A DNA stretch of 40,718 nucleotides from Oscillatoriales cyanobacterium PMM_0019 (lineage in GTDB: Bacteria > Cyanobacteriota > Cyanobacteriia > Cyanobacteriales > CASBRB01): positions 1 through 40,718 of the forward strand of contig CASBRB010000184.1 in the NCBI GenBank assembly GCA_949127975.1, in the 5' to 3' direction. The notes beneath the pieces were generated by a model. It was not told the DNA's origin. It saw only the letters and a list, made by a program, of their open reading frames with translations, and made no database searches. A program made the position numbers and the translations under genes. This document shows positions 1 through 40,718 of the stretch, piece after piece (position 1 is the stretch's first letter; each line of letters opens with the position of its first letter).

Positions 1-19
1 AAATCGGGGGATTCTCAGT

Positions 20-121
20 TCAATGAGTCCACTGGGGAAGCTTACTTAAATAACTACAACCTCCCAAGAATCGCTCCATCTTAGGGTTGCTCTTTGCATA
101 TTGTGACCAGTCAAAACTCAT
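20..121 (-). CDS. Short ORF MSFDWSQYAKSNPKMERFLGGCSYLSKLPQWTH, possibly the truncated start of a second gene in a cassette
   Basis: ATG on the minus strand overlaps the stop of ORF 111..569; only 33 codons to TGA. Confidence 0.25.
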   Translation of the reverse strand: MSFDWSQYAKSNPKMERFLGGCSYLSKLPQWTH

Positions 122-569
122 CTGAGTATGCTAGAATTGGACAAAGATGCTTCCGCTCCTCATGTGAAAGACTGCGCCACCATTCCGCATCCAACCTATC
201 CTCTCTATCCATCGCTACATATGGGTCAAGGGTTGTTAAAATTGATAGAACCAATTGCACATAGTTGCCAATTTCTGGATCGCTATCCACCTCAAGAAAT
301 AGCTGTTCGTTGGGAAAGTAATGGCGAATCTGGTCGGGTGCTGCCAGCAATACTGGAACCAGAAACGGATGTTTCTCAATAAATTGTACAACTTCTGGTT
401 TTTCCCGGAAGGTGTACGATCGCTCTAGGGATTCAATGTCGGCTTGAGAGATAAGTGCGGGTGCAGTATTTGTCATATTGGGTAAATGGTAGTAAATCCT
501 ATCAGCAGAGGCTTTAGCGTCTTCCAGAATAATCATATATATAATGTCAGTACTGTAGTAGCTACACAA
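111..569 (-). CDS. Hypothetical protein (real start may be the internal ATG at about 476, MTNTAPAL...)
   Basis: 152-aa ORF in the track; no family recognised. Confidence 0.5.
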   Translation of the reverse strand: MCSYYSTDIIYMIILEDAKASADRIYYHLPNMTNTAPALISQADIESLERSYTFREKPEVVQFIEKHPFLVPVLLAAPDQIRHYFPNEQLFLEVDSDPEIGNYVQLVLSILTTLDPYVAMDREDRLDAEWWRSLSHEERKHLCPILAYSDEF

Positions 570-672
570 AGAAATGGTGGATGGTGGGTTACGTGCTTGA
601 GCTAACCCACCCGTGCGTATAGCGCCTATGCTACAGCACTGTATGTATGCCTAGGCATCGCGCATTTAACCA

Positions 673-1083
673 TCACTCTTCTTCTGAGTCAACATCTGAG
701 TCGGCTTCTGGGCTGGTGCTATCGATTTGAATCAGGTGAATATGCTTATAGCCCAATTTAATTTCAAATAGATCGCCTGGTTTTAATCCCATTGCTTCAG
801 TGTAGGTGCCACCAATAACAATTTGCCCGTTTTGGTGGACACTGACTCGATATGACGCCTCTCGACCCCGACCATCTCTTTTTCCGTCTGGATCGAGTTC
901 GACTCCCTTGGCAGAGAGCAAGGCGTCATAAAAATCTGTCAGGTTTACCCGAACCTCACCATTTTTATGCTCGGTATAGTACCCGCATAATTTAGCTGTT
1001 TCTCGCCTGGGCAATTGCGAAAGTTCCTTAATTTTTTGAAGTAAGGCCCTCCCCGTTAACGGGGCTGTTGCAGTTGATGCCAT
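673..1083 (-). CDS. AbrB-like transcriptional regulator of the cyanobacterial cyAbrB type
   Basis: Protein MASTATAPLTGRALLQKIKELSQLPRRETAKLCGYYT... with C-terminal AbrB-like segment (NGQIVIGGTYTEAMGLKPGDLFEIKLGYKHIHL). Confidence 0.8.
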   Translation of the reverse strand: MASTATAPLTGRALLQKIKELSQLPRRETAKLCGYYTEHKNGEVRVNLTDFYDALLSAKGVELDPDGKRDGRGREASYRVSVHQNGQIVIGGTYTEAMGLKPGDLFEIKLGYKHIHLIQIDSTSPEADSDVDSEEE

Positions 1084-1333
1084 TTTTGTCTAGTTACCCT
1101 AAAGTCACATTAAATGAGTTCATTGGCTTAATCCCCGATCTAAAGATACGGGGATTCCGGGGAATTACCCGTATCGTGGGACTTCAAAAGCAGAGAAGAA
1201 ACTTAAATTTTCGTCATCTACCTGTACAGTTCTCAGGCTGTCTATTGACTAAGCCTCCCTGTTCAGACACCATAAGTCCCACGGTGTTGTTGATATTATA
1301 ATCCCATGCCGACTTAAAAATCAATAACCAGAA

Positions 1334-2272
1334 TTACAATTTGTTCGTTTCACCACATAAAAACTGCTGCACTCGTTGCCAAACTTGCTCTAACAAATCA
1401 GACCGCGAGGCATCAAACCACTCAATATTAGGATATGCCCGAAACCAAGTGCGTTGTCGCTTGGCAAATTGGCGCGTATGTAACACTGTCAGTTTTTTAG
1501 CTTCATCCAGAGAAATATCGCCCAAGATATACTGCTTTATTTCCCGATACCCCAGTGTATCCAACAGCGGTAGCTCGTAACTGTACTTTTGGCAGAGGGT
1601 TTTTACTTCTGCTTCCCAGCCTGCTGCTAACATCTCCTCGGTGCGTTGTTCAATACGACGGGTGAGAGTGTCTGTATTAGCACAATCTAAGCCAATCTGA
1701 AGAATAGGATAGTTGGGTGGATTTTCTCCTTGTTGTTGTGAAATAGGGCGTCCGGTGATGTAAAATACCTCTAGTGCCCTTAATGTTCGCACTGGATCGT
1801 TCGGGTGAATTTTTTGGGCAGCAACTGGATCAACTTGTTGTAGAAAGGCATAAAGTTGGGTTTGACCAAGAGAGGTAAGTTGCTCACGCAACTCTGGCTG
1901 TGGTGCCACCCTAGGAATCTTCATCCCCTGCACCACGGAGCGGATGTATAAACCAGTACCCCCAACCAATAATAGTGGGGGAGCGGGTAAGGCGGTAAGG
2001 TGAGCAATTAAGCCTTGGGCTTGCTCCTGATACTCTGCCACAGTAAAGTTGTATAATGGAGAAGAAATATCGATTAAGTAGTGTAGCACCAGTTGCCTCT
2101 GTGCTGTAGTGGGCTTCGCCGTACCGATATTAAAGTCGCGGTACACCTGACGTGAATCAGCACTTAGAATCACCGAACCTAGTCGCTGTGCCAAAGCCAA
2201 TGCCAGCCCCGACTTACCAGTAGCAGTGGCTCCACAAATCACAATCAGCCTTGTACATAGCTCTGACTTCAT
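1334..2272 (-). CDS. miaA: tRNA dimethylallyltransferase
   Basis: P-loop GATATGKSGLAL, DSRQVYRDFNIGTAKP, LVGGTGLYIRSVVQG, RQFAKRQRTWFR motifs. Confidence 0.95.
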   Translation of the reverse strand: MKSELCTRLIVICGATATGKSGLALALAQRLGSVILSADSRQVYRDFNIGTAKPTTAQRQLVLHYLIDISSPLYNFTVAEYQEQAQGLIAHLTALPAPPLLLVGGTGLYIRSVVQGMKIPRVAPQPELREQLTSLGQTQLYAFLQQVDPVAAQKIHPNDPVRTLRALEVFYITGRPISQQQGENPPNYPILQIGLDCANTDTLTRRIEQRTEEMLAAGWEAEVKTLCQKYSYELPLLDTLGYREIKQYILGDISLDEAKKLTVLHTRQFAKRQRTWFRAYPNIEWFDASRSDLLEQVWQRVQQFLCGETNKL

Positions 2273-2412
2273 ACTTGAGCCTTACCGATTCATCCTTATA
2301 GATCCATCCCCCCAATAAATTGGGCTTAAAACTGCCCTAAACTCGCCTATAACCCTTTTGTGTTATAATTTTGGTTATATTTCGTGTTAATGAAGTCATT
2401 ATGGACTTCTGA

Positions 2413-4866
<2,454 letters not shown>

Positions 4867-4901
4867 AGCTTGTGGGTTCGCGCATAAAGTGAAATTTTGT
4901 G

Positions 4902-4942
4902 AAAATACGGTTAGACTGTAGTAGTAGGTCTGACCGTATTTT
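4902..4942 (+). terminator. Candidate terminator hairpin after gyrB
   Basis: AAAATACGGTTAGAC ... GTCTGACCGTATTTT inverted repeat 36 bp after the gyrB stop. Confidence 0.55.
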
Positions 4943-5008
4943 AGTTTTGGCAATTTTTCAGTGCCATTCGGCTAAAGCCTGGAAAAGCTTTGGATAAGTT
5001 TCCTTTAT

Positions 5009-5488
5009 ATGCCAAACATTCCTGAAAACTCGTTAGGACAACGCAAAATTTCCCTCAAAAATATGCAGGGTAAGTTGTTGCTGGCAACAGTCGATCTGGG
5101 TTGTCGAGACTGGAATGAAGATGGAAGAAGACGCACTGAGTGTCGAATAACGCTCAGATGGGCAGAGGATGAAGTTGAGTGCGTCGATTGGAATTTCTTT
5201 GAGTCCCTGAAACGAGTTCGTGAGCAATTGGCTGTGCTGGGTCTTTACCCAGTGTGTTATGGAGCAAGTCGTAATATTGTGATTACAGGCATGGCAATTG
5301 ATATGGGTTTAGGGATGAGGATATATAAAGGAGCAAAACTCAACACTTTTCCCACTCGTAATCAATTAGTCCATCTTTTTGAATCTGGTGAGGATGTTGA
5401 ACCTGTGTCAGTTGAAGAGCAAGAAGAATTTCGACGAGAATGGGTAGAATCATTAAGACTCGGCATACCGCCGTCTGTTGCGAGGTAG
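5009..5488 (+). CDS. Conserved-looking hypothetical protein
   Basis: 159-aa ORF MPNIPENSLGQRKISLKNMQGKLLLATVDLG...; no family recognised. Confidence 0.6.
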   Translation: MPNIPENSLGQRKISLKNMQGKLLLATVDLGCRDWNEDGRRRTECRITLRWAEDEVECVDWNFFESLKRVREQLAVLGLYPVCYGASRNIVITGMAIDMGLGMRIYKGAKLNTFPTRNQLVHLFESGEDVEPVSVEEQEEFRREWVESLRLGIPPSVAR

Positions 5489-5596
5489 CTTTGACTGCTG
5501 CTTCTCTAGAAGTTCAGGGTTTTCCGCTAAAAACTTTTGCATTTCCGCAAAAGGTAACTCAATAGTCTCGCCAGTCTTTAGTTTAGCGATCGCCAT
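5453..5596 (-). CDS. Small ORF, 47 aa: MAIAKLKTGETIELPFAEMQKFLAENPELLEKQQSKLPRNRRRYAES
   Basis: ATG preceded by GGGAGGAAGT (Shine-Dalgarno-like); below the ORF-track size cutoff; convergent overlap of 36 bp with ORF 5009..5488. Confidence 0.6.
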   Translation of the reverse strand: MAIAKLKTGETIELPFAEMQKFLAENPELLEKQQSKLPRNRRRYAES

Positions 5597-6029
5597 ACTT
5601 CCTCCCGTATTGTACGTGCAAGTTGAGCTAGCGGATAAATCCGCTCGTGTCGGCTTTGGGCTCCGCAGTAAATTGACGGGGCTACTAGCCTCCCGGACTC
5701 TTTAAGTGTGATATATCATGCATACATCTAGATTATTATGTATCATTTCAATGATAGAGCCCGGGACGGGGAAACGTTAAACCTAAGCACTAAGATAGCA
5801 GGGTAGGTCAGTCCTTGTCTTTTGGTTCGATTTGAGCTGGCAATGGGGTTGAGTGGATAGCCGATTATAGTGCCTATAGCTCGTTCGGGGTAAAACTCCA
5901 GGTTACTTTTGCTTAAAAAATCTTAATGAAAATTCTCATCAATTCAGTTTACCGTAAGCAATTAGTGGCAGTTGAGCTGTTGAAGATGCAGATCATCTGA
6001 AAATTGACCTTAATGTTGGGGAATTTAGC

Positions 6030-6746
6030 ATGAGCAGTAATTTAGCGACCAAATTGCGTGAGGGAACTAAAAAATCCCATAGTATGGCAGAAAATGTCGG
6101 GTTTGTCAAGTGCTTTTTAAAAGGAGTTGTCGAAAAAAACTCTTACCGGAAGTTGGTAGCTAATCTCTACTTCGTCTATACAGTGATGGAAGAAGAGATG
6201 GAGCGCCAGCGGCAGCACCCGATCGTATCCCAGATTTATTATCCCCAGTTGCATCGCCAGCACAGCCTAGAGCAAGACCTTTGCTACTATTACGGCAGCA
6301 ACTGGAAAGAGCAAATTACCCCATCTGTGGCGGCAGAAGCTTACATGCAGCGGATTCGGGAAGTATCTAACACAGCTCCTGAATTATTGGTTGCCCACTC
6401 CTACACCCGCTACCTAGGGGATTTATCTGGCGGTCAAATCCTCAAAGGCATTGCCCAACGGGCGATGAACCTCTCCGATGGGGAAGGTACTGCTTTCTAT
6501 GAATTCCAAGATATTCCCGATGATAAGGCATTCAAAGCAACCTACCGTCAGTCTCTCGACGAGCTGCCCGTTGATGAAGCAACGGCCGATCGAATTGTAG
6601 ACGAAGCCAATGCCGCTTTTGGCATGAACATGAAGCTGTTCCAGGAACTAGAAGGCAACTTAGTTTTAGCGATCGGTCAGATGCTTTTCAACACTCTAAC
6701 ACGCCGTCGCACTCGCGGCAGCACAGAACTGGCAACCGCAGAGTAA
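6030..6746 (+). CDS. ho1: Heme oxygenase (biliverdin-producing)
   Basis: MSSNLATKLREGTKKSHSMAENVGFVKCFLKG..., HSYTRYLGDLSGGQILKGIAQRA signature. Confidence 0.95.
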   Translation: MSSNLATKLREGTKKSHSMAENVGFVKCFLKGVVEKNSYRKLVANLYFVYTVMEEEMERQRQHPIVSQIYYPQLHRQHSLEQDLCYYYGSNWKEQITPSVAAEAYMQRIREVSNTAPELLVAHSYTRYLGDLSGGQILKGIAQRAMNLSDGEGTAFYEFQDIPDDKAFKATYRQSLDELPVDEATADRIVDEANAAFGMNMKLFQELEGNLVLAIGQMLFNTLTRRRTRGSTELATAE

Positions 6747-6860
6747 GTTAGAAAACACATAATAGCACTAATTTAACCGTTGGCCGTTGATAGTTGGCCG
6801 TTGGCTGTTGTCAGTCAACAGTTAACAATCAACAGTCAACAGTACACAGTACATTACCTT

Positions 6861-7904
6861 ATGGCAACAAAACTTCCCGTCACAGTAATCACCGGTTTTT
6901 TGGGCAGTGGCAAAACCACACTAATTCGTCATCTGCTACAAAACAACCAAGGACGCCGAATAGCTGTATTAGTCAATGAATTTGGTGAACTAGGCATTGA
7001 TGGTGAACTACTGCGCTCTTGTGGGTACTGCCCAGAAGATGGCGATCCTAGCAGTAATATTGTTGAGTTGACAAATGGGTGTCTATGCTGTACGGTGCAG
7101 GAAGAATTTTTGCCGACAATGCAGCAGATTCTGAAGCGCCGAGACTCCCTAGACTGCATTTTGATAGAAACATCTGGACTAGCATTGCCCAAACCCCTGG
7201 TTAAAGCTTTCCGTTGGCCAGAAATTCGCAATGGGGCTACGGTAGATGCTGTAATTACAGTGGTGGATTGTGAAGCTGTCTCAGCAGGAAGGTTTGCCAG
7301 CAATCCAGAAGCGGTACAGCAACAGCGCGAGGCAGACGAGAATCTGGAACATGAGACGCCCTTACAGGAACTATTTGAAGATCAATTGGCTTGTGCTGAT
7401 TTGGTAGTGCTTACCAAGGGAGATTTAGTAGATAAGGCGACACAGGCGCAAGTGATAGAGTTGATTCAGCGAGAGCTACCCAGGGCGGTGAAGATTGTAG
7501 AGAGCGATCGAGGAACCTTAAACACAGATATTCTTATGGGATTCCATGCTGCTGTAGAAGACGACTTAGCTGCCCGTCCCAGTCATCATGACAACGAAGA
7601 AGACCACGACCACGACGAGGATATTACCTCAACCCATCTAATTTTAGACCGTGCCTTTGACCCAGAAAAGCTGAAAAAACAGTTAGAAGCGCTAGTACAA
7701 CAACAGGAAATTTACCGCATCAAAGGGTTTGTGGCGGTTCCCAATAAAGCAATGCGGATGGTATTGCAAGGCGTGGGGACGCGATTTGAGCAATTTTACG
7801 ATCGGCCCTGGCAACAGTCAGAACCTCAACAAACGCGGTTAGTTTTTATTGGTCGCGCTCTCGATTCAGCGGCAATTGAGAAGATGTTGACTGTTAATTT
7901 CTAG
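6861..7904 (+). CDS. CobW/P47K family GTP-binding protein (metal chaperone type)
   Basis: [21 protein letters not shown]-loop, [12 protein letters not shown] CxCC motif, His/Asp-rich [16 protein letters not shown] at 6861 preferred over the track start, which lies in repeats. Confidence 0.9.
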
Positions 7905-9099
7905 CAAAGTTAGCTGGGTCTTGATCCCGCCGATGCTTAATCGGGATAGGGGGACCCTGACCATCACCTGCTAAGGCAGCGGTTTTTTCCAGAGCTTCCC
8001 TCAACCGCTTGGCGGCGTAGATGGACATATCCCGAGGCACATTAATCCGATCGCGCAAATATCGCAGGGCGGGATCGGAGCCTGGCGGCGGGATACAGGC
8101 TTCTCCAGTCATCATGAATGTCAGGGCACAACGCAGGGCTTCATCAAATAATTTGTCATCACCGGGATTGACTCGAATAATATTGGCGCGGTGCTTTATT
8201 GTTCGGTGGAGGGCTTCCGCAAGGGAGTTTTCCGGCTCCGGGTAAGCCACATCTGGCAGTCCCAACCAGGGGCCGTTATCCACCCGCGCCTGATTGCTGA
8301 GCATCTGAGGTTCACCATTTGACCAGCAGCCTCCCATCTGGGGCGGTAAGTCATGGGCGTGGGTGTGAAAGTCACTCTGGGTGCCACGGTAGGTAGGTCG
8401 GCTTTCCATTGCCTCAAACCAGGCAGCAAAGTGAGGGTTGTCTTCTCGTAGCGAGTAGCCCTTGTAGTAGTACAGGCTGGCATTCATCCGTTCGACATAA
8501 GGTGTGAAGATTACATCAGCACTGCCGAACTCCTCCAAGAAATATGGACCGGGGGTAAGGCTTAGGGCATTCTCAACCTTGCCCACAACTTCTATAAATC
8601 GCTCTCTGTGGCGCTGCTCTTGCTGAGGCGACATCGCCCGATAGCAAAGCCAGGTACACCAGGCTTTAAATAGAAGTCGCTCCAGTTGCCGTAGAGGCAT
8701 CACCATAGGGTCTTCCATACCCTGCCCTAAAGGACCAAAAACCTGTTCCAAGGCGATCAAAATGTCATCGCTTTCCGTGATGAGGCGTCCATCTAATTCA
8801 ATGGCTGGTAACATACCTGATGGCACCTTGCGTTTGTACCAGCTTTCTTTCTCCCCGTAGCAAAACATGGTCACTTTTTCGATGCGATAGGGGATCTGTT
8901 TTTCCTCAAGCCACAGCCAGATCTTCTGGCAGTAGGGGCACCAGGCGTGGTTGTCGCGGTATAGCGTCACCCGCACATCAGATTCGGTATGACCAAATAG
9001 GCGCAACCGAGCTTGAGCATTGGTGGCTCCATTGACGGTATCTATTTGAAAGTGGGTGAGAGCTTCTAGTTCTGTCCAGCTTAAGGGGGCAATGGTCAT
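7894..9099 (-). CDS. Glutathione S-transferase family protein
   Basis: Thioredoxin-fold N-terminus with [20 protein letters not shown] and [21 protein letters not shown]. Confidence 0.85.
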
Positions 9100-9148
9100 G
9101 GGGGCGGGTGTCCTGAAGGAATTGAATTAGCTTTAATTAAGTTTACTT

Positions 9149-9214
9149 CAGTACTTACCCAGACTGGGCATATATAGGGGCAACCACAGGGGGATTGCCC
9201 CTACGAACCGCTAT
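9149..9214 (-). repeat. Truncated copy of the MITE-like element (reverse orientation)
   Basis: cagtacttacccagactgggcatatataggggcaaccacagggggattgcccctacgaaccgctat aligns to the reverse complement of the 39483-39573 copy, then diverges. Confidence 0.75.
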
Positions 9215-9216
9215 CT

Positions 9217-9241
9217 TCTCGTTCCCAGCCTGGGAACGAGA
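9217..9241. repeat. Perfect palindrome TCTCGTTCCCA-GCC-TGGGAACGAGA
   Basis: 11-bp perfect arms, 3-nt loop. Confidence 0.8.
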
Positions 9242-9274
9242 AATTAAGGTTATTTTGTGGTATAATATGCTTGC

Positions 9275-10303
9275 TTACTCACCCAAATTAAAATATTTTG
9301 CCATCATTAGTTTAATAGTACGATAGTCCGGCAACCAATAACTAATAGAGCGCCTACCATTTCCATTAGTTGTGCCGGGTAAAGTCAATACTTGCACATT
9401 AGAGCGATCGAGCCGAGCAGCAAAAGTACCCATTGCCATCAACTCCTCAATACTCAGGTTAGTGTCAACGTCTGGTTGGAGAGTTTGGATAAGTTCGGGA
9501 ATTTTAGTAACCAAAGAAGGTTTAAGCGCCTGCTGCATCAAGGCGCGGAGTACGAGTTGCTGCCGTTCTATCCTCCCAATATCTCCAGAGGCATCGTGAC
9601 GAAAACGCAGTAATTGCAATGTTTGTTCGCCATTGAGATGTTGTTCTCCTTGTTTGAGGTTAATGTACAGGTGTTGAGTTTCGTCAGTATACTTCAAGTC
9701 TTTAGGAATATAGACAGTAATCCCATCTAAAGTATCAACAATCTTGCCTACTGCCAAAACATTGAGGCGGATGTAGCGATCGATCTGCACCCCATCAAGC
9801 AGCTTTCTCACTTCTTTTGCCGCCAGTGCTGAACCGCCATATACATTGGCAGCATTAATCTTCTGTACGCCGTGATTCTCGGTGACGACGCGAGTATCTC
9901 TAGGTATGGAGAGGATGGTCATTTTGTGCGTCGGAGGATCGAACCGCACTAACAGCATAGTATCGGATAAACCTTCTACAGAGTGTATTTCCGGTTCGTA
10001 ACGCAGATGCCTGGTTTCAGAAGGAGGATTTTTTACATCTGATGGCAGTACACTCATTCCTAAAACTAAGATATTGACAGGGCGGGTTATTGATGGTAAT
10101 AACAGAGTGTTACTGGCGAAGCTATCATTATCGAAGATAGCAGCTTGTAGTGGTGAGAGTTGGGATTGCTGCAAAGGTTTAGTAGGAAAATATACCGCCT
10201 CAGCTACAGCCACCATTGCCGACAGTAGAGCAAATCCACCCAGTAACCACCCCATCTTTGACCAGATCGCTCTTTTGGCGGGAGAATAATGTTTGGTAGC
10301 CAT
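9275..10303 (-). CDS. LytR/CpsA/Psr (LCP) family protein
   Basis: N-terminal TM, SDTMLLVRFDPPTHKMTILSIPRDTRV, KINAANVYGG, LRFRHDASGDIGRIERQQLVL motifs. Confidence 0.9.
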   Translation of the reverse strand: MATKHYSPAKRAIWSKMGWLLGGFALLSAMVAVAEAVYFPTKPLQQSQLSPLQAAIFDNDSFASNTLLLPSITRPVNILVLGMSVLPSDVKNPPSETRHLRYEPEIHSVEGLSDTMLLVRFDPPTHKMTILSIPRDTRVVTENHGVQKINAANVYGGSALAAKEVRKLLDGVQIDRYIRLNVLAVGKIVDTLDGITVYIPKDLKYTDETQHLYINLKQGEQHLNGEQTLQLLRFRHDASGDIGRIERQQLVLRALMQQALKPSLVTKIPELIQTLQPDVDTNLSIEELMAMGTFAARLDRSNVQVLTLPGTTNGNGRRSISYWLPDYRTIKLMMAKYFNLGE

Positions 10304-10304
10304 T

Positions 10305-10343
<39 letters not shown>

Positions 10344-10376
10344 TGTAGGGGCAATCCCCCCGTGGTTGCCCCTCCC
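10344..10376. repeat. Core fragment of the MITE-like element
   Basis: gtaggggcaatccccccgtggttgcccctcc matches the central palindrome of the complete copies. Confidence 0.65.
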
Positions 10377-10377
10377 C

Positions 10378-10959
10378 TTAGGCTAATTTTGCTAAAGTTA
10401 TCGCCACCTTGCTGCCAAGCTGCTCAACTGCTGCTTGCTGTTTGCTGTCTTTTAAGGTGCCATCTTCATTAAAAACCTCGAAAGCCTTGGGCACGGCTAC
10501 CTGATCTGGAATCACCATTACTTTGATATTCTCTAATAGCGATCGCACAATTACCAAGCCACGCATACCACCGAATCCACCAGGCGAGGCACTCATAATC
10601 GCTGCTACCTTGTTGGCATAACATGCTAAGGGTGGTTCATCATTATTTTCTGGGCGGGAAATCCAGTCAATGGTATTTTTCAGAACACCAGAAATAGAAC
10701 TGTTATACTCAGGCGAAGCAATCAGTAGTCCCTGATGTGCCAGCATCAATGCCTTCAACTTGCGGGCATTGTCTGGTAGTCCCTCAGCAGCCTCTAAATC
10801 TCCGTCATATAGCGGCAGAGGAAAATCACGCAAGTCTATATAGGTTACTTCAGCGCCAGCCGCCTTGGCTCCAGCCGCTGCAATCTGTACCAACTTTTTG
10901 TTAAACGATGCTTCGCGGGTACTCCCAGCAAATGCCAGGATGCGAGGTGTGTTGCTCAT
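10378..10959 (-). CDS. NADPH-dependent FMN reductase family protein
   Basis: ILAFAGSTREASFNKKLVQIA, SPEYNSSISGVLKNTIDWISRP, SPGGFGGMRG. Confidence 0.9.
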   Translation of the reverse strand: MSNTPRILAFAGSTREASFNKKLVQIAAAGAKAAGAEVTYIDLRDFPLPLYDGDLEAAEGLPDNARKLKALMLAHQGLLIASPEYNSSISGVLKNTIDWISRPENNDEPPLACYANKVAAIMSASPGGFGGMRGLVIVRSLLENIKVMVIPDQVAVPKAFEVFNEDGTLKDSKQQAAVEQLGSKVAITLAKLA

Positions 10960-11234
10960 GGCTAACTCTAATGCGGGTGGTTTGTAAACACTTATTGAGT
11001 ATAACTGCTATCGTCCGTTTAGCGATCGGCAGCAACACACCGTTCTCTCGAGCTGGAGGGGCAGACTAAGCCTGTCCCTTCGTGTCGCGCTTTATCCATG
11101 CGATGGCTTTCGCCGCCAGAATCTTCTGGTTTTAAACCGGGAAAGTGTTAATGGACGATAACTTACTTTCCCCAGAGCGACAAAAGAGGGATAATATAGA
11201 TATTATCGAATATTGTATTAATAAAGTGGAAGCT

Positions 11235-11552
11235 ATGACCGAAACAAATTCTACCCGTATTGTCCGTCGGGAACGAATATTTCCCGAAATCCAGTGGACA
11301 GAAGAACAATTTGCTCAATGGAAAGCAAAACAAGATGAGTTTTACCAGCGCTGCCAACCCATTTTCGAGCGATTTCAACCCGAACTAATTAAAACTCACT
11401 ACAATTGTTACATGGCAGTCGAGCCAGAAAACGGTGAGTTTTTTGTTGATAAAGATGAAATGACTGCTATTAAAATGTCACGCCAAAAATACCCAGAATG
11501 TCCCGTCTTTGTATTTAAAATTAACGAAACTGGAATTGCAGGAACAATATGA
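11235..11552 (+). CDS. Hypothetical protein paired with a downstream aspartic-protease-like ORF
   Basis: ORF in track (11145 start possible; MTETNST... start at 11235 looks likelier); stop overlaps the next start. Confidence 0.6.
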   Translation: MTETNSTRIVRRERIFPEIQWTEEQFAQWKAKQDEFYQRCQPIFERFQPELIKTHYNCYMAVEPENGEFFVDKDEMTAIKMSRQKYPECPVFVFKINETGIAGTI

Positions 11553-11914
11553 TTGAGGGAAGGTTTGGTGATGGGGATGAGTTAATTTTTGAAATTGAAT
11601 TGATTGCATTTGATGGATTTGAATTACCAATTGATGCAGTTTTAGACACGGGATTTTCTGATTGGTTAGCTATTGATAAGCAGGATGTGGAGGGATTTAA
11701 TTGGGAATATTTAGGCGAACGAAGTATGCTGATGGCAAGGGGCGTATCTAACTTTGATATTTATGCTGGAAAAGTCAGAATTGATGATGAGGTGTTTGAT
11801 ATTCCTGTTTATTCAGGTGATGGAGTGCCTGAAGTTTTACTCGGTCGTCAATGGTTAAAAAATAAGCGGTTGGTTGTTGATATGCCATCAGGTATGTTGA
11901 CCTTGGGAGATTGA
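11549..11914 (+). CDS. Clan AA aspartic protease-like (retropepsin-like) protein
   Basis: FELPIDAVLDTGFSDWLAID (D-T-G motif), VLLGRQWLKNKRLVVDMPSGMLTL; ATGA overlap with upstream ORF. Confidence 0.7.
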   Translation: MIEGRFGDGDELIFEIELIAFDGFELPIDAVLDTGFSDWLAIDKQDVEGFNWEYLGERSMLMARGVSNFDIYAGKVRIDDEVFDIPVYSGDGVPEVLLGRQWLKNKRLVVDMPSGMLTLGD

Positions 11915-12149
11915 TTAAAATCCTTGGCTCATAGCTAAAGTCCTCAGCATCTCTTCCCGTCAACAAATTTTCAACGACACGTCGCAGTTTGTCTCCTTTG
12001 GGAATGCGACCTTGCTGGGGAATAAACTTTAGTTTCGGCATATTTTGCCCTAGGCATAACTTGAGAAAATCTTGCAGCTTAACCTTAAACGCCATTTCAG
12101 TTTCTCCCTCAACCAAAATAGCGATCCTCCCTGAACTTTAAAACTCAAA

Positions 12150-12833
12150 ATGCGCGTGTTAGTCATAGAAGATGAACCAGGTATTGCTCAATTTGTTTGC
12201 CAAGGTCTAACTGAGGCTGGCTATGCTGTGGATATGGCATTGGATGGGGAACTAGGTTTATCTTACGCGCTGGCTGCTGAATACGACTTGATTGTGCTGG
12301 ACATTCTGCTACCTAGGTTAGGTGGTTTACAATTGTTGGAAAAGCTACGATCGCAAAGTATCAAGGCACCAGTGCTCTTGCTCACTGCCCTCGATGCAGT
12401 AGAACATCGAGTACGAGGTTTAGAAGCAGGCGCTGACGACTACCTAGTGAAGCCCTTCGCCTTCTCCGAATTGCTAGCTCGCATCCGAGCGTTACTGCGT
12501 CGCCCACCTTTGCAAGTAGACACGGTTCTGCGTGTAGGAGAATTGGAAATGGACACCGCCAAACGGGAAGTGCGTCGCGCTGGAAGCCTGATTGAACTTA
12601 GCCAGCGCGAGTTTGCCGTTTTAGAATACCTGATGCGGCACCCTAGTCAGGTACTTACTCGCACCCAGATTGCCGAACACGTCTGGAACTTCGACTTTTT
12701 TAATGAATCCAATGTAGTAGACGTTTATGTTGGCTATCTACGGCGCAAACTGGATAAAGGTTTTAACAAGTCAGTAATTCAAACCTTACGCGGCATGGGT
12801 TATAGGTTAAACCCAAATTTGTCAGATGTCTAA
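12150..12833 (+). CDS. OmpR/PhoB-family response regulator
   Basis: Receiver MRVLVIEDEPGIAQFV, LIVLDILLPRLGG, VKPF; winged-helix C-terminus VVDVYVGYLRRKLDKG...QTLRGMGYRL. Confidence 0.95.
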   Translation: MRVLVIEDEPGIAQFVCQGLTEAGYAVDMALDGELGLSYALAAEYDLIVLDILLPRLGGLQLLEKLRSQSIKAPVLLLTALDAVEHRVRGLEAGADDYLVKPFAFSELLARIRALLRRPPLQVDTVLRVGELEMDTAKREVRRAGSLIELSQREFAVLEYLMRHPSQVLTRTQIAEHVWNFDFFNESNVVDVYVGYLRRKLDKGFNKSVIQTLRGMGYRLNPNLSDV

Positions 12834-14226
12834 CCGTTGGTTGAACTGGGGAACTCTGCGCACGCGCTTGACAGTTTGGTACGTGCTAGTACTGGGGCTT
12901 ACTCTGCTGCTCTTTAGTGGTTACTTATATCTTAAGCTAAAGCATAGCTTACTGGTTGAAAGGCAAGCAGCTTTGCAAGTAGCATCCGCTCAAGCTAGAA
13001 CTTACTTCCAAGATTATGATGAAAACGAAAAACCCGCTTTCCCGAATACAGAAGAGTATCATAACACCGCCCGTCACCTGAGTCAGTCAGGTTTTGCTGT
13101 ACGCATTATTACCTCAAAGGGGAAAGTATTGGACGGCTTTGGAGAATACAGAGAGTTGCCTATTCAGTTACCAATACGGCTAGGCTATGTAACTCTACCT
13201 ACAAAGAAGCCCCAGTGGTATATTTATAGCCAACAAATTAAAGCCGACAATGGTACTATTATTAGCTGGCTACAGGTTGGGCTGTCTTTGGAGTCAGAGC
13301 AAAAAACTTTGTCCAGCTTCTCTAAGGAAATTATTCTGGGTTTGCCTCTAGTATTGTTTCTGGCTGCGCTAGGTGGACTATTCTTGTCCAACCAGGCGTT
13401 ACGTCCTATAAACAGAATTGTCCAAACTGCACAGTCAATTAGTGCTAACGATCTGAGCAGACGCATCAACTATAGAGGTGTAGCCGATGAAGTGGGAAGG
13501 CTAGCCATCACTTTTGACAGAATGCTCGATCGCTTACAAGACGCTTTCGATCGCGAACGACGTTTTATTGCCGATGCTTCTCACGAATTGCGCACCCCAA
13601 TGACTGCGATAAAGGGACGCATTGATGTGACTTTGAACAGAGTTCGTAGTCCTATTGAGTACGAAAACACTCTGCAAGCATTGCAACAGGAGGTCGATAG
13701 GGTGATTCGTCTGAGTACCGATTTACTATTTCTAGCTCGACTCGATCGAGGGCGTTTAAGCTGGCAAACAGAAACTCTAGATCTAGGCGAACTGTTGGCA
13801 ACAATTATAGAGCAATTACAACCACTAGCAGAGTTACGAAACATCCTCCTAAGTGCAGATATACAATCAGGTTTATCTATTAAAGGTGAGATCGACTACC
13901 TAATTAGGCTATTTTTGAACCTGCTGGACAACGCGATCAAATACACGCCGCCAGGGGGTAAAGTCAGAGTGCGGGTACAAGGTAAAGAAGCACAAGTATG
14001 GGTGGCGGTGAGCGATACTGGAGTGGGCATTGCACCAGAGCATTTGCCGCATTTATTCGATCGCTTTTACCGGGTGGAGACCTCTAGATCTCGGAATACG
14101 GGCGGTGCGGGGCTGGGACTAGCGATAGCCAAAGAAATTGCTCGATCGCATGGAGGTACTTTATCAGTCCAGAGCCAGATTGGGGTTGGCACTACCTTTA
14201 CTGTACAGCTACCACTGCAAAAGTAA
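12826..14226 (+). CDS. Membrane sensor histidine kinase
   Basis: HAMP region, H-box FIADASHELRTPMTAIKG, N-box LLDNAIKYTPPGG, G-boxes DTGVGIAPEHL and GGAGLGLAIAKEIA; 4-nt-scale overlap with upstream regulator. Confidence 0.95.
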   Translation: MSNRWLNWGTLRTRLTVWYVLVLGLTLLLFSGYLYLKLKHSLLVERQAALQVASAQARTYFQDYDENEKPAFPNTEEYHNTARHLSQSGFAVRIITSKGKVLDGFGEYRELPIQLPIRLGYVTLPTKKPQWYIYSQQIKADNGTIISWLQVGLSLESEQKTLSSFSKEIILGLPLVLFLAALGGLFLSNQALRPINRIVQTAQSISANDLSRRINYRGVADEVGRLAITFDRMLDRLQDAFDRERRFIADASHELRTPMTAIKGRIDVTLNRVRSPIEYENTLQALQQEVDRVIRLSTDLLFLARLDRGRLSWQTETLDLGELLATIIEQLQPLAELRNILLSADIQSGLSIKGEIDYLIRLFLNLLDNAIKYTPPGGKVRVRVQGKEAQVWVAVSDTGVGIAPEHLPHLFDRFYRVETSRSRNTGGAGLGLAIAKEIARSHGGTLSVQSQIGVGTTFTVQLPLQK

Positions 14227-14302
14227 GAACATTCTTATTATTCTTTCACTGTCCTCATAATTTAGCCTGACAACATGAAAGTAGAGAGACTTATTCAGTA
14301 CT

Positions 14303-14411
14303 GTAGCACTGCCTCTATACATAGCGGTTTACCCTGAGCGCAGTCGAAGGGTTCGTAGGGGCAATCCCCCTGTGGTTGCCCCCTATATATGCCCAGCGTG
14401 CGTAAGTCCTG
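14303..14411 (+). repeat. MITE-like element copy interrupted by another palindromic repeat
   Basis: gcactgcctctatacatagcggtt / ttcgtaggggcaatccccctgtggttgcccc...gcgtaagtcctg flank a CCCTGAGCGCAGTCGAAGGG insertion; left end degenerate. Confidence 0.7.
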
Positions 14412-14458
14412 TTATTGCTCTCCAAAACCAAAACTCATAAATGATGTAAAGGATAATT

Positions 14459-15250
14459 ATGACAAACCAAAAGAGCGGCAAAGCACAATCGGTAAAAAAG
14501 GGTGCAAACGTCAGAATCGCTACAACTATGTTGATAGGAGCAATAACTTTATTTGGAGTAAGTGCATGTTCGACAAGCGCAAAACCTACGGCTAATGCCT
14601 CTCAGGTAGCCACAGCTACAAGTCCTGTAACTACTGCGACTACGACTCAAACAGCAAAATCAACCACAAAAGTCGATGCTAACAAGGTGCCAACTTCAGT
14701 TAGTAATGTAGGCGAGTACGGTGAGAATATCTATGATGCGGCGAAGGCGAACGACTGGAAACAAGCCACAGCCAAACTCTCCTCCCTCAAGAAAGCTGCC
14801 AACGGACTAGACGCCGATATCAAGAATGAAGATCCTAACGAAGACAAACTCGATGATACCCTAGCTGCGCTTAACAAAGCCGTAGCAGCAAAAAATCAAC
14901 TAGCAACCATGCGCGAGGCTAACCGAGTAACGCTGCTGGCTACTAACTTGTCCGCACCATTCAATCCACCAGTGCCAGTACAGGTAAGTCTGCTAGACTA
15001 TTATGGTCGCCAGTTGGAAATTGGGGTGGCAGCAAATGACATCAACCAGCTACAAGCGACGGCTAAAGATATGCAAAAAACCTGGAGTGAATTGCGTCCT
15101 GCGATCGAATCTAAGGGAGCCTCACAAGAAGCGCAGAAATTCGACAAATTGGTTGCTCAGGTTCAGGCGGCTTCGTCACCTAAAGATTACAGCCGCCTCG
15201 CTACTACTGTACTCGATGAAGTAGACAATCTGGAAAAGGTCTTCAAATAG
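14459..15250 (+). CDS. Putative lipoprotein of unknown function
   Basis: TM-like signal ATTMLIGAITLFGVSAC with lipobox VSAC, followed by Thr/Ala-rich linker and helical domain. Confidence 0.75.
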   Translation: MTNQKSGKAQSVKKGANVRIATTMLIGAITLFGVSACSTSAKPTANASQVATATSPVTTATTTQTAKSTTKVDANKVPTSVSNVGEYGENIYDAAKANDWKQATAKLSSLKKAANGLDADIKNEDPNEDKLDDTLAALNKAVAAKNQLATMREANRVTLLATNLSAPFNPPVPVQVSLLDYYGRQLEIGVAANDINQLQATAKDMQKTWSELRPAIESKGASQEAQKFDKLVAQVQAASSPKDYSRLATTVLDEVDNLEKVFK

Positions 15251-15259
15251 TAGTTTACA

Positions 15260-15352
15260 CAGGACTTACGCACTGCCTCTACATATAGCGGTGAGTAGGG
15301 GCAATCCCCTGCCGACCGTTGCCCCTACATATGCCCAGGCGACCTAAGTCCT
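15260..15352 (+). repeat. MITE-like element copy
   Basis: caggacttacgca ... taggggcaatcccctgccgaccgttgcccctacatatgcccag...cctaagtcct. Confidence 0.8.
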
Positions 15353-15421
15353 ATTACAGCTTTTTCAGTTCAGAAAGTAGTAAGATCAAGGAAGACCCTT
15401 TCTGGTTGAGCTAGCTTTTAG

Positions 15422-16549
15422 GTGACATCTGCATTAGTTGCTCCAGGACAACCGCTTACCCCTCAACAAAAAACAGGCTTAGAGCTTGTCGCCCACCTAC
15501 CTTGGCAGGGTGGGCGTGATGTTGTATTAGCAATTGATGTGACGGAAAGTGTTGGACTCAATGATGAGGGACGCATCCGCTTACGTCAGATTGTCGAAGA
15601 TAGCCTTAACCCTGGAGATTCAGTGTACGTTGTTCCCTTTGCGTCGGATGTAGTTCTACCGGAGCAGGCATCGGATGTATATCTGGGAAAACAGATCGAA
15701 TTTCGCCGTAAAGATAAAGATAATATTGAAAAAATACTAAAAAATATTCCCTTAGCTCCTGATTTAAAGCAGCAAAACACCGATATTCAGAGAGCTGAAT
15801 TAACTATTTATCAAGGGCTGGCTCAGATAAATCAGAATCGCCTACAGGAGCATCAACCCATCAAGCAGCAGTCAGTTATTTGGGTTACAGATGCTCCTTT
15901 ATTTACTCTTTCGGGTTCGGAGTGGATTGAAACACCTGCCAATAGCCCATTTAGAGTAAAAGATTCTCCAGAAAGTCAACAGCGTCGGGCTTGGTTCGCA
16001 GCCTTGCCGATGACTAAGCGCGAACTAACCATTAACAACTACAAACTTACTGTAGTTGATATCGCCCCGACGGTGCAAGAGTTTTGTACTCCAGCACCCA
16101 GCGGTCAGGTACTATGTAAGGTGAATCCTTACCTATTTGGGCAGTTGTGGCCACCTGCGGCGATACTAGCCACAGGAGTAGCTGCGATCGGGTTTTTGCT
16201 GTGGCAGTGGATTAAACTGCAAAAGAAATGGCGGCTGATAGTAACTTTTGAAGAAAATGGAGATGAAAAAGAATGTCGCCCTTTGTCGTTTAATCAGCAG
16301 ATTGCTATTGGTGAAGCAGATTCCAGATGTATTGATGCGATCGATTCCCCTGGATCAGAAGTTAGAGCCTATTTAGCTCGTCAAGGCAATCAACTTTATC
16401 TAGTACCCAATAAATCAGCATCAGTACCAGTGGAATGGAGTGGCAAAGAAATAACTAAGCGGACTCGCTTAACAGGTACTATAATTAAACTGAATTGCCC
16501 AGACGAGAAACACCGTGACTTTTACATAGACATCAAAATTAAAAAATAG
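15422..16549 (+). CDS. vWA-domain protein with one central TM and possible degenerate FHA-like C-terminus
   Basis: DVVLAIDVTESVGLND (MIDAS-like DxTxS), QQSVIWVTDAPLF, TM LWPPAAILATGVAAIGFLLWQWI; GTG start directly preceded by an in-frame TAG. Confidence 0.8.
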   Translation: MTSALVAPGQPLTPQQKTGLELVAHLPWQGGRDVVLAIDVTESVGLNDEGRIRLRQIVEDSLNPGDSVYVVPFASDVVLPEQASDVYLGKQIEFRRKDKDNIEKILKNIPLAPDLKQQNTDIQRAELTIYQGLAQINQNRLQEHQPIKQQSVIWVTDAPLFTLSGSEWIETPANSPFRVKDSPESQQRRAWFAALPMTKRELTINNYKLTVVDIAPTVQEFCTPAPSGQVLCKVNPYLFGQLWPPAAILATGVAAIGFLLWQWIKLQKKWRLIVTFEENGDEKECRPLSFNQQIAIGEADSRCIDAIDSPGSEVRAYLARQGNQLYLVPNKSASVPVEWSGKEITKRTRLTGTIIKLNCPDEKHRDFYIDIKIKK

Positions 16550-16568
16550 TTAGCTAGGAAGGTATAGA

Positions 16569-19500
16569 ATGTACAGTCAACACTCGGCAAATGAACGACA
16601 GTTTCAAGGGATTAACCGCACTATTTGTATAGGGTTAGGGGGTACAGGTCAAAATGTACTGATGCGTATTCGCCGACTGATTGTAGACCGTTATGGTAAT
16701 TTGAATAACCTGCCAGTTGTTAGTTTTGTTCACATTGACACCGACAAAGAAGCAACACAAGCTGTTAGTTTGCGTAGTGGGAACATCTATCGAGGAGTCG
16801 ATCTCGGACTTCAAGAAGCTGAAAGAGTCAACGCTACTATGACAGCTACAGAAGTGAGTAACTTAATTCAGGGATTAGAGCAATGTCGCTCTCATCATCA
16901 TCAACCCAGTCCCTATCAACATATTGCTCAATGGTTTCCGCCACAACTTTTACGAAATATTAAAGCAATAGAACAGGGGGCAAAGGGGATTAGACCTGTA
17001 GGAAGACTCGCTTTTTTTCACAACTATCTCAAAATTAAGACGGCTATTGAAGCAGCAGAGCAGCGTACCAAGGGGCACGAGCAAGAACTCATGCAAAAGT
17101 TTGGTTTAGTTGTCGATCCTGGGCTGAATATTTTTGTAGTTGGTTCCCTTTGTGGTGGTACAGGTAGTGGAACATTTCTGGACATGGCTTACAGCCTCAG
17201 GCATGCCTACCCTGGCGTACAAATCATCGGCTATCTAGTTATTAGTCCTGAGTTATATGGTAACACGCCTAATATGTGTGCCAATACTTATGCGGCTCTG
17301 ATGGAGCTTGAATATTACTCCAGCCCAGGCACACAATTTAATGCTTGTTACGATCAACGATATTTAATAGTTGTCCAGGAAAAACGTCCTCCTTTTGATT
17401 ATACGTACTTAGTTTCTAAGGATACTGAACAGGGTAAATATTCGATAGATAAACAAAGAAAACTTTGTAATGTCATTGCCCACAAGATAGCACTAGATTT
17501 TTCTGGAGAATTAGCTCCGGCGGTGAAGGGGATGAGAGATAATTTTGCCCAACATATGCTCCAAGAAGATGACCACCCTCGCCCCAACAGCCAGAGTTAT
17601 TTAACATTTGGGTTAGCTGCTATCTATTTCCCACGCGATCGAATTTCCCAAATTACCCTAAATTATATTAGTTGTAGACTGGTAGCATTTTGGTTACAGG
17701 GAGAAGGACAAAGCCCAGATTCAGAGAAATTATTAGAGCAGTTTTTGATTGAATCTCGCTGGCACAGTGATTTAGACCGCAAGGATGGGGTGCTCCAAAA
17801 AATAGAGGCAACAACTCTAGAATCAGATAAAACTTTCAACGGCATCATGAATACTTGGAGATCCAAGTTAGAGAGTGATGTCAATGAGTGCAAAACTAAG
17901 GACGATCGCTCTAGCATTATGCGCCAACTGCAAAGGGATTTGAAAGAGCAATTTCGCAAAACTCAGTTTGGGGAAACAGAAAATACTAGAGGTATCTGGA
18001 TCACCAAAATAGAGAGAAATCAGCGCCATCTGATCGAGCAATTGCAGATGGATATCAATAGATTTTTATCTGGATTACTCACACCAAGCAACCAATACTT
18101 CTCGATTACGAATGCCCGCAACTGGTTGGATGCTATGCAAACGGAGCTGCATAAGTATCAATATAAATTAGGGGAACAAGTCAAAACATTGAATCATGCC
18201 ATAAAATTAGAGGATTTGGAAAGAAAATGGGGAGAAATAGACAGAAGTATTCAAGATATTGAAGAAGAATTTAACTGGCCACTCCTGAATAACAAAAACA
18301 GCCGCGTCCAAGAACAAGCGAGAAAGGCAATCAAGGAGACAGATACCGCTATCAGGCATAATTTCAATTTGGTAGCAGCATTAGAAGCACTGGAAATCGT
18401 TAAGCATCTGCAACAGAATGTACAAGCACTGGCAAGTCAGTTAAGTAGCGTGAATCGGGTATTAGATGACTTAAAAAGCTACTACGAGAGAAACCAAAAT
18501 AACCTCAGACAATCAAATTTTGATGAGATGAGCGGTGAGGAAATATTCGATGAGTCAGACATAGAGAGCGGCTATAACTCATTGTTGCCAGAAAATGATT
18601 TCCGCGCCCAGATGATACAAATTTCTCAGTCAATTTTAGAACCAGATGGACAAGGGCGATCGCTAGTGATTTTGTTAGACGCCAATCGCAGCAGTCCCGA
18701 ACAGCTTCAAACCGACATTAATTTGACGGTAAGCCGTTTATTTGGCTCTCGTAGTGCGGGAATGATGCAGTCTGTGATTAAGCGCTTCAACGAAAAATAC
18801 TCGGCAGCCGCCCGCCCAGTACGGTTAGCGCAAATCCTGCGGGAAGCTGCGCCTTTACTGCCATTGGATATGAGCGATCGCTATTTTCATAATAACCCTG
18901 CTAAAAAAAGCCAGCTAGTAGGCTTCAAAGATACCAATGAGCCTGAAGTCAAACAATTTCAAACCCTGTTAACACGGAATTTAGGCATTCCAGACAATGT
19001 CCTCAAGCCAACTCAAGCCGAGGATGAAATATTAATCGTGAGTGAGTATGCTGGCTTTCCACTCAGGCTGATTAACGGCTTGCAGCAATTGAGAAACCAT
19101 TATAACCGTGAAAAACATAATACTGATAATACTTTGCTGCACAACGATCGTAACATTGTATTTACAGACATTATTCCGCCAGATGTCATCATCATGCAAA
19201 AGTTACAGGATATCTTCTATCCGTGTCTTGCTTTTAACTTGATTCAACAAAACCAGAAATCCCAGGATTTGGAATTTCAGTATTTTGACGAATTGCGAGA
19301 TACCTATCATACCGCATCCCTCAGTCCAGCTTGGAATCAAGCCTTAGATCAACTGGTAAAAAATGCAGATATGATAGCAGCTTTGGGGCAATTATTGGAA
19401 GGCGTTATTACCGAAATAGAAAGTCAACCTGCACGATGGCAGGGGTATTACTTGCCCAAATTGCGACAATTTGTGGAACAGGTTGATAATTTACCAGATG

Positions 19501-19838
19501 ATGACATCAATTATCTCTACCGCTCCAGGGTAGTTGGTACTCGTGGCACCGTTGATACTCCCGCCAAAGAGGGAGTAATCAATCGCTTCCTCCAACGAAT
19601 GCAAGAGCGATTCAACACCTTACCAGTACAAAATACTGCTCCACCAGCAATTATACAAGGTCAAAAAACTATCCCTGGTGAGTTAGTAGTCGATTTTCCT
19701 GTAGAGGCTGTTGACAACAGAACCAAACGGCAAATAGAACTGGAGCAGCTCAAACAGTATTTAGACAATGGAGTTGTCACTACCGAAGTGTACGAAAAAT
19801 TATCCAGAGACATCTTAAACAAATACCCTCTGCCATAA
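16569..19838 (+). CDS. Large tubulin/FtsZ-like GTPase-domain protein with SHOCT-like C-terminus
   Basis: ICIGLGGTGQNVLMRIRRLI (nucleotide-binding loop), VVGSLCGGTGSGTFLDMAYSLR (tubulin G-box-like GGTGSGT), C-terminal ELEQLKQYLDNGVVTTEVYEKLSRDIL; GGAAGG upstream of ATG. Confidence 0.85.
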   Translation: MYSQHSANERQFQGINRTICIGLGGTGQNVLMRIRRLIVDRYGNLNNLPVVSFVHIDTDKEATQAVSLRSGNIYRGVDLGLQEAERVNATMTATEVSNLIQGLEQCRSHHHQPSPYQHIAQWFPPQLLRNIKAIEQGAKGIRPVGRLAFFHNYLKIKTAIEAAEQRTKGHEQELMQKFGLVVDPGLNIFVVGSLCGGTGSGTFLDMAYSLRHAYPGVQIIGYLVISPELYGNTPNMCANTYAALMELEYYSSPGTQFNACYDQRYLIVVQEKRPPFDYTYLVSKDTEQGKYSIDKQRKLCNVIAHKIALDFSGELAPAVKGMRDNFAQHMLQEDDHPRPNSQSYLTFGLAAIYFPRDRISQITLNYISCRLVAFWLQGEGQSPDSEKLLEQFLIESRWHSDLDRKDGVLQKIEATTLESDKTFNGIMNTWRSKLESDVNECKTKDDRSSIMRQLQRDLKEQFRKTQFGETENTRGIWITKIERNQRHLIEQLQMDINRFLSGLLTPSNQYFSITNARNWLDAMQTELHKYQYKLGEQVKTLNHAIKLEDLERKWGEIDRSIQDIEEEFNWPLLNNKNSRVQEQARKAIKETDTAIRHNFNLVAALEALEIVKHLQQNVQALASQLSSVNRVLDDLKSYYERNQNNLRQSNFDEMSGEEIFDESDIESGYNSLLPENDFRAQMIQISQSILEPDGQGRSLVILLDANRSSPEQLQTDINLTVSRLFGSRSAGMMQSVIKRFNEKYSAAARPVRLAQILREAAPLLPLDMSDRYFHNNPAKKSQLVGFKDTNEPEVKQFQTLLTRNLGIPDNVLKPTQAEDEILIVSEYAGFPLRLINGLQQLRNHYNREKHNTDNTLLHNDRNIVFTDIIPPDVIIMQKLQDIFYPCLAFNLIQQNQKSQDLEFQYFDELRDTYHTASLSPAWNQALDQLVKNADMIAALGQLLEGVITEIESQPARWQGYYLPKLRQFVEQVDNLPDDDINYLYRSRVVGTRGTVDTPAKEGVINRFLQRMQERFNTLPVQNTAPPAIIQGQKTIPGELVVDFPVEAVDNRTKRQIELEQLKQYLDNGVVTTEVYEKLSRDILNKYPLP

Positions 19839-19871
19839 ATATAGAACGTTGACGTTCATACCAGCTTGTAG

Positions 19872-19888
19872 GGTGGGCAGTGCCCACC
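19872..19888. repeat. Short palindrome GGTGGGC-AGT-GCCCACC
   Basis: 7-bp perfect arms between the tubulin-like and ZorA-like genes. Confidence 0.7.
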
Positions 19889-19933
19889 ACGCCCACGTCC
19901 TCAATTCGATTTCACAATTTCAGGGTTGTTATC

Positions 19934-21862
19934 ATGCCGCCAGTACCACCTTACTTACTTGTTTTTATCTTAGTCTTAGTTGTTTTACCAACAATAGTGA
20001 CTATTTTCTTACGCCTTGCTCTTCATAGGTATCTTCTATACCTAGAAACCCGTGCGAGCAGGCTAGTAAATCAAAGAGAGCGTGGCGAACAGCCAGAAAT
20101 CGTGAAAAAGTTAGAAAAAAGGTTTAAAGAAGCTAGTAGTAAATCAGAGCAGGTTAACACAGCAGCCTTAATAGATCAAGTTTACAGCCGAGAAAAGGTT
20201 TTATGTATTTCTTGCGAACAAATAGATTATTTATGTCGCCTGATCCCCAATTTGCTGCTAGCATTCGGCTTACTGGGTACTTTTTTCGGTATTACCATAA
20301 ATTTAGCCGCATTGAGTCAAACAATTGCTCACACTACCACCAACGATGTAAGTATTTTAGTGCAGGAATTACAAAAACCACTACAAGGTATGGGAATTGC
20401 CTTCTCCGCTAGTTTAGCTGGATTATTTTGCAGTGCAACTTTAACAATAGTTAACTTTTTATTAAATACTAACTTGCTCAAGTATCGTTTGCTTAGTTCT
20501 TTAGAGGATTATCTAGACAATATTTATCATCCAGAGGGGCAAACCCGTCTTGATAAAATAGTCCAAGGAATGGTGAACTCATTTGAAAGCTTTTTAAATA
20601 GATTTGGTCAAACTGTCCGCGAAGCAGTAGAATCTTCCCTAAGAGATAAACTTCAAGAGATTTTTGATGCCAATATTCGAGCAACTGATCTAGCTAAAGA
20701 GGTATACACCCGATTTTTAGAAGCTGCTGGTACTATAGCCAGAAGTGCTGATGAATTTCAGAAAGCAGCCGATAAATATATAGAAGCAGCTCGTTTATTC
20801 AAGGATAATGATTTTGCCCAACTTTTAGCAGAAGCTACAACAAATTTAGGTAGCACTCAAAGAAATTTTGCCGAATCAGCTTCCAGTTTAGCTGAGTCAG
20901 TTAAAGCTATGGAAATAGCACTGAATCAACTCTATAATTCTAGCGAAAAATTAGTAAGCGTAGGAGAAGAGATTAGCCGTGTCAATCAAACTTCAGTACA
21001 AGTATTAGAACTACATCAAAACAATCAGCAGTCTCTTAGTGAGATTATTCCACAGCTTCAGCTCGGTGCGCAGAGTTTCCACTTAGCAGTGACAAAGCTT
21101 GATAATCTCCAGGAACAAGTTGTAGCTAAAGCAGATAGTTTGGATGGGGTGCAAGTTGAACTAACTAATTTGGTGGCGCTTGTGAGAACTTATACAGAGG
21201 GGGTTAATCTGGAAATCCAGTCTTTGAGCAATGAACTTCAGCAATCTATTCAGCAGTCAGTGAAATTGGTAAAAGAAATCAGCAGTCTTAATCAAACCTC
21301 AATACAAGTATTAGAACTACATCAAAGCAATCAGCAGTCTCTTAGTGAGATTATTCCACAGTTACAAGAAGGAGCGCACAGCTTCCAGTCAGCAGTCGCG
21401 ATGCTGGAAAAGCTGCAAAACGAAGCTGTAGCTAAAGCAGATAGTTTGGGTGAAATACAAGCAGAGCTATCTTCTTTGATAACGAGTGTGAAAAGCTATA
21501 CAGAAGGGGTAACTTTGGGGATTCAGGCTATGGGGGATAAGTTGGTACGTGCCTTAAAACAACAGCCAGAGATTCCGCCTCCCCCACCTGGAGAAGGATA
21601 CAGAAAAATAGTTGAAGCATGCTTAAGTGGTAACTACAGTGAAGCGGCTACAAAAATTGATAAATTAGTTCAGTATATGCCGAATGATTTTCAAGTACGT
21701 TTACTAAGGGGTAACATTTATTATGAACTACAGCAATATGATATTGCCCGCGAAGAATACCAGTTTGTTTTAGAATCTGCAAATCCTCAACTAAAAGCTA
21801 ATGCTAATCAAGGGCTTATTAAAATCCAGTCTATCCAAGAAAAAAATAGCGTACAGGCTTAG
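19934..21862 (+). CDS. MotA/TolQ/ExbB-like (ZorA-like) membrane protein with long coiled coil and C-terminal TPR
   Basis: TMs LLVFILVLVVLPTIVTIFL, LIPNLLLAFGLLGTFFGITINLAAL, GMGIAFSASLAGLFCSATLTIVNFLL; coiled coil with 102-aa duplication; TPR-like C-terminus. ATG 19934 preferred over the track GTG at 19880. Confidence 0.8.
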   Translation: MPPVPPYLLVFILVLVVLPTIVTIFLRLALHRYLLYLETRASRLVNQRERGEQPEIVKKLEKRFKEASSKSEQVNTAALIDQVYSREKVLCISCEQIDYLCRLIPNLLLAFGLLGTFFGITINLAALSQTIAHTTTNDVSILVQELQKPLQGMGIAFSASLAGLFCSATLTIVNFLLNTNLLKYRLLSSLEDYLDNIYHPEGQTRLDKIVQGMVNSFESFLNRFGQTVREAVESSLRDKLQEIFDANIRATDLAKEVYTRFLEAAGTIARSADEFQKAADKYIEAARLFKDNDFAQLLAEATTNLGSTQRNFAESASSLAESVKAMEIALNQLYNSSEKLVSVGEEISRVNQTSVQVLELHQNNQQSLSEIIPQLQLGAQSFHLAVTKLDNLQEQVVAKADSLDGVQVELTNLVALVRTYTEGVNLEIQSLSNELQQSIQQSVKLVKEISSLNQTSIQVLELHQSNQQSLSEIIPQLQEGAHSFQSAVAMLEKLQNEAVAKADSLGEIQAELSSLITSVKSYTEGVTLGIQAMGDKLVRALKQQPEIPPPPPGEGYRKIVEACLSGNYSEAATKIDKLVQYMPNDFQVRLLRGNIYYELQQYDIAREEYQFVLESANPQLKANANQGLIKIQSIQEKNSVQA

Positions 21863-21870
21863 AGATAATT

Positions 21871-22521
21871 ATGCGTCATCGTTCAAGACAAACTGATTGT
21901 AATGAAGAATTAAATATTTGGCCAGCATTCACAGATTTGATGTCGAATGCCTTTATGATTATTATTTTATTTTTGTTAATCACCATTTTTCAATCTGTAG
22001 TTTCACAAAAAGGCCCAAAGGAAACAGGGGCACCACCAATTATTGTGATTAAAGATACAGGTGCTTATCAATTTGTTTCAGGGAGTGCTGAGTTACCGGA
22101 TAAATTGTATTCTTACATTTTTACAGATTTAGTCGATAAAATTGAAGAGAATGCCAAAAAGTATCAGATTGATGTTATCGAAGTGATTGGTCATACAGAT
22201 GGACAATCTAATGGGAGTAAGGTTAGCAACTTAGATGAAAAATTAGAACAAGTTGCATCTGGCGCTCTACCTGTTCGCAATCTACAAGGTGGTTCTAATG
22301 CCGATTTGGGGTTGATGCGGGCATTAGAAGTTGTCAGAGCGCTTAAATACATTCAAAAGCAACAAGGGCGTTTATCAGGGTTAGGTTTTAGAGCCTATTC
22401 TGCGGCGCAGTTGATTTCACCAGAAGGAGGGTTATCTGAAATCGATCGGCAACCCGATGCCACCCGACGACGTATTGAAATTCGCTTTACTCGTCTTGGT
22501 AAAGTTACAAATATTCAGTAA
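21871..22521 (+). CDS. MotB/ZorB/OmpA-like membrane protein
   Basis: FTDLMSNAFMIIILFLLITIF (single TM with N-terminal Asp as in MotB-type stators) and OmpA-like VIEVIGHTDGQ...DATRRRIEIRFTR. Confidence 0.85.
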   Translation: MRHRSRQTDCNEELNIWPAFTDLMSNAFMIIILFLLITIFQSVVSQKGPKETGAPPIIVIKDTGAYQFVSGSAELPDKLYSYIFTDLVDKIEENAKKYQIDVIEVIGHTDGQSNGSKVSNLDEKLEQVASGALPVRNLQGGSNADLGLMRALEVVRALKYIQKQQGRLSGLGFRAYSAAQLISPEGGLSEIDRQPDATRRRIEIRFTRLGKVTNIQ

Positions 22522-22529
22522 ATTAAACC

Positions 22530-23306
22530 TCATCTCCCACTAGAAGAAATTTTTCTTTGCAAAATAGCAATGCGATCGCGTGTCCCTGGATGATCGCTTA
22601 AAAACGCAGGTGGGGAAGATTGATTCAGCAATTTGTTTAAAAATGCAATCATGGCGTGAGGATCGTAACCGGCTCGCTCTATATATTTAAGCCCTTGGGC
22701 ATCGGCATTATATTCATCCTGCCGACTATTGGGCAAATCCACTGCCAATTTAACTCCCAAATTAACTAACGTATTCCGATCCAATCCAGCCAAAGCGGCT
22801 AATGCTTGAGCAGTATTAGATTGTTGGATTTTGTGGACTAAATCATTATCGCAAATGTGACCCATTTCGTGCCCTAAGACAGAAGCTAACTGGGCTTCAT
22901 TATCCACCGCTTTCAGCAACCCAGTGTTCACATAGACATAACCGCCAGTGGTCGAAAAAGCATTTATACTAGGATCGTTAACAACAAAAAAGTGAAAAGG
23001 TATTTGAGAACAATCAGTAACTCTAGCCAACTTCTGTCCAACTCGATTCACATAAGCATTAACATTCGCATCGGTATTGAGGTTATATTGTTGTAGTACC
23101 TGTTGGTGCATTTCTGCACCCAGTTGTTCTTTTTGTGTTAACGATAGGTGGGAAAGTTGGAACAGTTGAACGCCATTATTAAATAGCTGTCCCCAGGGAA
23201 AAGCGCTTGCTGGTGTAGGAGTAGCTAATCCCAGACTTAAAGCGGTTCCTACGCTGAAGAAAAAGGCGATGCTCTTAGATAATGGATGATGCTGAGGTTT
23301 AAGCAT
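22530..23306 (-). CDS. M48-family metalloprotease, secreted
   Basis: Signal peptide, LASVLGHEMGHICDND (HExxH) motif, SRQDEYNADAQGLKYIERAGYDP. Confidence 0.92.
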   Translation of the reverse strand: MLKPQHHPLSKSIAFFFSVGTALSLGLATPTPASAFPWGQLFNNGVQLFQLSHLSLTQKEQLGAEMHQQVLQQYNLNTDANVNAYVNRVGQKLARVTDCSQIPFHFFVVNDPSINAFSTTGGYVYVNTGLLKAVDNEAQLASVLGHEMGHICDNDLVHKIQQSNTAQALAALAGLDRNTLVNLGVKLAVDLPNSRQDEYNADAQGLKYIERAGYDPHAMIAFLNKLLNQSSPPAFLSDHPGTRDRIAILQRKISSSGR

Positions 23307-23437
23307 ATTCAGATTTTTTCTTGGCTTAGTATCAAAGATTTGATTAATTAGTCAGTTTTGTTAGTATTAATTTAATTATTTGTAAATTTTTATTAAAAAT
23401 CATCTATCTCTGGTAAGAATAGCGGTAGCCTACAAGT

Positions 23438-23779
23438 TCAATGTTGTACTTGCTCAGAAATCCACTGTAAGTAGGGGGTTGAGCCTGCCGTCACTGGTAG
23501 GGCAATGATTTCCGGAACCTCATAAGAATGAATTTCTCGAATTTTGGTTTCCAGTGCCGGAAACAGGGCTAAATCGGTTTTAATCACCAGTTGCCACTCA
23601 TCATCTGAGTTAATCTTGCCTCGCCACTTATAAATAGAATGCACTGGAATTAAGTTGACGCAAGCAGCAAGCTGGGCTTGAATCAAAGTTTGGGCTATAG
23701 CTTCCGCTTCTTGCCGCGAACCAGCAGTCACCAGTACCACGCCGTAGCGAGTTGTACCAGAATCAAAATCCATCACCAA
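23438..23779 (-). CDS. cutA: CutA divalent cation tolerance protein
   Basis: GVVLVTAGSRQEAEAIAQTLIQAQLAACVNLIPVHSIYKWRGKI...YEVPEIIALPV. Confidence 0.93.
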   Translation of the reverse strand: MVMDFDSGTTRYGVVLVTAGSRQEAEAIAQTLIQAQLAACVNLIPVHSIYKWRGKINSDDEWQLVIKTDLALFPALETKIREIHSYEVPEIIALPVTAGSTPYLQWISEQVQH

Positions 23780-23880
23780 AAACCTCTTATATCATTTCCG
23801 CTTACATCAGAATTATTGCAGGGCACTGCCATTTCGAGAACTTTTACCAGGAAGCTTCGCCCAAAAGCTTATCCTTGCGA

Positions 23881-23912
23881 ACGCAGATGAACGCAGATGA
23901 ACGCAGATACAC
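23881..23912. repeat. Short tandem repeat (ACGCAGATGA)n
   Basis: acgcagatga acgcagatga acgcagatac. Confidence 0.85.
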
Positions 23913-23970
23913 GCTGATATCTGCGTTTGCACCTTTAATGCAGGAGCCGAGGTCTAGGGCACCGCTTAAA

Positions 23971-24891
23971 TTATAATGAGTATACTTGACCATCAATCAG
24001 CAGGCGCGTAATTCCTTTTGCTTGCAGATGAGCGCGAGTTTTCTGGAGTACCCTAGTATCAGGAATTTTAATTACTCGCTGAGTACGGTTAGAAAACCGC
24101 CTCGCCACCCTGTGGTTGTCAAAAATCGGCATGGTTCTCTGCTGAACTTCAGCTAGCGGAATTTTTCCGAGATCGCTGAAGTCTTTCAGGGGGCGAGCGA
24201 TTAACTCAGCAGCTCGGTCAACTACTAGATAGCACGTCTTGGGAAGAGATGCCTCAGATAGCGGTAAGACTTGAATGTTACCACCGCGTTCCGTCAACAG
24301 TTTTTCTAGGTGAACCGGACGGCTTATGTCGGTGTAATCTTCCCAATCTTCCTCAGCCCCGTCTTCTAAATCCTCATCCTCCTCGTCTAAATCACTCAGG
24401 TCTTCCCCAAACATTTCCTCTAAGGTACTAACTTCTGCCTCGTCGGGACCGTCTGGCTCGTCAACCAACTCGGCGCTGATTTTTTGTGGGGCTGGTATAA
24501 TATCGATCAGTTTTTGGGGTGTTTCTTTCGATTCGGTTGACAAGTCTTCTGGGTTTGATGGCGCATAAGAGCGTAGGCGCAAGATTCTGGAAGCTGAAGT
24601 TGCACCTTCCAAGTCATCTTCCCCTACGTCTGACTCTAGTTCTGACGCTGACTCTAGTGGGTGATTAGCGTCAATTGCTTCAGCCTCGAAGTCACTTATC
24701 TGGCTTCTGGTACGCTTTTGCTGGATTAGCGCTTCGTATTCCTCCTCTAACAAAGTGTTTTTCAAAAGACGGCTAATCGTTGAGCTACTAACTCCGTAGC
24801 GAGTTGCTAGAGTTGAGGTTGTCTCTGGCAGTTGTCGATACATGCTAACGATCTCGCGCTTGTCTGATTCAGTAAGTTTTCTTGGACTCAT
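23971..24891 (-). CDS. HTH protein with acidic linker (transcriptional regulator-like)
   Basis: LTESDKREIVSMYRQLPETTSTLATRYGVSSSTISRLLK HTH; acidic DLSDLDEEDEDLEDGAEEDWED; ATG 24891 preferred. Confidence 0.75.
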   Translation of the reverse strand: MSPRKLTESDKREIVSMYRQLPETTSTLATRYGVSSSTISRLLKNTLLEEEYEALIQQKRTRSQISDFEAEAIDANHPLESASELESDVGEDDLEGATSASRILRLRSYAPSNPEDLSTESKETPQKLIDIIPAPQKISAELVDEPDGPDEAEVSTLEEMFGEDLSDLDEEDEDLEDGAEEDWEDYTDISRPVHLEKLLTERGGNIQVLPLSEASLPKTCYLVVDRAAELIARPLKDFSDLGKIPLAEVQQRTMPIFDNHRVARRFSNRTQRVIKIPDTRVLQKTRAHLQAKGITRLLIDGQVYSL

Positions 24892-24904
24892 AGCACTGCC
24901 CTCG

Positions 24905-25912
24905 TTAAGCTCGTTTACGTGTACCACGCCGGGAACGGCTGGAGTTGTCAAATTCTAAAGCTGCACCGATGGCAAACAAAACTCCACTAAATACCCAAAA
25001 GACTTCCAGTAGAGAGCCACTTTGGTAGTTCTCAATATGGTCTGTAGCATATTTAAACCACATATCTGCTATATAAAACGAAAATGCAGCAGCAGCAATC
25101 ATCCGCCATGACTGGGCAAAGCGTCCGCCCCAAAAGGCTAATAACAAAAGTGCCGCCATAATCAATAGCAAAATATCACAAATGATGTAGAATAAACCAA
25201 GTGGTTTAGCCAACGGTTCCAGTTTCTTTTCCAGTGAGTCAACCCAGATGGGAACCGTCTTTTCCGATGTTTCATCTTTCGGGGTTGGTTGGACTATCGG
25301 TGCCTTTTGAGCAGGCGTTTTGGTTACACCCACATTAGATATCTGCGCGGTTGCTGGTTTTGTGGTTGCAGCAGGAGTTTCTGTTGTCGCCTTTGGTGCG
25401 GCAAGGAAAAGCCAAACGCCCAAGGCGATACTGATAGCGGCGATCGCCATCACAGTTATCCATTGCCAAATCTCCAGATTGAGACGCCTAGGCAGAACAG
25501 CTAAAATCATGCCCCAGCCAATAAACAGATAGAAAGCAACAAAAAACAGATCTCCAGGCGACACTGCGGGGTCTCGATCCCAACCCAGTTCCCACCAGCT
25601 CAATATTAAGTCCCCGATAAAAAATGACATTATCCCCAGACCAATTCCTAGCCAGACATTACGTCCGCTGGCAATTTGTGGGCTGCGCCAATTTCTAAAA
25701 CATAACACAGCAGCCGCCAGTAAAGCTGCTTCTTCAAACACATAAGTCCCAATCCGGTACCACGACGGAAAACCCTTCTCTCCTGGCACAGGGATACTGA
25801 ACCAAAGAAAAAACAACAGCGCTAGCACAGCCCAAGCAATGCCAGCATAGATTATGTTCTGACTGGACAGAAGGGATTGAGGATTGGATGACTTGTCTAC
25901 AGAGTTGCTCAT
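24905..25912 (-). CDS. Multi-pass membrane protein of unknown function
   Basis: Several hydrophobic TM segments with a Thr/Ala/Pro-rich loop; same strand and 13 nt from the HTH gene. Confidence 0.7.
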   Translation of the reverse strand: MSNSVDKSSNPQSLLSSQNIIYAGIAWAVLALLFFLWFSIPVPGEKGFPSWYRIGTYVFEEAALLAAAVLCFRNWRSPQIASGRNVWLGIGLGIMSFFIGDLILSWWELGWDRDPAVSPGDLFFVAFYLFIGWGMILAVLPRRLNLEIWQWITVMAIAAISIALGVWLFLAAPKATTETPAATTKPATAQISNVGVTKTPAQKAPIVQPTPKDETSEKTVPIWVDSLEKKLEPLAKPLGLFYIICDILLLIMAALLLLAFWGGRFAQSWRMIAAAAFSFYIADMWFKYATDHIENYQSGSLLEVFWVFSGVLFAIGAALEFDNSSRSRRGTRKRA

Positions 25913-26051
25913 AATGATTCACAAAACAATAGCTAGTGATAGAAGGCAAAAAGACAACTAAAGAAGTGGTTGCTCTGAGCGATTACCTTGTTGCATGCCA
26001 GTATGGCACGGAGATCATGCCATTAGCAGATTTCTTAACCCTTCTTCTAGA

Positions 26052-26711
26052 TTATCGCCATAGTTTACCAACGGAAGATTGCTTGAGCCAATCCTTAAAT
26101 AGAGCCCGATCGGCAGGTGGCATATCTTGTAATATATCTCCGACTTCCTGAGCAAAGTTGGTATTGCCGAAATACTGTTTCCCCAAGCGATAGAGTTCTT
26201 GCAACAGGGTAATCAGATGATGTTCTTCCCACACGGGCATTTGCAGGCTATTGAGCGGCTCCATCGTTAGTAAGTGGTTTACAGCCTCCGGCGTATTGGC
26301 TTGGGGAAATTGCCACTGCCGAAAAACTGCTATCAGGTCTTTTTGGAATAATCCGGCTTGTCTGGTTCCTAATAGGTCTTCAATGTCTAGAAAAACCGCT
26401 TGCAGCAACAACAAACAAGCTTGAGTCAACGGCACTATTTTGCCATCAGCACCAGTTTCCGCCGCCAACTGGTCTAGACGGATTTTGCCCCAGATGCTAT
26501 AGCGATCCGGCTCTTCGAGCAAAACGCAGGCTTTGCCTCGATTATCTGTAAGATCTCGCCAGAAGGTTTTGGCTTCTTCTTCCTGATGGGCACCAAATAC
26601 GTTAATCAAGCGAAACGTCTGCCCCTGATAAGTAAGTATCGGGATTTGCTGATCCCGCTTCGGATGCTGAATGGTAGATATTTCAACGTCTTGCCTTTTG
26701 AGAATAAACAT
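26052..26711 (-). CDS. Conserved-looking hypothetical protein (start at ATG 26711, MFILKRQDVEIS...)
   Basis: 240-aa ORF in the track begins at a TTG inside a palindrome; internal ATG is more plausible. Confidence 0.6.
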   Translation of the reverse strand: MFILKRQDVEISTIQHPKRDQQIPILTYQGQTFRLINVFGAHQEEEAKTFWRDLTDNRGKACVLLEEPDRYSIWGKIRLDQLAAETGADGKIVPLTQACLLLLQAVFLDIEDLLGTRQAGLFQKDLIAVFRQWQFPQANTPEAVNHLLTMEPLNSLQMPVWEEHHLITLLQELYRLGKQYFGNTNFAQEVGDILQDMPPADRALFKDWLKQSSVGKLWR

Positions 26712-26771
26712 GACACTGGCAAATGACTCCTGAGAGTGTCTAGTTGGTGCTGTGCGCTTAGGTATAATTGC

Positions 26772-26797
26772 CAAGCATTCTATATCTAGAATGCTTG
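26772..26797. repeat. Perfect palindrome CAAGCATTCTA-TATC-TAGAATGCTTG
   Basis: 11-bp perfect arms, 4-nt loop, upstream of ORF 26052..26711. Confidence 0.8.
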
Positions 26798-27429
26798 TAG
26801 CTAGGGCTGACTGAGCAGCGCTTCCCCGAGAAAAGGGACTCTGGGCTTCGCTCAGTACTGGGCGAAATCCAGAACGCTCCCTGCCATACCAACGTTTTCT
26901 TTTACACTACGCGCCTTGATGTATTGTAAAACTTCACTCAACTTGTAGCCATTAATGGGCAATAATGCTATCCTATATTGGATTGAGACATCATCTCAAC
27001 CGCGAGTGCTACGTGTGAACACTCTTTTAAAAAGTTACAAACGCAGATACAAGCAGATAGATCCGGATTCCGGAGCGTCCATCATCTTCTGCGTTCGCAA
27101 AGTAATCCCGACTGCTCTTGGCACTTAAGTCAATTGCAACGAGGGTCCTTGGGATGTCTGGTAGTACAGCATCGGCGTATAACTCCAGCTTTCAGGCGTG
27201 TCCATGCCCAACCTGGAGTTGCTTAAACCCGGATTGAGTAGCCTGTCTATATTTGGCTATGAGAAAAGGAACTATACCCTATCCTATACAAGCACAGTTA
27301 AAATTTTGATACCATAAGGTTACGACCTCCTCTTAGTTATTCATTGTCCTACTGTCCGAGAGCTATTGCCAATTCGGTTAGCCTCAGACTGTAAAAATTT
27401 GTGTCTAAGGGGGGGCATCCCTAGTCTGT

Positions 27430-27503
27430 GGGTGCGTAACTCAGGTGGATAGAGTAGCGACCTTCTAAGTCGCGAGTCGCAGGTTCGAGTCCTGCCGCAC
27501 CCG
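27430..27503 (+). tRNA. tRNA-Arg (anticodon TCT)
   Basis: Acceptor GGGTGCG/CGCACCC, anticodon stem-loop GCGAC-CTTCTAA-GTCGC, T-arm GGTTCGAGTCC. Confidence 0.95.
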
Positions 27504-27511
27504 TTTTCAGG

Positions 27512-27538
27512 AAATCACCCTTCTCAGGGTGATTTTTT
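27512..27538 (+). terminator. Rho-independent terminator after tRNA-Arg
   Basis: AAATCACCCT-TCTC-AGGGTGATTT followed by T run. Confidence 0.85.
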
Positions 27539-27556
27539 ATCTAAAGTAGACCGGGA

Positions 27557-27593
27557 AGCCCAAAACCACCGTATTTATCCGGTGGTTTTGGCT
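27557..27593. repeat. Long hairpin AGCCCAAAACCACCG...CGGTGGTTTTGGCT
   Basis: Near-perfect inverted repeat; no clear T run after it. Confidence 0.6.
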
Positions 27594-27997
27594 GTGCTAA
27601 TCCTGAAAGAAATGTAAATTATTGTAAAAATAGAAAAGTGACATCCCTCTTTGGTTATAATAAAACGTTAGAGTTTTAGCAGGGGTGCAGTTATGGTGAG
27701 ACGTATAGGGAACTCGATCGGCATAGGTACGCATAGACTCAAAATTACAGGAGATGGTGTGATTGGTTTGTCTCGTTCGTTTATTTTTGCTGGAGTACCC
27801 AGTTAGCAGCAAAAATTGTCAAGCTGATTCTTAATGCTAACTCATCGCGGCTACAAATAGCAGCTTCATTGCTTATAGATTTTACTTAATGATAAAGACT
27901 TTGTTTAAAATTAATAAGTATATGTCAAAATATGAGTTTCCAGAGGGATTGGTATAATTCCATAATATTACCATATTCTTCCCTTAGGTACAGTTAT

Positions 27998-29113
27998 TTA
28001 CATCCTTTCTTTCTGATGGTATTTTGCCACCGTTTCTTCTGCTTTTTCATAGACAAATAATGGGTCTCTAAGCATATCACCTGGTTCATTCTCTAAATCA
28101 CTCGTTGAGAGTGACACTCGCCCTTTTTCAACATCAATCCAGACAATTATTGCTCTAACCCAGTCACCAACTTGAAAAACTAGCTCTGGATGATCAACAG
28201 GTTGTTGGGAAATTGTGGCAGTAGGTAGTAGTGCATAATATCCACCAATATCAACGAAGACACCATACGAGCGAATTCGACAAATAGTACCATCTACCAG
28301 TTGACCAAGTTTAAGCGTTTTGAACCTTGCTTTTGCTGAAGCAGTACGATTTGGTGTTCGTCTTTTTATAGAATTATCATGCAGTCCATATTTTTTATTT
28401 AACTCAATTCTTCGCTTCTCATACCAACTTGCATCCAATTCACCTAAAGCAATATCGATTGGTATATTTTTGTAGAAGCTGACAATTGCGTAGGCTTCTG
28501 TGACTTGCTGGTTAACTGCTAAATGTGTAATCCATAACATTACATCATGTAGAATTACCAGCCATTGTTGTTCTAGCGTTAGTTGATTCCATACAGTTTC
28601 ACGTCCGGTTTCGCCAACCCTGCCATGTCCTCCCCAGTACATTGCTAAACGTGTTCGCCAATTTTGACCCCTAATATTATACGGGTTGAGCAATGTTTCC
28701 CAATTTATATTGCTCAGATCGTTAATATGTGACCATTCTGATGGTTGATACTCATCTTTCAGAAATTTTATGACTCCATCATAAAAAGCTTCGATCACTT
28801 CATAACGTTCAGCAGTAATCTTGAGGCGTGTTGTAGTATCGTTACCGCAAATCCACGGATCAATATGGAATTGCATAAGTAGATCGCTCAAACGCTCAGC
28901 TATCAGCTCTACTCCATGACCTTCCTCATCTATTATCATTTTTGCAGGTAGTTGAGAGTCTCGAATTTGCCCCAACCAGATGTACAGTTCTTGATAAGGA
29001 TCGAATGTAGATGATGTCCAAATTTGAGTGCAAATATCATCGGCTTCTATGCGAAGCAAAATCCATCCTCTGAGAATACCTTCATTAGAGGATTGCTTAA
29101 GGGTCACTTTCAT
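27998..29113 (-). CDS. S1 RNA-binding domain protein with uncharacterised N-terminal region
   Basis: C-terminal LKLGQLVDGTICRIRSYGVFVDIGGYYALLP...VFQVGDWVRAIIVWIDVEKGRVSLS. Confidence 0.75.
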   Translation of the reverse strand: MKVTLKQSSNEGILRGWILLRIEADDICTQIWTSSTFDPYQELYIWLGQIRDSQLPAKMIIDEEGHGVELIAERLSDLLMQFHIDPWICGNDTTTRLKITAERYEVIEAFYDGVIKFLKDEYQPSEWSHINDLSNINWETLLNPYNIRGQNWRTRLAMYWGGHGRVGETGRETVWNQLTLEQQWLVILHDVMLWITHLAVNQQVTEAYAIVSFYKNIPIDIALGELDASWYEKRRIELNKKYGLHDNSIKRRTPNRTASAKARFKTLKLGQLVDGTICRIRSYGVFVDIGGYYALLPTATISQQPVDHPELVFQVGDWVRAIIVWIDVEKGRVSLSTSDLENEPGDMLRDPLFVYEKAEETVAKYHQKERM

Positions 29114-29366
29114 TGATTCAAAACAATACAGCGGATTGCAAGTGAGTGGAGTACACGCATGGCAGGGGCGGGCACAGCGTCACCGACGCTACAATCCTAC
29201 CATACCTCATGCGGCTGCAAGCCGCTGTATATCGCGATTCGCTCATAGACAAAACCAGCTTAGCACTACTAAGGAACCCATAATAAGCACCGATCGCTTG
29301 ACATCTACCTAAAATGCACCTAACGTCTATTTGGCTAAAAGCCTTGATATATCGTCAATTTAAGAA

Positions 29367-29438
<72 letters not shown>

Positions 29439-29468
29439 GAATAGTTTGACCCTTCATTTTTATGGTGG

Positions 29469-29551
29469 TGGGCCGGGCTAGATTTGAACTAGCGTAGGCG
29501 TAAGCCAGCGGATTTACAGTCCGCCCCCATTAACCACTCGGGCACCGACCC
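29469..29551 (-). tRNA. tRNA-Tyr (anticodon GTA), long variable arm
   Basis: Reverse complement GGGTCGGTGCCCGAGTGGTTAATGGGGGCGGACTGTAAATCCGC...CTAGTTCAAATCTAGCCCGGCCCA. Confidence 0.95.
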
Positions 29552-29696
29552 ATATCCCCCACAAAAATTAATGTTAGCACAACCGCTAGCAAATACCAAG
29601 CCTTTTTTTAAAATTTTTCACAATTTCGCCTAACTCTAAAGTTTTCTAGGGGAATTAGTCTAGTCTAAGAGTAGGTAGGCTAACCGTCTGTATCAC

Positions 29697-30386
29697 ATGC
29701 CCCTGTCGATCCTGCTTGCAGATGACAACTTAGGAACTCGTGTTTCTGTCAGAGATTACTTAGAAATGTCTGGGTACTCAGTCATCGTGGCTGAGGATGG
29801 ACAAGAGGCGCTGTCTATGGTAAAGGCTTATCGCCCTCATTTGATAGTGACAGATATTACTATGCCCCGAATGGACGGCTATGAACTGGTGCGGAAGGTA
29901 CGTCAGCAACCGGAGTTCCGCCTGTTGCCAGTGATCTTTTTGACGGAACGTGCCAGTATCTTAGAACGCATTCGCGGCTATCAGTTAGGGTGTGACTTTT
30001 ATCTGCCCAAGCCTTTTGAAATGCAAGAGCTGGGTGCGATGATTCGCAATTTAATGGAGCGCGAGCAGATCATCCAGTCGGAGTGGCGATTCTTCCACTC
30101 ATCAACACCCCCAGAGGCGGGCTCGTCTTCACTACAACCATTCCCGATGCCAACTCAGAATATTAACGATGCCCTGCCACGATCGAGTGCCCTCAAACTA
30201 ACCAAGCGAGAACAGGAAGTTTTAGATTTACTCACCACAGGTCTATCTAACGCTGAAATTGGCAACCACCTGCACCTAAGTCCTCGCACGATCGAAAAAT
30301 ACGTCAGCAGTCTCCTCAGAAAAACTACCACTAACAACCGAGCAGAGCTGGTTCGTTTTGCCCTGGATCATAAATTGGTGAAATAG
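29697..30386 (+). CDS. NarL/LuxR-type response regulator
   Basis: Receiver LSILLADDNLGTRVSV...IVTDITMPRMDGYE...PKPFE; HTH LTKREQEVLDLLTTGLSNAEIGNHLHLSPRTIEKYVSSLL. Confidence 0.93.
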   Translation: MPLSILLADDNLGTRVSVRDYLEMSGYSVIVAEDGQEALSMVKAYRPHLIVTDITMPRMDGYELVRKVRQQPEFRLLPVIFLTERASILERIRGYQLGCDFYLPKPFEMQELGAMIRNLMEREQIIQSEWRFFHSSTPPEAGSSSLQPFPMPTQNINDALPRSSALKLTKREQEVLDLLTTGLSNAEIGNHLHLSPRTIEKYVSSLLRKTTTNNRAELVRFALDHKLVK

Positions 30387-30400
30387 TCAATACCTACCAA

Positions 30401-30874
30401 CTACTGATTTTTAACAACCTGTTCCAGTAGCCCTTCGCAGGCGTCTAATAGAATATTAATCACCCGATCGAACCCTTCGGAGCCACCGTAGTAGGGATCG
30501 GGGACTTCCCGCTCGCGATGATGCCTACAAAAGTCACACATCAACCGCACCTTATCCCGATACTGATTAGCGGAGTCAAGAAAAAGAATATCCCGATAGT
30601 TCTCCCTGTCCATTGCCAGAATCAAGTCAAAATTTTCCAAGTCTGACCTTTGAAACTGCCTAGCGCTACCTCGGAGTGTAATCCCCCGTGCTTTCGCTGC
30701 TGCTACCATCCTATGATCGGGCGGACTGCCAATGTGGTAGCCGCCAGTACCAGCAGAATCACAAACGATCCCTGAACTGAGTCCTGCTTGCTCAATCAAA
30801 TGATTCATGATATTCTCTGCGGTTGGAGAACGGCAGATATTACCAAGGCAGACAAAGAGTAGCTTATATGGCAC
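30401..30874 (-). CDS. Low-molecular-weight protein tyrosine phosphatase
   Basis: LLFVCLGNICRSPTAE, CDSAGTGGYHIGSPPD, VPDPYYGG; GTG start at 30874 looks likelier than the track start. Confidence 0.92.
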   Translation of the reverse strand: MPYKLLFVCLGNICRSPTAENIMNHLIEQAGLSSGIVCDSAGTGGYHIGSPPDHRMVAAAKARGITLRGSARQFQRSDLENFDLILAMDRENYRDILFLDSANQYRDKVRLMCDFCRHHREREVPDPYYGGSEGFDRVINILLDACEGLLEQVVKNQ

Positions 30875-31023
30875 CACCTTTTCCCCAATCACATAGATAC
30901 CCTGATAATTATTGCAGACTTCAGCATGAGCCCTCAGCTCGTAGCTACCTTTGCGTTCTTTGCGTAAACCTCCGCGTCGCAATGCGATTAAAAATATTTA
31001 ATTCAGACGCCCGAAGCTCTATC

Positions 31024-31674
31024 TTACTCATCTGCTCGTTTGAGCAAGATAGCTCTTAGCCCAGCAGATTTAGCTCCCTGATAGTCTTCTGTATAGCTGT
31101 CGCCGATGTGCCATGCCTCGTGGACGTTGCATTGATGTTTTTCTAGTGCCGCTGCGAAAATCTCCCTATCGGGTTTAGCTGCTCCAACTTGCGAGGAAAT
31201 GGTGACGGAGGTGAAAAATTGTGCTACACCTAGAGATTCTAAGACGCCGTAGATACGGGAATCAAAATTAGACAGCACCCCCATTTCAATTCCCATCTGT
31301 TGCCATTGTTCTAAAGCTGGCTGGACATCAGGATAAACAAACCAAGGTTCAGCAGTAGCAAAGTGGGCATAGAGTTGTTGAAAGAAAGCAGCAAAATCTG
31401 AGAATTGGTGGTAGACATCTGCTTGTTGAAAGGTGTCTAATGCTAGAGCCTCCCACCATTTAAACTCGCAATTGGGAATTTCTTGCGGTTCTACTCCCAG
31501 AAATACTGGCGGTTCAGAAGCAGCAAAAGCTTTATAAAACGCTGCATTCAAAATTTTAGCTGGGACCTCAACGCCAAATTCCTGGGCAATTTCACTATAT
31601 ATCTGCCCAACACTACCTCGGATGCCAAATAGTGTACCAACAGCATCGACAAAAATAACTTTAGGTTGCTTCAT
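31024..31674 (-). CDS. HAD-family hydrolase
   Basis: IFVDAVGTLFGIRG, MGVLSNFDSRI, KPDREIFAAAL, WHIGDSYTEDYQGAKSAGLRAILL. Confidence 0.9.
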   Translation of the reverse strand: MKQPKVIFVDAVGTLFGIRGSVGQIYSEIAQEFGVEVPAKILNAAFYKAFAASEPPVFLGVEPQEIPNCEFKWWEALALDTFQQADVYHQFSDFAAFFQQLYAHFATAEPWFVYPDVQPALEQWQQMGIEMGVLSNFDSRIYGVLESLGVAQFFTSVTISSQVGAAKPDREIFAAALEKHQCNVHEAWHIGDSYTEDYQGAKSAGLRAILLKRADE

Positions 31675-31677
31675 TTG

Positions 31678-32865
31678 TTATTTGTCAGCTAAGAGATCCA
31701 AAATTGGTTGAGCTATCCAGTTTAAGCCGACTTTCAACTGGTGGTTGGGGTTTGGCAGACGATAAAGATAAGCTAGACGCCTCGCCATGTAGGCAACAGG
31801 ACCATCCAATTTAATTCCCAAACCGCTGAAAGTAGCATTATCCGTCCCTAAGCTCAAAATTTCCCCTAAGTGCTGATAGCGGAAAGGAAGTAGGGGTCGA
31901 TTGGTGAGTGAAGCCCAAATGTTCCAGGCGGCGAAATCGGATTGCTGGAAAGCCACCTGAGCGGTTTTTGGTACTAACTTCCCTTCGGCATCGTGGCATT
32001 CGGCTACATCCCCTAGGGCAAAAATCTCTGGTCGATCGACTACTTGCAGAGTGGGTGTTACCATCAAACTGCCGCTTTGATTGTGCTTCAGGGGGAGCGT
32101 ACTCACTACGTTAGTTACTTTAGTCCCCACCGTCCACAGCACCAAATCCACTGGAATAGTATCTACCTGCCCTTTATATAACAGTGAGATGGTGTCTGGG
32201 CCGATCGAGTTAAGGGTTGTGTCCAAATCGATCCAGACACCTCGCTTATCTAATGCTTTTTGTGCTGCTTCCCGGTTAAAGTTGGGAGAAGTGCGGAGAA
32301 TCATATCGCTCATTTCAATCAACCGCAGGCGTCCGCGTTGCTTGAGACGATCTGCCAGTTTGCAGGCTAACTCTACACCGCAGTAACCACCTCCTACGAT
32401 CGCTACTCGGATTTTATCTGCGGTGGATGCTTCTAAAATCCGCAGTCTTTCTTCTAGACGATAGGCATCTGCCATCGATCGAAACGGGATGGCATACTCA
32501 CTGGCTCCGGGCACCATATCCAGGGGCGTTTCTCCACCTAGTGCCAACACTAAGCGATCGTAGGATAGTTCCGAACTATCCTGTAACTGCACCCAAGATT
32601 CGTCTACATTTATTCCAGATACTACCCCTTGACAAAAGCGTACACCTGTGTTATTCAGGATCTCCGAAAACGGTGGGGCAATTTCCCAAGTTTGCAGTTC
32701 GCCCGTGACGAGTTCATACAGCAAGGGGGTGAACAGAAAGCGATCGTGCCGATCGATCAGGACAATTTCGGGTTTTTGCGGCTTTTCCCAGGGCAACTGA
32801 CTCAGGCTTAGGGCAGTGTAGAGACCCCCAAAGCCTCCACCAAGGATACAGATACGTGCGCTCAT
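31678..32865 (-). CDS. NAD(P)/FAD-dependent oxidoreductase (type II NADH dehydrogenase-like)
   Basis: ICILGGGFGGLYTALSL, VAIVGGGYCGVELACKLADRL, EIFALGDVAE. Confidence 0.9.
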   Translation of the reverse strand: MSARICILGGGFGGLYTALSLSQLPWEKPQKPEIVLIDRHDRFLFTPLLYELVTGELQTWEIAPPFSEILNNTGVRFCQGVVSGINVDESWVQLQDSSELSYDRLVLALGGETPLDMVPGASEYAIPFRSMADAYRLEERLRILEASTADKIRVAIVGGGYCGVELACKLADRLKQRGRLRLIEMSDMILRTSPNFNREAAQKALDKRGVWIDLDTTLNSIGPDTISLLYKGQVDTIPVDLVLWTVGTKVTNVVSTLPLKHNQSGSLMVTPTLQVVDRPEIFALGDVAECHDAEGKLVPKTAQVAFQQSDFAAWNIWASLTNRPLLPFRYQHLGEILSLGTDNATFSGLGIKLDGPVAYMARRLAYLYRLPNPNHQLKVGLNWIAQPILDLLADK

Positions 32866-32891
32866 CTAAAAAACTCCGGGAGTGTGGAAAC

Positions 32892-33240
32892 CGTGTGGCT
32901 TTAGCCCACGGATGAAACACGACTCGCTAAATTCATTTAGCGTCCCCTTGCGGGGTAGAGGGGTATGGTTGCCCCTCCTTGAGGATATGGTTGTCCCCAA
33001 CTCCTGAAAGGAGTAAAGTTTGCCTAGCCAATGTTATCGGTCGGTACTATCCCAACCACACTGTCTTGCCCCTCGTAGGACTGTTTAATGATCGGGTTCT
33101 AGAGCATGGAACTGGCGTCGCATTCCAAGGTAGGTCTTGAACTCTTACCAATAACGTAGTTTCCCCATTACTGGGACTTAGGCTGGTCAGCTATCTAAAG
33201 TTGGAGGCACGAAGCCCCGTCTATGAGAGAGCGGGGTGCT
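32892..33240. mobile_element. Possible IS200/IS605-type non-autonomous remnant (palindrome-bounded, coding-free)
   Basis: Left hairpin CGTGTGGCTTTAGCCCACG, right hairpin CCCCGTCTATGAGAGAGCGGGG preceded by GGCACGAAG; no ORF in between. Confidence 0.35.
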
Positions 33241-33292
33241 GACAGTTAAATGGGTGGGCGTGCTAGCAGGGCAACTTTTTTAACGATAGCAA

Positions 33293-34726
33293 TTATATAT
33301 TTGATTCTGAAGGTTCCAATTCTAAGGTCGGGGTAGGTTCCTGACTACTCGAATTGTTTCTGCACTGTTGGGCATGAGGTAGACTGGAGAGTCCCACTAC
33401 TGCTGTGGCATACAGCCGACTGAATTCCCGCTCGTAGTGTGCCGCGACGGTGGGATTTTGGATCGCGACCAAAGTTTCATCATTGAGATAGTTAGCTGAC
33501 TTAGACCAGTTTTGACTGCCTGCAATAACCATTGTACCGTCTAAGATAGCCATTTTACTATGCACTCCCCGATCGCCCGATGGGGCGGTGGGGTAGCCGA
33601 CTGTAGCGATCGGATGGTGCCAGGGTTTAACTTGAATCAAGCTATGTTTCTTACCAGAGTGGGGGCAGACTCCCATAGCATCGTAGGCTTTCGAGTAAGG
33701 TCGGGCATAGAAATCTGGGTCGATTAGTATTTTGATATCTCCTGCTCCTCGATCGCTGACTTCCGATAAAGTATCACTAATATTCTGGTCGGAAAACACA
33801 AATAGCGCGATATGCACGCTATGCCGAGCCTGTTGCACAAAGTAAGCTATTATACCATTACTGGTGGCTGCAATATCCTGATTTCTACTAGCCGGTGAGA
33901 AATTTATGGTGATAGTTCCCTTACCCACAGGAATTGTTACGGGGGGTCTGTAGGGCTTATGGGATTTAAACACACCCTGCCACATATAATTAAACTCATC
34001 AGTAAAAACTTTGGCAATTTGAGGATTATCAGCAAGGACAACCATATTATTAGGGTTCCCGCGACTTTCAGGGCTATTAAAATCGCCGTGCATTTCAGAT
34101 GTAGTCAGGTTGCCGCTAGATATAATGGTGGTTTTTCCGTCCACGACTACAAACTTGTGGTGCATCAGCCCACTACCTTTAGTAGTACCTGATGCTGTAT
34201 CATCCTTGACTTCAATGCCATTTTCACGCAACAGCGCTAGGGCATCAGCAGGATATCGCTGCAATTCTTCAAAAGCCTGTTTGTCATGCTGATTCATCCG
34301 AGCCATTTCTGCTGGCGTGTAGTCACTTACAGCTTGATTGTACTTATTGTCAATGATTAGCCTGACTCTGACTCCGCTGTTGTGTTTGGCTACTAGGGCT
34401 TGCGCCACTTTGGGTAGTCGGAACTCCATAACCGCGATATCCACAGTAGATTGTGCCCGATTGATGGCATCGATTATCTGCTGCTCTAGATTGTCTCCCT
34501 GACGGGTAAAGTTACGGTAGGGGTCTTGGTAGTGTTCAGCTTGATTGTGGTTGAAATAAACTTTAACAGCAGGATCTTGGGGCAGGGGGGAGGCAAACTC
34601 AGCGTATGGCTTGAGCGTATGGAAGAGTGCCAGCCCTCCGCTCAGAAAGAGAGCAAGCAGAAAAGCCCAGAAAGCTTTTGGGAACTTGCGATGCCAGGAA
34701 GCCATAGAGTCAGCTACGAATTTCAT
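33293..34726 (-). CDS. Phospholipase D-like protein with N-terminal membrane segment
   Basis: Two HKD-like motifs HHKFVVVDGKTTIISSGNLT and HSKMAILDGTMVIAGSQNWS. Confidence 0.92.
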   Translation of the reverse strand: MKFVADSMASWHRKFPKAFWAFLLALFLSGGLALFHTLKPYAEFASPLPQDPAVKVYFNHNQAEHYQDPYRNFTRQGDNLEQQIIDAINRAQSTVDIAVMEFRLPKVAQALVAKHNSGVRVRLIIDNKYNQAVSDYTPAEMARMNQHDKQAFEELQRYPADALALLRENGIEVKDDTASGTTKGSGLMHHKFVVVDGKTTIISSGNLTTSEMHGDFNSPESRGNPNNMVVLADNPQIAKVFTDEFNYMWQGVFKSHKPYRPPVTIPVGKGTITINFSPASRNQDIAATSNGIIAYFVQQARHSVHIALFVFSDQNISDTLSEVSDRGAGDIKILIDPDFYARPYSKAYDAMGVCPHSGKKHSLIQVKPWHHPIATVGYPTAPSGDRGVHSKMAILDGTMVIAGSQNWSKSANYLNDETLVAIQNPTVAAHYEREFSRLYATAVVGLSSLPHAQQCRNNSSSQEPTPTLELEPSESNI

Positions 34727-34907
34727 TTGTAACCAAAAATTTAGTGTTGTTGGTATTTTACTTTGTCTGCTGTTAGGTCTAAATTCATGTATTATTAATC
34801 TTCAAGTAGATAAAGTTTTCATTTGCCCCATCGTCTCATAATAGAGGCGAAGCGTTCACTATGTAGGATTACGGTGGGGGTGCGGGTGCCTACGTACACC
34901 ATAGGTC

Positions 34908-35291
34908 ATGTCTAGAAGAAAGAAAATGTTTCCCTGCGGGCACAAGGGGTATGGTCAAGGGTGCCACCGATGTCTCCAAGAACGCTTGCTGCTAGAACAA
35001 AAACAGCAACAAAGACGGCAATGGGAAAACTCTTTTGCCCAAGATCCCATTGATTTAACCGATTTGCCCAATCATGTGGTAGTAAAGGCACGTTATATTA
35101 TAGCTGGATTACAGACTCAAACAGATTATAGACAATTTGGCGGCAAGCGGCTGCGTCACAATCGCTCGATCGTCAGCATTCCTGTAACACGAAACTACAG
35201 AATGCTCTGCCGCGACTATGGTAGTTTTTTAGTACCCCAAGAAGTATTGTCACACGAAGACTACAATGTATGTAAACCTGGCGGATATTAA
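34908..35291 (+). CDS. Small putative zinc-binding hypothetical protein
   Basis: KMFPCGHKGYGQGCHRCLQ Cys/His cluster; C-terminal IVSIPVTRNYRMLCRDY. Confidence 0.65.
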   Translation: MSRRKKMFPCGHKGYGQGCHRCLQERLLLEQKQQQRRQWENSFAQDPIDLTDLPNHVVVKARYIIAGLQTQTDYRQFGGKRLRHNRSIVSIPVTRNYRMLCRDYGSFLVPQEVLSHEDYNVCKPGGY

Positions 35292-35339
35292 TGCGGAATT
35301 AGGCTAAGCAGGCTTTCGTTGTTCTCAATTTTTAAATAA

Positions 35340-36515
35340 ATGGCTAAAAAACTGCAAATTTATCTCGACTATAGCGCCACGACAGCGCCCCGACCAGAGG
35401 TAATTGTCGCTATGCAACAAGCCCTTAGTGAACAGTGGGGCAATCCATCGAGTTTGCACGAGTGGGGACAACGAGCGTTAATGGTGGTAGAAAAAGCCAG
35501 ACTCCAGGTAGCTGGGCTGATTAACGCGCCTGAGGCAGAGTCGATAATCTTTACCTCTGGAGGCACGGAGGCAAACAACTTGGCGATAATGGGCGTCGCC
35601 CACTTATATACGACGCCTCAGCATCTCATTATTTCTAGTGTTGAGCATTCAGCAGTGGCAGAACCAGCGCGATTACTAGAAAAGTGGGGCTGGGAGGTGA
35701 CGAGGCTGCCAGTAGATTCCTGGGGAAGAGTTAGGGAGAACGATTTAGAGTCAGCGATAAGACCAAATACAGTTTTAGTTTCGGTAATTTACGGTCAAAG
35801 TGAAGTCGGCACGCTGCAACCGATAGCCACTTTGGGAGAAATTGCACGCTCAAAAGGGGTTTTGTTCCATACCGATGCTGTGCAGGTTGTAGGACGTCTG
35901 CCGTTGGATGTGCAGCAGTTGCCAGTGGATTTGCTGTCGATTTCTAGTCACAAGATTTATGGTCCTCAGGGTGCTGGGGCGCTTTACGTGCGACCTGGTG
36001 TAGAATTAGTTCCGTTACTGAGTGGCGGCGGGCAAGAATGGGGGCGGCGCTCTGGTACTCAGGCTGTACCTGCTATAGCTGGTTTTGGTGTAGCTGCGGA
36101 ATTAGCGTTACTAGAAATGGAGGTGGAAACGCTACGTTTAATTAAGTTGCGCGATCGCCTAATAGCCAACCTTGCTGATACTCCCAACCTCAAACCCACA
36201 GGGGATAGGATTTGGCGACTGCCCCACCATGTCAGTTTCTGTGTTACTGGTAATGGTGAAAAAGTCACCGGAAAAACCTTGGTGCGACAACTCAACCTGG
36301 CGGGGATTGCCATCAGTTCCGGTTCTGCTTGTAGCAGTGGCAAAACCACCCCCAGTCCAGTGTTGCTGGCAATGGGGTATAACTCGCGGGATGCTAAAGG
36401 AGCTATCCGCCTGACACTAGGGCGTGATACCACCGAAGCTGATGTGGACTGGACAGCAATGGTAATTAAGCAAATCTTAGCACGGCTGATGCCAGCTTTG
36501 GCTTTATCAAAGTAA
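35340..36515 (+). CDS. Cysteine desulfurase (NifS/IscS-like)
   Basis: IYLDYSATTAPRPEV, FTSGGTEANNLAI, SISSHKIYGPQGAGALYVR, SSGSACSSGKTTPSPVL. Confidence 0.94.
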   Translation: MAKKLQIYLDYSATTAPRPEVIVAMQQALSEQWGNPSSLHEWGQRALMVVEKARLQVAGLINAPEAESIIFTSGGTEANNLAIMGVAHLYTTPQHLIISSVEHSAVAEPARLLEKWGWEVTRLPVDSWGRVRENDLESAIRPNTVLVSVIYGQSEVGTLQPIATLGEIARSKGVLFHTDAVQVVGRLPLDVQQLPVDLLSISSHKIYGPQGAGALYVRPGVELVPLLSGGGQEWGRRSGTQAVPAIAGFGVAAELALLEMEVETLRLIKLRDRLIANLADTPNLKPTGDRIWRLPHHVSFCVTGNGEKVTGKTLVRQLNLAGIAISSGSACSSGKTTPSPVLLAMGYNSRDAKGAIRLTLGRDTTEADVDWTAMVIKQILARLMPALALSK

Positions 36516-36545
36516 GTTGCATAGTATAGCATTTGATTGTAGTTT

Positions 36546-38507
36546 ATGCCACGAATAAAATATGAACTGAGACCCTACCAACAGGACTGGATTGAAGATA
36601 TTTTCAGCTCTTGGAGCAGGGGGAATAGGCGCGTTTTAGGCCAAATGGCGTGTGGCGCAGGCAAGACAGTTTGTTTTGCTTACATCAGCAATTACTTTCT
36701 GCAACGAGAGCAGAGAGTTCTAGCGATCGCGCACCGCATCGAATTAATTGAACAGGCGGCGAACAAGTTCAGAGAGATTACTGGAGTAGATGTTGGCATC
36801 ATCAAAGGGAAAACTAAACTAAACTTGGAGGCACCGATTCAAGTTGCTTCTATCCAAACTTTAGCCCAACGAAAACACCTCCCTTACAACATTGGGTTGG
36901 TTGTAATAGATGAGTGCCACCACGCCAGCGCCTCGACATATCGGCAAGTTATCGAGCATTACAGTCAGGCAAAAATACTGGGAGTTACAGCCACACCAGA
37001 GCGCATTGACGGGCAGGGGTTTGAGGAGTTATTTGAAGATATGATTGTAGGCTATCCTACAGAAAAATTAATTCAAGAAGGGTACTTGTCTAGGTTTAGG
37101 TTATTTGCCACAGATCAAACTATTTCAACCAAAGGTATTGAAAAATCGGACGGTGATTTTAACTCCAAAGACTTAGCTTTGACAGTTACCAACCAGCTAT
37201 CTGTGGAGGATATATATAAAAATTATTGCCAACTGGTAAAAGACAAAACCACAATAATCTATGCTGCCAGTATAGCTCACAGCAAAGAGATTACTAAGTA
37301 TTTCACAGAGAATGACATCAAAGCCGAACACATAGATGGTGATACCTCACCCAAAGAACGATTTAACATTCTGGAGCGCTTTCAGTCCGGCGCAACCAAA
37401 GTGCTAACCAACTACGAGATTCTGCTGGAAGGCTACGACTACCACGATGTAGAATGTGTGTTCTGCGTCCGTCCAACGGCAAGCCCAATGCTGTGGCTAC
37501 AAATGACTGGGAGAGCCCTGCGGATTAGTTCTTCAAAGTCTTTTGCCACAATCATCGACGTGACTGAGAATTGGAAGCAACACGGATTACCTGATGACGC
37601 GCGGAAATGGAGTTTATCAGCCAGTTCGATGTTGTCTCAATACAGGGGACTCATCAAGTGTGAAAACTGCACCCACATCTTTAGACCTCTTTATCACGAG
37701 TTACACCCTATGTACGTGGAGGTAGATGATAATGGGCTCCTGATAAAACACTATGAGACATATTGTCCTAGCTGTGCAGCTTCAATCCATTTTACAACCA
37801 AGGAAAGATCTGAAACTTATGAGCGTGTTAAAGTTAGGTTGAAACCTGGGTTAAGCCCACTCATTACAGAAATTAACCTGGAAGTTAACTCGGAAATTAT
37901 CCAGAAAGTGTATATCTTCGTTAAAACAACCAATGGTTCCCCGGAAGATATTTATAAGGGTATCTATAGGAAATTCATTGAAATCGTAGAAAAATTCACG
38001 TTGGGCGACTGGAGGAGAATAGTTAAGATTGTTGAACCAAACGAATTAGTCCCAACCAAAAAAGCTTGGGAATTGTATCAAGACGGGTTACTTAAACACA
38101 AGAACAGACTGGCAGCTCTAGCAGCCATAGAACAAAGGCAGAAGCGGGAAAAAATCAAAGCTGACTCTCTGAGAAAGGAGTTAGGGTCTCCTCCCCAACC
38201 CAGTAAAGTGATAGAGGTTGTCAAGAAACCTGCCAATGTGGGCAATCCTGATGTTAAAAGGCAGTACAATAATCAATGGATTCTGGCTCTCTCCAGATGC
38301 ATGGACTCGACTAAAGATTTCCTTTCCAACCATGCTGGACTCTTCCACGTCGAGTTTATTGGCTATGGGGTAAATATTTCCATTGAACTGGAAAATGTGC
38401 CTGATTTGAAAGACAAACTTAAAGATATTCGGGATAGTGAACTTCAAGATGCATTTGGGGCTATATTTGCTAAAAAGGCTAATATCATGTTCCGGCTATC
38501 GAAATAA
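36546..38507 (+). CDS. DEAD/DEAH-box (SF2) helicase with Zn-ribbon-like insert
   Basis: MACGAGKTVCFAY (Walker A), VVIDECHHA (Walker B), GVTATPERIDG, QMTGRALR; CENCTHIF...CPSC. Confidence 0.9.
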   Translation: MPRIKYELRPYQQDWIEDIFSSWSRGNRRVLGQMACGAGKTVCFAYISNYFLQREQRVLAIAHRIELIEQAANKFREITGVDVGIIKGKTKLNLEAPIQVASIQTLAQRKHLPYNIGLVVIDECHHASASTYRQVIEHYSQAKILGVTATPERIDGQGFEELFEDMIVGYPTEKLIQEGYLSRFRLFATDQTISTKGIEKSDGDFNSKDLALTVTNQLSVEDIYKNYCQLVKDKTTIIYAASIAHSKEITKYFTENDIKAEHIDGDTSPKERFNILERFQSGATKVLTNYEILLEGYDYHDVECVFCVRPTASPMLWLQMTGRALRISSSKSFATIIDVTENWKQHGLPDDARKWSLSASSMLSQYRGLIKCENCTHIFRPLYHELHPMYVEVDDNGLLIKHYETYCPSCAASIHFTTKERSETYERVKVRLKPGLSPLITEINLEVNSEIIQKVYIFVKTTNGSPEDIYKGIYRKFIEIVEKFTLGDWRRIVKIVEPNELVPTKKAWELYQDGLLKHKNRLAALAAIEQRQKREKIKADSLRKELGSPPQPSKVIEVVKKPANVGNPDVKRQYNNQWILALSRCMDSTKDFLSNHAGLFHVEFIGYGVNISIELENVPDLKDKLKDIRDSELQDAFGAIFAKKANIMFRLSK

Positions 38508-38516
38508 CCCATATCT

Positions 38517-39455
38517 ATGTATCCAAAATATTCCTTGATCGTTCCCGTATACAACGAAGAAGAAACCATCCCGGAACTGTACCATCGGATTAGTGCTGTA
38601 ATGGATCGGCTTGACGATCAGGTGGAATTAATTTTAATCAACGATGGTAGTCGAGATAGATCTATAGAGATGATACGCGAACTCCATCAACACGATCGGC
38701 GAATTTGTTACTTAAGTTTTGCTCGTAACTTCGGGCACCAAATTGCGGTAACCGCTGGTCTAAAATTTGCACGGGGTGAAATAGTTGTGGTTCTTGATGC
38801 AGATTTACAAGATCCACCAGAGTTAATTCCGGATATGGTAGAAAAATGGCGGCAGGGCTATCAAGTAGTTTACGCGACTCGCACTCAACGCATCAAGGAA
38901 AGTTGGTTCAAACGGTTCACGGCTTATGTTTTTTACCGCATACTCAAGAATTTAGCTGATGTTGATATTCCCACAGATACTGGCGATTTTTGTTTAATGG
39001 ATCGCCAAGTAGTTGATGTGCTTAATTCCATGCCAGAACGCAACCGCTATATTCGCGGAATGCGAGCTTGGATTGGCTTTAAACAAACATCCATTCCCTT
39101 TGAGCGGGGTCCACGGTTTGCTGGTGAGGTTAAGTATAGTTTTAGTAAATCTTTGGCGTTGGCAATAAACGGTATTATTTCCTTCTCAAGGGTGCCTCTA
39201 CGGCTAGCGACTTATGTAGGTTTGGTGGCGGCTATTATATCATTAATAATGGCTGTATTAGTAATATATTGGCGAATTACTTCAAGTCACTCGCCGTTAA
39301 CCGGATTAGCAACCATTATTGTGGCAACTTTCTTTCTGGGAGCAGTGCAGTTAGTTAGCATTGGTATTTTGGGCGAATATATTGGGAGAATTTATGAAGA
39401 AGTTAAAGGCAGACCTCTGTACACACTAGCAGAGGTGGAGGGTTTTGAAAATTAA
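38517..39455 (+). CDS. Glycosyltransferase family 2 with C-terminal TMs (DPM1/GtrB-like)
   Basis: [37 protein letters not shown], two C-terminal TMs, [19 protein letters not shown]. Confidence 0.93.
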
Positions 39456-39482
39456 CCCTCCAAAAAGCCAAACTGAAACCAA

Positions 39483-39573
39483 CAGGACTTACGCAACTAC
39501 ACTACATATAGCGGTTCGTAGGGGCAATCCCCCTGTGGTTGCCCCTATATATGCTCAGTTTGCGTAAGTCCTG
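39483..39573 (+). repeat. Complete MITE-like element with 14-bp perfect terminal inverted repeats
   Basis: caggacttacgcaa ... ttgcgtaagtcctg; internal palindrome AGGGGCAATCCCCCTGTGGTTGCCCCT. Confidence 0.9.
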
Positions 39574-39606
39574 ACCAAGTTGACTCAATACTCAACCTCA
39601 AAACTT

Positions 39607-40344
39607 ATGGCAGAAATCCCCAAAAGCCTTGAAGAAGCGATCGCGCAAGCTCGCGTTGCCACTAAAGCGGCGATTGCCGATGGTTACACTCGGCTGTTAG
39701 TCGAGTTAGTGTTTCCAGAATTGAAAACCATGCCCCTAGCACTGCAATTTATTCCAGTGTTTGAGGATCTCGGTTCCCAACTGAAAGTTTTATTTCCCGA
39801 TGCCGGATCTGCTGCTCTCGCCCGCCGTGACTGGGGACAAGTGCCTTTTAAAATTGACGATCTAGGTTCTAGCCGCTCGCCTGTAGAGAATAAAATTCAA
39901 CCAGAAGACCAGGTGTTTTTGCTGGTTGAAGCAACGGCTGTGGAAGTCGCTCAAGTAGAAAAACTGTGTCAAGCTGCGGGTTCGCGCCCAGTTATTTTGC
40001 TGGCACCACGCTTAGAAGATGCCGCCGTCGTCGGCATCGGCTACTCTGCCCGACAACTGCGCGATCGCTTTATCAAAACTCTGGAATCCTGCTATTATAT
40101 CCGACCCCTAGAGGGAGCCGCCCTATTTCGCTGCTACCCCTCCCCCTGGCAGGTGTGGCGAGAAGTCAATGACGATTACCAGCTTATTGCAGAACAGCCC
40201 CAAAAGCCAGTCGGAGAGGCACTTGACCAAATTTTATTCACAACATCTGGCAGCACCAGCACAGACACTGGCGAAACCCCACAGGTGAAAAAGCCTGGAT
40301 TGGTTACAGGGTTGCAGCGGTTTTTACGCGCCCTGAGCCGATAG
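39607..40344 (+). CDS. DUF1995-like protein (cyanobacteria/plastid family)
   Basis: PKSLEEAIAQARVATKAAIADGYTRLLVELVFPELK; ATG 39607 preferred over the TTG at 39580. Confidence 0.7.
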   Translation: MAEIPKSLEEAIAQARVATKAAIADGYTRLLVELVFPELKTMPLALQFIPVFEDLGSQLKVLFPDAGSAALARRDWGQVPFKIDDLGSSRSPVENKIQPEDQVFLLVEATAVEVAQVEKLCQAAGSRPVILLAPRLEDAAVVGIGYSARQLRDRFIKTLESCYYIRPLEGAALFRCYPSPWQVWREVNDDYQLIAEQPQKPVGEALDQILFTTSGSTSTDTGETPQVKKPGLVTGLQRFLRALSR

Positions 40345-40467
40345 ACAAAGCTATAGGGATACCTTGACGCATAGCAGAAAATCTGCTATGCATTTTAAAT
40401 TTTTATACTATTCTTAAAATAGGCTTACATTAAAGTCTTGCCCCTCAACAGGCAATTGCCTCAACTT

Positions 40468-40718
40468 ATGGTTCAATCTCCCACCTCACCCATTGCCGGA
40501 TACCCAGCCATCGAACTGGCAGAATGTGGCTGGCGGTTTGAAGAGTTCGCGCAACCCGATGGCAGTACATCCTATCAACAGGTGTCCCTCACTGCCGCAG
40601 AATTTTTGCATCCCCAGGAAGGCTACCATTTGCCCAACAGCACCTTTCACGACGACACCGCAGGCGACGCCAAAGATATCCTCACTCGCCGCTATGCCAG
40701 CAATCCCGATATTGGAGT
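40468..40718 (+). CDS. Partial ORF running off the window (possibly Uma2-like endonuclease family)
   Basis: MVQSPTSPIAGYPAIELAECGWRFEEFAQPDGSTSYQQVSLTAAEFLHPQEGYHLPNSTFHDDTAGDAKDIL open to the window end; absent from the track because no stop. Confidence 0.55.
   Translation, partial: MVQSPTSPIAGYPAIELAECGWRFEEFAQPDGSTSYQQVSLTAAEFLHPQEGYHLPNSTFHDDTAGDAKDILTRRYASNPDIG

What the first reader, a model, noticed from the sequence alone, without database searches (positions are those of the whole stretch)
15422..22521. Candidate system: tubulin-like GTPase operon with vWA protein and a ZorAB/MotAB-like motor
Four co-directional genes with short spacing (19, 95 and 8 nt, using the 19934 start) encode vWA-TM, a 1089-aa tubulin/FtsZ-like protein, a MotA/TolQ/ZorA-like protein with cytoplasmic coiled coil, and a MotB/ZorB/OmpA-like protein. 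Zorya defence uses ZorA/ZorB with helicase or nuclease effectors; none are adjacent here, and a GTPase plus vWA sit in that position. Established: FtsZ-like families with vWA and OmpA neighbours were proposed as membrane-remodelling systems (Makarova and Koonin, FtsZ-like families), so the parts may be known. The pairing with a proton-motor-like AB module as a functional unit is inference. Roles could be phage defence, envelope remodelling or motility.
Basis: partly seen in the sequence, partly recalled or inferred. Interest (0 to 1): 0.88.

Follow-up and report, generated by a model that had tools for sequence, protein, structure and literature searches.

The report
Tubulin-like GTPase paired with rotary motor
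Four adjacent cyanobacterial genes, kept together across many species, encode a tubulin-like protein, a proton-powered membrane motor resembling the core of a phage-defence system, and a membrane adaptor, which suggests a little-known machine that couples a cytoskeleton-like protein to a cell-wall-anchored motor.

Summary
Confirmed: genes 15422-22521 encode a vWA-TM protein, a Tubulin_2 (PF13809) protein and ZorA-like and ZorB-like proteins. New here: the first protein ends in an FHA fold. The motor pair matches Zorya ZorA/ZorB profiles and solved structures, with the trans-membrane Asp and wall-binding residues invariant, but scores far below curated Zorya cut-offs. The four-gene order is intact in 84 of 89 informative distinct cyanobacterial loci, with no shared fifth gene. 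All 31 surveyed genomes with this tubulin also carry a ZorB-like gene. A diverged tubulin-motor pairing recurs on four Deinococcus plasmids; in two cyanobacteria the same ZorAB lineage lies beside vWA-like, tubulin-like and actin/Hsp70-like genes. The cassette mostly tracks RpoB, sits among ordinary genes and is not defence-enriched, so phage defence is not favoured. Best reading: an envelope-anchored proton motor acting on a membrane-associated tubulin-like scaffold; function untested. It is a new variant of the FtsZl1 systems of Makarova and Koonin (2010), who described vWA and OmpA neighbours; I found no mention of the motor.

The parts
15422..16549 (+). vWA-TM-FHA membrane protein (375 aa): vWA about aa 33-232 with MIDAS-like D39-x-T41-x-S43, TM helix about aa 243-266, C-terminal FHA-fold domain about aa 270-375
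   Evidence: invariant residues; AlphaFold2, pLDDT 86.8; Foldseek: FHA probability 1.00, vWA 0.96-0.99; TM hydrophobicity and flanking charges
16229..16546 (+). FHA-fold domain; the canonical phosphothreonine-binding residues are not conserved
16569..19838 (+). Tubulin_2/FtsZl1-family protein (1089 aa); GTPase-like N-terminal part aa 19-366, then a large, mostly helical C-terminal region
   Evidence: PF13809 E=1.3e-101; invariant GLGGTG 22-27 and GGTGSG 196-201; model; tubulin/CetZ Foldseek probability 1.00
16623..17666 (+). Tubulin_2 domain
19934..21862 (+). ZorA-like motor subunit (642 aa; alternative GTG start 19880): N-terminal TM helix, TM pair with invariant PNLL...GLxGTFxGIT and IAFxxSL, long helical cytoplasmic tail, C-terminal TPR
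20228..20449 (+). TM2-TM3 proton-channel core of the ZorA-like protein
21871..22521 (+). ZorB-like motor subunit (216 aa): single TM helix with invariant Asp22 and periplasmic OmpA-like peptidoglycan-binding domain
21934..21936 (+). codon of the invariant trans-membrane Asp22 (FTDLMSNAF), aligned with the ZorB/MotB proton-carrying Asp

Best explanation
The four genes encode one envelope-spanning machine. ZorA-like and ZorB-like proteins form a 5:2 proton-driven rotary motor in the inner membrane. ZorB-like anchors to peptidoglycan through its OmpA-like domain and carries the proton on Asp22, and the ZorA-like pentamer projects a long helical tail into the cytoplasm. The tubulin-like GTPase, a large cytoplasmic protein with a long helical C-terminal region, is tethered at the membrane by the vWA-TM-FHA protein and is the load or the output of the motor tail: motor torque or a conformational switch organises a tubulin-like scaffold under the membrane, or its nucleotide state gates the motor. 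The likely outcome is wall-linked organisation, remodelling or surveillance of the envelope as an accessory trait, not canonical cell division (a true FtsZ is encoded elsewhere). Shown: domain identities, conserved key residues, strict synteny, co-retention, mainly vertical descent. Inferred: complex formation, 5:2 stoichiometry, proton flux, GTP use, membrane tethering, biological role.
For: Order vWA-TUB-ZorA-ZorB in 84 of 89 informative distinct loci, median gaps 18, 78 and 56 nt. All 31 sampled genomes with the close tubulin have a ZorB-like gene, against 12 of about 209 without it. Genes are kept though unlinked in G055 and in G246, where vWA and ZorB lie on different contigs. Distance matrices of the four proteins correlate (r 0.57-0.84). 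Motor hallmarks: D22, GHTD, N120-L121, R150 and R199-R201 invariant; alignment to solved ZorB 8vvn_B and ZorA 8vvn_C. GTPase loop motifs invariant and tubulin fold. A diverged tubulin + ZorAB-like set on four Deinococcus plasmids, and a vWA-like + tubulin-like + actin-like operon beside the same ZorAB lineage in G135 and G016. Canonical FtsZ present.
Against: No complex was modelled and no expression data were seen. The tubulin model is moderate (pLDDT 76.5, pTM 0.57) with target TM-scores near 0.4, and Makarova and Koonin could not find the T6-H7 elements in this family (PMC2875224), so filament formation is doubtful. The topology of the vWA protein is unresolved: charges place the C-terminus inside and so the vWA outside, yet no signal peptide was seen in 100 homologues. 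Some ZorAB-like pairs occur without any tubulin, and many other cyanobacterial Tubulin_2 proteins have no ZorAB neighbour. Several cassettes are broken, so the system is dispensable.
Confidence: 0.5

Rival explanations
1. A Zorya-like anti-phage system in which the tubulin-like GTPase and the vWA-FHA protein replace the ZorC/ZorD or ZorE effectors: the ZorB-like protein senses wall damage on infection, the motor turns, and the tail activates the GTPase.
For: ZorA/ZorB profiles are the best defence-library matches. The long helical tail and peptidoglycan-binding residues match what Zorya needs (PMC11890865). Tubulin_2 proteins without ZorAB lie beside BrxL and other defence-type genes on Thermaceae plasmids, and a Deinococcus cassette lies beside an AAA-DUF2357 pair. 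The cassette is patchy and often broken.
Against: Flanks are ordinary genes such as PsbO, phycobilisome and RF3, with no excess of PADLOC families over random regions (82 families against 129). No defence gene is adjacent in the window. Descent is mostly vertical (r 0.81-0.88 with RpoB for three of four proteins). No four-gene copy was found on plasmids. No nuclease or helicase is in the cassette.
Confidence: 0.2
2. A surface-motility or gliding motor comparable to AglRQS: the motor moves along or over a tubulin-like track and acts on the wall or the outer membrane.
For: Same motor superfamily as AglRS and MotAB (PMC12505986). Present in many filamentous, gliding genera such as Nostoc, Kamptonema and Trichodesmium.
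Against: Also present in unicellular and colonial genera such as Microcystis, Crocosphaera, Chroococcus and Prochloron. No gliding genes seen among the frequent flanking families. No outer-membrane partner in the cassette.
Confidence: 0.1
3. Passive membrane-remodelling scaffold as proposed for FtsZl1 systems: the tubulin-like protein shapes membranes, and the ZorAB-like pair only anchors it to the wall, without torque.
For: FtsZl1 operons with vWA and OmpA-like partners were proposed to remodel membranes (PMC2875224). Wall-binding residues are invariant.
Against: The trans-membrane Asp22 and the channel residues G115-T116, T121 and S160 are as invariant as the wall-binding residues, which a mere anchor would not need.
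Confidence: 0.15
4. Two independent modules that happen to sit side by side: a vWA/tubulin pair and a generic ZorAB-like pair.
For: Each module also occurs without the other in some loci.
Against: 84 of 89 loci with the four genes in order, 31 of 31 co-occurrence, co-retention after unlinking, and an independent pairing in Deinococcus.
Confidence: 0.05

Closest known systems
FtsZl1 (Tubulin_2, PF13809) systems, Makarova and Koonin 2010 (PMC2875224)
   Same: Tubulin_2 core protein, adjacent vWA membrane protein, OmpA-domain protein, coexistence with a canonical FtsZ, patchy distribution; cyanobacteria were reported to form a distinct clade.
   Different: That paper does not mention MotA or TolQ. 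Here the OmpA-type protein is the B subunit of a proton motor whose A subunit lies next to it, the vWA protein ends in an FHA fold, and no kinase or P-loop GTPase is in the cassette.
Zorya anti-phage defence (ZorA/ZorB core)
   Same: ZorA-like TM core with long helical tail; ZorB-like TM Asp and peptidoglycan-binding domain; both match Zorya profiles and solved structures.
   Different: Far below curated ZorA cut-offs; no ZorC/ZorD or ZorE adjacent; not in defence-rich surroundings; paired with a tubulin-like GTPase and vWA-FHA protein.
vWA proteins coupled to TolQ-like motors (PMC12204202)
   Same: Membrane vWA proteins encoded beside 5:2-type motor genes.
   Different: Those vWA proteins carry a SHLS motif or supply the pore helix, lie with TolQ/TolR-like genes, and the paper does not mention tubulin.
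MotAB/TolQR/ExbBD/AglRQS motors
   Same: Same motor superfamily; trans-membrane Asp and OmpA-like domain.
   Different: The window's A subunit does not reach Pfam MotA_ExbB and carries a long tail; its partners differ.

Membership tests
Zorya system | ZorA passes a curated ZorA subfamily cut-off | tested here: not met
   29.7, 25.9 and 21.4 bits against cut-offs of 500, 190 and 250
Zorya system | ZorB with trans-membrane Asp and peptidoglycan-binding OmpA-like domain | tested here: met
   D22, GHTD, R199-R201 invariant; aligned with 8vvn_B
Zorya system | ZorA with long cytoplasmic helical tail | tested here: met
   Median length 552 aa in 91 relatives; profile aligns along the tail of 8vvn_C
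Zorya system | ZorC/ZorD or ZorE effector encoded next to ZorAB | tested here: not met
   No PADLOC effector in the cassette or among ten window neighbours tested; no fifth conserved gene
Zorya system | Protects against phage | not testable with these tools
   Needs an infection assay
FtsZl1 / Tubulin_2 family | Passes the PF13809 gathering score | tested here: met
   340.9 bits against 27
FtsZl1 / Tubulin_2 family | vWA and OmpA-domain neighbours | tested here: met
FtsZl1 / Tubulin_2 family | Protein kinase or P-loop GTPase neighbours (frequent, not universal) | tested here: not met
   Cassette has four genes only
Tubulin/FtsZ superfamily filament former | GTPase glycine-rich loops T1 and T4 | tested here: met
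   G22LGGTG27 and G196GTGSG201 invariant; tubulin fold match
Tubulin/FtsZ superfamily filament former | T6-H7-T7 elements needed for protofilaments | not tested
   Not resolved here; reported as not identifiable in FtsZl1 (PMC2875224)
MotA/TolQ/ExbB (PF01618) | Passes the Pfam gathering score | tested here: not met
   No match at E up to 1 for the window protein; a Deinococcus counterpart scores 21.1 against 22.9
vWA domain protein | vWA fold with MIDAS residues | tested here: inconclusive
   Pfam VWA_2 below cut-off; fold match probability 0.96-0.99; D39, T41 and S43 invariant
FHA domain | FHA fold | tested here: met
   Foldseek probability 1.00, target TM-score 0.69 to Ki67 FHA
FHA domain | Phosphothreonine-binding Arg, Ser and Asn residues | tested here: not met
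   Consensus has IGE in place of GR and lacks SxxH and NG (read from the A2 consensus)

The most novel reading that the evidence does not exclude
A proton-driven rotary motor of the ZorAB type directly drives, or is gated by, a bacterial tubulin-like GTPase, making a machine in which ion flow and a cytoskeletal nucleotide switch are coupled across the envelope; a sister form in two cyanobacteria adds an actin/Hsp70-like ATPase.
Probability: 0.4. Interest if true: 0.93.

Novelty: new variant of a known kind. Interest (0 to 1): 0.76.

Why it matters
If the four proteins act together, this would be a bacterial system in which an ion-driven rotary motor is wired to a tubulin-family protein, a pairing I did not find in the papers searched. 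It gives the widespread but uncharacterised Tubulin_2/FtsZl1 family a testable partner and a power source, and suggests that the ZorAB module is a general force or signal transducer that defence systems borrowed or shared. Many carriers, including Nostoc, Anabaena and Microcystis relatives, are culturable, so deletion and localisation tests are practical.

Tried and rejected
Defence-island test: 140 flanking proteins from 30 cassette loci and 140 proteins from 20 random stretches of the same genomes were scanned with PADLOC; 82 families matched in the flanks and 129 in the controls, so there is no enrichment. The family count is crude because one protein can match many models. Signal peptide for the vWA protein: 100 homologues were read back to the upstream stop and none was found. 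Homology of the Deinococcus upstream membrane protein to the vWA-FHA protein was not detected (probability 0.6), nor of the lipoprotein with a DGSAS motif in the actin-type operon. Plasmid carriage of the four-gene set: none found. Promoter and terminator scans were no better than shuffles. TubZ-like DNA segregation was rejected because the protein is a Tubulin_2 member with membrane-motor partners and no partition genes next to it. Paper searches for a Tubulin_2-motor link found none, but bioRxiv and most subscription papers are not held.
Full report
What is in the window. Four co-directional genes lie at 15422-16549, 16569-19838, 19934-21862 and 21871-22521 with gaps of 19, 95 and 8 nt. The third gene has an earlier in-frame GTG at 19880, but many relatives begin at the sequence coded from 19934. 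Upstream are a two-component pair and a small protein; downstream, on the other strand, an M48 peptidase and other ordinary genes. None of ten neighbours tested matches a defence model apart from the ATPase part of the histidine kinase. The genome is that of a cyanobacterium by its closest relatives (Aphanothece and Gloeocapsopsis, 70-71% identity), and it also holds a canonical FtsZ.

Protein by protein. The 1089-aa protein is a Tubulin_2 member (PF13809, 341 bits); the glycine-rich loops GLGGTG (22-27) and GGTGSG (196-201) are invariant in 22 relatives. Its AlphaFold2 model (pLDDT 76.5, pTM 0.57) matches tubulins and CetZ with Foldseek probability 1.00 over about 350-430 columns but modest target TM-scores near 0.4; a large, mostly helical region follows. 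D39, T41 and S43 of a MIDAS-like motif and Cys222 and Cys232 are invariant, while the residues by which FHA domains hold phosphothreonine are not conserved. Flanking charges (0.8 K+R before, 3.7 after the helix, means of 87 proteins) place the FHA end inside, but none of 100 homologues shows a signal peptide, so topology is open.

The motor pair. The 642-aa protein matches ZorA models (PADLOC 5.4e-11; NCBIfam 3e-7) and solved ZorA 8vvn_C. The aligned stretch covers the two channel helices (PNLL...GTFxGIT and IAFxxSL) and runs into the tail; part of that score is generic coiled coil. It does not reach Pfam MotA_ExbB. The 216-aa protein matches ZorB models (4.1e-7) and solved ZorB 8vvn_B (2.8e-5); its FTDLM motif aligns with FSDLM of ZorB, and D22, GHTD, N120-L121, R150 and R199-R201 are invariant in 25 relatives. 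Residues of this kind carry ions and bind peptidoglycan in Zorya (PMC11890865).

Conservation of the unit. Sampling 245 cyanobacterial-phylum genomes and a scan of one genome per species gave 100 distinct loci of the close tubulin. Of 89 with enough flanking DNA, 84 hold vWA, tubulin, ZorA and ZorB in that order, with median gaps of 18, 78 and 56 nt; nothing else is shared across the flanks. The ZorB-like gene is found in all 31 sampled genomes with the close tubulin and in 12 of about 209 others at E below 1e-50; for one of the 31 (G125) the hit lies on another contig, because the cassette contig ends inside the ZorA gene. In G055 the genes lie far apart on one contig, and in a Geminocystis genome (L154, G246) the vWA and ZorB genes lie on different contigs. 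One close relative, an Aphanothece MAG (L086, G245), has the tubulin alone. Several copies are broken.

Inheritance and surroundings. Protein distances of vWA, tubulin and ZorB correlate with RpoB (r 0.88, 0.81, 0.84), ZorA less so (0.56), all at p 0.001, so descent is mostly vertical with many losses. Flanking genes are ordinary (PsbO, phycobilisome, RF3), and PADLOC families are not enriched over random stretches. No four-gene copy was found on plasmids. This argues against a mobile defence system in cyanobacteria.

Related forms. Four Deinococcus plasmids share a membrane protein, a small TM protein, a Tubulin_2 protein, a MotA/TolQ-like and an OmpA-like protein, then a large protein and a further gene, annotated as a beta-helix protein in three of the plasmids. 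Their A subunit is related to the window's (hhalign probability 93.5, E 2.3e-7), the B subunit weakly (probability 57, E 1.1e-4); the upstream membrane protein is not detectably related. In two cyanobacteria (G135, G016) ZorAB of the same lineage (hmm E below 1e-83) lies beside an operon with a lipoprotein bearing a vWA-like DGSAS motif, a short Tubulin_2-like protein (Pfam E 1e-4) and a 1090-aa protein with actin/Hsp70 motifs DFGTS and DIGGGTSD. On Thermaceae plasmids vWA and Tubulin_2 lie beside BrxL without ZorAB. Other cyanobacterial Tubulin_2 paralogues lie beside periplasmic binding proteins or a vWA protein, without ZorAB.

Interpretation. I favour one envelope machine: a wall-anchored proton motor whose cytoplasmic tail acts on, or is gated by, a tubulin-like GTPase held at the membrane by the vWA-FHA protein. 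The parts, key residues and co-conservation are shown; complex formation, direction of force, GTP use and role are inferred. Zorya membership fails on curated cut-offs and on effectors, while working like Zorya's core remains plausible. Makarova and Koonin (PMC2875224) described Tubulin_2 with vWA and OmpA neighbours as a possible membrane-remodelling system; they do not mention a MotA or TolQ subunit, and I found no later paper that does, within a library that lacks preprints and many journals.

Noticed in passing
window 2428-4866 (+): The gyrB gene carries an in-frame intein: Intein_splicing domain at residues 449-604 of 812.
   Followed up: no
L168 2411-17099; L166 672-14180: In two cyanobacterial genomes a vWA-like lipoprotein, a short Tubulin_2-like protein, Uma2-type proteins and a ~1090-aa actin/Hsp70-like protein lie beside a ZorAB-like pair, in one operon in L168 and divergently in L166.
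   Followed up: partly
L174 7404-15363; L180 7375-16467; L181 7306-15383: Thermaceae plasmids place vWA, Tubulin_2, a hypothetical protein and BrxL in a row, near helicase or exonuclease genes.
   Followed up: partly
L176, L178, L179, L234: Conserved Deinococcus plasmid cluster of Tubulin_2 with MotA-like and OmpA-like proteins, a large protein with LRV repeats in L176, and a further gene annotated as a beta-helix protein in three of the four; in L178 the tubulin gene is interrupted by an IS630 element.
   Followed up: partly
L175 5999-19047: Azospirillum Tubulin_2 protein surrounded by OmpA-family, caspase-family and DUF4384 proteins.
   Followed up: no
L080, L081: ZorAB-like pairs whose A subunit lacks the long tail; in L081 the PhoH gene lies upstream, and a protein with RNase T and STAND-like ATPase matches lies downstream.
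   Followed up: no
window 21626-21832 (+): C-terminal TPR of the window's ZorA-like protein resembles TPRs of many unrelated cyanobacterial proteins; most relatives seem to end in coiled coil instead.
   Followed up: no
window 15258-15360: Stretch between the upstream small protein and the vWA gene looks like a cyanobacterial dispersed short repeat (read by eye only).
   Followed up: no
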